Source: Paucibacter sp. DJ2R-2
GTDB lineage: Bacteria; Pseudomonadota; Gammaproteobacteria; Burkholderiales; Burkholderiaceae_C
DNA: 64,000 nucleotides
Direction of reading: 5' to 3'
Assembly: GCF_025717675.1 (NCBI RefSeq)
Contig: NZ_JAJIRT010000005.1
Span: 124,001 to 188,000 of the forward strand
Shown: positions 1-64,000 of the stretch, one piece after another
Numbering within the stretch: position 1 is the stretch's first letter
Layout of the letters: every line of letters begins with the position of its first letter
The notes under the pieces: model-generated
Seen by the model: only the letters and a program-made list of their open reading frames with translations
The model's database searches: none
Told to the model about the DNA's origin: nothing
Position numbers and translations under genes: made by a program

Positions 1-1
1 C

Positions 2-619
2 AACCTGCCCCTGGCCGGTCAAGCCAAGCTGCTGACCGTACTGGAGCGGCGCGAGGTGACGCCGCTGGGCGCCGACCGGGCGCTGCCGGTCGATGTGCGC
101 ATCGTCAGCGCCACCAATCTCGACGAAGCGGCGCTGTTCGACCCGCAGCGCTTCCGCCCCGATTTGCTTTACCGCCTCAATACCATCGTGCTGCGCGTGC
201 CGCCACTGCGCGAGCGCCGCGAAGACATCCCGCTGCTCGCCCGTCACTACCTGGCCGCCTATGCCCAGCAGTACGGCAAGCCCCTGCGCGACTGCAGTGC
301 CGCGGCCTGGCAGGCCTTGCAGGCGAACGACTGGCCGGGCAATGTGCGCGCGCTCCGCCATGCCTGCGAGCGAGCCGTGATCCTGGGGCAGGGCGCGCAG
401 CTGGAGGCGGCAGACTTTGGCTTGAGCGCCGCCACCAAGCCCGCCCCAGCGGCTGCGGCGACATCGAGCGCCGGCCCGAGCCTCAGCCTGCATGAGCGTG
501 AGCGCGAGGCCCTGGACGAAGCCCTGCGCCAGGCCGAGGGCAATATCAGCCAGGCCGCGCGTCTGCTGGGCCTGAGCCGCGCAGCGCTCTACCGGCGCAT
601 GGAAAAGCATGGGCTCTGA
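2..619 (+). CDS. Sigma-54-dependent response regulator, NtrC family (C-terminal part, cut by window edge)
   Basis: The frame is open from the left edge, so the receiver domain and the first half of the AAA+ domain lie outside. What remains is the second half of a sigma-54 activator ATPase: an LPLAGQAKLLTVL segment, the VDVRIVSATN stretch typical of the sensor-I region, and RPDLLYRLN followed by RREDIPLLA. The last 45 or so residues form a Fis-type helix-turn-helix (GNISQAARLLGLSRAALYRR). Such proteins remodel sigma-54 RNA polymerase from upstream enhancer sites, usually after phosphorylation by a partner kinase. The partner is surely the next gene, whose start codon lies inside this gene's end (11-bp overlap). 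The regulon cannot be read from the window. Family assignment is secure; the specific pathway is unknown. Confidence 0.93.
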   Translation, partial: NLPLAGQAKLLTVLERREVTPLGADRALPVDVRIVSATNLDEAALFDPQRFRPDLLYRLNTIVLRVPPLRERREDIPLLARHYLAAYAQQYGKPLRDCSAAAWQALQANDWPGNVRALRHACERAVILGQGAQLEAADFGLSAATKPAPAAAATSSAGPSLSLHEREREALDEALRQAEGNISQAARLLGLSRAALYRRMEKHGL

Positions 620-1874
620 GCGCGCGCCGTTGTCGCCGGCACAGCTTCAGCAGCGGCGCAGCCAGCGCCTACGCGGCCGCGTGCTGCTCGCCGCCTTGCT
701 GCTGGCGCTGGGTGCCGCTGGCCTGGTCTGGCAGCAGGGCTCGCCGCGCTGGCAGGTGCTGATCGTGCTGGCCCAGCTGGCCGTGGCGCGCTGGGGCTGG
801 CTGGCTTTGGGTCGTTTGCAGCTGCCCGCGCCCGCCCTCGATCAGCCGCAGGGCAATCCGGCGCTGCAGGCCGATCTGCAGCAAAAGCTGAGCCTGCTGG
901 AGGGCGAGTTGGAGCATGTGCCGGTGGCCTTGCTGCGCATCAGCGGCGAGCATGTGACGGCGCTCAATGTGCGCGCGCGCCGCCTGCTGGCGCCCGGTGG
1001 GGCGCTGGAGCGCGAGGCCCTGCTGGCCCAGCTGCGCGAGGCCCGCGGCGAGGCCGGGCGCGAGCTGCTCAGCATCGCCACCGAGCGCGGCCAAGAGCGC
1101 TGGTTGCTGGCCGGCAGCCATCTGAGCTTGGGGGGCGTGGACGCGCGCCTGCTGGCCCTGCTGCCGCTGGAGTCGGAGCTGGAGGCGGAAACCCTCAAGG
1201 CCTGGCGCCAGCTGGTCCATGTGCTGACGCACGAGATCATGAATTCGCTGACCCCCATCGCCTCGCTCTCGCGCACCGCGCGCGAGATGCTGGGCGACCC
1301 CGAGGCCGGCCCCGACCTCAACCTGGCCCTGGACACCATCGCCCGCCGCGCCGCCTCCCTCGCGGCCTTCGTCGGCCATTACCGTAGCATCAGCGAGCTG
1401 CCCGCGCCCCAGCCCGAGGTGCTGCAGCTGTCCGAGCTGTTTGCGCGTTTGGAGCAACTGGTGGCTGCCGACTGGCGCGCCCGTGGCGGCGAGGTCAGTT
1501 TCACGGTCGAGCCCGAGAGCCTGAGTCTGCGCGCCGACCCGGGCCAGTTGGAGCAGGCCTTGCTCAACCTGATCAAGAACGCCGCCCAGGCCACCACCGG
1601 CCTGGCTCAGCCGCGTCTGAACGTGCGGGCCCGCCTGGTGCGCGGCGGCCGCCTGGCCCTGGAGGTGCGCGACAACGGCCCCGGCGTGCCGCCGGGTCTG
1701 GAGAACGACATCTTCCTGCCCTTCTTCAGCACCCGCAGCGCCCCCCAGGCTCGGGATGACGGCAGCCACGGCATCGGCCTGGCCCTGGTCCGCAAGCTGA
1801 TCCACGGCATGGGTGGCACGGTGCGTTACGTCAAGCCGGTGGCGGGCGGGGCGTGTTTTGTTTTGAGTTTCTGA
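609..1874 (+). CDS. Sensor histidine kinase, NtrY-like
   Basis: A 421-residue membrane-bound histidine kinase. Two hydrophobic segments lie near residues 24-65, followed by a PAS-like linker with no other recognisable sensor domain. The phosphoacceptor H-box reads THEIMNSLTPI with His near residue 208. The HATPase domain follows, with an N-box around residue 324 (LLNLIKNAAQA), DNGPGVP, and GIGLALVRKL. The H-box is of the NtrY/NtrB-related kind that pairs with sigma-54 response regulators. That fits translational coupling to the upstream NtrC-type regulator: its ATG lies inside the regulator's last codons. The small extracytoplasmic loop suggests sensing in or near the membrane. The signal is unknown. 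Confidence 0.93.
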   Translation: MGSERAPLSPAQLQQRRSQRLRGRVLLAALLLALGAAGLVWQQGSPRWQVLIVLAQLAVARWGWLALGRLQLPAPALDQPQGNPALQADLQQKLSLLEGELEHVPVALLRISGEHVTALNVRARRLLAPGGALEREALLAQLREARGEAGRELLSIATERGQERWLLAGSHLSLGGVDARLLALLPLESELEAETLKAWRQLVHVLTHEIMNSLTPIASLSRTAREMLGDPEAGPDLNLALDTIARRAASLAAFVGHYRSISELPAPQPEVLQLSELFARLEQLVAADWRARGGEVSFTVEPESLSLRADPGQLEQALLNLIKNAAQATTGLAQPRLNVRARLVRGGRLALEVRDNGPGVPPGLENDIFLPFFSTRSAPQARDDGSHGIGLALVRKLIHGMGGTVRYVKPVAGGACFVLSF

Positions 1875-2043
1875 GCGTGGGGGCTTTCACCTGCCACTCT
1901 CGCGATGGGTGGGCCGCGTAGCGGGACGCCAGCCGCCGGCTGCATCGCAAATGGCATTTGGAATTGGAGTTATGTCTGATTTGCGAGGCTCGCTCGAGAA
2001 AAGGTGGCGCTGCGGCGAGCTTGTGCCGCGTTGCTGAGTGGCT

Positions 2044-2523
2044 TTAGCGAGGCCACACCACGCGAAACTGCTCGCAGGCCAGCAACAGGTCTTCGCTGAA
2101 ACGGCGGCCGGCGCGCTCGCATTCACGTGTGAAGTAGGCGCGGTGCGCGTCTTGCCAGTAGGCCAGGGAGCCGTCACCCTCGCCTTCGATGGCGGCGAAC
2201 TCGGCCGTGACCTGGTCGAAGGGCAGCACATCCACCTGTGTGGTCTCGATGATGCACAGGGGTCGGCCTTCAGCGTCCGTGACGATGCTGAACAGGCCCG
2301 GCCGCGGCAAACCCAGGCCCGAGGCTTCGTAGGACCAGACGGCGCCGGCGGTCGCGCGCTTGCGGCCGCTCAGCACCAGTTGGGCCAGCTCATCGATCAG
2401 AGCTGGCGAGTCGCCGAACTGGCAGGCCTCGTAAAAGCGGTCCTCGGACAGGCCGCCGACGCTGGCGGCGTAGGCCTGCCAGATGGGGCGCAGATGGGAT
2501 GGGATCTGGGTCATCGCTCGCAT
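2044..2523 (-). CDS. ASCH domain protein
   Basis: A 159-residue cytoplasmic protein of the ASCH superfamily, which has a PUA-like fold thought to bind RNA or modified nucleotides. Visible family marks are the SGRKRATAGAVWSYE segment (conserved basic K-R-A-T strand of ASCH proteins), the GRPLCIIETTQVDVLPFDQV strand-helix unit, and the E-G-D-G-S-L-x-Y-W-x-x-A-H motif near the C-terminus. Length is normal for the family. The next gene on the same strand ends 24 bases upstream, so the two may share a transcript. The physiological substrate of this subgroup is not settled, so no reaction is claimed. Confidence 0.85.
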   Translation of the reverse strand: MRAMTQIPSHLRPIWQAYAASVGGLSEDRFYEACQFGDSPALIDELAQLVLSGRKRATAGAVWSYEASGLGLPRPGLFSIVTDAEGRPLCIIETTQVDVLPFDQVTAEFAAIEGEGDGSLAYWQDAHRAYFTRECERAGRRFSEDLLLACEQFRVVWPR

Positions 2524-2547
2524 TCTGTCTCGGGGCGAGGAGCCAGT

Positions 2548-3180
2548 TCAACGTGCCGCGTCGCTAGCCATCAATCCATGCGGCATATGGGCTTCGAGCA
2601 AAGCCATGGTCCGCTTCACCGCATCCTCCTTCTCCCCCACCGGCGCCACATAGTGAATCGCCTCGCGCGCCGCCTCGACACCTTGCAGGCGAGCGATCAA
2701 CCAGGCGGCCAAATAGCTGGAGGCCAGGCAGCCTCCGGCGGTGGCGACATTGCCGCGGGCGAAGAAGGGCTGGTTCAGCACTTCGACACCGGCTTCCTGC
2801 ACCCAGGGCTTGGTCGTCAGATCGGTGCAGGCGGGCAGGCCGCCCAGCAAGCCCAGCTTTGCCAGGATCAAAGCGCCTGAGCATTGCGCCGCCAGCAGTT
2901 GCCGCTGCGGGTCCAGGCCTTTCAGTTGCTGCATCAGGGCCGAATCTTGAACCAGCTCGCGGGTCTTGATGCCGCTGCCGATCAAGACGGCATCGGCGGA
3001 GACGGCGTCTTCCACCGTGCACTGTGCTTCGATCGTCAGGCCACTCAAGGAAACCGGCCGGGCCACGGGGCTGGCGATGCTGACGCGCCAATCAGGCGTG
3101 CGCGCGCGCATCAGGATGCCGTAGGCAATCAGGGAGTCGAGCTCGTTGAAGCCGTCGAACGTAAGGATGGCAATGTGCAT
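2548..3180 (-). CDS. DJ-1/PfpI family (class I glutamine amidotransferase-like) protein
   Basis: A 210-residue protein with the DJ-1/PfpI fold. The start is placed at MHIAILTFDGFNELD, the canonical first beta strand and nucleophile-elbow acid of this family. A longer frame reaches 3261 but adds 27 residues that would run into the shared operator. The expected cysteine elbow reads LLAAQCSGALILAKLGLL. Members include intracellular proteases, glyoxalases/deglycases and isocyanide hydratases, and the sequence does not say which applies. It is divergent from a MocR-type regulator across about 100 bases holding a perfect dyad, so the regulator probably controls it. PfpI-like genes next to regulators are common in proteobacteria. 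Confidence 0.85.
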   Translation of the reverse strand: MHIAILTFDGFNELDSLIAYGILMRARTPDWRVSIASPVARPVSLSGLTIEAQCTVEDAVSADAVLIGSGIKTRELVQDSALMQQLKGLDPQRQLLAAQCSGALILAKLGLLGGLPACTDLTTKPWVQEAGVEVLNQPFFARGNVATAGGCLASSYLAAWLIARLQGVEAAREAIHYVAPVGEKEDAVKRTMALLEAHMPHGLMASDAAR

Positions 3181-3250
3181 GGCTTGGGTGCGCTTGGGTG
3201 GAGCGTTTCGGATCCCGATTGGATTTGCGCCCATGCTAGGAAGAAACACC

Positions 3251-3272
3251 ATGACAATCAAAAAATTGTCAT
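3251..3272. promoter_or_regulatory. 22-bp perfect dyad between the DJ-1 gene and the MocR gene (candidate operator)
   Basis: Two 8-base arms, ATGACAAT and ATTGTCAT, are exact reverse complements separated by CAAAAA. The dyad sits 12 bases before the MocR start codon and 70 bases before the divergent DJ-1 gene's start codon. Its AT-rich character stands out in this GC-rich DNA. Position and symmetry fit an operator for the adjacent GntR/MocR protein that could control both genes. No binding data are available. Confidence 0.55.
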
Positions 3273-3284
3273 GGATACATTGCG

Positions 3285-4619
3285 ATGGGCGAAGCGCGTT
3301 ACAAACAGGTGGTGGACCGGCTGGCGGCCGAAATCCGAGCGCAGCGCTTGCCGCCGGGCAGCCGCCTGCCCACCCATCGCAAGCTGGCGGCGCAGCATGG
3401 CCTGGCGCTGGCGACGGCCACGCGTGTCTATGCCGAGCTGGCGGCCATGGGCCTGGTCAGCGGCGAGACCGGGCGCGGTACCTTTGTCCGCGAAACCCAG
3501 CTGCCGCGCGGCCAGGGCATCGAGCAGCAGGTGGACGACGCGCGCATCCTGGATTTGAGTTTCAACTATCCGACCTTGCCGGGCCAGGCCGAGTTGCTGC
3601 GCAGTGCCTTGCGCCAGCTGGCATCTGGCGGCGATCTGGAAGCCTTGCTGCGTTACCAGCCCCATGGCGGCCGCCCGCATGAACGCGCCCAGGTCGCGGC
3701 CCATCTGGCGCGGCGAGGGCTGACGGTGAGCGGGGGTCAGCTGCTGCTGGTCGATGGCGCCCAGCATGGGCTCAGCTGTACGCTGATGGCCTTGCTTCAG
3801 CCCGGTGATGTGGTGGCAGTGGACGCGCTCAGTTACCCCGGCTTCAAGGTCTTGGCCCAGGCCCTGCATTTGGAGCTGCTGCCCCTGCCTGCAGCTGGCC
3901 AGGGGCCGGACCCGCAGGCGCTGGACGCGCTGTGCCGGCGGCGCCGGGTCAAGGCGCTCTACACCATGCCCACCTTGCACAACCCCCTGGGTTGGGTCAT
4001 GAGCCTCAGCCACCGCAAGGCTTTGGTGGCGGTGGCGCGCCGCCATGGCTTGCTCATCATCGAGGACGCGGCCTACGCCTACTTGGTCGAGCCGGCGCCA
4101 CCCCCGCTGGCCGCTCTGGCGCCGGAGCTGACGGTCTACGTCAACGGCTTCTCCAAAAGCGTGGCCACCGGCCTGCGCGTCGGTTGTGTGGTGGCCTCGA
4201 TTGAGCGGGTGGAGCGCATCGCTCGCGCCATACGTGCCACCACCTGGAACACGCCCGGCGTGATGACTGCGCTGGTCTGCGGCTGGCTTGCCGATGGCAC
4301 GGTGGCGCGGCTGGAGACCGCCAAGCGCGCGGACGCCCGCGCCCGTCAGGCCTTGGCCGCGGAAGCCCTCGGGCATGTGCGGCGCCTGGCGCATCCGGCG
4401 TCCTATTTTGTCTGGCTGCCGCTGGGCGAAGAGGTCCGCGCCGACCGGGTCGCGGCCGATTTGCTGCGCGAAGGGCTGGCGGTGTCGACGGCCGAGCCTT
4501 ACGTCAGCGCAGGCCCGGTGCCGCACGCCTTGCGCTTGGCGCTGGGTTCATTGCCGCTGGCACAAGTCGGGCCCGCGCTGGCGCGCGTGGCGGCGGTGCT
4601 CGACGCGCACAGCTTTTGA
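3285..4619 (+). CDS. MocR-type transcriptional regulator (GntR winged helix plus aminotransferase fold)
   Basis: A 444-residue chimera. Residues 1-72 are a GntR-type winged helix (LAAEIRAQRLPPGSRLPTHR, then RVYAELAAMGLVSGETGRGT). Residues from about 85 onward are a fold-type I PLP aminotransferase-like domain. The PLP lysine is K291 in GFSKSVATGLRVG; upstream are the YTMPTLHNPLG segment and the IIEDAAYAYL strand that contacts the cofactor. Members use PLP as an effector sensor and regulate vitamin B6, GABA or taurine use, or an adjacent gene. Here the adjacent target is probably the divergent DJ-1 gene. The start chosen is the ATG directly after the dyad. Confidence 0.92.
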   Translation: MGEARYKQVVDRLAAEIRAQRLPPGSRLPTHRKLAAQHGLALATATRVYAELAAMGLVSGETGRGTFVRETQLPRGQGIEQQVDDARILDLSFNYPTLPGQAELLRSALRQLASGGDLEALLRYQPHGGRPHERAQVAAHLARRGLTVSGGQLLLVDGAQHGLSCTLMALLQPGDVVAVDALSYPGFKVLAQALHLELLPLPAAGQGPDPQALDALCRRRRVKALYTMPTLHNPLGWVMSLSHRKALVAVARRHGLLIIEDAAYAYLVEPAPPPLAALAPELTVYVNGFSKSVATGLRVGCVVASIERVERIARAIRATTWNTPGVMTALVCGWLADGTVARLETAKRADARARQALAAEALGHVRRLAHPASYFVWLPLGEEVRADRVAADLLREGLAVSTAEPYVSAGPVPHALRLALGSLPLAQVGPALARVAAVLDAHSF

Positions 4620-4642
4620 GCATCGAGCCGGCAGCGCTCCGA

Positions 4643-5302
4643 TCAAGGCAGCAGGTCGGCCACGTCGTTCCAGGCCTCCGGCGCGATGCGGCCTTCGTAG
4701 CGGCGCACCACCCGGTTCTGTGCGTCAACGACCAAGGTCAATGGCAGCTTGTTGGGGCTGGGGCCGGCGTCCAGATGCAGTGAGTGCAAGCCTGGCACGG
4801 GCTTGTGCATGACGTTGCGAATCTGCTCATAGCTGCGCCAATCGTCGGCCAGTTTGTCGACATTGACCTGCACCACCGACACCGGTTTCTTGCTCCAGCC
4901 GGCCAGGTTGGCGCGCAGCTCGGGCAGCGTGTCGCGGCAGACAGCGCAGCTGGTGGACCAATAGAACACCACGGCGACACGGCCTCGCAACTGGCTGGGT
5001 ATGAAGGCCTCGCCGTTGAGGCTGCTGGCTTGCAGTTGCCAATTGCTGGGCAGGCCTGCACCACTCGGGCCAGCCATCAAGAGCGCATTGAAGTCGGTGT
5101 TGCCGCTGTTGATGTTCGCCGCCGAGGCCTGCAGAGTGGCCGCGGTCTTGCCGGAGGCTTTGCTTGGAGCGGGGGTCTGGCTTTGGCTTTGGCCAATCGC
5201 GCTGTGGCCGACCACGGCCATGGCCACCAAGATTGGAAGCGCAAACAAGCGGCGGCTTTGGCAGGACGAGGGGCTGGGCTTGCGGCTTGAGGGCAGTGGC
5301 AT
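4643..5302 (-). CDS. Exported thioredoxin-fold protein (TlpA/redoxin family)
   Basis: A 219-residue protein with an N-terminal hydrophobic segment (about residues 19-37), so it is periplasmic or tethered. The thioredoxin fold carries a C-x-x-C pair at Cys119 and Cys122 (WSTSCAVC) and the cis-proline region NKLPLTLVV. The dipeptide between the cysteines (AV) is unusual; TlpA proteins more often have GPC or PYC-like centres. It probably reduces or exchanges disulfides in the periplasm, but the partner cannot be inferred. It is convergent with the MocR gene and divergent from the LexA-boxed nuclease gene. A second TlpA-like gene lies at 27.6 kb. Confidence 0.83.
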   Translation of the reverse strand: MPLPSSRKPSPSSCQSRRLFALPILVAMAVVGHSAIGQSQSQTPAPSKASGKTAATLQASAANINSGNTDFNALLMAGPSGAGLPSNWQLQASSLNGEAFIPSQLRGRVAVVFYWSTSCAVCRDTLPELRANLAGWSKKPVSVVQVNVDKLADDWRSYEQIRNVMHKPVPGLHSLHLDAGPSPNKLPLTLVVDAQNRVVRRYEGRIAPEAWNDVADLLP

Positions 5303-5401
5303 CGCTGAAAGTCCTGGGATGGTGGTGAAGTGCCAGCATGCTCAGCTTGGGCCAGGAATTCAACTGCGAACATGGGGGTGGGGAATATCACCCGGGCTGC
5401 A

Positions 5402-5417
5402 CTGTAAACTTATCCAG
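5402..5417 (+). promoter_or_regulatory. LexA-type SOS box at the start of the nuclease-helicase operon
   Basis: The 16 bases CTGTAAACTTATCCAG fit the CTG-N10-CAG frame of the proteobacterial LexA box and match the classical consensus at 12 of 16 positions by eye, including all six invariant end bases. The last G is also the first base of the GTG start codon of the downstream gene. A weak promoter (TTCAAC at 5359, GAATAT at 5383, 18-base spacer) would start transcription just before the box, so a bound repressor would block it. The neighbouring genes look like DNA-processing enzymes, which supports the call. Confidence 0.6.
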
Positions 5418-6286
5418 TGATTTCGACCGATGCCACCGTCCCCGCACCGCCCACGCTCACTCGCCCGCAGCTGAGCCGCCTGATGAAGATCTGGCGCTCG
5501 GGCGGCTGGCCCTGCCGCGACCCGCTGGAGATCGACCTGCTGGCCGGCGGCTGGGTGGAGTTGCGCTGCCCGCCCGGCGGCCACGAGACCCTGCAGCTGA
5601 CGCCGGCCGGTATCGCTGCGTTGGCGGCCTCGCGTCAGCGTGGCCAGCGGGCCTTGAGCCTGCATGACCGTCTGGCCCGGCGCATGAGTGAGCAGCTCAT
5701 GCAAAAAGACGGCCGCGTCGTCTGGCGCGAGCTGTCGCTGCGCGCGCAAGTTCAGGCCGAGGAGATGGTGCCCACCATGACGGCTTCGCCGGCGCCCTTG
5801 TTGTTCGGCGAAGACCTGCTGGACGCGCCGAACGAGGCCCGCCCGAAGCGGCCCTGGCGCATGGCCCGCCCCGATCTTTTTTCGGTGCGCAACACCTCGG
5901 TGGCGGCCTATCTGCAGCCGGTGGTGCACGAGGTCAAGGCCAGCCGGGCCGATCTGCAGTCCGATCTGCGCCATGCGGCCAAGCGCGAGTCTTACCAATG
6001 GCTGTGCAGCGCCTGCTACTACGTCTTCCCAGCGGGTGTGGCCGAGCCCGAGGAGCTGCCGCCTGAATTCGGCGTTTGGGTGCTGCATGGCAAGGTCGAG
6101 ACTGGCCGGCTGGAGTTGCTGCGCCCGGCGCGCTACCAGCCCTGCGAGCTGCCCTTTGCCGTCTGGATGGCGCTGGCGAAGGCCACGCCCGACCGGCTGG
6201 AGGGCGAGAGCCCGCAAGCCCATCTGGGCGAGCCGGGGGCGCAGCCCGAGGCGGATCTGCTCGGCGATCCAGGCAGCACGGTGTGA
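5417..6286 (+). CDS. PD-(D/E)XK nuclease-like protein (MmcB-like), partner of the downstream helicase
   Basis: A 289-residue protein. An N-terminal winged-helix-like region (about 12-90) precedes a nuclease-like core with the order D153 (MARPDLF) and E172-V-K174 (VVHEVKASRADLQSDL), followed by KRESYQWLCSACYYVFP. The D...ExK spacing and the K-x-S-R-A-D-L run resemble MmcB/PD-(D/E)XK restriction-fold proteins linked to DNA repair. The GTG start at 5417 overlaps the LexA-like box; an internal ATG at 5483 is the alternative if the first codons prove untranslated. Its TGA overlaps the helicase GTG, so the two are translationally coupled. Enzymatic activity is inferred from motifs only. Confidence 0.72.
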   Translation: MISTDATVPAPPTLTRPQLSRLMKIWRSGGWPCRDPLEIDLLAGGWVELRCPPGGHETLQLTPAGIAALAASRQRGQRALSLHDRLARRMSEQLMQKDGRVVWRELSLRAQVQAEEMVPTMTASPAPLLFGEDLLDAPNEARPKRPWRMARPDLFSVRNTSVAAYLQPVVHEVKASRADLQSDLRHAAKRESYQWLCSACYYVFPAGVAEPEELPPEFGVWVLHGKVETGRLELLRPARYQPCELPFAVWMALAKATPDRLEGESPQAHLGEPGAQPEADLLGDPGSTV

Positions 6287-8613
6287 GCGATCTCGCTGCA
6301 GCCGAAGAGCTGGTCGTCGCCGTCCGCGCCCTGTGCGAGTTCAGCGCCAAGGCCGGCGATCTGGATCTGCGCTTCACGCCGGCACCCTCGGCGTTGGAGG
6401 GTATGGCCGGCCATGCCCTGGTGGCCGGCCGGCGTGGCAGCGGCTACCAGACCGAGCTGAGCCTCAGCGGCGTTTTCCTGGAGTCAGACAGCGGCACCCG
6501 TTTGCGCGTACGCGGCCGCGCCGATGGCTGGGACGCCGGACGCCAGCGCCTGGAGGAAATCAAGACCCACAAAGGCAGCCTGGACGCTCAGCCCGCCAAC
6601 CACCGCGCACTGCACTGGGCCCAGCTCAAGGTCTACGGTGCCCTGCTGTGCGCGCAAGAAGGCCTGTCCCGGGTCGAGCTGGCCCTGGTCTATTTCGACG
6701 TCATGGCGCAGAGCGAAACCGTGTTTGCCGAGACGCACGGTGCCGCCGATCTGCAGGCTTTCTTTGCCGAACAATGCGGGCGTTATGTCGCCTGGGCGCA
6801 GCAAGAGCAGGCGCACCGCGAGGCGCGCGACGCGGCCCTGCTGGCTCTGGCGTTTCCGCACGCGGACTTCCGCCGCGGGCAACGTGCCCTGGCCGAGGGG
6901 GTCTACAAGGCCGCGGTCTCGGGCCGAGTGCTTTTAGCCCAAGCGCCCACCGGCATCGGCAAGACGGTGGGCACCATCTTCCCCATGCTCAAGGCCATGC
7001 CGGGCCAGAAGCTGGACAAGCTGTTTTTCCTCACGGCCAAGAGCTCCGGTCGCCAGCTGGCACTGGAAGGCGTGGAGAAGCTGAAGACCCCGCCAGGCAG
7101 CTTGCGTGTGCTGGAACTGGTGGCGCGCGACAAGGCTTGCGAGCACCCCGACAAGGCCTGCCACGGTGAGAGCTGCCCGTTGGCTCAGGGCTTTTATGAC
7201 CGCTTGCCGCAGGCTCGCGCTGCCGCTGTGCAAAGTGGCCTGGCGCTGGAGCGGGCCGCCGTGCGCGCCCTGGCCCTGGCCTTCGAGGTCTGCCCCTATT
7301 ACCTGAGCCAGGAGCTGGTGCGTTGGGCCGATGTGGTGGTCGGCGACTACAACTATTACTTCGACAGCAGCGCTTTGCTTCACGGGCTGACTCAGCAGAA
7401 CGGCTGGCGCGTGGGCCTGCTGGCCGACGAGGCGCACAACCTGCTCGAACGCGGACGAAAGATGTACTCGGCCGAGCTGGAACAAGACAGCTTGCGTGGT
7501 GCCAAGCTGGTGGCGCCGCCCTCGCTGAAAGCGCCGCTCGATCGCCTGCAACGGGCCTGGACCAAGCTCAGCAAGAGCACGGCCGGCGAAGAGGCGGCCG
7601 AGCCCTACCAAGTCTTGAAGGAGTTGCCCGAGGCCTGGATGCAGGCCTTGCAGCAGGCCACCGCGGCCATCAGCGAGCAGCAGGCCGGCTCGGCCAAGCC
7701 GCTGGAGCCGGCGCTGCAGAACTTCTTCTTCGAGGCCCTGGCCTTTGCCCGTCTGGCCGAGCAGCTCGATGCCAATTCGCTCTGCGACCTGACCCTGCGC
7801 AACAGCAATGCCCCCGGCTTTGCAAAGAGCCAGGCCAAGCTGCACACCACCCTGGCCCTCCGCAACATCGTGCCCGCGCCCTTTTTGCGGCCGCGCCTGC
7901 TGGCCGCCCACACGGCCACCTTGTTCTCGGCCACGGTGCAGCCGGCCGGCTTTTACGCCGACCTGCTGGGCCTGCCCGAGAACTGGGCCTATCTGGAGGT
8001 GGAGTCGCCGTTTGAGGCCGCGCAGTTGGAGGTCAAGGTGGCACGCCAGATCTCGACCCGCTACGCCGATCGCCAGCGCTCTCTGGCCGCCCTGGTGACC
8101 CAGATCGGCGCGCAGTTCGAGGACCGGCCCGGCAACTACCTGGCCTTTTTCAGCAGCCACGACTACCTGCAGCAGGCGGCCGAGCTGTTCGCCCGCGAGC
8201 ATCCCGGCGTGCCGCTCTGGCCGCAGGCGCGGCGCATGAGCGAGGCCGAGCAACAGGCCTTTCTGCAGCGCTTCACGCCCGAAAGCCAGGGCATTGGTTT
8301 CGTGGTGCTCGGAGGCTCCTTCTCGGAGGGTGTGGACCTGCCCGGTGCGCGCCTGATCGGCGCCTTCATCGCCACCCTGGGCCTGCCCCAGGTCAACCCC
8401 GTCAACGAGCAGTTCCGCGCGCGGCTGGAGCAACTCAAGGGTGCGGGCTACGACTACACCTACCTCTACCCGGGCCTGCAAAAAGTGGTGCAGGCCGCCG
8501 GCCGCGTGATCCGCACGACTGACGACCGCGGTGTGATCCATCTGCTGGACGACCGTTTTGCGCGGCGCGAGGTGCGGGCTTTGCTGCCGAGCTGGTGGCG
8601 GGTGGAGGGCTGA
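6283..8613 (+). CDS. Fe-S cluster DNA helicase of the DinG/Rad3 (XPD) family with N-terminal PD-(D/E)XK domain
   Basis: A 776-residue superfamily 2 helicase. The start is the GTG overlapping the upstream stop (GTGTGA); the open frame extends further upstream but there it lies over the preceding gene. Residues about 10-150 form a Cas4/RecB-like nuclease region (RGRADGWD then EEIKTHKG). The helicase core has Walker A APTGIGKT with K227, a DEAH box at D382 (LLADEAHNL), and motif VI QAAGRVIRT. Between Walker A and DEAH lie four cysteines, C286, C293, C298 and C337, expected to bind a 4Fe-4S cluster as in XPD/DinG. It probably unwinds damaged or structured DNA 5'-3', with nuclease trimming by itself or the coupled upstream protein. 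The LexA-like box implies SOS induction. Confidence 0.9.
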   Translation: MSDLAAAEELVVAVRALCEFSAKAGDLDLRFTPAPSALEGMAGHALVAGRRGSGYQTELSLSGVFLESDSGTRLRVRGRADGWDAGRQRLEEIKTHKGSLDAQPANHRALHWAQLKVYGALLCAQEGLSRVELALVYFDVMAQSETVFAETHGAADLQAFFAEQCGRYVAWAQQEQAHREARDAALLALAFPHADFRRGQRALAEGVYKAAVSGRVLLAQAPTGIGKTVGTIFPMLKAMPGQKLDKLFFLTAKSSGRQLALEGVEKLKTPPGSLRVLELVARDKACEHPDKACHGESCPLAQGFYDRLPQARAAAVQSGLALERAAVRALALAFEVCPYYLSQELVRWADVVVGDYNYYFDSSALLHGLTQQNGWRVGLLADEAHNLLERGRKMYSAELEQDSLRGAKLVAPPSLKAPLDRLQRAWTKLSKSTAGEEAAEPYQVLKELPEAWMQALQQATAAISEQQAGSAKPLEPALQNFFFEALAFARLAEQLDANSLCDLTLRNSNAPGFAKSQAKLHTTLALRNIVPAPFLRPRLLAAHTATLFSATVQPAGFYADLLGLPENWAYLEVESPFEAAQLEVKVARQISTRYADRQRSLAALVTQIGAQFEDRPGNYLAFFSSHDYLQQAAELFAREHPGVPLWPQARRMSEAEQQAFLQRFTPESQGIGFVVLGGSFSEGVDLPGARLIGAFIATLGLPQVNPVNEQFRARLEQLKGAGYDYTYLYPGLQKVVQAAGRVIRTTDDRGVIHLLDDRFARREVRALLPSWWRVEG

Positions 8614-8805
8614 GGCCTGGGCTCATGAGCGGCGCTTGGCTCGGCAGCGCTTGTGCCGATGGGTCTCGAGACCTGGTCTTGGGTCCAAGGTCGGATTGCA
8701 CAGCGGTCCGCATGTTCGGACACTGACCCGGCTGAAGTGTTGGTGAGCCTGTTGGGCGAAGCCAGCCCGCCGTGCCTCCCACACCCTTCAACCCGAGAGA
8801 AACCG

Positions 8806-9702
8806 ATGCATGCTTTGACCAAACAGACCTTGAAGACGGTCGCCCTGCTGGGCGCCTTGAGCTGCGCGGGCCTGACGCAAGCCGGCCCGGTGTCTGGGCA
8901 AGGTACCTGGGAAACCACCTTGCTGGGGCGTGATCTCGACGGCAATGCCGCGAATGGCTTTGAAGCCTTCTACGACACGGTCTTCAAGGTCACCTGGCTG
9001 CGTGCCGGCAGCAGCAAAGGGATGGTCTGGGCAACAGCCAAGAGTTGGGCCGAGCAGGATCGCTTCGGCCTGAGCGGCTGGCGCTTGCCGACCACGGTGG
9101 ACAAGGGCAACGACGGATGCAGCTACAGCAACACGGGTGGCACCGATTGTGGCTACAACCCGGACAGCAGCGTCACCACCGGCAGTGAGATGGCGCACCT
9201 GTTCTTTCAGGTTCTGGGCAACAAGAGCATACGGGTACCAGGCAGCTACGCTCAGCAAGCGGGTTATGGCTTGACGAACTCGGGTGATTTCGAACATCTG
9301 GATTCCCGTGGCTACTGGTCCGGTACGGACAACGTGACCAATCCCAAAAGCAGCGCCTGGGGCTTCCACATGCTTTGGGGCTTCCAGGACATCGCCTCCA
9401 AGAACACCGCCAGGTACGTGCTGGCTGTGCGCGATGGCGATGTCTTCGCCGCAGTGCCGGAGCCCCAGAGCCTGGCTCTGACGCTGCTCGCCTTGACCGG
9501 CGCATTGTGGGCCAGTCGCCGGCGCACATTCAGAGGCTTTGACGCGTCGAGCTCTTCAGGTCTTGGAGCCAGGCCGCCCCGCATGGGCGGCCGAACTTGC
9601 AATCCGCTTGCTGGCCTTCGGCGTGCCAGCCATCCGCTCCAATGCTGGGCGCAGCGCGAGGCGCGGGTCATGCTACCGCGCTGGTGGCAGATCGGGGATT
9701 GA
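8806..9702 (+). CDS. PEP-CTERM exported protein, C-terminus probably altered by a frameshift
   Basis: A 298-residue secreted protein. The start is the ATG at 8806 (MHALTKQTLKTVALL), which begins a clear signal peptide ending LTQAGP. The middle (WLPTTVDKGNDG-like, then GYWSGTD) resembles the DUF1566/Lcl family of surface proteins. A PEP-CTERM sorting signal follows: VPEPQSLA near residue 217, a hydrophobic stretch, then RRR. Such signals are cleaved by exosortase and normally end the protein within a few residues of the arginines. Here the frame runs on for about 60 low-complexity residues, whereas a one-base shift would stop at 9540-9542. That suggests a frameshift, a sequencing error or a lost stop. 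Confidence 0.8.
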   Translation: MHALTKQTLKTVALLGALSCAGLTQAGPVSGQGTWETTLLGRDLDGNAANGFEAFYDTVFKVTWLRAGSSKGMVWATAKSWAEQDRFGLSGWRLPTTVDKGNDGCSYSNTGGTDCGYNPDSSVTTGSEMAHLFFQVLGNKSIRVPGSYAQQAGYGLTNSGDFEHLDSRGYWSGTDNVTNPKSSAWGFHMLWGFQDIASKNTARYVLAVRDGDVFAAVPEPQSLALTLLALTGALWASRRRTFRGFDASSSSGLGARPPRMGGRTCNPLAGLRRASHPLQCWAQREARVMLPRWWQIGD

Positions 9703-9794
9703 ATGGCGCGACCTTGGGTGGCGTGGCCCGGGGCTTGTGCCATGCCTCGGCCGTTCCATTTTTCTTTGATTTGGCGCCGCTATCCTCGGGCGCC

Positions 9795-10649
9795 ATGAAA
9801 CCGAGTTCTACCGCACTGCTTGTTCTGACCCTTGGGCTCACCCTGGCGCTGGGTCTGTCGGCGGCTCAGGCCGAGGTTTCGGCGGCCGAACGCCCTCGTT
9901 GGCGAACCCTCGGAACCGGGCAGTTCGGTGACCTGAAGGTAGGCATGTTGCAGGAGCGATTGACCGGCTATGTGGCGCCGCAGCTGCTGGCCGGTTGGCC
10001 GGCCGCCATCATGCAGCGCTTCAATGCGGCGCGCGCGCAAGAGCTGAGGGCGCAAGTCCGGGAGGATCTGGCCGATCCCACGCTGAGTTTGGAAGACACC
10101 GGCCATCGCCGCCTGGAGTGGTTCTCGCGCGACTGGCTGGTCTGGTGGAACTACACGTGGACCGCTTACCGCGACCCGCCGCATCCGGGGGTGTCGGTCA
10201 GCAGCCAGGTCTTTGATCTGCGCACGGGCGCGGAGGTCGATGTGCTGTCAACCTGGTTTGAGGACTCGCCTGAGCTCGACCGCTTGCTCGTGCATGAGCT
10301 GCGCAGTCCCGGTAAGGGGGCGCTGCGAGGCGGCTGCGAGTTCTTCGAACAAAGCCCAGACGCGGCGCTCTACACCCGCAACGAGGCGGGCCGTCCGATC
10401 TTGCGTGTCGGCATCCGCGCGGGGTCGTTGCCGACCTCGTCCGATGAGGTGTTGCTGGTGCCCACGCGGCGGGGTCTGGCCTTGCGAACCGACGGTTGGG
10501 CCGAGCCCTCGCGCACCTGCCGCGGCGAGGACCTGGCCCTCATCTCATGGGCGCGCTTGCGGCCCTTCATGAAGCCTGAACTCCAGGCCCTGTTTTCAAC
10601 TCAGGGACGCCGTCTGCGTGAGTCATCCTTGCGGGCTCAGTCCCGCTGA
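9795..10649 (+). CDS. Exported protein of unknown function
   Basis: A 284-residue protein with a typical Sec signal peptide (residues about 1-27, ending SAAQAE). The mature part is rich in Trp, Arg and acidic residues (EWFSRDWLVWWNYTW region) and has one cysteine pair (GGCEFF and SRTCRGED) that could form a disulfide. I recognise no domain family. The gene is convergent with the ion channel gene, the two 3' ends overlapping by 13 bases. The ATG at 9795 starts directly at the signal peptide; no strong Shine-Dalgarno is visible. Codon use looks like its neighbours. Confidence 0.72.
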   Translation: MKPSSTALLVLTLGLTLALGLSAAQAEVSAAERPRWRTLGTGQFGDLKVGMLQERLTGYVAPQLLAGWPAAIMQRFNAARAQELRAQVREDLADPTLSLEDTGHRRLEWFSRDWLVWWNYTWTAYRDPPHPGVSVSSQVFDLRTGAEVDVLSTWFEDSPELDRLLVHELRSPGKGALRGGCEFFEQSPDAALYTRNEAGRPILRVGIRAGSLPTSSDEVLLVPTRRGLALRTDGWAEPSRTCRGEDLALISWARLRPFMKPELQALFSTQGRRLRESSLRAQSR

Positions 10650-11512
10650 TAGGGCGGCAGCACTGCCCCGCAATGGCGGCAGAACTTGGAGTCGGCCTGG
10701 TGGCCTTCGCTGAGGCAGGCGTGGCAACTGCGTGTGGTGGCCTTGAGTGGAGTGCCCATGCGCAGTGCGCTCATTTCCGCCGTCACGATGCCCGTGGGAA
10801 CGGCCAGTACGCCCCAGCCCAGCAGCATCATCAGGGAGGCAATCGCCCGGCCCAGATCGGTCTTGGGCGTGATGTCGCCAAAGCCCACTGTGGTCATGGT
10901 GGTGATGGCCCAGTAGACGGAGGTCGGGATACTGCTGAAGCCGTTGGCCGGCCCTTCCACCACATACATCACCGTGCCCATCACCAGCACGATCATCAGC
11001 ACCGCGGTGATGAAGACCGAGATCTTGCGCGAGCTGGCCCGCAAGGCCTGAGCCAGGCTGGCGTACTCGGCCACATAGGCATTGAGCTTGAGGATGCGAA
11101 ACACCCGCAGCAGGCGCAGCACGCGCACATCGACCAGGGCGTAGAGCTCCGGCACGAAGAAGGCCAGGTAGGTGGGCAGCACGGCCAGCAGGTCGACGAT
11201 GCCATAGAAGCTCAGCGCATAGCGCAGCGGCTGGCGTACGCAAGCCAGGCGCAGCAGGTACTCGACCGAGAAGATGGCGGTGAAGAAGATCTCCAGCCCG
11301 GTCAGCCAGCGGCCATGCTCGTTGTGAATGCTGGCCACGCTGTCCAGCATCACGGTCAACAGGCTCAGCAGCACCATGGCGATCAGGCCCAGGTCAAAGA
11401 GCCGGCCGGCGCGGGTGTCGGCCTCGAAGATGATGGTGTAGCAGCGCAGGCGCCAGCCTTGAAGTGGGCGGCCGAACTCGGGCGGTCGGGCAGAGCTTGG
11501 AGACGAAGTCAT
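10637..11512 (-). CDS. Voltage-gated-type potassium/ion channel with C-terminal zinc ribbon
   Basis: A 291-residue six-transmembrane channel subunit. Hydrophobic segments S1-S6 fill residues about 35-250. The S4-like helix has regularly spaced arginines (RVLRLLRVFRILKLN). The pore loop carries the potassium selectivity filter TVGFGD (about residues 208-213) after TTM. The cytoplasmic tail ends with two CxxC pairs (CHAC...CRHC), a zinc-ribbon-like module. The ATG at 11512 is 19 bases beyond the stop of thiD/E, so it is likely co-transcribed with the thiamin operon. Kv-like prokaryotic channels of this type conduct K+; ion and gating here are inferred from motifs only. Confidence 0.88.
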   Translation of the reverse strand: MTSSPSSARPPEFGRPLQGWRLRCYTIIFEADTRAGRLFDLGLIAMVLLSLLTVMLDSVASIHNEHGRWLTGLEIFFTAIFSVEYLLRLACVRQPLRYALSFYGIVDLLAVLPTYLAFFVPELYALVDVRVLRLLRVFRILKLNAYVAEYASLAQALRASSRKISVFITAVLMIVLVMGTVMYVVEGPANGFSSIPTSVYWAITTMTTVGFGDITPKTDLGRAIASLMMLLGWGVLAVPTGIVTAEMSALRMGTPLKATTRSCHACLSEGHQADSKFCRHCGAVLPPYQRD

Positions 11513-11531
11513 GCCGGCGATTGTGCCGCTG

Positions 11532-13166
11532 CTAAGAGGCATCCCAGGCGGCGTGCCATTGTTCTGCTTCGCCCTGGTCGAGCGCCCGCACCAGGCAGGC
11601 CGAGGCCGCACCGGTGCGGCGCGTGGCCGTGACGCGCTCGCTATCGGTGATGCCGCCGATGGCCACCACCGGCCGGCCGGCCATGCGCACCCACCAGGCC
11701 AGGTTGTCCAGGCCTTGCGGCCGCCAGGGCATGTCTTTGGTGACCGTGGCCCAGACCGGACCGCCGGCGATGTAATGCGGCGCCAGGCTGCGCGCGCGCG
11801 CCAGCTCCCAGAGGCTGTGGCTGGACAGGCCCAAATGCACGCCGCTGTCCAGGATCTGCTGGCGCTGGTCGTCCGTGAGCGCGGTCCAGTCCTCCTGGCC
11901 CAGGTGCAGGGCTCGGGCGCCGGCTTGCAGAGCCAGCTGCCAGTGGTCGTTGATCCACAGCGTTGCGTTTGGGTGGCTGGCGGCAATTTCCACCGCGGAC
12001 GTGATGGCCTGACGCAGCGCAGCCTCGCTCAGGCCCGGGTGCGACTTGATTCGCAGTTGCAGCTGTGGATAGCCGGCCCTGGCCAAGGCGGGCAGGCGCT
12101 GTGGGTCATCGGTGATGGCGTAGAGGCCTAGCGCTGCCGGCGAAACTGCTGTGGGCGCGCTAAGTACCTGACACCAACGTTGCACGGTGCCGGCATTGAG
12201 CGGTTCGGCGCCAAAGCTCAGCACCGGCATGGCGCTGGGGTCGGCGATGAAGTCGGGCCCGGCGCGCACCGGGCCGGCGCCTGCGCCCGCCGCGTGGCCG
12301 GCGCGCAAGGCGCTCCAGGTGGCCATCTTGGCCAGCACCAGGGCATCGGCCAGTGGGAAGCCGCGCGCCAGGGCGGCTGCGGCTGAAGTAGCAAAGCTGC
12401 AGCCGGTGCCATGGTGGTGGTGGCTGGGCAGGCGGGGCAGGGCCAGCCAGCCCTGGGCTTGATGGTCCTGCGCCTGCACATCGAGCCAGTCCAGGGCCAG
12501 CTCCCGCTGGGCCGGGGCGGAGGCGTCGTCACCGCCGGTGATGCAAACCGCGCACGGGCCCAGCTCGCGCAGGGCTGCGGCCAGGGCAGGTGGGCTGTCG
12601 GGACTGCCGGGCGGCAGGCCCAGCAGGCGTTCGGCCTCGCGCCGGTTGGGCGTCAGCAGGTCGCAGCGCGGCAGCAGCTGCTCGCGGTAGGCTTGCAGCA
12701 AGGCCTCGTCGCAAAACGCGGCGCCGCCGGCCGTGGCGCCCAGCACCGGATCGATGACCAGCAGCACCGTTTGATCGCGCCGCAAGGCGTCGATGACCTC
12801 GCACAAAGCCTGCACGGCGGCGACCGAAGCCAGCAGGCCGGTCTTGATCACCCGCGGGCTCAGGTCTTGCGCAAGGGCCTGCAACTGGGCGCGGACCTGG
12901 TCGGCGGGCAGCGGGAAGACGGCCGCCACGCCTTGCGAGTTCTGCGCCGTCACGGCGGCCAGCACCGGGCAGAGATGCACGCCAAAGGCCGCCGCCGCGC
13001 GTGTGTCGGCCGAGAGTCCCGCGCCGCCCGCGCTGTCGTGGCCGGCCAGGCTCCAGATCACCGGTGGCGCCGGGTCTCGCAGCCAGTCGGCAAGGGGCTG
13101 GTCGGCCGCCCAGGGCGAGGGCAGGCTGGGGTGGGGGTAGAGCCTCGCGCCTGGGGCTTCGCTCAT
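11532..13166 (-). CDS. thiDE: Bifunctional HMP-P kinase / thiamin-phosphate synthase fusion (ThiD-ThiE)
   Basis: A 544-residue fusion. Residues about 35-300 are ThiD, which phosphorylates HMP and HMP-P: AGHDSAGGAG, an ALLTPN-like DLLTPN, and the anion-hole motif HGTGCS at 252-257, preceded by four histidines. Residues about 346-544 resemble ThiE, which joins HMP-PP to the thiazole phosphate to give thiamin phosphate: LYAITDD, WINDHWQLAL, LHLGQEDW, GPVWATVTKD and AIGGI. The pyrophosphate-binding TTTK of typical ThiE is ATVTK here. The start MSEAPG overlaps the thiG stop by four bases (ATGA), so translation is coupled. Both halves look complete. Confidence 0.93.
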   Translation of the reverse strand: MSEAPGARLYPHPSLPSPWAADQPLADWLRDPAPPVIWSLAGHDSAGGAGLSADTRAAAAFGVHLCPVLAAVTAQNSQGVAAVFPLPADQVRAQLQALAQDLSPRVIKTGLLASVAAVQALCEVIDALRRDQTVLLVIDPVLGATAGGAAFCDEALLQAYREQLLPRCDLLTPNRREAERLLGLPPGSPDSPPALAAALRELGPCAVCITGGDDASAPAQRELALDWLDVQAQDHQAQGWLALPRLPSHHHHGTGCSFATSAAAALARGFPLADALVLAKMATWSALRAGHAAGAGAGPVRAGPDFIADPSAMPVLSFGAEPLNAGTVQRWCQVLSAPTAVSPAALGLYAITDDPQRLPALARAGYPQLQLRIKSHPGLSEAALRQAITSAVEIAASHPNATLWINDHWQLALQAGARALHLGQEDWTALTDDQRQQILDSGVHLGLSSHSLWELARARSLAPHYIAGGPVWATVTKDMPWRPQGLDNLAWWVRMAGRPVVAIGGITDSERVTATRRTGAASACLVRALDQGEAEQWHAAWDAS

Positions 13167-13972
13167 GGCGCGCTCCCGAGCAGAAAGGCATGGCCGCTGA
13201 CCGGGGTCGAGGGCACGGCGAAGTCCTGTGCGGCCATCAGCCCGGCGCGGTAGGCGGCGCGGCCGGCCTCGATGGCGGACTTGAAAGCGCCCGCCATGAC
13301 CACCGGGTCGCGCGCCTGCGAGACCGCGGAGTTGAGCAGTACGGCATCGAAGCCCAGCTCCAGGGCCTGGGCCGCATGCGAGGGCGCGCCGATGCCGGCG
13401 TCGATGATCAAGGTGGTGTCCGGCAGGCGCTGGCGCAGGCTGCGCAGGCCGGCAATGTTGTTCAAACCCTGGCCCGAGCCGATCGGCGCGCCCCAGGGCA
13501 TGAGCAGGGGGCAGCCCGCGTCGAGCAGGCGGCGGCACAGCACCAGGTCTTCGGTGCAGTAGGGAAACACCTCGAAGCCTTCGCGCACCAGGGTCTGGGC
13601 GGCGCTGAGCAGCTCGAAGGGATCGGGCTGCAGGGTGTGCTCGTCGCCGATCACCTCCAGCTTGATCCAGCGCGTGCCGTAGAGCTCACGCGCCATCTGC
13701 GCCAGGTTGATGGCCTCGCGCGCGCTGCGACAGCCGGCGGTGTTGGGCAGCAGGCGCGCGCCCTGGGCTTGTGCCGCTTGCAGGGCACCGGCGACAAAGC
13801 CGTTGTCGCCCGCCTGCAGGGTGCGCTTGAGGCCGACCGTCAGCACCTGCGTGCCCGAGGCGGCAATCGCGCGCGCCAGGGTGTGTGGGTCAGGGTAGCC
13901 GGCGCTGCCGAGCAGAAAGCGGCTGTTCAGTGCGACGCCGGGGAGATGGAAAAGATCGGTGTGGGTGCTCAT
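13163..13972 (-). CDS. thiG: Thiazole synthase ThiG
   Basis: A 269-residue TIM-barrel enzyme that condenses deoxyxylulose 5-phosphate, dehydroglycine and ThiS thiocarboxylate into the thiazole phosphate of thiamin. Visible marks are SRFLLGSAGYPD at the N-terminus, LLPNTAGCR, the Schiff-base lysine K104 in WIKLEVIGD, and the phosphate-binding MPWGAPIGSGQG and DAGIG loops. The start is at MSTHTD; a GTG-type extension of six residues is possible. It lies 24 bases after thiS and overlaps thiD/E by four. The dehydroglycine donor is probably made by ThiO in the same operon rather than by ThiH. Confidence 0.96.
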   Translation of the reverse strand: MSTHTDLFHLPGVALNSRFLLGSAGYPDPHTLARAIAASGTQVLTVGLKRTLQAGDNGFVAGALQAAQAQGARLLPNTAGCRSAREAINLAQMARELYGTRWIKLEVIGDEHTLQPDPFELLSAAQTLVREGFEVFPYCTEDLVLCRRLLDAGCPLLMPWGAPIGSGQGLNNIAGLRSLRQRLPDTTLIIDAGIGAPSHAAQALELGFDAVLLNSAVSQARDPVVMAGAFKSAIEAGRAAYRAGLMAAQDFAVPSTPVSGHAFLLGSAP

Positions 13973-13996
13973 GGCGGAAGGGCTTTGCAATCGGGC

Positions 13997-14215
13997 TTAG
14001 CCGCCGACGATGGGTTGAAACAAGAGCACTTGATCGCCCGCTTGAAGCGTGGTGCTGGCCCGCGCTTCGCGGCGCAGGAACTGTCCGTTCAGGGCCGTAC
14101 CCACGCTCTCGGGCGGGCGCTCCAACTGCGCCAGCAGATCGGCCACGGTGTGGCCGGCCGGCAGGGTCAGGTCTTGCTCGTCGAGGCGGATGGTGATGTG
14201 GGGGGCAGCATTCAT
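13997..14215 (-). CDS. thiS: Sulfur carrier protein ThiS
   Basis: A 72-residue ubiquitin-fold sulfur carrier. It ends in the required Gly-Gly (PIVGG), whose terminal carboxylate is adenylated and thiocarboxylated to feed sulfur to ThiG. The beta-grasp pattern is visible (ITIRLDEQDLTLPAG, then VGTALNGQFL and LQAGDQVLLFQP). The ATG overlaps the thiO stop by four bases. No thiF adenylyltransferase is in the window, so activation must rely on a homologue elsewhere. Confidence 0.95.
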   Translation of the reverse strand: MNAAPHITIRLDEQDLTLPAGHTVADLLAQLERPPESVGTALNGQFLRREARASTTLQAGDQVLLFQPIVGG

Positions 14216-15291
14216 GTCGTGGCGGTGCAAGGTTCTTCGTGGGCCGCGAGCGAGGCCAGGCCGCAGTGCAGCAGCAGCAGCTGGACCAGGGCGGGCGCCA
14301 GCAGCCAGCCGTGGCGGTAGAGGCCGTTCAGGCGCAGCAGGCCGGGCTCCGTCAAGCTCAGCGGGCGGTGGTCGGGCAGGGCGGGGCGCAGATTGACATC
14401 GAGCCGCGTGATGCGCGCCTCGGCCAGCGCGGGCATGACGCTGTGGGCGGCGGCCATCAGCTCGACTGCGCTTTGCAGGCTGACGGGCGAGCGGTCCTCG
14501 CTCTCGATCTCGCTGGCGCCCAGCACCAGGCTGTTGGGCGTGCGCGGCACGAGGTAGATGCGGTGGCGCGGATGCAGCAAGCGCAGCGGTCGCTGCAGGC
14601 CATGGCCGCTGAGGCTCAGATGCACCACCTCGCCGCGCACGCCACGCAGGCCCGCAACTTGCGGCCGGGCGCCCAGGCCGCGGCAGTCGATGGCCCAGTC
14701 CGCGGCGATGCGCTGGCCGCCTTGCAGACGAAGCTCGCCGGCCTGCACAGCCTCCACCGGCGATTGCCAATGCCAGCGCACGCCGGTGGCTTGATCGTGC
14801 AGCGCAGCCATCAGCCGCGGTGGATGGATCAGGCCTTCGCCCGGCAGCAGCCAGGCGCGTGGTCCACGCAAGAGGCTGGGCTCCATGTCTTGCAGTTCGG
14901 CCTCGCTCAAGGCCTGCGCCCGGCCGAGTTCGGGGTGTTCACCCAGGCGGGCCAGCACCCGCTCGGCCGCGCCCAGGTCCTGGCGGTGCGCAAGCAGCAG
15001 GCTGCCCTGGGTTTGCAGGCAAGACCTGAGCGCCAGCGCCTCGCAGACCTGGGGCCAGAGCTGCAGCGAACGCCAACCCAGCGCGGCCACCTCGGCCTCG
15101 GCCCGGTCCAGCTCGGCCAGGGGGCTGAGCATGCCGGCGGCGGTGAAGGCGGCCGCGCCATGGCCGTCGAAGCGCGGTTCGGGGCCGGGGCCGGCCTCGA
15201 AGACCTGCACGGCGTGGCCGGCGCGGCTCAGCGCCCAGGCGAACAGGCGCCCGGCCAGGCCGGCGCCCGCGATGGCGATCTGCAAGCCCAT
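14212..15291 (-). CDS. thiO: Glycine oxidase ThiO (FAD-dependent)
   Basis: A 359-residue DAO-family flavoenzyme. The N-terminus has the dinucleotide-binding signature IAGAGLAGRLFAWAL, followed by an acidic residue ending the second strand (VQVFEAG). Further motifs are AAGMLSPLAE, WAIDCRGLGARP, the GVRGEVV segment and the C-terminal RHGWLLAPAL helix. ThiO oxidises glycine to dehydroglycine for thiazole synthesis in aerobic bacteria, replacing the radical enzyme ThiH. Context supports this: it lies one base after thiC and overlaps thiS. The distantly related D-amino-acid oxidases are excluded mainly by operon position. Confidence 0.92.
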   Translation of the reverse strand: MGLQIAIAGAGLAGRLFAWALSRAGHAVQVFEAGPGPEPRFDGHGAAAFTAAGMLSPLAELDRAEAEVAALGWRSLQLWPQVCEALALRSCLQTQGSLLLAHRQDLGAAERVLARLGEHPELGRAQALSEAELQDMEPSLLRGPRAWLLPGEGLIHPPRLMAALHDQATGVRWHWQSPVEAVQAGELRLQGGQRIAADWAIDCRGLGARPQVAGLRGVRGEVVHLSLSGHGLQRPLRLLHPRHRIYLVPRTPNSLVLGASEIESEDRSPVSLQSAVELMAAAHSVMPALAEARITRLDVNLRPALPDHRPLSLTEPGLLRLNGLYRHGWLLAPALVQLLLLHCGLASLAAHEEPCTATT

Positions 15292-15292
15292 C

Positions 15293-17332
<2,040 letters not shown>

Positions 17333-17401
17333 TCACAGCGGCGGTGAGGGCGGACCGGGCGCCACCTTTGAGGTGTGGTCTCGTTCGCGTTCACTGCGGC
17401 T

Positions 17402-17429
17402 GGCCCTGGTGCGATGCATGTCCAGGGCC
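17402..17429 (-). promoter_or_regulatory. Stable hairpin in the thiC leader, candidate riboswitch expression platform
   Basis: Eight-base perfect arms (GGCCCTGG and CCAGGGCC) around a 12-base loop lie about 22 bases after the riboswitch core. No U-run follows, so it is not a simple intrinsic terminator. It could be part of a Rho-dependent or structural switch. Another 220 bases separate it from the thiC start. Confidence 0.4.
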
Positions 17430-17450
17430 CGCACCCCAGGCGGGGGTCGG

Positions 17451-17559
17451 GCTCTTCTTACGCCGGTATCAACCGGATCAAGTTCAGCGGGTCCGTGGCT
17501 TCCACCACATCTCAGCCCGGTGCATCGTGAACGATTGCACAACAGGGCCCCCCGGAGCG
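17451..17559 (-). promoter_or_regulatory. TPP riboswitch (THI element)
   Basis: On the minus strand the conserved TPP-aptamer blocks appear in order: the GGGGGGCCC 5' strand, CTGAGATG (core CUGAGA), ACCCGCTGAACTTGATCCGG (consensus ACCYGAACCUGAUCYGG region) and GATACCGGCGTAAG. P1 closes with GCTC at the 5' end and GAGC at 17451-17454. A long peripheral P3 stem is also present. Placement upstream of thiC is the classic location. Binding of thiamin pyrophosphate should switch off the thi operon. Confidence 0.95.
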
Positions 17560-17566
17560 AGGCCGC

Positions 17567-17572
17567 AGTATA
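17567..17572 (-). promoter_or_regulatory. Candidate -10 element (TATACT) for the thi transcript
   Basis: TATACT on the minus strand ends about seven bases before the first base of the riboswitch, exactly where transcription should begin. No convincing -35 hexamer is seen 16-18 bases upstream, so an activator or an extended context may be needed. Confidence 0.45.
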
Positions 17573-17698
17573 TCCACATTAGGTGCAGCACTCTGTACTG
17601 CGGGCAAACCCGAGCAAGCGCAAGGCCCGGCCTTCCCTAAACTTCGGTTCGCCGCAGTCTGCGGCCGCGCGCATTCCCCCATTTTCAAGGAGCACAGC

Positions 17699-18511
17699 AT
17701 GTGTCGAAGCAAGCGCCGGGCCCCGAGTCTGGTGGGTCTGGCCGTGGCCCTGGTTACCAGTCTGGCCGCCGTGCCGGCCGCCCAGGCGCAAGCCGGAGCG
17801 GACGCCAGCAAGGCCAAAACGGAGTTGAGCCCGACCGAGCGGGCCCAGCGTGACGCCGACAAGGTGTTCCAGTGGATACGCTTTCACGCCGACAAGCCGG
17901 GCGCCAAGCCCGCCATCATCCTGCCGGGGCAGAGCGCTGCGGCGCCCGCTCCGGCGCCTGCCGCGGTGGCCGCCAAGCCCAACAACAACCGGGCCCCTGA
18001 GCGCAATGCCGATGCGGCCGGTGCGCGGCGCAATGCTGCCGCGGGCAACCCTGACCGGCGTGGCATCACCGAAACGGTCGCCGATGTGGCGGTCGAGGCG
18101 GGCCGCGCCGAATCGACCGCGGCCCTGAGCCCTGAAGCCACCCAGCTGGCTGCGGCCAGCTTGAGCGCGACGAATGTGCCAGCCGTGCTGCCCGAGACCT
18201 TGGCGCCGACGGCCGCGCCGGCTGCAGCCGCTGTCTTTGCCGAACCGCCACCGGTGGTGGAAACCCCGCTCAAGGCCATCAAGATGGTGGAGCCGGAGTT
18301 CCCCCGTCAGCTGCAATCGACCTTGCGTTCGGGCACGGTGCAGGTGCGCTTCACGGTCATGCCTGATGGCTCGGTCGGCCGCGCCGAGGCCATCCAGACC
18401 ACGCATCGCCGGCTCAACCCGGCTGCCCTCGATGCCGTCAATCAGTGGCGCTTCGAGCCGATTGCCAAGGCCCGCGAGGCCACGGTCGAGCTGGTCTTCC
18501 GAGTCGATTGA
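17699..18511 (+). CDS. Secreted TonB C-terminal-domain protein
   Basis: A 270-residue protein with a good Shine-Dalgarno (AAGGAG at 17687). A signal peptide ends AAQAQAG, so the product is probably free in the periplasm. The middle (about 75-180) is an Ala/Pro/Asn-rich spacer as in TonB. The last 85 residues match the TonB C-terminal fold: IKMVEPEFPRQL, GTVQVRFTVMPDGSV, LDAVNQWRFEPI and VELVFRVD. TonB itself keeps an uncleaved N-terminal membrane anchor to couple with ExbBD; here the anchor looks cleavable and no exbB/exbD are nearby. The role is therefore uncertain: a periplasmic adaptor or peptidoglycan-binding protein rather than a true energy transducer. Confidence 0.82.
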   Translation: MCRSKRRAPSLVGLAVALVTSLAAVPAAQAQAGADASKAKTELSPTERAQRDADKVFQWIRFHADKPGAKPAIILPGQSAAAPAPAPAAVAAKPNNNRAPERNADAAGARRNAAAGNPDRRGITETVADVAVEAGRAESTAALSPEATQLAAASLSATNVPAVLPETLAPTAAPAAAAVFAEPPPVVETPLKAIKMVEPEFPRQLQSTLRSGTVQVRFTVMPDGSVGRAEAIQTTHRRLNPAALDAVNQWRFEPIAKAREATVELVFRVD

Positions 18512-18535
18512 AGGCAGCCGCGCGAGCGGCCCTTC

Positions 18536-18754
18536 TCAATTGCCGCGGCGCACGCCCAGCCGCGCCAGCAGGCTTTCCATCAGACACCATTTCGTCACGC
18601 CGCTCTGCAGCAGATTGAGGCCGACGAAGGCCGTGAAGGCCAGCCACCAGCTGGAGACAAACAGCGGGCTGGACGGCAGGCCCAGGGCCAGCGAAATCAG
18701 GATGAAGCTGCCGGCGGCGATGCGCACGATTTGCCAGGTGCTCAGAGTGTTCAT
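18536..18754 (-). CDS. DUF2892/YgaP-type small inner-membrane protein
   Basis: A 72-residue membrane protein with two transmembrane helices, about residues 8-25 and 31-50, in the DUF2892 (YgaP transmembrane) pattern: RIAAGSFILIS, WWLAFTAFVGLNLLQSG, then the conserved WCLMESLL-like tail (usual form CP...LLGKLG). Its start overlaps the RND permease stop by four bases (ATGA), making it the last gene of an adaptor-permease-DUF2892 operon. DUF2892 proteins often accompany sulfur-stress genes or efflux pumps. A specific activity is not known. Confidence 0.85.
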   Translation of the reverse strand: MNTLSTWQIVRIAAGSFILISLALGLPSSPLFVSSWWLAFTAFVGLNLLQSGVTKWCLMESLLARLGVRRGN

Positions 18755-21700
18755 GTGAAGTTCCTTTCGGCTTGGGTGGTAGAGACGGGTGGCTGGCGAT
18801 AGGCCATGAAATACAGCAGCGGAATCACCACCAGCGTCAGCGCGGTGGAGACGGCGATGCCGAAGATCAGCGAAATGGCCAGGCCATTGAAGATCGGGTC
18901 GTCGAGGATGAAGAAGGCACCCAGCATGGCCGCCAGGCCGGTCAGCAGAATCGGCTGAGCGCGGGTGATGGCGGCGCTGACGACGGCGCGTTCCAGGCTC
19001 ATGCCGCTGCGCAACTGCACTTCGATGAAATCGACCAGCAGGATGCTGTTGCGCACGATGATGCCGGCCAGGGCGATCATGCCAATCATGCTGGTGGCGG
19101 TGTACTGGGCATGGAGCAAGGCGTGTCCGGGCATCACGCCGACCAGGGTCAGCGGGATGGGCGCCATGATGATCAGCGGCGTCAGGTAGGAGCCGAACTG
19201 GGCCACCACCAGCAAGTAAATCAGCACCAGGCCCACGGCATAGGCCAGGCCCATGTCCCGGAAGGTCTCGTAGGTGATCTGCCATTCGCCGTCCCACTTG
19301 ACCGCATAGTCCCGCTGGGCTTCCTTGGGCGGCCGGACGAAGTACTCGAGCAGCGGCCCGCCACCGGGCACTTGGATGTCCTTGAGTTCACCGCGCAGGC
19401 TGAACAGGCCGTAGAGCGGGCTGTCGATGCGCCCGGCCATGTCGGCGTAGACGAAGTGGACCGGCAGCAAGTCCTTGTGAAAGATGGGCTGTTCGCGAGT
19501 GCTGTCGCTGATCTGCACCAATTCGCGCAGCGGCACGGCCTGCCCGGCACTGCCGCGCACGGTCAAAGCCAGCAAGGCCGCGATGTCCCCCTGCGTGCTG
19601 TCGGGCAGTTGCAGCCAGGCCGGCATGGGCAGCTTGCTCTGGTCGTGCAGATAGATGGCCGCCTCACCGCCCAGGCCGGCGGCCAGGGTGCTAACGATGG
19701 CGCTCTGCGGCACACCCAGAAGGGCAGCCTTGCGGCGATCGACCTGCAGCAGCTGGCGCGGGGCGCTGGCGATGCCCGAGTCGTCGATGTCGACCAGGCC
19801 CGGTGTGCGCTCGAACAAGGCGCGCAGTTGCTGGGCCACCTGCCGGCGTCCGGCGGCGTCGGGGCCGTAAACCTCGGCCACGATGGGCGACAGCACCGGC
19901 GGGCCCGGCGGCACTTCCACCACTTTCAGCGTCGCGCCATGGCGTCGGGCAATCTCCTGCAGCAGCGGGCGCAGGCGGGTGGCGATGGCATGGCTTTGCT
20001 CGCTGCGCTGATGGCGGTCGAGCAGATTGACTTGGATGTCGGCCTGCTCCGGCGCGCTGCGCAGGCCGTACTGGCGCACCAGGCCATTGAAGTTGATCGG
20101 CGAGGCCGTGCCGGCATAGGCTTGGTAGTTCAGGACCTCGGGCTGGCGGGCGAGCAGGGCGCCGAGCTCGCGCAGCACGCCGGCGCTGCGCTCCATGGGC
20201 GTGCCCACGGGCAGGTCGACGATCACTTGGAACTCCGACTTGTTGTCAAAGGGCAGCATCTTGAGCAAGACCAGGCCCGTGGCCGGCAAGGCCAGTGAAA
20301 CAGCGATCAGGGCGGCGACGGCCAGGCCCAGCAGGCCGCGCATGCGCCGGCCGCTGCGGGCGTCCAGCAGGGGATGAAAGATGCGCTCGAACAGGGGCGC
20401 GAGCCGGGCGCTGAAGCCGTGCAAGGCATGGGCGTCAGCGGGTGAGCCTGTGTCTGTGTCTGTGCCTGTGTCTGGTTCAGCCGGCAGCGAAGGCTTCATC
20501 CACAGCCGGGCCAGCCAGGGGGTCAGCACAAAGGCGATGGCCAGAGACAGCAGCATGCCCATGCTGGCGTTGATGGGGATGGGGCTCATGTACGGGCCCA
20601 TCAGGCCGCTGACAAACGCCATCGGCAGCAGGGCGGCGATGACGGTCAGCGTGGCCAGGATGGTGGGCCCACCGACCTCGTCCACCGCGCCGGGAATCAG
20701 CGCCACCAGCGGCTTGCCGGGAAAGAGCTGTTGGTGGCGGTGGATGTTCTCGACCACCACGATGGCATCGTCCACCAGGATGCCGATCGAGAAGATCAGC
20801 GCAAACAGCGACACCCGGTTCAAGGTGAAGCCCCAGGCCCAGCTGGCAAACAGGGTCAGCATCAGCGTCAGGATGACGGCGGTGCCGACGATGGCGGCCT
20901 CACGCCGGCCCAGGGCGAAGAAGACCAGGGCCACGACGGCCGCCGTGGCGAACAGCAGTTTCTGGATCAGCTTCTGCGCCTTGTCATTGGCCGTGGCGCC
21001 GTAGTTGCGGGTCTCGGCAACCTCGATGTCGGCCGGGATCAAGCTGTTGCGCAGGCTCTCCATGCGCTCGCGCAGGGCCAGGGCCACGTCGATGGCGTTT
21101 TCGCCGGCGTTCTTGCTGATCGACAGGGTCACCGCCGGGTACTCCTGGCCGCCGGCTTCGCCGTGCCAGACCGACTGGCTTGCGCGCATCGGCCCTTCGC
21201 TGATCGTCGCCACCTCACTGAGGAAGACGGGCTTGCCCGCATGCACGCCGACCACCAGCTGCTGCACCTCTTCGGCCGTGCCCAGCCAGGCGCCGGCTTC
21301 CAGGGCCAGGGCCTGGTTGTTGATCAGCAGCGAGCCCAGCTCGGCCGAGCCGTGCGCGCCCTGCAGGGCCTGGCGCAAATCGGCCACGGTCAGATCCATG
21401 CTGGCCAGGCGCGCCGGGTCCATCGCTATGCGCAGGGCCCGACCCGGGCCACCGATGGTCTTGACTTCGCGTGTGCCGGGCACACGCTTGAGCTCAATCT
21501 CCAGGCTGCGCGCCACCCGCTCCAGCTCATAGGCGCCGATCTCGGGTTTGCGGCTGAACAGGGTGAAGCTCATCATCGGCACATCGGCGATGCCCATGGG
21601 CTTGATCAGCGGCGGCTGAACGCCGAGGCCGCGCGGCAGCCAGTCGGCATGGCCGCCCACCGCTTCTTGCAGGCGCACCAGCGCCTCGCTGCGCGGCACG

Positions 21701-22041
21701 CCGACCTTGAATTGCACGGTCAGCAGCGCCATGCCGGGGCGCGACAGCGACATCACATGCTCGACGCCCGTCATCTGCGACAGGATTTGCTCGGCCGGTG
21801 TGGCCACCATCTGCTCGACGTCGCCGACGCCAGCGCCCGGAAAAGCGACCATCACCTGGGCCATGGTCACATCGATCTGCGGCTCCTCCTCGCGTGGTGT
21901 CACCAGCACGGCGAAGACACCCAGGAGCAGGGCCAGCAAGGCCAGCAGCGGCGTGATCTGTGCCGACTGGAAGTAGGCCGCGATGCGGCCTGACACGCCC
22001 AGCTTGTGCTCGGGCGTCTCTTGAACAGGGGTCGGAGTCAT
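18751..22041 (-). CDS. RND efflux permease (AcrB/HAE-1-like)
   Basis: A 1096-residue inner-membrane proton antiporter of the resistance-nodulation-division superfamily. The first helix is near residues 30-48, followed by a large periplasmic loop (VTPREEEPQIDVTMAQVMVAFPGAG, typical of the clade), TM2-6 around 350-500, a second loop, and TM8-12 to the end. FSIGILVDDAIVVVENIHR is the TM4 proton-relay motif with paired aspartates. A linker near residue 525 contains a Asp/Thr/Gly repeat encoded by four tandem hexamers (20448-20471). It is translationally coupled with the adaptor upstream and DUF2892 downstream. Substrate is unknown; the ArsR regulator suggests metal or reactive-sulfur/oxidant responsiveness. 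Confidence 0.95.
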   Translation of the reverse strand: MTPTPVQETPEHKLGVSGRIAAYFQSAQITPLLALLALLLGVFAVLVTPREEEPQIDVTMAQVMVAFPGAGVGDVEQMVATPAEQILSQMTGVEHVMSLSRPGMALLTVQFKVGVPRSEALVRLQEAVGGHADWLPRGLGVQPPLIKPMGIADVPMMSFTLFSRKPEIGAYELERVARSLEIELKRVPGTREVKTIGGPGRALRIAMDPARLASMDLTVADLRQALQGAHGSAELGSLLINNQALALEAGAWLGTAEEVQQLVVGVHAGKPVFLSEVATISEGPMRASQSVWHGEAGGQEYPAVTLSISKNAGENAIDVALALRERMESLRNSLIPADIEVAETRNYGATANDKAQKLIQKLLFATAAVVALVFFALGRREAAIVGTAVILTLMLTLFASWAWGFTLNRVSLFALIFSIGILVDDAIVVVENIHRHQQLFPGKPLVALIPGAVDEVGGPTILATLTVIAALLPMAFVSGLMGPYMSPIPINASMGMLLSLAIAFVLTPWLARLWMKPSLPAEPDTGTDTDTGSPADAHALHGFSARLAPLFERIFHPLLDARSGRRMRGLLGLAVAALIAVSLALPATGLVLLKMLPFDNKSEFQVIVDLPVGTPMERSAGVLRELGALLARQPEVLNYQAYAGTASPINFNGLVRQYGLRSAPEQADIQVNLLDRHQRSEQSHAIATRLRPLLQEIARRHGATLKVVEVPPGPPVLSPIVAEVYGPDAAGRRQVAQQLRALFERTPGLVDIDDSGIASAPRQLLQVDRRKAALLGVPQSAIVSTLAAGLGGEAAIYLHDQSKLPMPAWLQLPDSTQGDIAALLALTVRGSAGQAVPLRELVQISDSTREQPIFHKDLLPVHFVYADMAGRIDSPLYGLFSLRGELKDIQVPGGGPLLEYFVRPPKEAQRDYAVKWDGEWQITYETFRDMGLAYAVGLVLIYLLVVAQFGSYLTPLIIMAPIPLTLVGVMPGHALLHAQYTATSMIGMIALAGIIVRNSILLVDFIEVQLRSGMSLERAVVSAAITRAQPILLTGLAAMLGAFFILDDPIFNGLAISLIFGIAVSTALTLVVIPLLYFMAYRQPPVSTTQAERNFT
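20448..20471. repeat. Hexanucleotide microsatellite inside the RND permease gene
   Basis: Four near-perfect tandem copies of CTGTGT (third copy CTGTGC) encode alternating Asp-Thr/Gly-Thr residues in a cytoplasmic or loop linker. The unit is a multiple of three, so slippage would change linker length without breaking the frame. Confidence 0.75.
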
Positions 22042-23234
22042 TGCTTTTGCCCTCCTTGTGCCAGCGGTGGAACCGGCTGGCGGGCGGCGACGGCCGGTTC
22101 GGTGGCAATGCGTTCGCCGGCGCTAAGGCCGCTGAGTACTTCGACCTGATCACCTCGCTTCGCGCCCAGGCGCAGCTGGCGCAGCAGGGCCTGGCCGGTC
22201 TGCGGCACGATCACATAGACGAGATTCAGTTCGGCGCGGCGCAGCACGGCACTGCGTGGGATCAGCAGTGGCCGGCCGGCTTGCGCGGCAGGCGCCGGGC
22301 TGGCGTCGTCCAGCCAGACGCGGGCGAACATGCCTGGGCTCAGGGCGGGCTGAGCTGCCGTTCCTGCCGCCACTTCCGTCTCCGTTCGTGCGGACGTTTG
22401 TGGCAGATCCAGGCGCAGCTCCTGGCTGTGCGTGGCCGCATCGACGGTGGGCATCCACTGGCGGCGCAGCGGCAGCAGGCGTGCGGTCTGGCCCGGGATC
22501 TCGATCTCGATCAGGCCCTCGGTGGTCTGTGCACCGGCCTGGCTTTGGGGCACATGGGCTGTCACGCGCAGGGCTTTTGGGTCGTAGACCGTCAGCAGGG
22601 GGCGGCCGGGCATGGCCATATCGCCCAGGGACACCGGGATCTCGGCCACCACCGCGTCGTAGGGGCTGCGCAGCAGATGCTGGCCGCTTTGCGTGCGCGC
22701 CACGCCCAGCTGGGCCAGCTGAGCGTCCAGCTGTGCGCGTGTGGCCTGGTACTGGTTCAGGGCCTGGTCCAGCGCCGCTTGGCTGATGTAGTGCTGCTTG
22801 AACAGCTGCTGCTGGCGCTCCAGCTCGCGCTGGGCCAGCTGTAGGCCGGCGCGTGCGGCCTGGCCTTGCGCTTCGCTGGCGCTGGCCGCTTGTTCGGCGG
22901 CACGCGCGTCCAGGCGCATCAGCATTTGTCCGGCGCGCACCCGGTCGCCCGGCCGCACGGCAATTTCGACGATGGCGCCGGCCACTTGTGCCGCCAGCAC
23001 CGTCTGGCGCTGGGCCTCGACCACGCCGTCAACACTTTGCCGGCGTGTGGCGCCGCTCGCCTGCACCACCAGGCTTTGCAAGTTGGGCGCAGAAGCTGTG
23101 CTTGCTGCTGGTGCTGCGGTCGCGGCAGCGCTGAGCAGCAGCAGGCCGGCCGTGCCTTGCCGCAGCAGGGCGCGTACCGGCATCACCGCTGCGGCAGCAG
23201 CGCGCAAGGTCATGAAAGCGTGGGGCAGATTCAT
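22038..23234 (-). CDS. RND efflux periplasmic adaptor (membrane fusion protein)
   Basis: A 398-residue adaptor bridging the permease to an outer-membrane channel. The start is placed at MNLPHAFM; in-frame starts at 23282 and 23309 would run through or abut the operator palindrome. After a hydrophobic export segment ending TAAPAAS come the lipoyl/barrel-sandwich halves (VVEAQRQTVLAAQVAGAIVEI... and IEVLSGLSAGERI near the end), an alpha-hairpin rich in Gln/Ala (about 95-190), and a beta-barrel region (AVVAEIPVSLGDMAMPG). The stop overlaps the permease start by four bases. No TolC-type outer-membrane gene lies nearby, so a shared TolC is likely. Confidence 0.93.
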   Translation of the reverse strand: MNLPHAFMTLRAAAAAVMPVRALLRQGTAGLLLLSAAATAAPAASTASAPNLQSLVVQASGATRRQSVDGVVEAQRQTVLAAQVAGAIVEIAVRPGDRVRAGQMLMRLDARAAEQAASASEAQGQAARAGLQLAQRELERQQQLFKQHYISQAALDQALNQYQATRAQLDAQLAQLGVARTQSGQHLLRSPYDAVVAEIPVSLGDMAMPGRPLLTVYDPKALRVTAHVPQSQAGAQTTEGLIEIEIPGQTARLLPLRRQWMPTVDAATHSQELRLDLPQTSARTETEVAAGTAAQPALSPGMFARVWLDDASPAPAAQAGRPLLIPRSAVLRRAELNLVYVIVPQTGQALLRQLRLGAKRGDQVEVLSGLSAGERIATEPAVAARQPVPPLAQGGQKQ

Positions 23235-23282
23235 GGTCGGCAGACCAGCGCGGGGCTGGACGAAAGATGATTGATGGTTCAT

Positions 23283-23304
23283 TATTTGCGCAATCACGCA
23301 AATA
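23283..23304. promoter_or_regulatory. ArsR-type operator between the efflux operon and its regulator
   Basis: Perfect 8-base arms TATTTGCG and CGCAAATA flank CAATCA, a 22-bp dyad centred between the divergent adaptor and ArsR genes. Geometry fits the winged-helix ArsR/SmtB operators, and AT content is high for this DNA. It lies 34 bases before the ArsR ATG, so autoregulation plus repression of the pump operon is expected. Confidence 0.65.
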
Positions 23305-23337
23305 GTCAATCAAGTGAACACGCAAGGAGCCTTTAGA

Positions 23338-23715
23338 ATGACAAGCCTGCCAGCCTCCTGCCGAATCCTGCACACCATGGAAGACCTGCCCCTTGCCGCG
23401 CTGACCCAGGTGGCGGCCTATTTCCAGGCCTTGTCCGAGCCGACCCGCTTGCAGATCCTCAATTTGCTGCGCCAACAAGAGCGCAAGGTGGGCGAGTTGT
23501 CCGAGCTCTGCGGCTGCAGCGTGGCCAATGTCTCCCGTCATCTCGGCGTGCTGCAGCAGCAAGGCTTGGTTGAGCGCGAGAGTCGCGGCACCAGTGCCTT
23601 TTTCCGGATCGCCGATCCGGCGGTCTACCAGCTCTGCGATCTGGTCTGCGGCAGCATCGCCGGAAACAATGCGCGTGCCGCCGAGGCCGGCGCGGCCTTT
23701 CTCAAGGCCCGCTGA
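23338..23715 (+). CDS. ArsR-family transcriptional repressor
   Basis: A 125-residue winged-helix protein. ATG 23338 is chosen because AAGGAG sits nine bases upstream; a GTG at 23314 would add eight residues. Marks are ALSEPTRLQILNLLR, the recognition helix CSVANVSRHLGVLQQQGLV and the wing ERESRGTSAFFRI. Cysteines occur as C-G-C at the beginning of the recognition region (ELCGCS) and as C-x3-C near the C-terminus (LCDLVC). They could bind a metal ion or form a di- or tetrasulfide as in SqrR/BigR-type sensors. It should repress the divergent adaptor-RND-DUF2892 operon through the dyad at 23283-23304. The inducer is not determinable from sequence. Confidence 0.92.
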   Translation: MTSLPASCRILHTMEDLPLAALTQVAAYFQALSEPTRLQILNLLRQQERKVGELSELCGCSVANVSRHLGVLQQQGLVERESRGTSAFFRIADPAVYQLCDLVCGSIAGNNARAAEAGAAFLKAR

Positions 23716-23861
23716 CATATCCCGTTACAAAAACGGTGGCCATTCAAGGGTGAATCCCTGGCCGGGCGCATTGACGCGCCCGACGCTTTGGCGGAACCTT
23801 GCCGGCTTTCGCCTGCCCGTCCACCCGCCCGTGTGCGCAGGCGCCTCAAGCGGGAGCTCCT

Positions 23862-24908
23862 ATGAAGAAGGTATTGAACGCGGCCAAGTGGGCCATGCTG
23901 GCCGTGCTGGCTGTGAGCACAGTGCAGGCGCGCGCGCAGGCCTCGACGACGGGCCTTCTGCCGACATCGGGCTACGCCGGTCTGGTCGTGTTCGGCGACA
24001 GCCTGGCCGACAGTGGCAACAACGCCCGCCTGGTCGGCACCGACCCGACACAGCAGATCACGGGTGACAGCTACTTCGCCAGCCTGCCCTTTGCCACCGG
24101 CCGCTACAGCAACGGGCCGGTGTGGGTCGAGCATCTGGCCGAACGCTTTGGCCTGAGCGCCTCGGCCTCGCAACTGGGCGGCAGCAATTTCGCCTATGGC
24201 GGTGCCGCCACCGGCAGCGACGGCACGGGCACGCCCATCCCCGGTTTCCCCTTCAGCATGCGCAGCCAGCTCGGCCAGTATCTGGCCACCGTGCCCATGG
24301 CCGGCACGCCGGCACCGGCGCAGAGCTTGTTTGTGCTGTCGGGCGGCTCGGTCAATGTCAGCGCGGCCATGGAGGCCGCAGCCATGCATCCCGAGCAGGC
24401 CTTTGGCATCCTGTCGGTCGCGGCCCAGGCCTATGCCTTCGATATCGCCGCCATGGTCGACGGCTTGCAGGCCGCCGGTGCCGAGCACATCCTGGTGCTC
24501 AATGTGCCGAACTTCGGCCTGACGCCGCGCGCGCAGAGCTATGGGCCCCAGGTCGCCGCGCTGGGCTCGCTGGCCGCCGGCCTGATGAACGATGCCCTGG
24601 GCCTGGCCCTCAACACCGAGCCCGGCGTGCGCGTGTTTGACCTGTACGGCAGCCTGAACCAGGTGGTGGCCCATGGCTCGGACTATGGGCTCAGCAATGT
24701 CAGCCAGGCCTGCGGCGCCCTGATCAACGCCTGTGATCCCGCCACTGCCTTGTTCTACGACGGCCAGCACCCCACAGCCTATGGCCACCGGTTGATTGCC
24801 GACCTGGTCTTCAGCTCCGCGGTGCCGGAGCCAAGCAGCGCTGTCTTGTTGCTGCTGGGTGGCGTTTGTGTGCTGGCGCGTCGGCGCCGCCAGGCCGAGC
24901 CGGCCTGA
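23862..24908 (+). CDS. Secreted GDSL/SGNH esterase with PEP-CTERM sorting signal
   Basis: A 348-residue protein. The start at MKKVLNAAK begins a signal peptide ending ARAQAS. The SGNH hydrolase pattern is visible: block I FGDSLADSGNN with nucleophile S47, the FATGRYSNGPVWVEHLA block, GGSNFAYGGAA, and block V DGQHPTAYGH with D300 and H303. Block III, usually GxND with the oxyanion-hole Asn, reads LSGGSVNVSAA, so the Asn is displaced by one residue. The C-terminus carries VPEPSSAV, a hydrophobic helix and RRRR, a classical PEP-CTERM signal for exosortase processing. Its role is probably lipid or acylated-polysaccharide ester hydrolysis at the surface or in the matrix. Confidence 0.9.
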   Translation: MKKVLNAAKWAMLAVLAVSTVQARAQASTTGLLPTSGYAGLVVFGDSLADSGNNARLVGTDPTQQITGDSYFASLPFATGRYSNGPVWVEHLAERFGLSASASQLGGSNFAYGGAATGSDGTGTPIPGFPFSMRSQLGQYLATVPMAGTPAPAQSLFVLSGGSVNVSAAMEAAAMHPEQAFGILSVAAQAYAFDIAAMVDGLQAAGAEHILVLNVPNFGLTPRAQSYGPQVAALGSLAAGLMNDALGLALNTEPGVRVFDLYGSLNQVVAHGSDYGLSNVSQACGALINACDPATALFYDGQHPTAYGHRLIADLVFSSAVPEPSSAVLLLLGGVCVLARRRRQAEPA

Positions 24909-24914
24909 GCCGCC

Positions 24915-25844
24915 TCAGCCGGCCGGCTGGCCCGGGCAGCTGGCCAGGGTCGCCGCGGCGGCCTCCAGAAACACTCGGGTGCGCAGTGGCATCAAACGGC
25001 GCTCGGGGAACACGGCCCAGCAGCTCACGGTCGGCAGACACCAGCCCGGCAGCACGCGCCGCAGCTGGCCACCCGCGACCCAGGGACCAGCGAAATGCTC
25101 GCCCACGGCGGTGATGCCGACACCGGCGCAGGCCAGGCGCAGCAGCATGTCGGGGGCGTTGACCAGGCTGCGGCGGGCCGGTGTCCCGCTCCAGCTTTGT
25201 ACCCCGCCATCGGCAGCGCTGCGCTGCAGCTGCCAGGGCGGCGCGTCGCCGGCGCGGTTGAGGATCATCAGACCATGCTGGTCCAGCAGGTCTTCGGGAT
25301 CCTGCGGCTCGCCATGGGCTAGCAGATAGGCGGGCGAAGCGTAGAGGCCGTTGTTGAACACGGCCAGGCGGCGCGCGGCCAGCTGGCTGTCGCTGGGCAG
25401 CTCGCCGACGCGCACCGCCAGGTCAAAGCCCTCGGCGATCAGGTCAACACGGCGCGGCGACAGGTCCAGCATCAAGGTGATGTCAGGGTGGCGGCGCGTG
25501 AACTCCGCCAGCATGTCCCCAAAAGCATGGTGGGCCAGATCGGCTGGCATGGACACCCGCAGGCGGCCACTGGGCCGCAGCTGGCGCTCTGAGGCCAGGG
25601 CCAGGGCGCTCTCGACCTCGGCCGTCAGTGCCCGCGCATGCTCAAGCACGCCGGCACCGAACTCGGTCAGGGCCAGGCGCCGGGTGCTGCGCTGGAGCAG
25701 CTTTTCGCCCAGACGCTGCTCCAGCGCGGCAATGCGACGGGACACGCTCGATTTGGGCAGCTGCACCCGTTCGGCGGCGCGGCTGAAGCTGCCGCTGTCC
25801 ATCACACGGGCGAAGAGCAGCAGGTCGTCGGCATCGGGGCTCAT
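24915..25844 (-). CDS. LysR-family regulator (probable controller of the azoreductase-pirin operon)
   Basis: A 309-residue LysR-type regulator. The start MSPDADDLLLFARV gives the normal N-terminal winged helix (FSRAAERVQLPKSSVSRRIAALEQRLGEKLLQRSTRRLALTE region). The effector domain follows from about residue 88 (PSGRLRVSMPADLAHHAFGDML, RRVDLIAEGFDLAVRVGEL). This belongs to the AaeR/DmlR-like group with LPKSSVSRRIA. It is divergent from the azoreductase gene, a common pairing in proteobacteria where the LysR protein responds to quinones or electrophiles. The upstream region holds a 12-base tandem repeat (TGATGCTTTG at 25865 and 25877) that might be part of a binding site. Confidence 0.93.
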   Translation of the reverse strand: MSPDADDLLLFARVMDSGSFSRAAERVQLPKSSVSRRIAALEQRLGEKLLQRSTRRLALTEFGAGVLEHARALTAEVESALALASERQLRPSGRLRVSMPADLAHHAFGDMLAEFTRRHPDITLMLDLSPRRVDLIAEGFDLAVRVGELPSDSQLAARRLAVFNNGLYASPAYLLAHGEPQDPEDLLDQHGLMILNRAGDAPPWQLQRSAADGGVQSWSGTPARRSLVNAPDMLLRLACAGVGITAVGEHFAGPWVAGGQLRRVLPGWCLPTVSCWAVFPERRLMPLRTRVFLEAAAATLASCPGQPAG

Positions 25845-25875
25845 GGTAGCGTGGTTCCTTTGAATGATGCTTTGA

Positions 25876-25904
25876 TTGATGCTTTGGTGGAGCAATCTTA
25901 TCCA
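25876..25904 (+). promoter_or_regulatory. Candidate promoter for the azoreductase-pirin operon
   Basis: TTGATG at 25876-25881 and TATCCA at 25899-25904 are separated by 17 bases, a reasonable sigma-70 pair pointing at the azoreductase gene about 95 bases downstream. The -35 region overlaps the second copy of the TGATGCTTTG repeat, so the LysR regulator could act there. Confidence 0.4.
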
Positions 25905-25998
25905 AACCGATGGCTTCTGTAGCTCCGGGGTTCTCAATACAGTGAGCCCATCGCCGCTTCAAGGGATGCGGCATTGACACTCAACGAAGGAAACCCCC

Positions 25999-26622
25999 AT
26001 GAGCCGCATTCTGCAAATCAACTCCAGCGCCCGCCGTGTCGTCGACGGCCAAGGCTCCGTGTCCACCCGCCTGGCCCAGGAGCTGGTGGCACGCTTGCAA
26101 GCCCAGCAGACCGGCACTGAACTGACCGTGCGGGACCTGGCCCTGCAGCCCCATCCGGTGTTGGACGAGGCGGCCCTGCAAGCCTTGTTCACCCCGGCCG
26201 AGCAACGCAGCCCCGAGCAGGCCGCCCGCGTCGCCCTGGATGACGCCCTGATCGCCGAAGTGCAGGCCGCCGATGTGCTGGTGATCGGCTCGCCCATGAT
26301 CAATTTCGGCGTCAGCGCCCAGCTGAAGAACTGGATCGATGCGATCTCGCGGGCCCGTGTGACCTTCCAGTACACGGCGAACGGCCCGGAAGGCCTGCTC
26401 AAGAACAAGAAGGTCTATGTGCTGCTGGCGCGTGGCGGCATCTACCGCGACCAGCCCAGCGACACGGTCGTGCCCTATTTGCGCACGGTGCTGGGTTTCC
26501 TGGGCATGAGCGATGTGCAGTTCATCTACGCCGAAGGTCTGGCCATGGGCCCCGATGCAGAAGCGGCCGCCTGGGTGGCCGCGCGCGAGCAGATCAGCGG
26601 CGCGCTCGCTACCATCGCCTGA
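25999..26622 (+). CDS. azoR: FMN-dependent NADH-azoreductase / quinone reductase
   Basis: A 207-residue flavodoxin-fold protein. Typical AzoR features are [16 protein letters not shown]-like phosphate loop near residues 7-22, [21 protein letters not shown] (FMN isoalloxazine contact), and [11 protein letters not shown]. The enzyme uses NADH to reduce quinones and azo compounds by two electrons, protecting against thiol and quinone stress. It is followed after 49 bases by a pirin-family gene, probably in one operon. Divergence from a LysR gene suggests inducible control. Confidence 0.94.
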
Positions 26623-26671
26623 GCCGATTCTTGCCACTGAAGCCAACGAGAACGAAGAAAGGTCACACCCG

Positions 26672-27571
26672 ATGAGCAGCAGCAAGCCCCAAGCCTCTGT
26701 GCAAGCCCCCGTGCGCACGCCCCGTGCGGTGGAGCGCTTGGTTGCCGGCCAAGCCACCAGCGACGGCGCCGGCGTCAAGCTGACCCGCGTGCTGACCCAG
26801 GACCTGCAGCGCCGCCTCGACCCCTTTTTGATGCTCGACGCCTTTGGCTCGGACAAGGCCGATGACTACATCGCCGGTTTCCCCAGCCACCCGCATCGCG
26901 GCTTCGAGACCGTCACCTATATGCTCGAAGGCCGCATGCGCCACCGCGATTCCGCCGGCAACGAAGGTCTGCTTGGCAATGGTGGGGTGCAGTGGATGAC
27001 GGCCGGCCGCGGCGTCATCCACAGCGAGCTGCCCGAGCAGGAAGAGGGCCGCATGGAGGGCTTCCAGCTCTGGCTCAACCTGCCCGGCCACGACAAGATG
27101 CGCGCGCCCTGGTACCGCGACATCCCCTCCGGCGAGATTCCTGAGTTCCAGACCGAGGCCGGCGTCACCGTGCGCGTGATCGCAGGCCACAGCCACGGCG
27201 TGGCCGGCGCGGTGCAGCGCGAGCACACCGAGCCGCTGTATCTGGACCTGCATCTGCCGGCCGGTGCTCGCTTTGAGCAGGCCCTGCCCGAGGGGCATAA
27301 CGCCTTCGTCTATGTGTACCGGGGCGCGTTGGAATTCCCGAGCGGCTGCCGCGTGCCGGCTCAGCGCATGGCCATCTTGGCCAACACGCCGGGCAGCGAC
27401 GGCCTGGTGCTGCAGGCCGCGGCGGATACGGTGGACACGGCGACCCGCGCCATCCTGATCGCCGGCCGGCCGCTGCGCGAGCCGATCGCCCAGCATGGCC
27501 CCTTCGTGATGAACACGCATGAGGAGCTGGTGCAGGCGGTGCGTGACTATCAGGCCGGCGTGCTGGCCTGA
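26672..27571 (+). CDS. Pirin family protein
   Basis: A 299-residue bicupin. The first cupin carries the metal ligands in FPSHPHRGFETVTYMLEG (two His), H-S-E in GVIHSELPEQEEG, all conserved in pirins with quercetinase-like iron sites. The second cupin (about 185-290) is shorter and lacks an obvious metal set. The ATG at 26672 is the first Met upstream of the conserved RAVERLVAG segment. Pirins have been linked to redox sensing and quercetin dioxygenation; the azoreductase partner makes an electrophile/quinone stress role plausible. Confidence 0.93.
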   Translation: MSSSKPQASVQAPVRTPRAVERLVAGQATSDGAGVKLTRVLTQDLQRRLDPFLMLDAFGSDKADDYIAGFPSHPHRGFETVTYMLEGRMRHRDSAGNEGLLGNGGVQWMTAGRGVIHSELPEQEEGRMEGFQLWLNLPGHDKMRAPWYRDIPSGEIPEFQTEAGVTVRVIAGHSHGVAGAVQREHTEPLYLDLHLPAGARFEQALPEGHNAFVYVYRGALEFPSGCRVPAQRMAILANTPGSDGLVLQAAADTVDTATRAILIAGRPLREPIAQHGPFVMNTHEELVQAVRDYQAGVLA

Positions 27572-27578
27572 CGGTGGT

Positions 27579-28124
27579 TCAGGGTTGGCTGTTGCCGCTG
27601 CTGCTGGCCTCTTTGGCCAGTGGTGCGGCCAGCGCCGCATTGATGTCGGCGGCGATCGCATCCAGCGCGCTTTCGCTATAGCCCTTGTAGAGCCGGATGA
27701 TGCGACCGTCACGGCCGATGATCAGCATGTGCGGGATGCCCTGCACCCCGAAGGCTTGTTGGGCCTGCTTGTCGGGGTCGTAGATCATCTGCAGCTTGAA
27801 GTCCTTGAGCGCGCGCTTGGCCCGGCGGAAGACATCGCGCGCCTCGGTGTTCACCGCGATCACCTCCAGTTTTTCGCGGCCGACCAGGTTCTGGATGTTT
27901 TCCAGCACCGGCAACTCCTTCAGGCAGTAGCCGCACCAGGTGGCCCAGAAGGTCAGCACCACGGCGCGGCCTGAGTACTGGCTCAGCAAGATGGTGTCGC
28001 CATCGAGGTTTTTTCCGACGGCATCGGGCGGCAGGTCGCCAGCGCCCGGCACGCTGGGTTTGGCCTGGGCCAGTGGTGCGGTCAGCAGGGCCAGGCACAG
28101 CGGCAGGTAGCGAAGCAGTCGCAT
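27579..28124 (-). CDS. TlpA-family thiol:disulfide oxidoreductase
   Basis: A 181-residue exported protein. The signal peptide spans about 1-21 (MRLLRYLPLCLALL to AQA). A thioredoxin fold of the TlpA/ResA type follows, with FWATWCGYC active-site cysteines C64 and C67, and a cis-proline loop GIPHMLII. CGYC is a plausible reducing centre. It probably reduces periplasmic cysteines, for instance in apocytochrome or copper-site assembly. It lies downstream of a TonB-like gene and copA on the same strand, with 52- and 104-base gaps, which might link it to copper handling. Confidence 0.88.
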   Translation of the reverse strand: MRLLRYLPLCLALLTAPLAQAKPSVPGAGDLPPDAVGKNLDGDTILLSQYSGRAVVLTFWATWCGYCLKELPVLENIQNLVGREKLEVIAVNTEARDVFRRAKRALKDFKLQMIYDPDKQAQQAFGVQGIPHMLIIGRDGRIIRLYKGYSESALDAIAADINAALAAPLAKEASSSGNSQP

Positions 28125-28176
28125 GAGGGGGCCTCGTTGGAGTCGGCGTGAATGCATGGGGGGCGAGAGCGGTCGA

Positions 28177-28911
28177 TCAGCGATTGTGGATGGCGCGTTC
28201 GAAAGCCGGGATGCGGAAGTTCGTGGGGTACACGTCTCGGGTGTGCAGGGCGAATCGCACGGAAACTTGGCCTTCGACCGGGCGGTTGTTGACGCGCTGG
28301 GCTTCGAGGACCCAACCCTCAAACGAGGCCTTGGCAAAGCGCCGAACCGACTCCGGCATGCCAGGCAGCATGTGCACATCGACCTTGTGACACAGGCCTT
28401 CAGGGCTGACATGGCAGGTCGCTTGCACGCCGCCCTCCCAGCCCGGGGTGCGACGCAACTCGCGCGGGTAGCTCGCCATATAGCGCTTGATGGGCAAGGG
28501 TGCCATCGACAGGCCTAGAAACTTCACTTGATCGACTTCGTCCGGCTGGGCCGCCGGCAGCAGCTGGTAGTTCAGTCGCACACCGGTGCGAAAGGTGGCC
28601 GGTGAGCCGTCGCTGTCCTTGACCGCCTGTATGCGCGCCGACTGAAGCTGGCGCTTGACCAGATCGGCAAAGGCTTGGGGTAGTTCCGCCTCGTTCGGCA
28701 GATGGAAGGCCAGATTGCGCCCGTCGGGGCCAAACAGCACATCGGCCCAGATCTCATAGCGTTGGCCGTTCGCCGCGCTGATCTGGGCCGTGGCGTCGGC
28801 GTCGTCCTGAGCCTGGACGGCGCCGGCGGCCAAGAACAGATGGGTGCACAACAGGGCCGACATGCCATGTTTGGAATAGCAACGAGAGCGGGGTGAATGC
28901 ATGACGGACAT
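28177..28911 (-). CDS. Exported protein with a TonB C-terminal-like domain
   Basis: A 244-residue secreted protein. The start used is MSVMHSPR; an in-frame extension to 28944 exists. The hydrophobic signal region ends GAVQAQ. I recognise no domain in the first half, but the C-terminal 80 residues follow the TonB-C plan: WEGGVQATCHVSPEGLCHKV, then FEGWVLEAQRVNNRPVEGQV and VRFALHT, similar to the strand-helix-strand layout of TonB. Two cysteines in the domain may pair. No membrane anchor or exb genes are present. Its position between copA and a TlpA gene is suggestive but not decisive. Confidence 0.7.
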   Translation of the reverse strand: MSVMHSPRSRCYSKHGMSALLCTHLFLAAGAVQAQDDADATAQISAANGQRYEIWADVLFGPDGRNLAFHLPNEAELPQAFADLVKRQLQSARIQAVKDSDGSPATFRTGVRLNYQLLPAAQPDEVDQVKFLGLSMAPLPIKRYMASYPRELRRTPGWEGGVQATCHVSPEGLCHKVDVHMLPGMPESVRRFAKASFEGWVLEAQRVNNRPVEGQVSVRFALHTRDVYPTNFRIPAFERAIHNR

Positions 28912-29015
28912 GGGTGCTAGCGGCCGGTGGCGGGATCCGCGCATATTCTGCGTCAGCCCAGGCCCTGCCCGTGGCTGGCAGGCATCACCCTGAAGAGGGA
29001 GGCGGTGGCGAATCC

Positions 29016-31457
29016 TCAGCTGCTGCTGCTGCTTTCGGCGGTCTTGGGCCGCCAGCGCCGCAGCAACAAGGCATTGCTGACCACCGACACGCTGGAAAAC
29101 GCCATGGCCGCGCCGGCCAGCACCGGGTTCAGGAGACCGAAGGCCGCGAGTGGAATACCGACGGCGTTGTAGGCAAAGGCCCAGAACAGGTTCTGGCGGA
29201 TCTTGGCGTAGGTCCGGCGCGAGATGGCGATGGCGTCGGCGACCAGGGCCGGGTCGCCGCGCATCAGGGTGATGCCGGCGGCGGCCATGGCGACCTCGGT
29301 GCCGCTGGACATGGCCAGGCCCACATCGGCCGCGGCCAGGGCCGGCGCGTCGTTGATGCCGTCGCCGACCATGGCCACGCTGCGGGTCTGCCCATCCGGG
29401 CCGCGCTTGAGTTGGCTGACGATGTCGGCCTTGTCTTTCGGCAGCACCTCGGCATGGACCTCGTCAATGCCGAGCTGCCGGGCCACCGTGCCGGCACTGC
29501 CGCGGTTGTCGCCGCTGATCAGGGCCGTCTGCACGCCCATGGCGTGCAAGCGCAAGATGGCTTGCGCGGCGCTGGGCTTGAGCCGGTCGCCAAAGGCCAG
29601 CAAGCCGAGCAGCTGCGGCGCTTCCTGTTCGCTGCGGCCCAGTGCCGCCAGCCAGGACAGGCTGCGCCCTTCGTCCTGCAAGGCGGTGGCGCGCGCCTGC
29701 AGCGGCGCCAGGTCCAGCTTCAGCTCGTTCATATAGCGGCTGCTGCCCAGGCGCAACTCGCGGGCTTCGCCCTGCCAGTCCACCTGGGCGGCGACGCCGC
29801 GGCCGGCCACGGCCCGCATCTCGCGCGCGGCCGGGATCTGCAGCCCCGCCTGCTCGGCCGCCGCCTCGCGCACGGCGCGGGCCAGCGGGTGCTCGCTGCC
29901 GGCCTGCACGGCGGCGGCCAGGGCGAGCAGATCGGCGTGGCCTTCGTGCGCCAGCAAACGCGGCCGGCCCTCGGTCAGGGTGCCGGTCTTGTCGAAAGCC
30001 ACCAGCTTGAGACTGTGGGCCAGCTCCAAAGCTTGAGCATCCTTGATCAAGATGCCATAACGCGCCGCCACGCCGGTGCCGGCCATGATGGCGGTGGGCG
30101 TGGCCAAGCCCAAGGCACAGGGACAGGCGATCACCAACACCGAGACCGCATGCAGCAGGGCGGGCTCCCACAGCCCGGTGCCCAGACCCCAGCCCAGCAA
30201 GGTCAGCAGGGCCAGCAGCAGGACCACGGGCACGAACACCGCACTGACCCGGTCGACCAGGCGCTGGATCGGCGCCTTGTGGCCTTGGGCGTCTTCCACC
30301 ATGCGGGCAATGCGAGCCAGGGTCGATTCCGCGCCCAGGGCTGTGCAACGCAGGCGCAGCAGGCCTTCGCCATTGACGGCGCCGCCGGTCAGGTGTTCGC
30401 CGGCCTGCTTGGCCACCGGCAGGCTCTCGCCGGTGATCAGCGATTCGTCGACCTGGCTGCAACCCTCCAGCACCAGGCCGTCGACCGGGATCCGTTCGCC
30501 CGGCCGCACCAGCACCTCGTCACCGAGCCGCAGCTGTTCCAGCGGCAGCTCCTGTTCCCGGCCCTCGCGCAGCACGCGTGCGCTCTGCGGCTGCAGGGCC
30601 TGCAGGGCGCGGATGGCCTCGGTGGTCTGGCGCTTGGCGCGCGCCTCCAGCCATTTGCCCAGCAGCACCAGGCAGATGACCACGGCCGCCGATTCGAAAT
30701 ACAAAGCCATGCTCATCGGCCCATGGGCCCAGAGCTCGTACAGCGACAAACCAAAGGCCGCGCTGGTGCCCAGGGCCACCAGCAGGTCCATATTGCCGCT
30801 GCCGGCGCGCAGGGCGGCCCAGCCGGCCTTGTAAAAGCGTGCGCCCAGCCAGAACTGCACCGGTGCCGCCAGAGCCAGCTGCCAGTAGCCGTTCAGCATC
30901 CAGTGCTGGCCGATCAGCATGCCCAGCATGGGCAGCACCAGGGGCGCGCAGAGCAGGGCGGCGATCAGCACCGGCCAGACGCTGGCGGACCAGGGCGGGC
31001 CGCTCGCGCCGGAATCCTGGGTGTCCAGCAGGCTGGCTTCGTAACCGGCTTTGCCGACGGCGGCGGTCAGCGTCGCCGCCGTGATGCCTTCCAGCACCTG
31101 CACATTGGCGCTTTCGATGGCCAGGTTCACTTCGGCCGTCAGCACCCCCGGCAGCTTCAGCAGTGCCCGCTCGACCCGGCCGACGCAGGAGGCGCAGGTC
31201 ATGCCCTGGATGCGCAAGCGCCAGGTTTTCAGTTTGAGCGGATAGCCGGCCTGGGCCAGGGCGGCGGCCAGGCTGGGCAAATCCGGTGCACCCGTCAGCA
31301 CGGCGGTTTCGGTGGCCAGATTGACCTCGGCCGAGAGGACCCCGGTTTGTTTGCGCAGCAAGGTCTCGACGCGGGCGACGCAGGAGGCGCAGCTCATGCC
31401 CGAGAGCGGCAAGCGCAGGCTGGCGGAGGAATCAGGGCGGGCAGGGGTGGCATTCAT
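29016..31457 (-). CDS. copA: Copper-exporting P1B-type ATPase CopA
   Basis: An 813-residue P-type ATPase. Two N-terminal heavy-metal-associated domains carry GMSCASC (C23, C26) and GMTCASC (near residue 93). Eight transmembrane helices follow, with the CPC metal site near 446 ([13 protein letters not shown]), the phosphorylated Asp of DKTGT near 488, TGES, and [11 protein letters not shown]. This is the Cu(I) export type. ATP hydrolysis drives Cu(I) from cytoplasm to periplasm. It is divergent from a single-HMA chaperone gene across 76 bases. No CueR gene is adjacent, but a MerR-like dyad lies between the two genes. Confidence 0.97.
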
Positions 31458-31488
31458 ATGCGGCTAGTGTCGCGCCAAGCAGCCCGAG

Positions 31489-31505
31489 CTGCCCTAGACT
31501 GGCAG
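31489..31505. promoter_or_regulatory. Candidate MerR/CueR-type dyad between copA and the copper chaperone
   Basis: CTGCC and GGCAG are reverse complements separated by seven bases, the arm-to-arm distance of CueR sites. The arms are only five bases and do not match the CCTTCC consensus, so this is a weak call based mainly on position. Confidence 0.3.
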
Positions 31506-31533
31506 TCATTGCCCTTTTTGCACCGGGAACCCC

Positions 31534-31728
31534 ATGAGCGAATTCACCCTCCCCGATATGAGTTGTGGCCATTGTGTGGCCGCCATCACCGCGGCCCTGA
31601 AGGCGCTGGATCCGCAGGCCAAGCTGAGCTTCGATCTGCCTGCCCATCGTCTGCAGGTCGAAGGCGGCGCGCAGAGCGAGGCCGCGCTGGCCCAGGCTCT
31701 GAGCGAAGCGGGCTACCCGCCGGCCTGA
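31534..31728 (+). CDS. Heavy-metal-associated domain protein (CopZ-like copper chaperone)
   Basis: A 64-residue single HMA domain with the metal-binding motif MSCGHC (Cys near residues 11 and 14) and the ferredoxin-like beta-alpha-beta pattern (SEFTLPDMSCGHC, HRLQVEGG, ALSEAGYPPA). It is the size of CopZ/Atx1-type chaperones and probably delivers Cu(I) to the neighbouring divergent CopA. The CGHC centre, rather than CASC, is seen in many beta-proteobacterial CopZ proteins. Confidence 0.88.
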   Translation: MSEFTLPDMSCGHCVAAITAALKALDPQAKLSFDLPAHRLQVEGGAQSEAALAQALSEAGYPPA

Positions 31729-31772
31729 GCGGCGCCGGCATTCCTTTCCCTGCAGCTTGCCCCGCATTGCCC

Positions 31773-33101
31773 ATGCTGGACGCCATCAAGCGCGCCGCGG
31801 CCGAGGATGAGGGCTCGGTCAACCCGCATTACCTCGACCATCTGGTCGCCACCGCCGAGCAGCGCGAGATCGAGGCCACCGAGGACATCGTCAGCGGCAG
31901 CGGCATCAAGCTGCTGGCGCGTGGCAGCAAGATCAGCGCCAGCCTGCGCGATCGCCTGCTGCAGCACAAGTTGCAAAAGCCGCTCGAGCATTGCCTGGGC
32001 CTGAGCGAGGGCATCACGCCTCAGCGCTTGAGCGAGCTGGCGCAGGAGCTGCTGCAACGTCATCCGCTGCTGCAGCAGCTGTGTCAGCACGAGCGCGCCC
32101 GTCCGGCGGCCGAATCGCTGGGGAAGCTGCCCTTGTCGCCGCCTTTGCAGGCCTTGCTGACCGTTTACGCCCAGCGCGGCCCCGACCGGCTTGAACATGC
32201 GGTCGGTGTGGCCTTGGCCGCACTGGGCCTGGCGCGCCGCCTGCTGCCCGGCGACATCGAGGGCCACCGCCTGCTGGCCCGTGCCGGCCTCTTGCACGAT
32301 GTGGGTGAGCTCTATCTGCAACCCGAGTACCTGCGCCGCGACCTGCCTTTGCATGCCGAGCAGTGGCGCCATCTGGTCAGCCATTCCATCATCAGCCATC
32401 GGGTTCTGAGCGGCATTGCTGGCGGCGGCCCGGCCCTGGCCGACTTGGTGATCAGCCACCATGAGCGCCTGGACGGCTTTGGCTACCCGCAAGGCCTGCG
32501 CGGCGAGGCCCAGCTGGGTCTGCCGGCGCAGATCCTGGCCGCCGCCGAGTGGCTGGTCGGCCTGATGGAGAGTGGCGCCAGCGCCGTCGTGCACGCCAGC
32601 ATCGCCACCAAGCTGATCCCCGGCGAGTTCGGCAGCGGTTTGCTGGAGGAGCTGCGCCGGGTCTCGCTGGCCTGCGCCGGGCCCAATGCCCTGCCCGACG
32701 AGGCGGCCAGCCTGTCCGATGCTCTGCCCAAGGTGGTGCGCGTCGCGGCCGTGCTGCGCAGCTTCCGCGCCTCGCGCGAGCTGATCGACGCGCGCATGGC
32801 CGACGCCAGCCCGGCCTTGCGGCGCATGTTGGAGCTCTTGCTCCACCGCATGCTGCAGCTGCAGACGTCCTTCAGCAGCGCTGGCCTGGACACCGGTGCG
32901 CCCGCGAATGTATTCGGCGAGCTGGTCGCGCAAGCCGGCCCGGTCAAGGTCGAAACCGTCTCTCTGGTGCGCGAATTCAGCTGGCGCATGCGCGAGCTGG
33001 AGCGCGAGTCGCTGATGCGCGCCAGCCAGTTCAGCGCCGAAGATCAGACCTTGTTGCAAGGCCTGATCGACACGCTCAAGGCCGACCTCAGCCCTTCTTG
33101 A
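31773..33101 (+). CDS. HD-GYP-type phosphohydrolase domain protein
   Basis: A 442-residue cytoplasmic protein. The N-terminal 130 residues are helical with no family I recognise. The HD-GYP core starts near residue 150 with AGLLHDVGE (H175-D176), HSIISHRVL, ISHHERLDGFGYPQGL (H229-H230, GYP at 237-239). The first motif ends in Glu instead of the usual HDIGK lysine, so cyclic-di-GMP hydrolysis could be altered. The C-terminus has a helical bundle with KVETVSLVREF and a leucine-rich tail. The gene is convergent with the molybdoenzyme gene, the 3' ends overlapping by 14 bases. The open frame continues upstream antisense to copA but that part is not coding. Confidence 0.85.
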   Translation: MLDAIKRAAAEDEGSVNPHYLDHLVATAEQREIEATEDIVSGSGIKLLARGSKISASLRDRLLQHKLQKPLEHCLGLSEGITPQRLSELAQELLQRHPLLQQLCQHERARPAAESLGKLPLSPPLQALLTVYAQRGPDRLEHAVGVALAALGLARRLLPGDIEGHRLLARAGLLHDVGELYLQPEYLRRDLPLHAEQWRHLVSHSIISHRVLSGIAGGGPALADLVISHHERLDGFGYPQGLRGEAQLGLPAQILAAAEWLVGLMESGASAVVHASIATKLIPGEFGSGLLEELRRVSLACAGPNALPDEAASLSDALPKVVRVAAVLRSFRASRELIDARMADASPALRRMLELLLHRMLQLQTSFSSAGLDTGAPANVFGELVAQAGPVKVETVSLVREFSWRMRELERESLMRASQFSAEDQTLLQGLIDTLKADLSPS

Positions 33102-35268
33102 TCAGCAGGGCCGGGTCGATCGGCAGCTGGCGCAGGCGCACGCCGGTGGCGGCAAAGATGGCGTTCGCCACCGCCGGCGCCAGGGGTGGCGTGCCGGGTT
33201 CGCCGATGCCGCCGGGCGCTTCTTGGCTGGCCACCAGATGCACCTCCACCTTCGGCATTTCGCTCATGCGAACGACCGGGTAGTCGTGGAAATTGCTCTG
33301 CTCGACGCGCCCGTTCTTGTGCGTGATCTTGCCGTAGAGCGCGGCCGAGAGACCGTAGCAGATGGCACTCTCGACCTGATGCTGGATGGTCAGCGGGTTG
33401 ACCGTCTGGCCGCAGTCCACGGCTGCCACCACGCGGTGCACCTTGGGCGCGCCGTCCTTGCCCACTGAGACCTCGGCCACCTCGGCGACAAAGCTGCCAA
33501 AGCTCTCAGCCACGGCGATGCCGCGGAACACGCCCTTGGGCAGCTTCTTGCCCCAGCCGGCCTTGGCTGCAGCCAGGCGCAGCACCGCTTGCATACGCGG
33601 CTGCTTGCCCAGAGCCGCGAGGCGGAATTGCAGCGGGTCGGCGCCGGCCGCGTGGGCCATTTCGTCGATGAAGCTTTCCAGGAAAAAGGCGTTCTGTGAA
33701 TGCCCCACCGAGCGCCAGAACCAGACCTGCGGGCCGGGCTCGGCGCGGCCATAGGCGATGCGCAGATTGGCGATGTCGTAGGGCTGGTCGGCCAGGCCCT
33801 CCACGGCCATGGAGTCCACGCCGTTCTCGGGGATCTTCATAAAGCCCGAGGCCGCCATGATGGACGGCGAGCCCACATCGGCGCGCAGCATGGTGGGCCG
33901 GCCCTGGGCGTCCAGCGCGCCTTCGAACTGCACCACCGAGGCGGGGCGGTAGAAGCCGGCGGCCATGTCGTCGGCGCGGTCGTAAATCAGCTTGACCGGC
34001 CGGCCGCTGATCTTGGACAGCAGGGTCGCGGCAATGGTCACATCATGCGCAAAGCGGCGCCCGAAGCCGCCGCCCAGCAAGCTGGTGTTGACCTTGACAT
34101 TGGCTTGCGGCACGCCGGCCACCTGGGCCACCACCATCTGTGTCGGCCCGGAGCCTTGGGTGCCGGTCCAGACCTCAGCGCGGTCGGCCTGCACCCAGGC
34201 CAGGCAGTTGAGAGGCTCCATGCAGGCATGGGCCAGATAGGGCACCTCGTAGCGCGCGCTCAGGGTCTTGGCGGCCACGGCGGATGCATCCTTGAGATTG
34301 CCCTGGTCCACCGCCACGGCCGAGGCCTGCTCGGCGCCTTGCAGCAGCAGGGTGCTGACCTGGGCCGAGGACAGCGTCGCCTGCTCGGGCTTGGCGCTCA
34401 GGTCCCATTCCAGCTTGAGGGCCTGGCGGCCTTGTTGTGCGGCCCAGTAGCCTTGGGCCAGCACCGCCACGCCGAAGGGCAGGGTGATGACCTGCACCAC
34501 GCCTTTGACGGCGCGTGCTGCCGCTTCATCCATCTGCTTGGGTTTGGCGCCCTCGAAGGGCGCGCGCGACAGCACGGCGATCACCATGCCCTCGACCTGG
34601 GCGTCGATGCCGTAGCGGGCCGTGCCATTGGTCTTGGCCGGTGTGTCCAGGCGGCGGGTGGGGCGGCCCAGAATCTTGAAGTCGGCCGAGGCCTTGAGTT
34701 TGGGCGCGCTGGGCACGGGCAGCTGCGAGGCCGCGGCGACCAGGGCGCCGTAGGCCACTTTCTGTCCGGCCGGGCCCAGCACATGGCCGCGCTCGGTGCG
34801 CAGCTGGGCGGCGGGCAGCTGCCACTGGGCCGCTGCGGCCGCCACCAGCATCTCGCGAGCCGCGGCACCGGCCTGGCGCAGCGGTGTCCAGTGGGCGCGC
34901 ACCGTGGTGCTGCCGCCGGTGGCCTGCATGCCGAACATGGGGTTGTTGTAGCGGCCATCGGCCGGCGCCTGCTCGACGCCGACCTGGCGCCAGTCGGCGT
35001 CCAGCTCTTCGGCCAGCAGCATGGGGATGGCGGTCAGCACGCCCTGGCCCATTTCCGAGCTGCCGCAGAGCACGGTGACGCGGTTGTCTGGCGTCAGGCG
35101 CAGCCAGGCATTGGGGGCGAAGGTGTTGCTGGCGGCTTGCGCCTGGGCGCGGCGCGCGGCCAGCGGCAGGGCGAAACCGATGCTCAGGGCGGCGGCGCCG
35201 CTGGCGCCGGCCTGCAGCAGCTGGCGGCGGTTCAAGGTGGCGGCCTTAGGGCTTTGGGTCTTGTGCAT
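33088..35268 (-). CDS. Molybdopterin-binding subunit, isoquinoline 1-oxidoreductase/aldehyde dehydrogenase type (IorB-like)
   Basis: A 726-residue catalytic subunit of the xanthine oxidase family. A twin-arginine signal (NRRQLLQAGASGAAAL) sends the folded enzyme to the periplasm. Marks include EMGQGVLTAIPMLLAEEL, GGSTTVRAHW, GGGFGRRF (cofactor binding), and VAAVDCGQTVNPLTI near the C-terminus. This IorB-like group contains the molybdenum-cytosine-dinucleotide cofactor and oxidises aldehydes or N-heterocycles. It lies one base after its 2Fe-2S subunit. Electrons probably pass to c-type cytochromes; two multiheme cytochromes lie at 49-51 kb but not next to it. Substrate unknown. Confidence 0.94.
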   Translation of the reverse strand: MHKTQSPKAATLNRRQLLQAGASGAAALSIGFALPLAARRAQAQAASNTFAPNAWLRLTPDNRVTVLCGSSEMGQGVLTAIPMLLAEELDADWRQVGVEQAPADGRYNNPMFGMQATGGSTTVRAHWTPLRQAGAAAREMLVAAAAAQWQLPAAQLRTERGHVLGPAGQKVAYGALVAAASQLPVPSAPKLKASADFKILGRPTRRLDTPAKTNGTARYGIDAQVEGMVIAVLSRAPFEGAKPKQMDEAAARAVKGVVQVITLPFGVAVLAQGYWAAQQGRQALKLEWDLSAKPEQATLSSAQVSTLLLQGAEQASAVAVDQGNLKDASAVAAKTLSARYEVPYLAHACMEPLNCLAWVQADRAEVWTGTQGSGPTQMVVAQVAGVPQANVKVNTSLLGGGFGRRFAHDVTIAATLLSKISGRPVKLIYDRADDMAAGFYRPASVVQFEGALDAQGRPTMLRADVGSPSIMAASGFMKIPENGVDSMAVEGLADQPYDIANLRIAYGRAEPGPQVWFWRSVGHSQNAFFLESFIDEMAHAAGADPLQFRLAALGKQPRMQAVLRLAAAKAGWGKKLPKGVFRGIAVAESFGSFVAEVAEVSVGKDGAPKVHRVVAAVDCGQTVNPLTIQHQVESAICYGLSAALYGKITHKNGRVEQSNFHDYPVVRMSEMPKVEVHLVASQEAPGGIGEPGTPPLAPAVANAIFAATGVRLRQLPIDPALLIKKG

Positions 35269-35269
35269 C

Positions 35270-35743
35270 TCAAGCTCCCTTCTGGCTGAGCGTGGCCGAG
35301 GCGTCGTGGATGGCGACCCGGATCTGCTGGTAGGTGCCGCAGCGGCAGATATTGCCGCTCATGGCCTGGTCGATGTCGGCGTCACTGGGCTTTTTCTTGG
35401 TCGCCAGCAGGGCGCAGGCGCTCATGATCTGGCCGCTCTGGCAGTAGCCGCACTGCGGCACATCGAGCTTGACCCAGGAGGCCTGCACGGCACGCCCGGT
35501 CTTGCTGGCGCCCACGCCTTCGATGGTGGTGATCTTCTTGCCTGCGGCGGCCGACAAGGGCGTGGAACAGGCGCGCACGGGCTGGCCGTCCAGGTGCACG
35601 GTGCAGGCCCCGCACAAGGCCATGCCGCAGCCGAACTTGGTGCCGGTCAATTGAAGGTCTTCGCGCAGCGCCCACAGCAAGGGCATGTCGAGGTCGGCGT
35701 CGAGTGTGGCGGCCTGGCCGTTCACGGTCAGCTTGATGCTCAT
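35270..35743 (-). CDS. 2Fe-2S subunit of the molybdenum oxidoreductase (IorA-like)
   Basis: A 157-residue protein with two 2Fe-2S clusters. The plant-type ferredoxin cluster uses C39, C44, C47 and C59 ([11 protein letters not shown]...). The second cluster in the helical domain uses C98, C101, C133 and C135 (CGYCQSG, CRCG). The start at MSIKLTVNG has GGAGCC nine bases upstream; a ten-residue longer frame is less likely. Carries electrons from the molybdopterin subunit encoded immediately downstream. Without a signal peptide of its own, it would be co-exported by the partner's Tat signal. Confidence 0.95.
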
Positions 35744-35754
35744 GAGGGGCTCCT

Positions 35755-35783
35755 GGGGCAAAAGATGGGGCAAAAGACGGGGC
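35755..35783. repeat. 12-bp tandem repeat in the 5' leader of the oxidoreductase genes
   Basis: GGGGCAAAAGAT, GGGGCAAAAGAC and a third partial GGGGC occur head to tail, 12 bases before the 2Fe-2S gene's start. The repeat could be a slippage product or a factor site. No function is known. Confidence 0.6.
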
Positions 35784-36008
35784 GTCCGGGCACGAAGACC
35801 CGGTGGGGGCGTCGCGCAGCTTACACAGAGCCGGACTTTCTTGCTTGCCTGTCACACCATGCCGGACGCTCGGTCCCCAGCGCTGGGATGAAACCCCGGC
35901 GCCGGTACAGCAAAACCCCGCTTGTGCGCAGGGCGCTCAATTACAGTGGCGTGCGAGCCCCCAGCCGCGGCCGGTCTGGCCTTTGAATCCTGTCGCTCGG
36001 AGTCGCCG

Positions 36009-37169
36009 ATGTCTCTTGAAACCCCGCCGCTGCCCAGCCTGGATGGCTCCTCGCCTCGGCACGGGTCAGCTTGGCGCCGCTGGGCCCTGCCCCTGGCTTG
36101 GGTGCTCTTGGCCTGGACGGCGGTCAGCCTGCTGATGGCGGCCACCCTGTACGCCGATGCGGCCCGCCGCGGCGGAGTCGATGCGCCCTTTCAGGGCCTG
36201 GTCGACTCCCTGGCCAGCGTCGGTCTTCTGGCCACCTTCAGCTGGCTGCTGTACTTGGTCTTTGAACGCTGGCCGGAGCGCTGGATGCGTGCGCGCTCGA
36301 TGGCTGGCCTCTATTTCATGAGTGTGGTCCTCATGGTGCCGTTGGTCATCAGCGCCAAGCTGCTGTCGGTGATGACGCGGATCGGCAAGCCCTGGCACCT
36401 GCTCGGCGGTCTGCTGCTCAAGCAGGAGGGCGTGCTCTGGTGGTTCGAGACCATGATGATCACCGGCACCTTTGCCGCCGTGGTGGGGGTCAGCGTCTGG
36501 CAACGCAGCCGCCGCCGAGAGCAGGCCTGGCAGGCCGCGCAGAGCGACAACTTGCGTCTGCGTCTGGCCTTGCTACAGGGACAACTGGAACCACATTTCC
36601 TGTTCAACACCCTCAACGGCATCTCCTCCTTGGTGCGCGCCGGCGAGCGCGGCCAGGCGCTGTCGGCCCTGACCCGGGTCAGCGAATTGCTGCGTTATGC
36701 CTTGCGCGTCAGCAAGCGGGATTGGGTGACGGTGCAGGACGAGCTGGACTTTGTGCGCGAGTACCTGGCGCTGCAGAGCTTGCGCTTTGGCGACGACTTG
36801 CAGCTCGATTGGCAAATCGCCGCGGCCGACTGGCAGCAGGCAGCCTGCCCGCCCTTGTTGTTCCAGCCCCTGGTAGAGAACGCCATTCGCCATGGTCTGG
36901 AGGCGGGCGCTGGGCTGGGGCGGGTAACGATCGCCCTGCGTACAGAGGGCGCTCGTATCGAGCTGCGCATCGAGAATGCGCTCGGCGACAGCCCCAGCAG
37001 CCAGCGCGGTCATGGCGTTGGCCTGAGCGCCACACGCGAACGCCTGGCCATGCTCTACGGCGCCGCAGCCGGGCTGCAAACCCACCAGGAACAGAGCCGT
37101 TTTGTCCTAGAAATGAGCCTGCCATGGCGGGAAGTGAATGATGAAGATGTGGAACGCACTGATCGTTGA
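36009..37169 (+). CDS. LytS/AlgZ-type sensor histidine kinase
   Basis: A 386-residue membrane kinase of the His_kinase (LytS) family. About four transmembrane helices occupy residues 25-165. The H-box is QLEPHFLFNTLNGI with H196, followed by the N-box region LLFQPLVENAIRHGLE, the IELRIENALG strand and GLSATRERLAMLYG. These kinases partner LytTR response regulators. The partner starts within this gene's last 32 bases. The ATG at 36009 is the only one giving the full first helix. A perfect match of neighbours makes a two-component pair certain, but the signal is unknown; the oppositely oriented TonB-dependent receptor gene downstream may be a target. Confidence 0.94.
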   Translation: MSLETPPLPSLDGSSPRHGSAWRRWALPLAWVLLAWTAVSLLMAATLYADAARRGGVDAPFQGLVDSLASVGLLATFSWLLYLVFERWPERWMRARSMAGLYFMSVVLMVPLVISAKLLSVMTRIGKPWHLLGGLLLKQEGVLWWFETMMITGTFAAVVGVSVWQRSRRREQAWQAAQSDNLRLRLALLQGQLEPHFLFNTLNGISSLVRAGERGQALSALTRVSELLRYALRVSKRDWVTVQDELDFVREYLALQSLRFGDDLQLDWQIAAADWQQAACPPLLFQPLVENAIRHGLEAGAGLGRVTIALRTEGARIELRIENALGDSPSSQRGHGVGLSATRERLAMLYGAAAGLQTHQEQSRFVLEMSLPWREVNDEDVERTDR

Positions 37170-37947
37170 CGACGAGGCCTTGGCGCGCAGCAATCTGCAG
37201 CTGGCCTTGGCCGAACATCCGCAGTGGCGCTGCGTGGGTGCATGCGCCAGTGCCGCCGAAGCGCGCGTGGCCCTGGCGCAGCGCGAGGTCGACCTGCTCT
37301 TGCTGGACATTCAGATGCCGCGCCAGAACGGCCTGGCCTTCGCGGCCGAGCTGGCCCAACAGCCCTCATCGCAGACGCCCTTGGTGGTTTTCGTCACCGC
37401 CTACGACGAGCATGCCTTGAGCGCCTTCGATGTGTTCGCGCTCGACTACCTGCTCAAGCCCTTCGACGACCAGCGCTTTGCCGCCATGCTGGGCCGGGCC
37501 GAGCAGTGGCTCGGCCTGCAGCAGGGTGCGGCCCTGCAAGCCGAGGCCATGCAGGCTTTTGTGCGCGAACAGCAAAGCCGCGCCGCCGGCGACGGCCTGC
37601 CGGAGCTGCCCGTCCTCAGCGTGCGGTCGGTGGGGCGGGTTGAACGCATTGCCGTGGCCGAGATCGAGTGGATTTCCGCGGCCGGCAATTATGTGGAACT
37701 GCATCTGGCGCCAACTGCATCTGCGGCGGCGCGCGTGGTCCTGCATCGCTCCACGCTGGCCGCGCTGGAGGAGAGACTTCCGCGTGGGCAGTTCCAGCGC
37801 GTGCACCGAACGGCTCTGGTGCGACCCGAGACCTTTGCCAGCTTGGCCGTCACGGGCGACAGCACTTACGCACTGAGCTTGCGTTCGGGCGAGGTGGTGC
37901 CGGTCAGCGAGCGCTTTGTCAAAGAGGTGCGGGCGCGCTTCGGCTGA
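37138..37947 (+). CDS. LytTR-type response regulator
   Basis: A 269-residue regulator. The receiver domain (1-120) has the acidic pair DDE near residue 11, phosphoacceptor D57 (LLLLDIQMPRQNG) and the conserved KPFDD. The C-terminal LytTR DNA-binding domain starts near 160 (RIAVAEIEWISAAGNYVELH, LEERLPRGQFQRVHRTALV). Such proteins bind paired short direct repeats upstream of targets. It overlaps the kinase gene by 32 bases. Targets are not visible in the window with certainty. Confidence 0.95.
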   Translation: MMKMWNALIVDDEALARSNLQLALAEHPQWRCVGACASAAEARVALAQREVDLLLLDIQMPRQNGLAFAAELAQQPSSQTPLVVFVTAYDEHALSAFDVFALDYLLKPFDDQRFAAMLGRAEQWLGLQQGAALQAEAMQAFVREQQSRAAGDGLPELPVLSVRSVGRVERIAVAEIEWISAAGNYVELHLAPTASAAARVVLHRSTLAALEERLPRGQFQRVHRTALVRPETFASLAVTGDSTYALSLRSGEVVPVSERFVKEVRARFG

Positions 37948-38033
37948 AGCAGGCGTCCTGTGGGGCTCAAGGCCTTCCTTCGGTCCCACCTCAGCCTGGG
38001 CGCAGGCAGGCGCTCAGGCCTTCGACAGGCGTC

Positions 38034-38055
38034 GGACAGGCCGCAGGGCCTGTCC
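38034..38055. other. Stable hairpin between convergent genes
   Basis: GGACAGGCC and GGCCTGTCC pair perfectly around a GCAG tetraloop between the LytTR gene and the TonB-dependent receptor gene. There is no U-run on either strand, so it is at most a transcript-end stabiliser or Rho-independent-like element. Confidence 0.45.
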
Positions 38056-38066
38056 TCGGTCCTGTC

Positions 38067-41000
38067 TTAGAACTTCACGTCGTAGGAGACGGTGAGCTTG
38101 ACGGCGCGGGCGGCGGCGGTGGCGAGGGTGCCGTTGGCGGTGGCATCCACGGCCACCGACCGGATCACATTGCGGTCTTCGCGCACGGTGATGGCTTGCT
38201 GGCGGTTCAGTACATTGAACACATCGACCTTCAGGCCCAGGCCCTTCAGAGCACGCGGCTGGTAGCTCAGGTTCAGATCCAGACGCTGCTCCATGGGCAG
38301 ATTGCCGATGGCGCCGCGCGGTGAGAGCTGGCCCTCGCAGTAGTGGAAGTTGTAGGACGGCGAACCTGCGCCCTGCCCAGGGGCGGTCGTGTAGGTGTTC
38401 AGGCAGCTGATGGGGCGGCCCGAAGCCAGCACTGCGGCACCACCGACGGTCCACTCGTCATTGAACTGGTAGAAGCCATAGGCCTTGAGCTGGTGGGTGC
38501 GGTGGTTGGCCAGCGGGCCGTAGGCGCCGATCATCACGTCGCCGTTGTCCCATGTCTGGGTGGCGGCCACATCGGTCTGCGCCACATCCGACAGCGTCTG
38601 CCCTTCGGTGTTGCCATAGTTGCGCGACCAGGTGTAGTTGACCTTGCCGTACCAGCCGTTGCGCAGCGCGTGCTCCAGGAACAGGTCCAGGGCCACATAG
38701 CTGCGTTTGGCCTTGGGCAGGCCCATCTCTTCCGGCGTCAGGCTCACGCGGTGGTACTTCTTGCCGTCACCGGCGAAGTCCACATCGAGATCGACCTTCT
38801 CGCCCGGGTTGACCGAGGCGCAGTTGAAGCCGGGGTAGTTCGAGTTGTCCACACCATTGGCCACGGCCCAGGCGTCGATCGGCGTCTGGTCGCAGTAGTC
38901 GTCGATGGTCGAGCGCAGCTTGCGGTAGGTCAGGCGGGCACCGAAGGCCAGGTCCTTCTGCAGCGCCTTTTCGAAGCCGAGGACGATTTCGTCCTGGTAG
39001 GTCGGCTTCAGATTCGTGGCGGTGATCTGGCGCACGTCTTTGCGCTGACCCAGCTCGTTATTGGCCGAACGAGGTTCGGACACCTGGTTCAGGCCGGTCG
39101 GTGCACCGGTGGTCGGATCGATGCCGGTATAGCCGAAGATCTGGCTGGTGCCTGTTGAAGGGCTGGCTCCACGCACGGCGAGGTGGGTCGGGATCTGGAT
39201 GAAATAGCGGCCGGCCGAACCGAAGAGCTTGAGCGAGCCGTCGCCGTTCACGTCAAAGGCGGCCGCTAGACGCGGGGCGATCTGGTTCTTCTGGTCGATG
39301 AACTTCTCGTTGAAGTGGTTGCGGTTGTTGTAATCCTCCTTGCGGATGCCGGCCGTCAGCAGCAGCTGCTTGTTGACCTGCCAGCGGTCTTCCAGATAGA
39401 GCGCGGACTGGTCGGAGTAGGCATCGGTCAGGTCATCGAACAGGGCGCGCACGACGTAGAAGCCCTGCTTTTGCAGCGCGGTCGGCGCCGGGCCGCCGGT
39501 CAGCAAATTGAAGGTCTTGCCGGCCAGGCGCACGGCGCTGGGGTTGGGGGCCTTCACGAAGCTCCAGGTGCCGCCACCGGCGGTGAAATCACCGGCAGCC
39601 ACCGAGCTCAGCTTGTTGTCGTCGATGCCGGCGCGCAGGGAGTGGCTGCCCAGCTGGTATTCGACGTCGATGCGCTTGCTCTTGATGGTGTCATGCGCGT
39701 CCTTGCCGCTCATCAAGGAGCCCACCAGAGGGTTGGGGTTGAAGTAGTTCAAGCCGGGCGCCTGGGTGCCGGCCGGGAACGTGACGCCGAACAAGGCTTT
39801 GGCCGGGTCGTAGATGTCGGCGCCGGCGATGCCGTTGAAGTGCTTGACGCGGCTTTCACCGACCAGGGCGGTGACGGTCAGGTCCGACGTCAGGTAGCCG
39901 GTGTACTTCAGGATGTTGACGTCGCCGCCATCGGGGGTCTGGCCGGCGATGTTCTTGTAGTTCAGGGTGATGGGCGCGCCGGCTACGCGGCTGAAGGTGC
40001 TGTAGTCATAGCCCGAGTAGGTGCTGTCGCGGGTGGAGTTGTCGCGGATGGCGGTCAGCTCCAGGCGGTGTTCGTCGCTGAGGTTCCAGTCCAGCTTGGA
40101 GAACAGACGCTGGCTGCGGTCCTTGTCTTCGGTCCAGCCCCACTTGAGCACCGAGGCGTTGTCGGTCGACAGATTGTTCAAGCGCACGCGGCTGTTCTTG
40201 TTGTCGTTTTGCTGGGCCGCGATGAAGAGGAAGAGCTTGTCCTTGATCAGCGGGCCGCCGACATAGGCGCCTACTTCGGTCTTGCTCAGGCTGTCATCGG
40301 CGCGGAAGCGGCGCAGCTGGCCGTCGGTCTTGGCATTCACGGCCGCGCCCGTCGTCGGGTAGTTCAGGTTCACGCTCTTGCCGCGCAGCCCTGCCGGCTC
40401 GGTGCTGAACATCACACCGCCTTCCCATTGGTTGCTGCCGCTCTTGGTGATGATGTTGACGACGCCGCCCACCGAGCGGCCGAACTCGGCGCCCATGCCG
40501 CCGGTCAGCACCTGCAGTTCCTGGATGGCACCGAAGGGCAGCTCGCTGGCGCCCAGCTGGGTGAGGGGGTTGGTGACCGGGAAGCCGTTGATGTAGGAGG
40601 CGTTCTCCGAAGCCGCGCCGCCGGCGAAGCTGGAGCCGCCCGAGTAGCGGCTGTCGGCCGCCGTGGTGTTGGGGGCGAGCAGCACGACGGCGGTGACATT
40701 CTTGGCCACCGGCAAGGCGGCCAGCTTCTCGGCCGAGAAGCTGGTGCTGCTGCTGGTCTTGGTCACGTCGATGACCTTGCGCGTGCCGGTCACCAGCACC
40801 GCTTCCAGGGTGTTGCCGGCGTTGGCAAAGCTGATTTCCTGGTTTTGGCTGGCGGACAGTTCGATGTCGTCACGCGTTTCGACGACCTTGCCATCGCGCA
40901 AGAGCTGCAGGCGGTAGCTGCCCGGCGGCACCGAGGCGAAGTTGAAGCGACCGCTGGCATCGCCGGGCACGCTGCGCTTGGCGCCGGTGGCCTTGTTCTC

Positions 41001-41156
41001 GAGCTGGATCACGGTGCCGGGAGCAGCGCTGACCGTGCCGTAAATGGAGCCGGCCGTGTTGGACTGGGCCAGCACGGGCGCGGGCATGCTGAGCATCAGC
41101 ACCGCGCTGCCGAAGGCCAGCGCGAGTGAGCGGGCCAGGCTTGTTTTCTTGTACAT
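38067..41156 (-). CDS. TonB-dependent receptor, Oar-like, with carboxypeptidase-regulatory N-terminal domain
   Basis: A 1029-residue outer-membrane protein. The signal peptide ends VLAQSN. Residues about 36-110 are an Ig-like carboxypeptidase-regulatory domain (GSIYGTVSAAPG, GRFNFASVPPGSYRL). A short TonB-box-like stretch LEAVLVTGT lies near 117, then the plug (NVTAVVLLAPNTTAADSRYSG, GAEFGRSVGGVVNIITKSG) and a 22-strand barrel ending in aromatic Phe (SYDVKF). The Oar subfamily has large plugs and is linked to protein or polysaccharide interaction as well as uptake. Ligand unknown. It is convergent with the LytTR gene. TonB-like proteins in this window lack membrane anchors, so energy must come from a TonB elsewhere. 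Confidence 0.93.
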   Translation of the reverse strand: MYKKTSLARSLALAFGSAVLMLSMPAPVLAQSNTAGSIYGTVSAAPGTVIQLENKATGAKRSVPGDASGRFNFASVPPGSYRLQLLRDGKVVETRDDIELSASQNQEISFANAGNTLEAVLVTGTRKVIDVTKTSSSTSFSAEKLAALPVAKNVTAVVLLAPNTTAADSRYSGGSSFAGGAASENASYINGFPVTNPLTQLGASELPFGAIQELQVLTGGMGAEFGRSVGGVVNIITKSGSNQWEGGVMFSTEPAGLRGKSVNLNYPTTGAAVNAKTDGQLRRFRADDSLSKTEVGAYVGGPLIKDKLFLFIAAQQNDNKNSRVRLNNLSTDNASVLKWGWTEDKDRSQRLFSKLDWNLSDEHRLELTAIRDNSTRDSTYSGYDYSTFSRVAGAPITLNYKNIAGQTPDGGDVNILKYTGYLTSDLTVTALVGESRVKHFNGIAGADIYDPAKALFGVTFPAGTQAPGLNYFNPNPLVGSLMSGKDAHDTIKSKRIDVEYQLGSHSLRAGIDDNKLSSVAAGDFTAGGGTWSFVKAPNPSAVRLAGKTFNLLTGGPAPTALQKQGFYVVRALFDDLTDAYSDQSALYLEDRWQVNKQLLLTAGIRKEDYNNRNHFNEKFIDQKNQIAPRLAAAFDVNGDGSLKLFGSAGRYFIQIPTHLAVRGASPSTGTSQIFGYTGIDPTTGAPTGLNQVSEPRSANNELGQRKDVRQITATNLKPTYQDEIVLGFEKALQKDLAFGARLTYRKLRSTIDDYCDQTPIDAWAVANGVDNSNYPGFNCASVNPGEKVDLDVDFAGDGKKYHRVSLTPEEMGLPKAKRSYVALDLFLEHALRNGWYGKVNYTWSRNYGNTEGQTLSDVAQTDVAATQTWDNGDVMIGAYGPLANHRTHQLKAYGFYQFNDEWTVGGAAVLASGRPISCLNTYTTAPGQGAGSPSYNFHYCEGQLSPRGAIGNLPMEQRLDLNLSYQPRALKGLGLKVDVFNVLNRQQAITVREDRNVIRSVAVDATANGTLATAAARAVKLTVSYDVKF

Positions 41157-41505
41157 GGGGAATGTCTCCGAGGGCTAGAAGCTGGTGGAAAGGTTTTGAG
41201 AGCTCCACACCCGGCCGCAATGCGCTCGGCCTGCAGGGGTGGGATGGCGCGACTCTAGAAATCGCCGCGCTCCCTGCTGTTTGGCAGTGACGAAGGTCCG
41301 CTCTGCTGACGCCGGCCCGTCAGCGCCGTTGCCAAAGGGAACAAACGCCGACGGTCTGTGAGCAAAGCCGGCGTACGGTGGCCCGAACCCGGGGCGACCC
41401 GGCTTCGTCACTCCGCACTTGAGGCGCGAGGCCGCGCCTTCCACAGTGCGAGCCAATCCGCCACCGGCCCGGTCGGCGCATCACCCTGCCCTCAAGGAGA
41501 CCGCC
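41157..41505. other. Non-coding gap between the receptor gene and a small hypothetical gene
   Basis: About 350 bases hold the 5' leader of the minus-strand receptor gene and the promoter region of the plus-strand small gene. No clear repeat, Fur-like box or RNA element was recognised. An AAGGAG sits at 41494 before the next gene. Confidence 0.5.
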
Positions 41506-41742
41506 ATGCCCGAGAAACGACCCCGCTGGAATCGCCTGAGTGCCACCGAGCTGGAGCGCGAACGCGCCCAGGTTCGCGCTAAGGAGCGGCAGCTGCGCCA
41601 GCGCCTGGCCCGCCAGGAACAGGCCGCGGCCGGCCGCCGGCTCGGGCCGCAGCACGCCCACAGCCTGGACCAGCTGCGCCAACAGGTGTCTGGCATGCAG
41701 GCCACGGCCCTGGCCCTGCAAGCGCGGGCGCAGCAGCGCTGA
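41506..41742 (+). CDS. Small charged coiled-coil protein of unknown function
   Basis: A 78-residue soluble protein, very rich in Arg, Glu and Gln (about residues 15-45), probably a single coiled coil. The start at MPEKRPRWNRL has a good AAGGAG seven bases upstream. No signal peptide or known family. Neighbour context gives no clue. Confidence 0.6.
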   Translation: MPEKRPRWNRLSATELERERAQVRAKERQLRQRLARQEQAAAGRRLGPQHAHSLDQLRQQVSGMQATALALQARAQQR

Positions 41743-41957
41743 CCGTTGTATCCCGGTGGACCTGGCGGCCTCTCGCGGGCCTACTGCCCCCCCCCGATTC
41801 GTGATGGACTTGGCACTCTTTACAGCGCCTTACCCCTTGTTGCAGCCTTGCCCGAGTCGGCGCGGCACCATGAAGACGCTCAAGAAAGAAAGATAGATAG
41901 AAAAGAGTGGGGCCTGTTCAGGGACAGTGCCCTTCACGGCGTCGATGGGGGTACATC

Positions 41958-42380
41958 ATGAGATTCGAAGGCAAGCTGAGTACGTGGACCGCTTTGCGCG
42001 GCTACGGCAGCATCGCCCCGCTGGACGGCGGGCAGGAGTTGTTCGTACACATATCCGCATTTCCACCCGATGGCGAGCAGCCGGTGCTGGGTGAGGTCTT
42101 GAGCTTCGAAGTGGTCAGCGGGCGAGACGGCCGCAAGCAGGCACAGCGGGTCATGCGCTCCACGCGCAAGCGGGTCGACCAGGCGCCGCCTATGCCACCC
42201 GGCGGGCGTCTGCAGGGCGCCGCCTACCACCAGCGCCGGCAGCTGCAGCGCCGCCTGGCTTGGGCCACGGCCTGCGCGGCCCTGCTCTTGGCCTTGGGCA
42301 CGGTGGTGTGGCTGGACCTGAGCCGCGCCGATGCCGGCCCGGTCTTGATGCAGCATCTGGCCCACGGCCCCAGCCGCTGA
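41958..42380 (+). CDS. Cold-shock domain protein with a C-terminal transmembrane helix
   Basis: A 140-residue fusion. Residues 1-68 are a cold-shock domain with RNP-like motifs (GYGSIAPLD, ELFVHISAF; the usual GFGFI/VFVHIS). A basic linker follows, then one hydrophobic helix about 101-119 (ATACAALLLALGTVVWL). Many proteobacteria have CSD-DUF1294 proteins with several helices; this one has only a single helix. It may tether RNA-binding activity to the inner membrane. The start MRFEGKL matches other members. Confidence 0.8.
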   Translation: MRFEGKLSTWTALRGYGSIAPLDGGQELFVHISAFPPDGEQPVLGEVLSFEVVSGRDGRKQAQRVMRSTRKRVDQAPPMPPGGRLQGAAYHQRRQLQRRLAWATACAALLLALGTVVWLDLSRADAGPVLMQHLAHGPSR

Positions 42381-42415
42381 ATGTGGCCACTTGTGGCCGG
42401 CTCAGGCGCCTGGCC

Positions 42416-42928
42416 TCAGTCCTTGACCCAGGACACGCCGCCGCCGCCACTGCCTTTGCGTTCCGCGTTCTTGCGCGTGCGCAGCACCGCTTCGAAGGCT
42501 TGCTGGGCGCCGTTGCTGATGGCCACCAGCAAGCCGCTCATGTCCTCGCTGCTCAGGGTGTCGGTGTCGCGACGGAACTGCTTGATCGCCGGCGCCAGCA
42601 TCTCCTTGGCCACGGCCGGATGGGTGACGGTGACCACCAGCATGGATTGGAAGAGGTCAGGGAAGCGCGTGCACAAGGCCTTGATGCGTTTGAGCGCCTG
42701 GGCCGGCGAGCTGCGGTGGCCGGGGGCAATCCATTTCACCTCGTCGTTGGCCTCGACCAGCTCGGCTTCGAGGATGCGGATCCGGGTCAACAGGTATTCG
42801 CAGTCGCGCGCGGCCATGGCCTGCAGTTCCGCTTCGTCGTCGCTTTCGGCGTGGGGGTAGCGCTCTTGCACCATGCGCGCGAGCGCTGCCTCAAGCTCGG
42901 GCAAGGTGGGGGCAGGGGCTTCAGCCAT
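42416..42928 (-). CDS. Cytoplasmic protein of unknown function
   Basis: A 170-residue protein, mostly helical and charged, without a signal peptide or transmembrane segment. The start is placed at MAEAPAPTL, the ATG nearest the conserved-looking body. A Gly-rich stretch (KGSGGGGVSWVKD) ends it. No domain is recognised. It is divergent from the amidase gene. The frame stays open upstream but that sequence reads like non-coding DNA. Confidence 0.65.
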   Translation of the reverse strand: MAEAPAPTLPELEAALARMVQERYPHAESDDEAELQAMAARDCEYLLTRIRILEAELVEANDEVKWIAPGHRSSPAQALKRIKALCTRFPDLFQSMLVVTVTHPAVAKEMLAPAIKQFRRDTDTLSSEDMSGLLVAISNGAQQAFEAVLRTRKNAERKGSGGGGVSWVKD

Positions 42929-43148
42929 GGCGAGACCTGGGAAAGCGGCACGAAGTCGGAGTTTCGGCCGCGGCCCGCAGAACTTGAGGCGTGGGTCGGT
43001 CTCATGACGGTTTTTCGACCGGCCCGCCCGGGCTTGTCCTAGGGTGCAAGGCGCGGCCGGGCTGGTCACAATGCCCGGCTCTGTCTTGTCATGCAGTCCC
43101 TCCACAAGCCAGCCAGCTTCGCCACACTGCACACGACACGGACCCCGT

Positions 43149-44765
43149 ATGAGCACTCAAGACAGTTTCCTGAACCGGCGCGGCTTTGTCGCCGGATCCC
43201 TGAGCTTGGGGGCTGCCTTGGCCCAGGCCGCTGAACCGGTCGCGTCTGTGACGCCCCTGCCACCAGGCCGCCTCGACGCCCTCGACCTGCAAGGCGTTCA
43301 GCAAGGTCTGGCCAGCGGTCAGCTGAGCGCGGAAAGCCTGACCCGCCATTACCTGCGCCGCATCAATGCGCTGGATCGCCAGGGGCCGCAGCTGCGTTCG
43401 GTGATCGAGCTCAACCCACAGGCGCTGGCGCAGGCGATCGAGCTGGACCGCGAACGCCGCGACAAGCGCCGTGGCCCGCGCGGACCGCTGCACGGCGTGC
43501 CGGTGCTGCTCAAGGACAATATCGCCACCGCCGATGCCATGAGCACCACGGCCGGCTCGCTGGCGCTGGCCGGCCTGCACGCCAGCCGCGACGCCTTTCT
43601 GGTCGCCCGCCTGCGTGCCGCCGGCGCCGTCATCCTGGGCAAAACCAATCTCAGCGAATGGGCCAATATCCGTTCGAGCCGCTCGACCAGCGGCTGGAGC
43701 AGCCGCGGCGGCCAGACCCGTCACCCCCATGTGCTGGCGCGCAACCCCAGCGGTTCCAGCTCCGGCTCGGCCGTGGCCGTGTCGGCCGGCTTGTGCGCCT
43801 TGGCCGTGGGCACCGAGACCGATGGCTCCATCATTTCACCGGCCAGCATCTGCGGCATCGTCGGCCTCAAGCCCACGGTCGGCCTGGTCAGCCGCAGCGG
43901 CGTCATCCCCATCTCGGCCAGCCAGGACACGGCCGGCCCCATGACCCGATATGTGCGTGATGCCGCTGCCTTGCTGCAGGTGTTGGCCGCGCCCGATACC
44001 GAGGACCGCGCCACCGCCGCCGCGCCCAAGCCTGTTGATTACCTCACCGGCCTGCGCAAGGACGCCCTGCGCGGTGCCCGTATCGGCGTGCTGCGCGGCG
44101 CCCAGCCGCCCCAGCCCCAGGTGAACGCCTTGTTCGAGCAGGCCCTGACCGTGCTCAAGGCCCAGGGGGCAGTTCTGATCGATCAGGACCTCAAGATCCC
44201 GCACCAGGAGAAGTACGGCGACAGCGAAATGACCGTGCTCATGCACGAGTTGAAGGTCGGCCTGGCCGAATACCTGGCCGCCTACCAGCCCGATGCGCCG
44301 GTCAAGGACCTGGCCGGCCTGATCGCCTGGAACCAGGCCCATGCCAAGACTGTCATGCCCTTCTTCGATCAGGAGTTGTTCGAGATGTCCCAGGCCACTC
44401 AGGGGCTGGACAGCGAGGACTACCGCAAGGCGGTCGAAAACAACCAGCGCTACGCCCGCAAGGAAGGCTTGGACGCCTTGTTCGCCGAGCACCAACTCGA
44501 CGCTGTGGTGGCGCCCTCGGGCAATCTGGCCTGGCTCACTGACCCGCTGCTGGGCGATCACTTCACCGCGGGTGGTTTCACCTCGCCCTTTGCCGTGGCC
44601 GGCTATCCGCACCTGACCGTGCCCATGGGCCTGGTGGGCGAGCTACCGGCCGGCATCTCCTTCGGTGGCTTGGCCTGGCAGGAAGCCAAGCTGCTGGCCT
44701 ACGGCTATGCCTACGAGCAAGCCAGTCTCAAGCGGGCCGCGCCGAAGTTCTTGAGCAAGGTCTGA
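43149..44765 (+). CDS. Tat-exported amidase (amidase signature family)
   Basis: A 538-residue hydrolase. The N-terminus carries a twin-arginine motif (LNRRGFVAG) and a hydrophobic stretch ending AQAAEP. The Ser-cisSer-Lys triad of the amidase signature family is intact: K122 in LLKDNIA, the Gly/Ser-rich NPSGSSSGSAVA (about 199-210) and nucleophile S227 in TDGSIISPASICG. It resembles secreted or periplasmic amidases related to Asn/Gln-tRNA amidotransferase subunit A. Substrate unknown. A strong intrinsic terminator follows. Confidence 0.94.
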   Translation: MSTQDSFLNRRGFVAGSLSLGAALAQAAEPVASVTPLPPGRLDALDLQGVQQGLASGQLSAESLTRHYLRRINALDRQGPQLRSVIELNPQALAQAIELDRERRDKRRGPRGPLHGVPVLLKDNIATADAMSTTAGSLALAGLHASRDAFLVARLRAAGAVILGKTNLSEWANIRSSRSTSGWSSRGGQTRHPHVLARNPSGSSSGSAVAVSAGLCALAVGTETDGSIISPASICGIVGLKPTVGLVSRSGVIPISASQDTAGPMTRYVRDAAALLQVLAAPDTEDRATAAAPKPVDYLTGLRKDALRGARIGVLRGAQPPQPQVNALFEQALTVLKAQGAVLIDQDLKIPHQEKYGDSEMTVLMHELKVGLAEYLAAYQPDAPVKDLAGLIAWNQAHAKTVMPFFDQELFEMSQATQGLDSEDYRKAVENNQRYARKEGLDALFAEHQLDAVVAPSGNLAWLTDPLLGDHFTAGGFTSPFAVAGYPHLTVPMGLVGELPAGISFGGLAWQEAKLLAYGYAYEQASLKRAAPKFLSKV

Positions 44766-44789
44766 GCACGGGCCGCTTGGCGCCATAGG

Positions 44790-44816
44790 AAAAGCCCGGC
44801 GTGACCGGGCTTTTTT
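44790..44816 (+). terminator. Rho-independent terminator after the amidase gene
   Basis: AAAAGCCCGG and CCGGGCTTTT arms around CGTGA form a strong GC stem followed by TTTTTT. It lies 25 bases after the stop codon. Confidence 0.93.
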
Positions 44817-44830
44817 GCGCTTGTTCGCAG

Positions 44831-44988
44831 GTTCAGCCTTCGCGCGAGCATGCGCTCAGGCTTGAACGAGACACCGGATGCTGCGCAGGCAGCCTCTTGC
44901 TTCTGCGTTCAGCCTTCGCGCAAACATGCGCTCAGGCCTGAACGAGGCACAGCATGCTGCGCAGGCAGCATCCTGTGTCCACGTTCAG
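44831..44988. repeat. 76-bp tandem repeat, two full copies plus a partial third
   Basis: Copies begin GTTCAGCCTTCGCGC at 44831 and 44907 and a third GTTCAG at 44983, an exact 76-base period. Each copy contains an imperfect palindrome of about 37 bases (GTTCAG... to ...CTGAAC) and the block CTGCGCAGGCAGC. The third start overlaps the stop codon of the TonB-like gene on the minus strand. Confidence 0.9.
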
Positions 44989-45338
44989 TCCTCGTTGTTG
45001 AAGACGAGCTTGACTTCGTGGTGCTGCTTTTCGCCGCTGGCTTCGAAGCGCCAGTCCATCAGGGCGTTGGTGACCGAGCGGTCGAAGACCTTGCGCGGTT
45101 GCGCTTCCAGGATGTCCACGCCGGTGACCTTGCCGTCGCCGTCGATGGCCATCTTGGCGGTCACGGTGCCGCGGGTGATGGATTGCTTCTCGGCTTCACG
45201 CGGGAACTCCGGCGGCACCTTCTTGACGATCTTGGGTGCAGCGTGGGCACTCAGGGCCAGTGCCACGGTGGCGGCGAACAGGCCGGCAGCGCGCAGCAGG
45301 GAAAAGGAGGAAGCGGCGGGGGTGCGGGTGTACTTCAT
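44985..45338 (-). CDS. Small secreted TonB C-terminal-domain protein
   Basis: A 117-residue protein. A signal peptide (residues about 1-33, ending SAHAAPK) precedes nothing but a TonB-C-like domain: IVKKVPPEFPREAE, GTVTAKMAIDGDGKVTGVDIL, NALMDWRFEA and HHEVKLVFN. There is no membrane anchor or Pro-rich spacer, so it is a stand-alone periplasmic domain. It lies 71 bases after a chemoreceptor gene and could share its transcript. The 3' end merges into the 76-bp tandem repeat. Confidence 0.82.
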   Translation of the reverse strand: MKYTRTPAASSFSLLRAAGLFAATVALALSAHAAPKIVKKVPPEFPREAEKQSITRGTVTAKMAIDGDGKVTGVDILEAQPRKVFDRSVTNALMDWRFEASGEKQHHEVKLVFNNED

Positions 45339-45409
45339 GGTGCGGGTCTCGACTGCAGAAATAGAGGGTTGTGGGGCAAAGAAAAGAGGGGCGGGAAACT
45401 GGACGGCGT

Positions 45410-46963
45410 TCAGGCCGGCACGGCGCGGAAGAAGCCGACGGCGTCGAGCAGGCGCGAGGAACTGGTCTTGAGCGCGTCGGTCGAACGGCCGAGCTCATCG
45501 ACCAAGGTGGTGTTCTGCTGGGTGGTGCGGTCCAGCTCGTTCATGGCGTTGTTGACCACGCCGACACCGGCCGCCTGCTCCTGGGCCGAGTGCGAGATTT
45601 CCTCGATCAGCTGGCCCATATTGTTGACTTCGTCGACGACGCTGCGGATGGTGACGCCGGCGTTGTTGACCAGGGCGGTGCCGTTCTCGACCTTGACCGA
45701 GGACTCCTGGATCAGCACCTTGATTTCCTTGGCCGCGGCGGCCGAGCGCGAAGCCAGGGCACGCACTTCGGAGGCCACGACCGCGAAGCCGCGGCCATGC
45801 TCGCCGGCACGCGCCGCTTCCACGGCAGCGTTCAGGGCCAGGATGTTGGTCTGGAAGGCAATGCCGTCGATGACGCCGATGATGTCGCCGATCTTGCGCG
45901 AGCTGGCGCTGATTTCTTCCATGGTGTCGACCACCTTGGCGACCACTGCGCCGCCAGCCGAGGCCGATTGACGCGCCTTGGTGGCGATGCTGGCTGCGCG
46001 ACGGGTCAGGTCGCTGGCGCCGTTCAGGTTGGCGGCGATTTCTTCCACCGAGGCCGCTGTGTTTTGCAGGCTGGCGGCCGAGCGGGCCGTGCGGTCCGAC
46101 AGATTGACATTGCTGTCGGCAATGTCCGAGGAGTTCTGGGCCACTTCACCGGCGGCGTCGCTGACGCTGCTGACCACGCCGGTCAGCGCGGCCTGCATGT
46201 CCTGCATGGCACGCAGCATCTGGGCCAGTTCGTCATGGCCTTCAGCATGGATGGCCATGGTCAGGTCACCGGCGCTGATCGCTTCGGCTGCGGCTTGGGC
46301 GCGGCGCGCCGGCAGGACGATGGAGCGGGCAATCACCAGGCCGCCTCCGACGCCGATCACCACCGCCACCAGCACTAAGACACCGGTCAGCAACACGGCG
46401 TTGCGGGCCATCTCGCCACCGGAGATGGCCAGGTCACGGGCGCTCTCGAACTGCAGCTCGACCAGACCCTTGAGGCCTTCTTGGTAGGCTTGCTGAGCCG
46501 GGCGCACATCGGTGATCAGGCTTTCACGCGCCTCGTCCGGGCTGCCGTCCTTCTGGATCTTCTGGAACTTGGCCACAGCGCCGACAAAGGCGGTCTTGCG
46601 CTCACGCACCTGGCGCACCAGTTCTTTTTCCTTGTCGCCGACCAGGCTGGCCTCGACGTCATTGATCTGCTTGTCGCTCTCCGCCAGGGCGGCTTCGATG
46701 GCGGCCTTTTGCTTTTTGATCTGGCGTGCTTCGTCGAGCAGCAGCAGGTCGCGCGAGGCGCGAGCGATCACATTGACTTGTTCCTCAAGCGCATTGGCCG
46801 AGGCGATCTTGACCAGGCTGGAGTTGGCCGTGAGGTCCAAGTCCTTGGCGAGGCGGTTGGCCGTATTGGCACCATAGCTGCCGATCGCGATCAGCAGAAG
46901 AATCAGGAGGCCGTAGCTCACGGCCAGACGCTGGCTGATGCGCAGCTGGGTCAGAAAATTCAT
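45410..46963 (-). CDS. Methyl-accepting chemotaxis protein
   Basis: A 517-residue chemoreceptor. TM1 at about residues 12-30, a four-helix-bundle periplasmic sensor rich in charged residues (40-185), TM2 near 190-210, a HAMP domain ([22 protein letters not shown]), then a long signalling hairpin with the tip [40 protein letters not shown]. No C-terminal CheR-binding pentapeptide. The start is MNFLTQL after a weak Shine-Dalgarno. A sigma-28-type promoter lies about 105 bases upstream, as expected for motility genes. Ligand unknown. Confidence 0.95.
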
Positions 46964-47068
46964 CGATGAATCCCTCGTCAAGAACTGCTTGTTGTGGTGG
47001 CTGCTGCGCCGGTCCGGCGTGCTGCTGCGGCCGGGCACCCCGGCGGGGCGCTTGCGATGCCTGTGACG

Positions 47069-47096
47069 CTATCGGCGCCACACACTGAGTTCTTGA
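47069..47096 (-). promoter_or_regulatory. Sigma-28 (FliA)-type promoter for the chemoreceptor gene
   Basis: On the minus strand TCAAG is followed after 15 bases by GCCGATAG, close to FliA consensus forms (TAAA/TCAAG, N15, GCCGATAA). It drives the receptor gene at 46963 with a leader of roughly 100 bases. The remaining 46964-47335 gap holds nothing else I recognise. Confidence 0.6.
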
Positions 47097-47335
47097 TGCT
47101 GGATTCCATGGATTCCTGAGCGGCCTGTGACATATGTCGCAGTGGCGGCTCGGCGTCCATGAACAGGACGGTTCGGGGTGGGCCGCACGACAAACTGCGG
47201 ACGCCAGTCTGCCTTCGCCACGCGCTTTTGGCGCAGAGGCGAAGACCGATCGTGTGAACGATTTCGCGCCGCAGCCCGGCGGCATCCCCGGTTCAGGGGC
47301 TTGCTGTCGGAGCAAGGGTAGCGAGGCAGATTCAA

Positions 47336-48934
47336 TCAGGCGGCGGTGCGGAACTGCCTCATATTGGCAGCCAGGCCATGGGCCTGACCGTGCAGGGCCG
47401 CAGAAGCGGCCGTCGACTGCTCCACCAGGGCGGCGTTCTGGCTGGTCATCTCCTCCAGCGCCTGCATGGCGTGCTCGACATGGTCCAGATGGCCGCCCTG
47501 TTCCATGGCGCTGGCCTGCAGATGGTCCATCAGGTCGCGGACCTGATAGACCCCGGCGATGATCTCGCTCATCTGCTGCCCGGCGCCCTGGGCGCGGGCC
47601 GAGCCGGCTTCGGCCTTGCGCACCGAGGCCGTGATCAGGCTGTTGATTTCATGGGCGGCCTGGCTGCTGCGCTGGGCCAGCTGCCGCACCTCGGCGGCCA
47701 CCACAGCAAAGCCTTTGCCCTGTTCGCCCGCACGTGCGGCCTCGATGGCGGCATTCAAGGCCAGGATGTTGGTTTGGCGGGCGATGCCGTCGATCACGCC
47801 GGTGATCTCGCCGATCTGTTGGGCGGCACTGCGAATCTCGGCCATGTCCAGGACCATCTGCTGTACCGCGCTGCCGCCGGCCGAGGCCTGCTCGGCCGTG
47901 GCTGCACTCAGGCGTGCGGCCTGAGCGGCGCCGCCCTGGGTTTGCCGCAGGCTGGCGGCCATGGCGCTCATGCGCTGGTTGGTGGCCTGCAGGCGCGCGG
48001 CCGAACTTTCGGTGCGGCGGGACAGGTCCTGGTTGCCGCTGGAGATTTGCGTGGAGGTGATGCTGACGCTGTCCACGCCCTGGCGGACGGCTTCCACCAT
48101 ATCGCGCAGGCGCTCGGTCATGGTGCTCAATGCAGCGTTCATGCGGCCCAGTTCGGTGCGTTGTTCGGCGCCCGTGCGTGCCGGGCTGCTCAGGTCGCCG
48201 CGCGCCACGGCCGCGGCGAGATGGACCACATCGCCCAGCGGCCGCGTGATGGAGCGCGTCACCCGCCAGCCCAGCAGGCCTGCGGCCAGCACCAGTGCCG
48301 CGATCAGCAGGAGCAGCTGACGTCGGCTTTTCAGATAGGTCTCATTGGCCAGCCGGGCTTCGGCTTGAGCAGCCTTCAGGTTCAGGTCGGCCAGCTGCAG
48401 CAGCAGGCCACGCGCATCATCAAAGCGGCGCGCGCCCTCACTGGTGATCAGGTCGATTGCCGCCGACCCGGCGCCCACTTGAACAAAGGCTTGCACGCCC
48501 TGACGCAAGGTGCTGTAGTGACGCAGCGCCTGGACGGTGTCCTGGAACAGCGCCTGTTCTTCCGGACTGTGAAGCTGGGCCTCGTAGCGGCCGCTGATCT
48601 GCTTCAGCTCTTGATCGACGGCGTCGATCTGGCTCGCCACAGTCGCCACGTGCTCGCGCTCGCTCATGGCCATCAGATAGTCCAGCGAATGGCGCCGGGT
48701 CGCCAATTCGGCCAGGCGCAAGCTGTCGGAAACGCCTTGCAGGTGGACGGCGCTGATGTTCTGTGCGCTGGTGTCGATCTGCTGCTGGCGCATGATCGAG
48801 AACGCACCGAGAAGCGCCAGGGCCGCGGCCAGCAAGCCGAAAGACAGGCTCAGCCTGCGTGCAATGGACCACTCGGTCCGTAACATCCGGGACGCCAGAG
48901 GCGAGAACCAGGCCAGAGCCCGTCGAGAAAACAT
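47336..48934 (-). CDS. Methyl-accepting chemotaxis protein
   Basis: A 532-residue chemoreceptor. The start is MFSRRALAW, backed by GGAG six bases upstream; a nine-residue extension exists. TM1 near residues 28-48, an all-helical sensor domain to about 200, TM2 near 205-225, HAMP ([21 protein letters not shown]), and the conserved tip [40 protein letters not shown]. No pentapeptide at the C-terminus. It precedes the other receptor gene on the same strand with 372 bases between, so each likely has its own promoter. Confidence 0.94.
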
Positions 48935-49058
48935 GCCAACTCCAAAATCTGCAGGAACCATGGGCCGGCAGTCTGTAAGTGCTGTGTGACGAGGGCGTTA
49001 CCGGGCTCGGCCTGGGCATGCTGTGCAGCGCAACTGCGTGAACAATTGCCGCTTCAAT

Positions 49059-50345
49059 TCAATCCACGCGCTGGTCCTTGCTCTGCAGCACATCGAGTGG
49101 CCGCACATCGGGCGCGCCCTGGGGCTGGTTGCCCCAGGCGGTGCGTACATAGCTGGCCACGGCGGCCAATTCCGTGTCGCTGAGCACACCGGCAAAGGGC
49201 GGCATGCCGAAGGGCCGCGGGTTGCCCACGGTCGAGGGCGCGAAACCGCCGCGCTGGATGATGCGCAGCAGATTGGCTGGGTTGGCCATCAGCAGCGCGC
49301 GGTTGCCGGCCAGGGCGGGGTAGATGCCGGCCACCCCCCGACCCTGCTCGCCGTGGCAGCTCGCGCAGTGGTCGGCATAGAGTTGCGTGCCTTGCTCGCG
49401 CAGCTTGAACTCGGCGCGCCGCTCGGGCACCGCGGCCGGTTTGCTGTGCTGAGGCAGGGTCTGTAAATAGACCGCCATGGCGGCCAGATCGGCGTCGCTG
49501 AGGTGCTGGGTGCTGCCGCGGATCACCTCGCTCATGGGGCCGAGCGCGCTGGCCTGGTCGTTGCGGCCGCTTCTCAGCCATTGCTGCAGGGCCGGCGCGC
49601 TCCAGCTGGCGACGCTGCCTTCCGCTGCATCGTGAAGCGAGGGCGCGTACCAGCCCAAGGCATCAAGCATGCCGCCCGAGAAGTCGTTCAAGCCGCCGGT
49701 GGCACCCAGGCTGTTGCGGCTGGCGTGACAGGCATTGCAGTGGCCCAGGCCCTGGCTCAGGTAGGCACCACGGTTCCATTCGGCCGTGCGCTGCGCATCG
49801 GGCTGGAACACCGCCGGCCGGAAGTACAGCGCCCGCCAGACCGCCAGTGCGGCTTGCGTGTTGTAGGGGAAGCGCAGCTCATGCTCGCGCCGCGGCTGGG
49901 CCACGGCGGGCAGGCTTTGCAGGTAGGCGAACAGCGCATCGGCGTCCTTGCGCGTGACCAGGGCGTAGTTGTCGTAGGGGAAGGCGGGCGTCAGCAAGCG
50001 GCCGTCGCGGCCGCGGCCGTTGTGCAGGGCGGCCCAGAACTCATCGGCGCTCCAGCGGCCCAGGCCGGTCTCGGCATCGGGCGTGAGGTTGGACGTGAAG
50101 ACGCTGCCGAAAGGCGTGGGGATGGCGCGGCCGCCGGCGTACTCGGCGCCGCCACGGGCGGTGTGGCAGCCCATGCAGTTGCCGGCGCGGGCCAGGTAGG
50201 CGCCGCGCTCAATCAGGGCCGGGCTTGATTGAAATGGCGTGCTGCGCGGCGCGCTCTCGTCCAGGTGATTGAGGCGCTGCACCGCCAGGGCGGCAAGCAG
50301 CAGGCCGGCGACGAGCGCGCCAAGGAGCTTGGTGCGGAGCTTCAT
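49059..50345 (-). CDS. Triheme cytochrome c (dehydrogenase cytochrome-subunit type)
   Basis: A 428-residue exported cytochrome. The N-terminal segment (LLGALVAGLLLAALA) is a signal or anchor. Three heme sites are present: CMGCH at 57-61, CNACH at 203-207 and CASCH at 327-331, with later Met ligands. The domain arrangement matches the triheme cytochrome subunit of alcohol/aldehyde dehydrogenases, which takes electrons from a membrane or periplasmic dehydrogenase to the quinone pool or oxidase. It directly abuts the cytochrome c4-like gene (TAAATG junction). The likely electron donor may be the IorAB-type enzyme at 33-36 kb, though not adjacent. Confidence 0.93.
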   Translation of the reverse strand: MKLRTKLLGALVAGLLLAALAVQRLNHLDESAPRSTPFQSSPALIERGAYLARAGNCMGCHTARGGAEYAGGRAIPTPFGSVFTSNLTPDAETGLGRWSADEFWAALHNGRGRDGRLLTPAFPYDNYALVTRKDADALFAYLQSLPAVAQPRREHELRFPYNTQAALAVWRALYFRPAVFQPDAQRTAEWNRGAYLSQGLGHCNACHASRNSLGATGGLNDFSGGMLDALGWYAPSLHDAAEGSVASWSAPALQQWLRSGRNDQASALGPMSEVIRGSTQHLSDADLAAMAVYLQTLPQHSKPAAVPERRAEFKLREQGTQLYADHCASCHGEQGRGVAGIYPALAGNRALLMANPANLLRIIQRGGFAPSTVGNPRPFGMPPFAGVLSDTELAAVASYVRTAWGNQPQGAPDVRPLDVLQSKDQRVD

Positions 50346-51041
50346 TTACTTGAGCCCCCCGCATTCCATGGGCAGGGGCGCGGGCAGGCTGTCGGCCGGG
50401 CGGGCGCCGGCGGGCATGGGCTGGCCGGCCAGCCAGTGCGAGATGGCGTTGATCTCTTCTTCCTTGAGCTGCTTGGCGATCGAGGCCATGCAGTCGGGCG
50501 CGACGGCGCGGCGCTGGCCGCTGCGCCAGGCGCCGAGCTGGCCGTTGAGATAGTCGCGCGGCAGGCTCAGCAGGCCGGGGATGAAGGGCTGCACCCCGGT
50601 CAGCTGCTGGCCGTGGCACTGCACACAGGCCGGCAGCTTGCGCGCCGGATCGCCCTTGAGCACCAGCTCTTGGCCGCGGCTCAGCACCGCAGCCGGCAGG
50701 ACCGGAGTCTGCGGCGGCGGGTAGGGCAGGTGAAGGCCTGCGAAGTAGCCCGCCAGCTCGTTCAGATAGGCATCGCTCAAGGGGTCGACCAGATCGCTCA
50801 TCAGGCCGTAGTGGCGCCGGCCATCGCGGAAGTTGAGCAACTGCTTGTAGAGATAGCCCTGCGGCTTGCCGGCCAGGCGTGGGTAGTAGCCGTCGGCGGC
50901 GGCGCGGCCTTGCTGGCCATGGCACTGGGTGCAGGCTAGGGCGCGCTGGGCGATGCTGTCTTCGACCATGGCTGGAGCCGCTCCGGCGAGCGGAAACCAG
51001 GCCAGACCCAGAATCAGGGCAAATGAGCGCAGCTTACGCAT
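50346..51041 (-). CDS. Diheme cytochrome c4-like protein
   Basis: A 231-residue secreted diheme cytochrome. After a signal peptide (ending LAGAAPAM) come two heme sites, CTQCH at 37-41 and CVQCH at 139-143, with GYYPRLAGKPQGYL and FIPGLLSLPRDYL motifs typical of the c4 family. MRKLRS is taken as the start; a GTG five codons upstream is possible. It overlaps the yggS stop by eight bases and abuts the triheme gene, forming one operon with it. Confidence 0.93.
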   Translation of the reverse strand: MRKLRSFALILGLAWFPLAGAAPAMVEDSIAQRALACTQCHGQQGRAAADGYYPRLAGKPQGYLYKQLLNFRDGRRHYGLMSDLVDPLSDAYLNELAGYFAGLHLPYPPPQTPVLPAAVLSRGQELVLKGDPARKLPACVQCHGQQLTGVQPFIPGLLSLPRDYLNGQLGAWRSGQRRAVAPDCMASIAKQLKEEEINAISHWLAGQPMPAGARPADSLPAPLPMECGGLK

Positions 51042-51741
51042 AGGAGCGGGCACCAAAGATGGCCGAGCCGATGCGCACCATCGTCGCGCCCTCCAGCACG
51101 GCCGCTTCCAGATCGGCGCTCATGCCCATGGACAAGGTGTCCAGGCCGCCGAACAGGGTCGGGTCTTGCTGTTTCAGGTCGGCCAGCAGCTCGGCCAGGT
51201 CGCGGTGCGGCTGGCGCTGTGCTTCAAAGTCTGCGGCTGCTTCCGGCACGGCCATCAGGCCGCGCAGACGCAGGCGCGGCAGGGCGGCAACCGTGCGGGC
51301 CAAGGCGGGCAACTCAGCCGGGGCGATGCCGCTCTTGCTGGCCTCGCCGCTGATATTGATTTGCAAGCAAATGTTCAGCGGCGGCAGCGTGGCCGGGCGC
51401 TGTTCCGAGAGGCGCTGTGCGGTCTTGAGCCGGTCCACGCTGTGCACCCAGTCGAAGGCCTCGGCCACCGGCCGGGTCTTGTTGCTCTGCAGGGGGCCGA
51501 TCAAGTGCCAAGCCAGCTGTGATCGGAGGTCTGCGAGCTCGGCGATCTTGTCCAGGCCTTCTTGCACATAGTTTTCGCCGAAGGCGCGCTCGCCCGCCGC
51601 ATGGGCCTCGCGTACCGCCGCCGCCGGGAAAGTCTTGCTGACGACCAAGAGGCTCACGCTATGCTGCTCGCGCCCTGCACGCTCGCAGGCTGCTGCGATG
51701 CGACGGTGCTGTTCTTGTATGTTGTTCGCTATCGTCGCCAT
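51034..51741 (-). CDS. yggS: YggS-family PLP homeostasis protein
   Basis: A 235-residue alanine-racemase-like barrel protein that binds PLP and helps keep vitamin B6 levels in balance. Conserved marks are K36 (LLVVSKTFP, Schiff base), FGENYVQEG, WHLIGPLQSNK, INISGEASKSG and LSMGMSADLEAA, then VRIGSAIFG. It is divergent from pilT, the usual order in many beta- and gamma-proteobacteria, with only 26 bases between the two starts. Confidence 0.96.
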   Translation of the reverse strand: MATIANNIQEQHRRIAAACERAGREQHSVSLLVVSKTFPAAAVREAHAAGERAFGENYVQEGLDKIAELADLRSQLAWHLIGPLQSNKTRPVAEAFDWVHSVDRLKTAQRLSEQRPATLPPLNICLQINISGEASKSGIAPAELPALARTVAALPRLRLRGLMAVPEAAADFEAQRQPHRDLAELLADLKQQDPTLFGGLDTLSMGMSADLEAAVLEGATMVRIGSAIFGARSYA

Positions 51742-51767
51742 AATGGCCCAGGCTCTTTCTCACAATC

Positions 51768-52811
51768 ATGGACATCACTCAACTGCTCGCATTTTCGGTC
51801 AAGAACAAGGCCTCCGACTTGCACCTTTCGGCCGGCCTGCCACCGATGATCCGCGTGCATGGGGATGTGCGTCGCATCAATGTCGAAGCCCTGGAACACC
51901 GCCAGGTGCACGACATGGTCTACGACATCATGAACGACTCCCAGCGCAAGATCTACGAAGAGTCGCTGGAAGTGGACTTCTCGTTTGAGATCCAGGGCCT
52001 GGCGCGCTTCCGGGTCAATGCCTTCAACCAGAACCGCGGCGCCGGCGCTGTGTTTCGGACCATTCCGAGCAAGATCCTCTCGCTGGAGCAGCTCAACGCG
52101 CCCAAGATCTTTGCCGAGCTGGCCCTGCGCCCGCGTGGCCTGGTGCTGGTGACCGGCCCCACGGGTTCGGGCAAGTCGACCACGCTGGCCGGTATGGTCA
52201 ACCACCTCAACGAGAACGAGTACGGCCACATCCTGACCATCGAGGACCCGATTGAGTTCGTGCACGAGTCCAAGAAGAGCCTGATCAACCAGCGTGAGGT
52301 CGGCCCGCACACCATGAGCTTTGCCAACGCGCTGAAATCGGCGCTGCGCGAGGACCCGGACGCCGTGCTGGTCGGTGAAATGCGTGACCTGGAAACCATC
52401 CGACTGGCCCTGACCGCCGCGGAAACCGGCCACTTGGTCTTCGGCACTTTGCACACCTCGTCTGCCGCCAAGACCGTGGACCGTATCGTCGACGTCTTCC
52501 CAGCGGCTGAAAAAGAAATGGTGCGGGCCATGGTGTCCGAATCCCTGGTGGCCGTGATCTCACAAAGCCTGTGCAAACTCAAGGACGGCTCCGGCCGTGT
52601 GGCGGCGCACGAAATCATGTTGGGCACCTCGGCCATTCGCAATTTGATCCGCGAGAACAAGGTCGCGCAGATGTACTCGGCCATTCAGACCGGCAATGCG
52701 GTCGGTATGCAGACCCTGGACCAGAACTTGACCGACCTGGTCCGCCGCAACATCATTGCCCCGGCCGAGGCGCGGGCCAAGGCCAAGTTTCCGGAGAACT
52801 TTCCGGGCTAA
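51768..52811 (+). CDS. pilT: Type IV pilus retraction ATPase PilT
   Basis: A 347-residue secretion ATPase that powers pilus retraction. The Walker A is GPTGSGKST with K136; the Asp box, TIEDPIEF, Walker B-like LVGEMRD and the His box LHTSSAAK follow. The N-terminal domain (MDITQLLAFSVKNKASDLHLSAG) and the AIRNLIRENK helix near the C-terminus match PilT. It is followed 144 bases later by pilU, and is divergent from yggS. Hexamers act at the base of the inner-membrane pilus machine. Confidence 0.98.
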   Translation: MDITQLLAFSVKNKASDLHLSAGLPPMIRVHGDVRRINVEALEHRQVHDMVYDIMNDSQRKIYEESLEVDFSFEIQGLARFRVNAFNQNRGAGAVFRTIPSKILSLEQLNAPKIFAELALRPRGLVLVTGPTGSGKSTTLAGMVNHLNENEYGHILTIEDPIEFVHESKKSLINQREVGPHTMSFANALKSALREDPDAVLVGEMRDLETIRLALTAAETGHLVFGTLHTSSAAKTVDRIVDVFPAAEKEMVRAMVSESLVAVISQSLCKLKDGSGRVAAHEIMLGTSAIRNLIRENKVAQMYSAIQTGNAVGMQTLDQNLTDLVRRNIIAPAEARAKAKFPENFPG

Positions 52812-52955
52812 AGCCCAGAAAGTTCGACGTGACTCATGTGGCGGCAGCCACGGGAGTCGCGGCAAAACTTCCCTGGCTGACCTCGGCACCGGCGGCGCAC
52901 CAGCCTGCTACATTGCCGGCGGTCAAATCAAGCAGACGGTTAGGACGATTCATTC

Positions 52956-54092
52956 ATGGAACGCGATCAGGCCTCGAAATTCATCAACGATCTGCTGCGC
53001 CTGATGGTCTCGCGCAAGGGCTCGGACTTGTTCCTGACGGCCGACTTCCCGCCCGCCATCAAGGTCGACGGCAAGGTGACCAAGGTCTCGCCCCAGCCCC
53101 TGAGCGGCCAGCACACCTTGCAGCTGGCGCGTTCCATCATGAACGACAAGCAGGCGGCCGAGTTCGAGCGCAGCAAGGAATGCAATTTCGCCATTTCGCC
53201 GCAGGGCATCGGCCGTTTCCGTGCCAATGCCTTCTTGCAGCAAGGCTCGGTGGGCCTGGTGCTGCGCACGATTCCGGCCGAGCTGCCGACCATTGCCTCG
53301 CTTGATCTGCCCAAGATCTTGCGCGAGGTGGTGCAGTTCAAGCGCGGTCTGGTGATCGTCGTCGGCGCCACCGGTTCGGGCAAGAGCACCTCGCTGGCGG
53401 CCATGATCGACGAGCGCAACCAGACCACCTACGGCCACATCATCACCATCGAAGACCCGATTGAGTTCGTGCACCCGCACAAAAACTGCATCGTCACCCA
53501 GCGTGAGGTCGGCATCGACACCGACACCTGGGAGTCGGCGTTGAAGAACTCGCTGCGCCAGGCGCCCGATGTCATCTTGATGGGCGAGCTGCGCGACCGC
53601 GAGACCATGGAGCATGCCGTGGCCTTCGCCGAAACCGGCCACCTTTGCATGGCCACCTTGCACGCCAACAGCGCCAACCAGGCCCTGGACCGCATCATCA
53701 ACTTCTTCCCCGAAGAGCGCCGCAGCCAGCTGCTGATGGACCTCTCGCTCAATCTGCGCGCCCTGGTGTCGCAGCGCCTCTTGCCGCGCCGCGAGGGCAA
53801 GGGCCGGGTGGCGGCGGTCGAGATCCTGCTCAACACGCCCTTGGTGTCCGACCTGATCTTCAAGGGCGAGGTCGGTGAGATCAAGGAGATCATGAAACGC
53901 TCGCGCGAGCAGGGCATGCAGACCTTCGACCAGGCCTTGTTCGATCTCTATGAGAGCGGCAAGGTCACGTACGAAGACGCGCTGCGCAATGCCGATTCGG
54001 TCAACGACCTGCGCCTGCAGATCAAGCTCAACAGCGAGCGTGCGCGCTCCGGCGATCTGAGCACCGGCACCGAGCACTTCACCATTCTCTGA
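52956..54092 (+). CDS. pilU: Type IV pilus accessory retraction ATPase PilU
   Basis: A 378-residue PilT paralogue. Marks are NDLLRLMVSRKGSDLFLT at the N-terminus, GATGSGKSTSLAAMID (Walker A), TIEDPIEFVH and MGELRDRETMEHAV, with the longer C-terminal tail (NDLRLQIKLNSERARSGD...) that separates PilU from PilT. PilU works with PilT to increase retraction force. The ATG at 52956 is preceded by AGGACG. Confidence 0.97.
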   Translation: MERDQASKFINDLLRLMVSRKGSDLFLTADFPPAIKVDGKVTKVSPQPLSGQHTLQLARSIMNDKQAAEFERSKECNFAISPQGIGRFRANAFLQQGSVGLVLRTIPAELPTIASLDLPKILREVVQFKRGLVIVVGATGSGKSTSLAAMIDERNQTTYGHIITIEDPIEFVHPHKNCIVTQREVGIDTDTWESALKNSLRQAPDVILMGELRDRETMEHAVAFAETGHLCMATLHANSANQALDRIINFFPEERRSQLLMDLSLNLRALVSQRLLPRREGKGRVAAVEILLNTPLVSDLIFKGEVGEIKEIMKRSREQGMQTFDQALFDLYESGKVTYEDALRNADSVNDLRLQIKLNSERARSGDLSTGTEHFTIL

Positions 54093-54136
54093 AGCTGCGG
54101 CTGCGCCCCAGCCCAGCCCTGGTTTAGAGTGGCGGC

Positions 54137-55060
54137 ATGAACGCAGCCACCCACCTACCCACCGGCGCCGCCGTGCGCGCCTATGACGCCATCCCCTCGC
54201 AGCCCGTGGCCTTTCTAGGCCTGGGCGTGATGGGCTATCCCATGGCTGGCCATCTGGCTCGCGCCGGCCACCAGCTCACGGTCTACAACCGCACGGCCAG
54301 CAAGGCCCAGGCTTGGGCCGCGCAAGAGGGCGGCCGCGCCGCCGCCACACCGCGCGAGGCAGCGCAGGGCGCGCACATCGTGTTCGCCTGCGTGGGCAAT
54401 GACGATGACTTGCGCTCGGTGGTGCTGGGCGAGCATGGTGCGTTCGCCGGCATGTCGCCGGGCGCGATTTTTGTGGACCACACCACGGCTTCGGCCGAGG
54501 TCGCGCGCGAGCTGCATGCCGAGGCGCGCCGCCTGGGCCTGCACTTCATCGACGCACCCGTCTCAGGCGGCCAGGCGGGTGCGGTCAATGGTGCTTTGAC
54601 GGTGATGTGCGGCGGCGATGCCGAGCCCTTCGAGCAGATCCGCCCGCTTGCCATGGCCATGGCCAAGGCGGTCACGCGGGTGGGCGAGTCGGGTGCTGGT
54701 CAGCTGGCCAAGATGGTCAACCAGATCTGCATCGCCGGCCTGGTTCAAGGCCTGGCCGAGGCGATTGCCTTCGGTGACAAGGCCGGCCTGGACATGAAGC
54801 AGGTGCTCGATGTCATCGGCAAGGGTGCGGCCCAGAGCTGGCAGATGGACAACCGCGGCAAGACCATGGTCGACGGCAAGTTTGACTTTGGCTTTGCCGT
54901 CGACTGGATGCGCAAGGACCTGGGCCTGGTGCTGGACGAGGCGCGCCGCAACGGTGCGCGCGTGCCGGTGACGGCCGTGGTCGACCAGTTCTACGCCGAT
55001 GTGCAGGCCGCTGGTGGTGGCCGGCTGGACACGTCCAGCCTGATTCAGCGCTTGAAGTGA
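54137..55060 (+). CDS. Beta-hydroxyacid dehydrogenase (3-hydroxyisobutyrate/tartronate-semialdehyde reductase family)
   Basis: A 307-residue NAD(P)-dependent oxidoreductase. The Rossmann motif is FLGLGVMGYPMAGHLARAG near residue 30, NRT follows the second strand (an NADP-favouring Arg/Thr), the substrate loop is DAPVSGGQAGA, and the catalytic lysine K192 lies in KMVNQ. Members reduce or oxidise 3-hydroxyisobutyrate, tartronate semialdehyde, succinic semialdehyde or glyoxylate; specificity cannot be set from sequence. It is 44 bases after pilU. Confidence 0.93.
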   Translation: MNAATHLPTGAAVRAYDAIPSQPVAFLGLGVMGYPMAGHLARAGHQLTVYNRTASKAQAWAAQEGGRAAATPREAAQGAHIVFACVGNDDDLRSVVLGEHGAFAGMSPGAIFVDHTTASAEVARELHAEARRLGLHFIDAPVSGGQAGAVNGALTVMCGGDAEPFEQIRPLAMAMAKAVTRVGESGAGQLAKMVNQICIAGLVQGLAEAIAFGDKAGLDMKQVLDVIGKGAAQSWQMDNRGKTMVDGKFDFGFAVDWMRKDLGLVLDEARRNGARVPVTAVVDQFYADVQAAGGGRLDTSSLIQRLK

Positions 55061-55097
55061 GAGCCTGGCGGCGCACCCGCGCCGCCCCGATATTGCT

Positions 55098-55742
55098 TTA
55101 CTTGCTCTGCGGCTCGACGCGCTTGGGCGTCAGGCGAGCCAGCTCTTCTTCGCTGATGATCTCGAAGGCGCGCACCACCTTCTGTGTGCCGCTGACGCCG
55201 CGGGCAATCTCCACGGCGCGGCTGGCTTCGCGCTCGGAGACGCGGCCCATCATGTAGACGGTGCCGCGCTCGACCACCACATAGAAGGCGTTCGAGATCA
55301 GGTCGCGTGCATCAACGAGGCTGAACTTGATCTTGCCGGCCAGGGTGACGTCGCTGGTCCGGCTGCTCAGGGAGCTGTTGCCCAGCACGGCGGTTTCATT
55401 GAGCACATGGCGCACGTTCTCGACTTCGCTGGCGATCTTCTCGATGCGGGCGCGTTCGGCTTCGCTGGCAACTTCGCCGGTCAGCAGCACCATGCGGTTG
55501 TAGGCATTGACGTTGACATGACCCTTGTCGCCGAGCTGTTCGCGGATGCGCGCAGCCGCTTTGAACTCGATGCCTTCATCTTCGACCTGGGTGCCCGAGG
55601 TGCGGCGGTCGGTGGCGACGATGGCGCCACCCATCATGGCGCCGCCCAGCATCAAAGGGGCGCAGGCCGAGCTGACAAAGGCGGCGCCCAGGGCGAGCAG
55701 CAAGACGCTGGTGCGGGCAGAGCGGATCGGAAGCAGTTTCAT
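55098..55742 (-). CDS. BON-domain outer-membrane lipoprotein (DolP/YraP-like)
   Basis: A 214-residue lipoprotein. The lipobox cysteine is C27 (SSAC), preceded by a hydrophobic signal. Two BON domains follow (FKAAARIREQLGDKG, LTGEVASEAERARIEKI; then SLVDARDLISN, MMGRVSEREASRAVEIARG). DolP in enterobacteria binds phospholipid at the outer membrane and supports BAM function. Position downstream of diaA and yraN repeats the enterobacterial order, which strengthens the call. Confidence 0.93.
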   Translation of the reverse strand: MKLLPIRSARTSVLLLALGAAFVSSACAPLMLGGAMMGGAIVATDRRTSGTQVEDEGIEFKAAARIREQLGDKGHVNVNAYNRMVLLTGEVASEAERARIEKIASEVENVRHVLNETAVLGNSSLSSRTSDVTLAGKIKFSLVDARDLISNAFYVVVERGTVYMMGRVSEREASRAVEIARGVSGTQKVVRAFEIISEEELARLTPKRVEPQSK

Positions 55743-55783
55743 GGCAGTGGGGTCCGGTGATATGTGAATGGGTGCTGGCCTGA

Positions 55784-56356
55784 TTACTCGCCCGCACCCA
55801 GCAGCTGCAGGTCGACGGCGTCACACAGGCAATGCGCGAGCAGGCGCTGCGCTTCGGCAACACGGGCGGCGCGGCTGTGGGGCACGCGGATCTGCACATC
55901 GGTGTCCTGAAGCAGGGAGCGCATGGGGTCATTGCCTCCGCCGGTGAGGGCGATCACGCTCATCTCTTGCGCATGGGCGGCCTCCAGCACGGGGGCCCAG
56001 CGGTTCTGCAATTCGGCCTGCGCTTCGAACAGCAGCAGCAGGTCACCGGGGTGGCCGTGGGTCTGCACCTGCCGGGTCAGCGCTTCTTCGGCATTGCTGC
56101 CATGGGCTTGGCCATCGAGGGCCCAAGCGGCCAGGCCGGGGCGTTCCTGCTCGAAGCGGCCGACCAGCAGGGCTGCCATATAACTGGCATCCAGTGCGGA
56201 CAGGCCTTGGCCACAGCAGAGCACGCGGCCACCGCTGGTGATGCCTTCGATCAGCATTTGCGCGGCGTCGGCCAGGGGGCGCGACAGGTTCTCGGCCACC
56301 TGGTACAGCAGGTCGGCGCTTTCGAAGAACTGGGTTTGGATTCTTTGCTCTAGCAT
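55784..56356 (-). CDS. diaA: SIS-domain protein, DiaA type
   Basis: A 190-residue phosphosugar-isomerase-fold protein. The SIS motifs GRVLCCGQGLSALDASYMAALL, DLLLLFEAQ and VIALTGGGND are visible. The GmhA catalytic residues are not conserved. DiaA stimulates DnaA assembly at oriC in E. coli; the yraN-diaA-dolP gene order supports DiaA over phosphoheptose isomerase. Binding to DnaA is inferred from synteny. Confidence 0.88.
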   Translation of the reverse strand: MLEQRIQTQFFESADLLYQVAENLSRPLADAAQMLIEGITSGGRVLCCGQGLSALDASYMAALLVGRFEQERPGLAAWALDGQAHGSNAEEALTRQVQTHGHPGDLLLLFEAQAELQNRWAPVLEAAHAQEMSVIALTGGGNDPMRSLLQDTDVQIRVPHSRAARVAEAQRLLAHCLCDAVDLQLLGAGE

Positions 56357-56458
56357 GTGGCGGGATCATAAGCGAGTGCAGGCAAACCCTGGTTCCAGGG
56401 GCCGCGGGCCTGCCAGGTGCTGCCGTCTGCACCCGGCGGCAGCAGCGGAAGGGCAGGT

Positions 56459-56905
56459 TCAGGCTGATCCGACATCGAAGGCGGCCACCAGCCATTCGAT
56501 CTGATCGCCGTCGATCGCCACCACATCAAAGCGGCAAGGTGGCGGGCTGGCATGGCGCAGCAGGTAATGCTGGGCTGCGTAAATGAGCCGGGCCTGCTTG
56601 CGGCTACCGACGCTGGCGGCTGCGCCGCCATGCCCGAGGCCGGCTCGGGCGCGCACTTCCACGAAGACCAGGGTGCCGTCGCGGGCGCGCAGAATCAGGT
56701 CGACCTCGCCGGCGCGGGCACCGCGCCCTGCGGCGACCCGATAATTGCGCTCCAGCAGATGCAGGCCTTGGGCCTGCAGATGGCGCAGGGCCGCATCTTC
56801 GCCGGCCTGCCCCAGGCGTTGACGCGCCGTTGGCCGGCCGCTTGTTTCTTGCGTTCTGCCGGTCGCCGGCGAGACTGCCTTTTTCGGAGAAGCCCACTTG
56901 AACAT
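56459..56905 (-). CDS. yraN: YraN family (UPF0102) endonuclease-like protein
   Basis: A 148-residue protein of the PD-(D/E)XK-like UPF0102 family. Marks are [16 protein letters not shown], the [23 protein letters not shown] segment with the E-V-D...E-V-R catalytic-like spacing, and [15 protein letters not shown]. The start codon overlaps the first codons of the divergent rsmI gene by eight bases. Function unknown; recombination or transformation has been suggested for relatives. Confidence 0.93.
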
Positions 56906-57815
56906 CGATGCCTCCCTGCTCCTGCAGGCGGCTGCTGCCGCCGCGGGTGGCCAGCAGTATCCTGCAGCCACGCTCTATGTGGTGGCCACACCCATCGGCA
57001 ATCTGGCGGACATCAGCCTGCGCGCCGTGCATGTGCTGGGCCTGGTCGATGCGGTGGCCTGCGAGGACACGCGGGTCAGCGCCGGCCTGCTGCGCCATCT
57101 GGGCCTGCACAAGCCCTTGATCAAGCTGCACCAGCACAACGAGCATGAGGCCAGCGCCGACTTGCTGGCGCGGCTGCGGCAGGGCGAACGCATCGCCTAC
57201 ATCAGCGACGCCGGTACGCCGGCCATCTCCGACCCCGGCGCGGTCTTGGTCGCGGCCGTGGCGGCTGCGGGCCTGCGCGTGCTGCCCTTGCCTGGGGCCA
57301 GCAGCACGGTGACTGCGCTCAGCGTGGCCGGTGACACCGCGGCCGAGGGTTTCGAGTTTGCGGGCTTCCTGCCGACCAAGACCGCCGAGCGGCGCAACGC
57401 CCTGCAGGCCTTGACCGGGAGCCGGCGCAGCCAGGTGCTGTTCGAGGCACCGCACCGCATTGAAGCGCTGCTGGCTTTGCTGGCCGAGCTCTGCCCCGAG
57501 CAGACCGTGACGGTCTGCCGCGAACTGACGAAGCAGTTCGAGACCGTGTACACGGCGCCGGCGGCCAGCCTGCCCGCTTGGTTGGCGGCCGATGCCCAGC
57601 GCGAGCGCGGCGAGTTCGTGCTGGTGTTGCATGCGGTGCGGGCCAGCCAGGCGGCGGCCGATGACTTGCCGGCCGAGACCTTGCGCACCCTGGACTTGCT
57701 CTTGCGCGAGCTGCCGCTCAAACAAGCGGTCAGCCTGGCGGCCGAGCTCAGCGGTGCCTCGCGCAACCGTCTCTACGATCTGGCCTTGGAAAAGAAGAAC
57801 AAAGCCCAGGACTGA
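56898..57815 (+). CDS. rsmI: 16S rRNA 2'-O-ribose C1402 methyltransferase RsmI
   Basis: A 305-residue methyltransferase that methylates the 2'-OH of C1402 of 16S rRNA. The family signature is [33 protein letters not shown], the [14 protein letters not shown] loop and the [11 protein letters not shown] region. The start is a TTG at 56898 with GGAG before it. It is divergent from yraN with overlapping start codons; the yraN-diaA-dolP/rsmI layout is shared with E. coli (where lpoA lies between rsmI and yraN). Confidence 0.97.
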
Positions 57816-57850
57816 GTGGTGCGTCCCGGGCTGAAATCAGGCGCAGGCGC

Positions 57851-58207
57851 TCACTGACCGGCCGCGGTCTTGTCATTGTGCTTGGCGCGGTGGATGGCCG
57901 CGCTCTTGCGCTCCTGCATGCGGTGCAGATGACGGCGTTCCTGCTGGGTGACTGTGCCATCGGCCTTGGCCTGGGCTTCGGCGTTTTGCACGGCGGCCTG
58001 GCCGCGCTCCAGGCGTTGAGTTTCCTGGGCGCTCAGGGTGCCCGAGGCGGCTCCTTGGGCGATGCGAGCTTGCTGATGGGCCTGGCGATGGTCCACCCGC
58101 GGTGTGGCTGGCGTTTGTGCCTGGGCGGCGCTGGCGATCAGGCCCAGCAGGGCAGCACCGATCAGTGACAGATGGAGTTTGCGAGTCATCGTGGCGGCAG
58201 CGTTCAT
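57851..58207 (-). CDS. Small periplasmic protein of unknown function
   Basis: A 118-residue secreted protein (signal ending ASAAQAQT; start MNAAATMTRK with AAGGA upstream, an internal start at 58189 possible). The mature part consists of two short repeat-like blocks, SGTLSAQETQRLERGQ and DGTVTQQERRHLHRMQ, with EF-hand-like spacing. Charged, helical, without cysteine. Similar proteins seem widespread in Burkholderiales as hypothetical secreted proteins. Function unknown; convergent with rsmI. Confidence 0.72.
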   Translation of the reverse strand: MNAAATMTRKLHLSLIGAALLGLIASAAQAQTPATPRVDHRQAHQQARIAQGAASGTLSAQETQRLERGQAAVQNAEAQAKADGTVTQQERRHLHRMQERKSAAIHRAKHNDKTAAGQ

Positions 58208-58386
58208 GACGTTGAGGTCCTTGTGTCTATCCAACCCTAAGGCGGGGGTTGGCGAGGTGTGGAGGGGAAGGATCAAGCCGCGGGTTTGCGTGCTTGATTG
58301 AGTCCACAACGCCGGCTTAGCTGGCTGCGGTGACCACCCGGCGGTAAAGATCCGTGAAGCTCGGTGAGGGACTGTGGCGGCCGGCA

Positions 58387-58857
58387 TCAAGCCTCACGCC
58401 GCAGGCGCTGGGCCGCGCTGTCGCGATGTGCCTGCACCGGCTGCAAGGCGCCGGCCCGGGCCAGGCCAAAGGCCGGCATGTTCAGGTAAATGCTCTCGTG
58501 CTCGCCCGCGCGCACCGAGTAGGTCTCGTGCCAGACGCCAACGGTGCCGTCCTTGCCGATGGCCTTGTTGAAGGCCGCCCAGGCGGGCAGATGGGCCGCC
58601 TGGCGGTCTTTCGCATAGGCCAGCAGTTGCTCCATCGAGCGCCAGTACTGCACGCCGATCACCGTGCGGCCGAACCACATCTCCGCATGCAGCAGGCCCC
58701 GCTCCGGCTGGCTTTTCAGCTCGGCCAGCATGCGCGGCATGGCCGCGGCCACTGGCCACCATTTGTGCAGCAGCCAGGGCTTGTTGATGCGCATGCCGAT
58801 CAGGAAAACGACAAAGTCGCCTTCGATGTGGGCCGTCATTCTTTGGGTGTGGATCAT
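58387..58857 (-). CDS. DUF4188-family protein
   Basis: A 156-residue protein in the DUF4188 pattern: [23 protein letters not shown] at the N-terminus, [21 protein letters not shown], then [21 protein letters not shown]. The fold is predicted to be ferredoxin-like, related to monooxygenase or dehydratase-like proteins. It is divergent from a LysR gene across 110 bases, so the LysR protein probably regulates it. No reaction is claimed. Confidence 0.8.
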
Positions 58858-58943
58858 GAAAGTATGTGCCAGGGGAGCGTCTTCAGGCCTGCAGTGTCGG
58901 CGGCCGGTTTGTATTTCGGAACTGGCTATATTGCGGGTCAGGT

Positions 58944-58957
58944 ATTCATTTTTGAAT
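58944..58957. promoter_or_regulatory. Small dyad between DUF4188 and LysR genes, candidate LysR site
   Basis: ATTCA and TGAAT arms around TTTT lie 10 bases before the LysR start codon. LysR sites often read T-N11-A, and this is the only clear AT-rich dyad in the gap. Short arms make it tentative. Confidence 0.35.
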
Positions 58958-58967
58958 TGGAAGCCAC

Positions 58968-59843
58968 ATGGCCCTGGACTGGTCGCAAGTGCAGATATTC
59001 CTCGCCCTGGCCGAGGCCGGCTCGCTCAACCGCGCCGCGCCGCAGCTGGGTCTGAGTCAGCCCACCTTGGGGCGGCAGTTGCTGGCGCTGGAAGAATCCT
59101 TGGGCCAGCTGCTGTTCGAGCGCCACAGCCGCGGTTTGAGCCTGACCGAGGCCGGCCATGCCTTGCTGCCGGCTGCGCGCCGCATGCGCGAGGGCGCGCA
59201 GGAGCTGGCTCTGGCCCTGGCCGCGCGCGATCAATCGCTGGCCGGCACGGTGCGCCTGACCGCCAGCGACATCGTCAGCACCTATTTCCTGCCGCCGGTG
59301 CTGCACGCGCTGCGCCAACGCTACCCGGAGGTGCAGATCGAGCTGGTGGTCAGCAACGAGCAGGAAGATTTGCAGCAGCGCAGCGCCGACATCGCGCTGC
59401 GCATGGTGCGCCCCGAGCAGGAGATGCTGGTGGCGCGCAAGCTCAGCGAGTGGCCGGTCGGCGTGTTTGCCCACCGCGACTACATCGCCCGCCGCGGCCT
59501 GCCGCAAATGAGCACGATCCTGGAGCACGACTGGCTGGGCTACGACCGCTCCGACCGCATGCTGCGTGGTTTTGCCGCGGCTGGCACGCCGGTGCCAGTG
59601 AGTTTTTTCGGCCTGCGCTGCGACAACCAGGTGGTGATCTGGGAGGCCATGCGCGCCGGCATGGGCTTGGCTGTCAGCGCCGTGGCCCTGGGCGAGCGTG
59701 ACTCCGAGGTGCAACAGGTGCTGCACGAACTGCCGATCGAGCCCCTGCACCTCTGGCTGACCGCCCACCGCGAGCTGCGCGACACGCCGCGCCTGCGGGT
59801 GATCTACGACGCCCTGGCCCAGGCCTTTGCGCGGCCCTTCTGA
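58968..59843 (+). CDS. LysR-family regulator
   Basis: A 291-residue LysR-type protein. The N-terminal winged helix reads [46 protein letters not shown]-like from residue 8; the effector domain begins near 90 ([20 protein letters not shown]). Divergence from the DUF4188 gene suggests it is the local regulator. Effector unknown. It ends 55 bases before tldD. Confidence 0.94.
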
Positions 59844-59898
59844 TCCAGCGGCAGGGCCAATCGGGCGCCGCCCCTGCGTGGCCGCGCCCGCTCCTACA

Positions 59899-61371
59899 AT
59901 GGCCCGCATGATCTCGCGCGAACCCACTCTTGCCCGCCTGGTAGCAGCCCGCAGCCAATTGCTGGAGCCTTATGGCCTCAGCGAACATGTTCTGAGCAAG
60001 GCCTTGCGCCTGATCACCGAACACCGGGTTGACGATGCCGACCTGTATTTCCAGACCACCCGTGCCGAGGGCTGGAGCCTGGAGGAGGGCATCGTCAAGA
60101 GCGGCTCCTTCAGCATTGACCAGGGCGTGGGCGTGCGCGCCGTCGCCGGCGAGAAGACGGCGTTTGCCTACTCCGACGATATTTCCGAAGCGGCCCTGAT
60201 GGACGCCGCCCTGACCGTGCGCAGCATCGCCGCCGCCGGCCAGAGCCGCCGCGTCAAGGTGCCCAGCGTCGGCACGGTGGCGCCGAGCCGCTCGCTTTAC
60301 GGCGCGGCCGATCCGATTGCCAGCCTGGACAGCACCGAAAAGGTGGCCCTGCTGGAGCGCGCCGAGCGCATGGCCCGAGCCAAGGACCCGCGCGTGGCTC
60401 AGGTCATGGCCGGCCTGGCGGCCGAACATGATGTGGTGCTGGTGGCGCGCGCCGACGGCACTCTGGCCGCCGATGTGCGCCCGCTGGTGCGGCTGTCGGT
60501 GACCGTGATCGCCGAAAGCAATGGTCGGCGTGAGGTCGGCAGCGGCGGTGGTGGCGGGCGTTTCGGCCTGGCCTATTTCACCGACGAGATGATCGCCAGC
60601 TATGTCGACCAGGCGGTCAATGCCGCCCTGACGAATCTGGAATCGCGCCCCGCTCCGGCCGGGGAGATGACCGTGGTGCTGGGCCCGGGCTGGCCGGGCG
60701 TGCTGCTGCACGAGGCCATCGGCCATGGCTTGGAAGGCGACTTCAACCGCAAGGGCTCCAGCGCTTTTGCTGGACGCATCGGCCAGCGCGTCGCCGCCAA
60801 GGGCGTGACGGTGCTGGACGATGGCACCATCCCCGACCGCCGCGGTTCGCTCAATGTCGACGACGAGGGCTGCGCCTCGCAGCGCAATGTGCTGATCGAG
60901 GACGGCATCCTCAAGGGCTATATCCACGACGCCATGAGCGCCCGTCTGACCAAGGTCGCGGCCACCGGCAATGGTCGCCGCGAAAGCTACGCCCATGTGC
61001 CCATGCCGCGCATGACCAACACCTATATGTTGGGCGGCGACAAGGACCCCAAGGAAATCATCGCCAGCATCAAGAAGGGTCTGTACGCCAGCAACTTCGG
61101 TGGCGGCCAGGTGGATATCACATCGGGCAAGTTTGTCTTCTCGGCCAGCGAAGCCTTCTGGGTGGAAAACGGCCAGATCCAGTACCCGGTCAAGGGCGCG
61201 ACCATCATTGGTAACGGTCCAGATGCACTGACCCGCGTCACCATGATCGGCAACGATATGCAGCTGGACACGGGAGTTGGCGTCTGTGGCAAGGAAGGGC
61301 AGAGCGTGCCGGTGGGTGTGGGCCAACCGACCCTGCGCATCGAGGGCATGACGGTGGGCGGAACGGCCTGA
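59899..61371 (+). CDS. tldD: Metalloprotease TldD
   Basis: A 490-residue TldD/PmbA family metalloprotease. The zinc site HEAIGH with H271 and the downstream GLEGD fit the HExxxH pattern of TldD. Other marks are DADLYFQTTRAEGWSLEEG, GVGVRAVAG, FGLAYF and SRLTKVAATGNGRRESYAH-like blocks. TldD with PmbA (TldE) cleaves unstructured peptides and processes some antitoxins and bacteriocins. PmbA is not in this window. The start ATG lies at 59899; MISREP at 59908 is the alternative. Confidence 0.96.
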   Translation: MARMISREPTLARLVAARSQLLEPYGLSEHVLSKALRLITEHRVDDADLYFQTTRAEGWSLEEGIVKSGSFSIDQGVGVRAVAGEKTAFAYSDDISEAALMDAALTVRSIAAAGQSRRVKVPSVGTVAPSRSLYGAADPIASLDSTEKVALLERAERMARAKDPRVAQVMAGLAAEHDVVLVARADGTLAADVRPLVRLSVTVIAESNGRREVGSGGGGGRFGLAYFTDEMIASYVDQAVNAALTNLESRPAPAGEMTVVLGPGWPGVLLHEAIGHGLEGDFNRKGSSAFAGRIGQRVAAKGVTVLDDGTIPDRRGSLNVDDEGCASQRNVLIEDGILKGYIHDAMSARLTKVAATGNGRRESYAHVPMPRMTNTYMLGGDKDPKEIIASIKKGLYASNFGGGQVDITSGKFVFSASEAFWVENGQIQYPVKGATIIGNGPDALTRVTMIGNDMQLDTGVGVCGKEGQSVPVGVGQPTLRIEGMTVGGTA

Positions 61372-61447
61372 GCGCTGTTGTGCGCAGGCCTCAATGCTTG
61401 AATCTGCGCTGAACGCTTGTCAAAAACTGCGTGCTACATTCCAGCTC

Positions 61448-61525
61448 ATGCACTCGCCGAAGACTTATTTCTTTAGCTTTTTTTGGTTCTCCAACCGCAC
61501 CGGCGGCCGAGAGGCGAGAGCGTAA
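61448..61525 (+). CDS. Attenuator leader peptide for DAHP synthase (aromatic-rich)
   Basis: A 25-codon frame reading MHSPKTYFFSFFWFSNRT then GGREARA and a TAA at 61523. Codons 7-14 are Tyr, Phe, Phe, Ser, Phe, Phe, Trp, Phe, so seven of eight are aromatic. It ends 36 bases before a strong terminator, and the DAHP synthase gene follows. An upstream in-frame ATG at 61394 would extend it to 43 codons; neither start has a strong Shine-Dalgarno. Like leader peptides of trp, phe and his operons, it would stall ribosomes when aromatic tRNA is scarce. Confidence 0.72.
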   Translation: MHSPKTYFFSFFWFSNRTGGREARA

Positions 61526-61594
61526 GCAAGCAACACCAAGCACAGCGCACAAATCTCTAGAAACCGCCGGGTCCACCACCCGGCGGTTTTTTTT
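61500..61594 (+). promoter_or_regulatory. Transcription attenuator (antiterminator/terminator switch) before DAHP synthase
   Basis: CCGGCGG at 61500-61506, inside codons 18-20 of the leader peptide, is complementary to CCGCCGG at 61564-61570 in the terminator's 5' arm. A ribosome stalled at the Phe/Trp codons (ending 61489) would leave CCGGCGG free to pair and block the terminator. One reaching the stop codon would cover it and let the terminator form. The logic matches classical attenuation. Confidence 0.7.
61561..61594 (+). terminator. Intrinsic terminator of the attenuator
   Basis: A 12-base perfect stem (AAACCGCCGGGT with ACCCGGCGGTTT) around CCACC, followed by a run of T to 61594. It lies between the leader peptide and the DAHP synthase gene, so it must be read through for expression. 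Confidence 0.95.
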
Positions 61595-61648
61595 CGTCCC
61601 TGGCGCGCTGCCCCGATTTCAAAAGCACGGAAAGTGAGAGTCACGCCC

Positions 61649-62776
61649 ATGAATGCCAAGTCCGCCAAACCGGAAATTCAGGCTGAACGCTGGTACTCGC
61701 AAGAGGACAAGACCAGCGCGACCGATGACGAGCGCATCGTCGACATCACGCCGCTGCCGCCGCCGGAGCATCTGATCCGTTTCTTCCCCATCCGCGGCAC
61801 GCCGATGGAGCAGTTGATCGCCGGCACGCGCCAGAGCATCCGCAAGATCATGCAGCGCAAGGACGACCGCCTGCTGGTCATCATCGGCCCTTGCTCCATC
61901 CACGACCCGGCCGCGGCGCTGGAGTACGCGCGCCGCCTGCTGCTCGAGCGCGAGAAGTACGCCGACACGCTGGAGATCGTGATGCGCGTCTACTTCGAGA
62001 AACCGCGCACCACGGTGGGCTGGAAGGGCTTGATCAACGACCCCTACCTCGACGAGAGCTACCGCATCGACGAGGGCCTGCGCATCGCCCGCCAGTTGCT
62101 GCTGGAGATCAACCGCCTGGGCGTGCCGGCCGGCTCGGAGTTCCTGGATGTGATCTCGCCCCAGTACATCGGCGATCTGATCTCCTGGGGCGCGATCGGC
62201 GCACGCACGACCGAGAGCCAGGTGCACCGCGAGTTGGCCTCAGGTCTGTCCGCTCCGATCGGCTTCAAGAACGGCACGGACGGCAATATCAAGATCGCCA
62301 CCGACGCCATCCAGGCGGCGGCCCGCGGCCACCATTTCCTCTCGGTGCACAAGAACGGCCAGGTCGCCATCGTCGAGACCAAGGGCAACAAGGACTGCCA
62401 CGTGATCCTGCGCGGCGGCAAGGCGCCCAACTATGACGCCGAGAACGTGGCCGCCGCTTGCAAGGACCTGGCCGCCTCCAAGCTGGACACCACGCTGATG
62501 GTGGATTGCTCGCATGCCAACAGCTCCAAGCAGCACCTGCGCCAGCTCGAAGTGGCGCGCGATGTGGCGGCGCAGATTCGCGCTGGCAGCCAGAGCATCT
62601 TCGGCGTGATGGTCGAAAGCCATCTGCACGACGGCGCTCAGAAGTTCACGCCAGGCAAGGACGACGCCCGCAAGCTGGACTACGGCAAGAGCATCACCGA
62701 TGCCTGCCTGGGCTGGGACGATTCGATCGAGGTGCTGGAAGTGCTCAGCGCGGCGGTCAAGGCGGCGCGCACCTGA
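61649..62776 (+). CDS. aroG: 3-deoxy-7-phosphoheptulonate (DAHP) synthase, class I
   Basis: A 375-residue enzyme joining PEP and erythrose 4-phosphate, the first step of the shikimate pathway. Class I AroG/AroF/AroH marks: LLVIIGPCSIHDP, VYFEKPRTTVGWKGLINDP, AGSEFLDVISPQYIGDLISWGAIGARTTESQ, GFKNGTDG and DCSHANSSKQH. The start is the ATG at 61649; a GTG at 61634 is possible. The upstream attenuator with Phe-rich leader suggests control by aromatic tRNA charging in addition to allosteric feedback. The subtype (Phe-, Tyr- or Trp-sensitive) cannot be fixed by eye; the Phe-rich leader points to Phe. Confidence 0.95.
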   Translation: MNAKSAKPEIQAERWYSQEDKTSATDDERIVDITPLPPPEHLIRFFPIRGTPMEQLIAGTRQSIRKIMQRKDDRLLVIIGPCSIHDPAAALEYARRLLLEREKYADTLEIVMRVYFEKPRTTVGWKGLINDPYLDESYRIDEGLRIARQLLLEINRLGVPAGSEFLDVISPQYIGDLISWGAIGARTTESQVHRELASGLSAPIGFKNGTDGNIKIATDAIQAAARGHHFLSVHKNGQVAIVETKGNKDCHVILRGGKAPNYDAENVAAACKDLAASKLDTTLMVDCSHANSSKQHLRQLEVARDVAAQIRAGSQSIFGVMVESHLHDGAQKFTPGKDDARKLDYGKSITDACLGWDDSIEVLEVLSAAVKAART

Positions 62777-62820
62777 GTTCTGAGCCAGAATCAGACCGTC
62801 CCAGCCCCGAAAGGCCCGCG

Positions 62821-63132
62821 ATGCGCAGTGAAGTGAAGGTCGTGTTCAGCCCGCTCCAGCAGTTCGATCTGGTGGTGGATGCCGAGGAAGTCTTGAGCTT
62901 CGAGGCCGCCCGCAAGTGGCTGGACGAGCAGTACGTCAAGAACGAGTGCGAGCCCATGCGAGGCTCGGGCAAGGTCTTGCTGGCCGACAAGATCCTGGGT
63001 GTGGCCGCCGCCGTGGGACCAGCCGCTTTCGGTGACCCGGCCTGGGCGCTGGACTACGCGCGTGCCACCAGCGGCGCCCTGAGCAAGGCCTTGCTCAGGG
63101 TCGATGTGGCCAAGCGGACGCTGTCTTACTGA
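62821..63132 (+). CDS. Small cytoplasmic protein of unknown function
   Basis: A 103-residue protein. MRSEVKVVFSPLQQFDLVV begins it, followed by a helical mid-part (EAARKWLDEQYVKNECEPMRG) and DVAKRTLSY at the end. No signal peptide or recognised domain. It follows aroG by 44 bases, so it may be co-transcribed. The 3' end overlaps the convergent TRIC gene by seven bases. Confidence 0.72.
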   Translation: MRSEVKVVFSPLQQFDLVVDAEEVLSFEAARKWLDEQYVKNECEPMRGSGKVLLADKILGVAAAVGPAAFGDPAWALDYARATSGALSKALLRVDVAKRTLSY

Positions 63133-63785
63133 AGCTGGGGCGCCGGCAGCTGCCAGCCGAGCTGCAGCGAAGCCAGGCGCAGCGCCGCCACCACCAGCAT
63201 GCCGCTGAAGAAGGCGATCTGGCGCGGCAGGCCCAGGGCCCGCAGCAGCAGATAGGCCGCAATGCCGCCGATGGCCGCGCTGGCGTAGATGTCCCGGCGC
63301 AGCAGCAGGGGCACTTGGCCGGTCAGCAGATCGCGCAGCACGCCGCCGCCGCTGGCGGTGATGGTGCCCAGCAGCACCACGACCAGACGTGGCTTGCCGG
63401 CCTCTTCGGCAATCTCGGCGCCGCACAAGGCAAACAGGGCCAGGCCCAGGGTGTCGGCCAGCACCAGGGCCACATGGCCGCTGGCCAGGGCCTGGCTCCA
63501 ACGGCTGGCGGCCAGGGCGGTCAGCAGGGCAGTGAGGCCGATCACCTTGATGTAGCGCGTGTCCGTCATCCAGAAGATGGGGTGGCGGCCTAGCAGCAGG
63601 TCGCGCAGCGTGCCGCCGCCAATGGCGGTGATGGCGGCCAGCACCAACACGCCGAACAGATCCAGCCCCGCCTGCATGGCGGCCAGGGCGCCGCTGCTGG
63701 CGAACACGGCCACGCCGGCCAGGTCCATCCAGTAGAGGATGGCTCTGGCTTTCGGGGTCAAGGTTTCAGGGTCGGCTGAGCTCAT
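63126..63785 (-). CDS. Trimeric intracellular cation (TRIC)-family membrane protein (YadS/YicG type)
   Basis: A 219-residue membrane protein with about seven transmembrane helices in two homologous halves, each with a glycine-rich kink: AITAIGGGTLRDLLLGRHPIFW and TITASGGGVLRDLLTGQVPLLL. This is the UPF0126/TRIC signature; such proteins form trimeric cation (K+) channels, though bacterial roles are not settled. It is divergent from htpG across 171 bases. Confidence 0.93.
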   Translation of the reverse strand: MSSADPETLTPKARAILYWMDLAGVAVFASSGALAAMQAGLDLFGVLVLAAITAIGGGTLRDLLLGRHPIFWMTDTRYIKVIGLTALLTALAASRWSQALASGHVALVLADTLGLALFALCGAEIAEEAGKPRLVVVLLGTITASGGGVLRDLLTGQVPLLLRRDIYASAAIGGIAAYLLLRALGLPRQIAFFSGMLVVAALRLASLQLGWQLPAPQLQ

Positions 63786-63855
63786 GGCGGGATTCTCTCA
63801 GCCTGCTTGGCAGTGGCTGGCCAAAGTCGTGCCGGCCAAATCTTGGTTCCCAGCT

Positions 63856-63883
63856 CTTGAAGCGCCCGCAGCTGGCCCCACAT
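63856..63883 (+). promoter_or_regulatory. Sigma-32 (heat-shock) promoter for htpG
   Basis: CTTGAA at 63856 and CCCCACAT at 63876 are separated by 14 bases, close to the RpoH consensus (CTTGAA, N13-15, CCCCATNT). It points at htpG, about 70 bases downstream. Confidence 0.8.
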
Positions 63884-63956
63884 CCGGCTCACCCGCGCGC
63901 GGTGAACAACGATCGCCCGCGCCTTGATTCTTGTTTTTCAGGACACGCGCAACGCC

Positions 63957-64000
63957 ATGACACAAAAGCAAACCCATGCCTTCCAGGCCGAGGTCAAGCA
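63957..64000 (+). CDS. htpG: Molecular chaperone HtpG (Hsp90), N-terminal start only, cut by window edge
   Basis: Only the first 14-15 codons are present: MTQKQTHAFQAEVKQ, which matches the conserved HtpG start (HAFQAEVKQLL) closely. HtpG is the bacterial Hsp90 ATP-dependent chaperone. The sigma-32 promoter upstream supports the identification. The rest lies outside the window. Confidence 0.85.
   Translation, partial: MTQKQTHAFQAEVK

Follow-up and report, generated by a model that had tools for sequence, protein, structure and literature searches.

The control of DAHP synthase sets the carbon flow into aromatic synthesis, and the textbook control of this enzyme in E. coli consists of the repressors TyrR and TrpR plus feedback. 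The locus described here raises the question of whether a DAHP synthase gene is controlled by translation of a tiny upstream ORF. In the window, i.e. the whole analysed stretch of 64,000 nucleotides from Paucibacter sp. DJ2R-2, tldD ends at 61371 and is followed, after a gap of 277 bases, by aroG (61649..62776 on the + strand, stop included). The aroG product is a class I 3-deoxy-7-phosphoheptulonate (DAHP) synthase, scoring 529.5 bits against TIGR00034 (cut-off 173.2). The gap between the two genes holds a short ORF, a run of aromatic codons, the motif CCGGCGG and a strong hairpin with eight U. A preliminary description of this DNA had taken these parts for a ribosome-stalling attenuator, and our analysis supports that reading: the run is conserved, the pairings shift between groups of species, and all 92 strong matches that we fetched are linked to a DAHP synthase gene. 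We put the probability that the element is a ribosome-mediated transcription attenuator of aroG at roughly 0.93.

All parts lie on the + strand. The stall codons are the aromatic run Y F F S F F W F (61466..61489), read within the leader peptide ORF MHSPKTYFFSFFWFSNRTGGREARA (61448..61525, stop included), which ends with TAA at 61523-61525. The aromatic composition of this peptide is kept in relatives, its sequence is not. The positions reported earlier for the run, the stop (61523), CCGGCGG (61500-61506), CCGCCGG within the terminator (61564-61570) and the adjoining aroG were exact to the base. The ORF has an outer ATG at 61394, but the inner ATG at 61448 is the likelier start because a conserved -10 box lies just before it.

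Folding placed segment 1 (UUCUC, 61487..61491) over the last Phe codon, paired with GAGAG at 61509-61513, and the inner stem of hairpin 1:2 (61495..61506) between CCGC at 61495-61498 and GCGG at 61503-61506. Segment 2a, CCGGCGG (61500..61506), is the antiterminator strand that pairs with CCGCCGG at 61564-61570. Segment 2b, GAGAGG (61509..61514), pairs either with segment 1 or, through AGAGG at 61510-61514, with UCUCU at 61554..61558, the 3′ side of a second antiterminator helix. This double pairing, with segment 1 and with the pyrimidine patch that precedes the terminator, may be why GAGAGG is conserved. The intrinsic terminator spans 61559..61594, with segments 3 and 4 at 61559-61572 and 61578-61591 and a U-run of eight T at 61587-61594. 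A stem with a U-run had been described here and is present, but on folding it has 14 pairs including one G-U rather than 12. A simple terminator scan of the window reported zero sites. The leader as a whole (61440-61600) folds far more stably than its shuffles (z = -5.0, 0 of 200). When 61499-61578 was folded, with the 3′ terminator arm omitted, both CCGGCGG-CCGCCGG and AGAGG-UCUCU paired, and with the 3′ arm included the terminator won over the antiterminator. The antiterminator of the window is thus predicted to be bipartite, with two helices.

To see how far the aromatic run is conserved, we compared aroG loci of relatives, i.e. the best 80 of at least 593 matching stretches in named genomes, plus the window. 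Eighty loci could be tested, 79 named ones and the window, L029 being left out as it came without upstream DNA. We counted a locus when the 460 nt upstream contained at least five aromatic codons in eight inside a short ORF. Such a run was found at 62 of the 80 loci. In the controls it appeared in 50 of 4000 dinucleotide shuffles (1.25 %), on 2 of the 80 reverse strands and on 2 of the 1082 other interval-strands taken from these loci. The conservation of aromatic runs upstream of aroG orthologues, expected from the preliminary description, was thereby borne out for these best 80 of at least 593 matches. Typical leaders are FYFAYFWFS...GGRE in Comamonadaceae and Sphaerotilaceae, MSAKFYFYFFWHLKPLADREG in Burkholderia relatives and FFTGYFYFSNSNPKAVE in Oxalobacteraceae. 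Within the same set, 61 of the 62 leader-bearing loci passed a scripted test for hairpin plus U-run (L075 failed). The leader was missing at 19 of the 81 scanned loci (the best 80 and the window), at L029 only through the absent upstream DNA. The loci without a leader include Polynucleobacter, where aroG directly follows tldD. In the genome of the window itself, the further class I DAHP synthase copies (L086, L087) have no such leader, showing at most four aromatic codons in eight and in unlike frames, and a fourth, weaker DAHP synthase match (L088) is likewise without one.

The spread of the element was then assessed with a covariance model, R1, trained on 49 elements (the window and 48 named loci). 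At E <= 0.01 it matched 188 of 399 genomes of the order, many of them weakly and over the terminator alone. At E <= 2.9e-6 there were, among the matches listed, 103 places in 102 genomes, about a quarter of the 399. We fetched 92 of these 103 strong matches, including the window itself (L089) and one locus identical to a training locus (L105), and in all 92 cases a DAHP synthase gene follows. Of the 92, 88 have a leader in which five or more of eight codons are aromatic, with one doubtful pick (L172) uncounted. In L173 and L179 the script found no aromatic ORF; L173 has a weak one by eye. In the family of the window 12 genomes match, that of the window included, and none stands among the listed non-matches (191 non-matches are unlisted). 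Of the 18 weaker matches fetched (E 6.1e-6 to 5.6e-4), 17 were without a DAHP synthase gene and one had it; most of these 18 looked by eye like plain terminators of other genes. Among 369 genomes drawn from the class, 13 matched at E <= 1e-4, including three that belong to the window's family. Ten matches fell outside that family: four strong ones (L199-L202), all with DAHP synthase, L203, where DAHP synthase is absent, and five weak ones. One locus, L190 (G253:C1:1711128-1711261), carries an aromatic leader, MITFSAVFNAYFYWYRSSRRLQGASLD, and a hairpin, with no DAHP synthase found there; 89 residues from the frame downstream had no match in Pfam.

For covariation we collected 153 elements, having omitted the second copy of the window (L089) and the spurious ORF pick at L172 beforehand; the start of L201 was not found. 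Four (L006, L118, L150 and L180) had no usable anchor, which left 149 elements, 146 of them unique. RNAalifold on a MAFFT alignment recovered the terminator only (8 pairs), owing to indels in the 1:2 region and to one-base shifts of GGCGG, and we therefore anchored the elements by GGCGG instead. This anchor was chosen without reference to the terminator and kept 144 of the 146 elements. Segments 2 and 3 read CCGGCGG/CCGCCGG in most loci of the Comamonadaceae type, CTGGCGG/CCGCCAG in Burkholderia relatives and, once, AGGCGG/CCGCCT (L076). In permutation tests, which are inflated because the species are related, the partners fitted each other better within than between species for 2:3 (z = -10.1, 0 of 1000), for the halves of hairpin 1:2 in a hairpin-fold test (z = -7.1, 0 of 150) and for the second antiterminator helix (z = -7.0, 0 of 1000, 144 elements). 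Phylogenetically independent pairs on a protein tree gave about three co-changes of 2:3 with the pairing, none against and six ties (p = 0.25, not significant).

The tests were also run by group, the groups being set by peptide motif and not by taxonomy. In the window's own group neither 2:3 (z = -1.1, 136 of 1000) nor 1:2 (z = -0.8, 69 of 300) was significant, and the second antiterminator helix alone was (5 of 1000). The 2:3 test passed in the other three groups (0, 19 and 19 of 1000). The second helix failed in the Burkholderia-type group (z = +0.6). The hairpin-fold test of 1:2 gave z = -6.8 in the large mixed group and was not significant in the three small ones; tested by duplex energy instead, 1:2 had an overall z of -2.7, with the wrong sign in three of the four groups. 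Hairpin 1:2 is only modestly stabler than shuffles (mean z = -0.90). The covariation of pairings anticipated earlier was thus seen: compensatory changes accompany the recurring 1:2, 2:3 and 3:4 pairings, and 2:3 and 3:4 change in step between groups. For 2:3 the independent pairs are only suggestive, and in the window's own group neither 2:3 nor 1:2 reaches significance.

The reading frame of GGCGG offers another line of evidence. The motif occurs in all three frames of the leader (92, 43 and 9 of 144 elements), with 15 frame changes on the tree, and is therefore conserved as RNA and not as peptide. It precedes the leader stop in all 146 elements (the search reached 14 nt past the stop), a position that a ribosome terminating there could shield, and its distance from the last aromatic codon has a median of 14 nt, the commonest values being 14, 12, 11, 15 and 17. 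A ribosome with a codon in its A site covers about 12 nt beyond the first base of that codon. Judged by this geometry, a ribosome stalled on the last aromatic codon would cover segment 1 and free segment 2.

The promoter was examined on the same 146 leaders. In the window 7 nt separate the end of an extended -10 element, TG-C-TACATT (61432..61440; TGCTACATT), from the leader ATG. Of the 146 leaders, 76 have a TANNNT box 5-9 nt upstream of the start, TG-extended in 62, while the same box precedes about 1.5 % of 5444 other ATGs of the same loci (0.22 % with TG). Elsewhere within 64 nt, each 5-nt step shows such a box in 1 to 11 of the 146 leaders. Most leaders of Burkholderia and Oxalobacteraceae have, by eye, an AT-rich box farther upstream. 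A Shine-Dalgarno-like tetramer was seen in only 11 of the 146. The position of the -10 box therefore suggests transcription from the leader ATG itself or from a base or two away. A leaderless start is very probable in this genome, and in about half of the 146 cases the 5′ untranslated region is apparently absent, both judged by promoter position. The aroR-aroF transcript of C. glutamicum is also said to be leaderless. Another candidate leader in the same genome (L204, G000:C29, reverse complement) lies 327 nt upstream of the trpE ATG; its ORF, MFITRKHIKGSHDRGAWPWRCPLAFLR, has two Trp codons (W-P-W), and TGCTACACT ends 10 nt before the ATG of this ORF. It looks like a near-leaderless trp leader with a design similar to that of the aroG leader.

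From these parts we infer how the switch could operate, from transcription start to read-through. RNA polymerase would start at the leader ATG and a ribosome would load on the leaderless end. With charged Phe-tRNA (and Trp-tRNA) plentiful, the ribosome would reach the stop codon and shield segment 2, hairpin 3:4 would form next to its U-run, and transcription would stop before aroG. With aromatic aminoacyl-tRNA short, it would stall on the run with its front edge over UUCUC, and CCGGCGG-NN-GAGAGG would stay free. The free strand would pair with UCUCU...CCGCCGG into the two-helix antiterminator, the terminator would be blocked and aroG would be transcribed. With segment 1 free and segment 4 absent, the equilibrium fold still favours 2:3 in 127 of 144 elements, and the model therefore requires folding during transcription.

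The preliminary description had proposed that the mixture of codons could integrate all three end products. Phe, Tyr and Trp codons are indeed present, but sensing of all three is doubtful in the window because its only Tyr codon (61466) lies 21 nt 5′ of the final codon of the run. A ribosome on this codon would not cover segment 1, and the Tyr codon is by this geometry probably too far upstream to release the switch, whereas the Phe, Phe, Trp and Phe codons at 61478, 61481, 61484 and 61487 appear in reach and well placed. We consider it probable that the window leader senses Phe and Trp, and rather unlikely that it senses Tyr. Among the last four codons of the run in the 146 unique elements, Phe occurs in 145, Tyr in 117, Trp in 74 and all three in 60, counts that are conditional on a selection made partly by the aromatic run. 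TTT is favoured over TTC in the leaders (mean 64 %, with the leader above its downstream gene in 132 of 146 cases; the genes average 26 %), a preference that may slow decoding or leave the stall region unstructured.

One alternative is that the hairpin is a plain terminator of tldD and the aromatic ORF a chance frame. The hairpin does lie between the two genes, tldD ending at 61371, and tldD is present in 58 of the 89 leader-bearing loci. The other 31 have no tldD in the examined flanking DNA, however, so the terminator is not simply that of tldD; in addition, the promoter box is 3′ of tldD and immediately precedes the leader ATG, and the aromatic run stands at 62 of 80 loci (79 from the best 80 of at least 593 matches, plus the window) against 1.25 % of shuffles. 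The conservation and the tldD-free loci lead us to reject a chance ORF combined with a tldD terminator, an explanation to which we give practically no weight. It is also very improbable that the leader encodes a sequence-specific arrest peptide which, like TnaC, would sense an aromatic amino acid in its free form or some metabolite and would not respond to tRNA charging. The very dense aromatic peptides and the recurrent order F-F-Y-F-W-F would suit an arrest peptide, but the order and identity of the residues vary among F, Y and W, the remaining peptide differs between groups, and GGCGG is retained in different frames, i.e. as RNA.

A further possibility keeps the cis attenuator and adds an action in trans of the terminated leader RNA and peptide. 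The model for it is trpL-trpE(G) of S. meliloti, where the RNA begins with the leader ATG and where trans-acting rnTrpL and peTrpL were shown (PMC7298713). Our leader resembles it in its leaderless ORF, predicted here from promoter position, and in the terminator, and would likewise release a small leaderless mRNA. The S. meliloti leader differs in that it concerns Trp only, targets trpE and belongs to an alphaproteobacterium, with the trans action shown there. The poor conservation of our leader peptide argues against a conserved peptide function, and we find such an addition to the stalling attenuator unlikely.

The ribosome-mediated attenuator has clear precedents. In pheA/pheL and trpE/trpL of enterobacteria, segments 1-4 are arranged so that the stall codons overlap segment 1 and a terminating ribosome masks segment 2; these leaders sense one amino acid each and are led by a Shine-Dalgarno sequence. 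The aroG leader follows the same segment logic, and differs from pheL and trpL in its mixed codons as against a single amino acid, in their Shine-Dalgarno-led start and in the target gene. Both pheL and trpL are also mentioned in PMC11802643. The closest case known to us by target is aroR-aroF of C. glutamicum, where a leader peptide with Phe-Tyr-Phe precedes a DAHP synthase gene (PMC11802643, PMC4046766; also cited, PMC7356990) and transcription rises on Phe limitation (PMC11802643). The two share mixed aromatic codons before a DAHP synthase gene, a likeness drawn from description and not from sequence; C. glutamicum belongs to another phylum, and the excerpts of these papers name three aromatic codons, against mostly 5-8 in eight here, and leave Trp codons unmentioned. 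The uORFC-13-1 motif upstream of aroF in Acholeplasma consists of a predicted uORF with at least one Phe codon and an adjacent terminator and has 24 representatives in Acholeplasma and unknown environmental sequences only (PMC8632094). It resembles our element as a Phe-codon uORF with a terminator before aroF, being a prediction there and likened by description, not by structure. In Shewanella, aroF and aroH were likewise predicted to have regulatory RNAs upstream (PMC2659441), and a Tyr-tRNA attenuator of E. coli aroF was proposed by Camakaris 1980, as cited in PMC2659441 and PMC8632094. RNA-level control before DAHP synthase genes has thus been proposed in Proteobacteria; the Shewanella cases are structure predictions, with no mixed aromatic leader peptide described for either gene in the sections concerned.

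The suspicion that attenuation of a class I DAHP synthase gene might be new is thus not borne out for the kind, which is already known from C. glutamicum aroR-aroF. The literature searched, which did not extend to subscription journals, yielded no account of a betaproteobacterial aroG attenuator, and the main text of PMC2965389 contains neither 'aromatic' nor 'DAHP'. Rfam gave no match at gathering score in the window between 60000 and 64000 (two matches were far below it) and none at 13 loci, and no leader peptide tried had a significant score in NCBIfam or Pfam. What seems new here, going by the sequences, is a large family with mixed codons, about half of it leaderless by promoter position, and with a predicted bipartite antiterminator. 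Control of DAHP synthase through translation of a tiny ORF with mixed codons appears to be in use in many members of the order.

More tentatively, and with the balance slightly against it, the leaders could form a widespread, undescribed type of leaderless attenuator that occurs in Burkholderiales and in some further members of the class, with a mixed Phe/Tyr/Trp run acting as an OR-gate and a two-helix antiterminator working by strand swapping. If this were true, a single ribosome would report each of the three end products where the shikimate pathway begins, and the second antiterminator strand would alternate between two partners, the region of the stall codons and the pyrimidine patch ahead of the terminator. 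The leaders make a natural variant set for asking how three amino acids are reported and which codon positions count, and for probing whether leaderless translation starts fast enough to match the polymerase. The aroG leader also offers a handle for metabolic engineering of aromatic producers among these bacteria.

Two further loci deserve mention. L179 (G320:C2) keeps the terminator before DAHP synthase, its leader being by eye almost without aromatic codons (MNLIHPAPTRFSRPPHPAAGDR); it is possibly a decaying attenuator. L183 (G308:C1, reverse complement) has a Leu-rich leader, MELFIAALLSLLLLSRLKDRAGSRARVKATQR, with a terminator, and about 750 nt downstream a frame starting MSNNRLYIFDTTLRDGEQSPGA that resembles leuA by eye.
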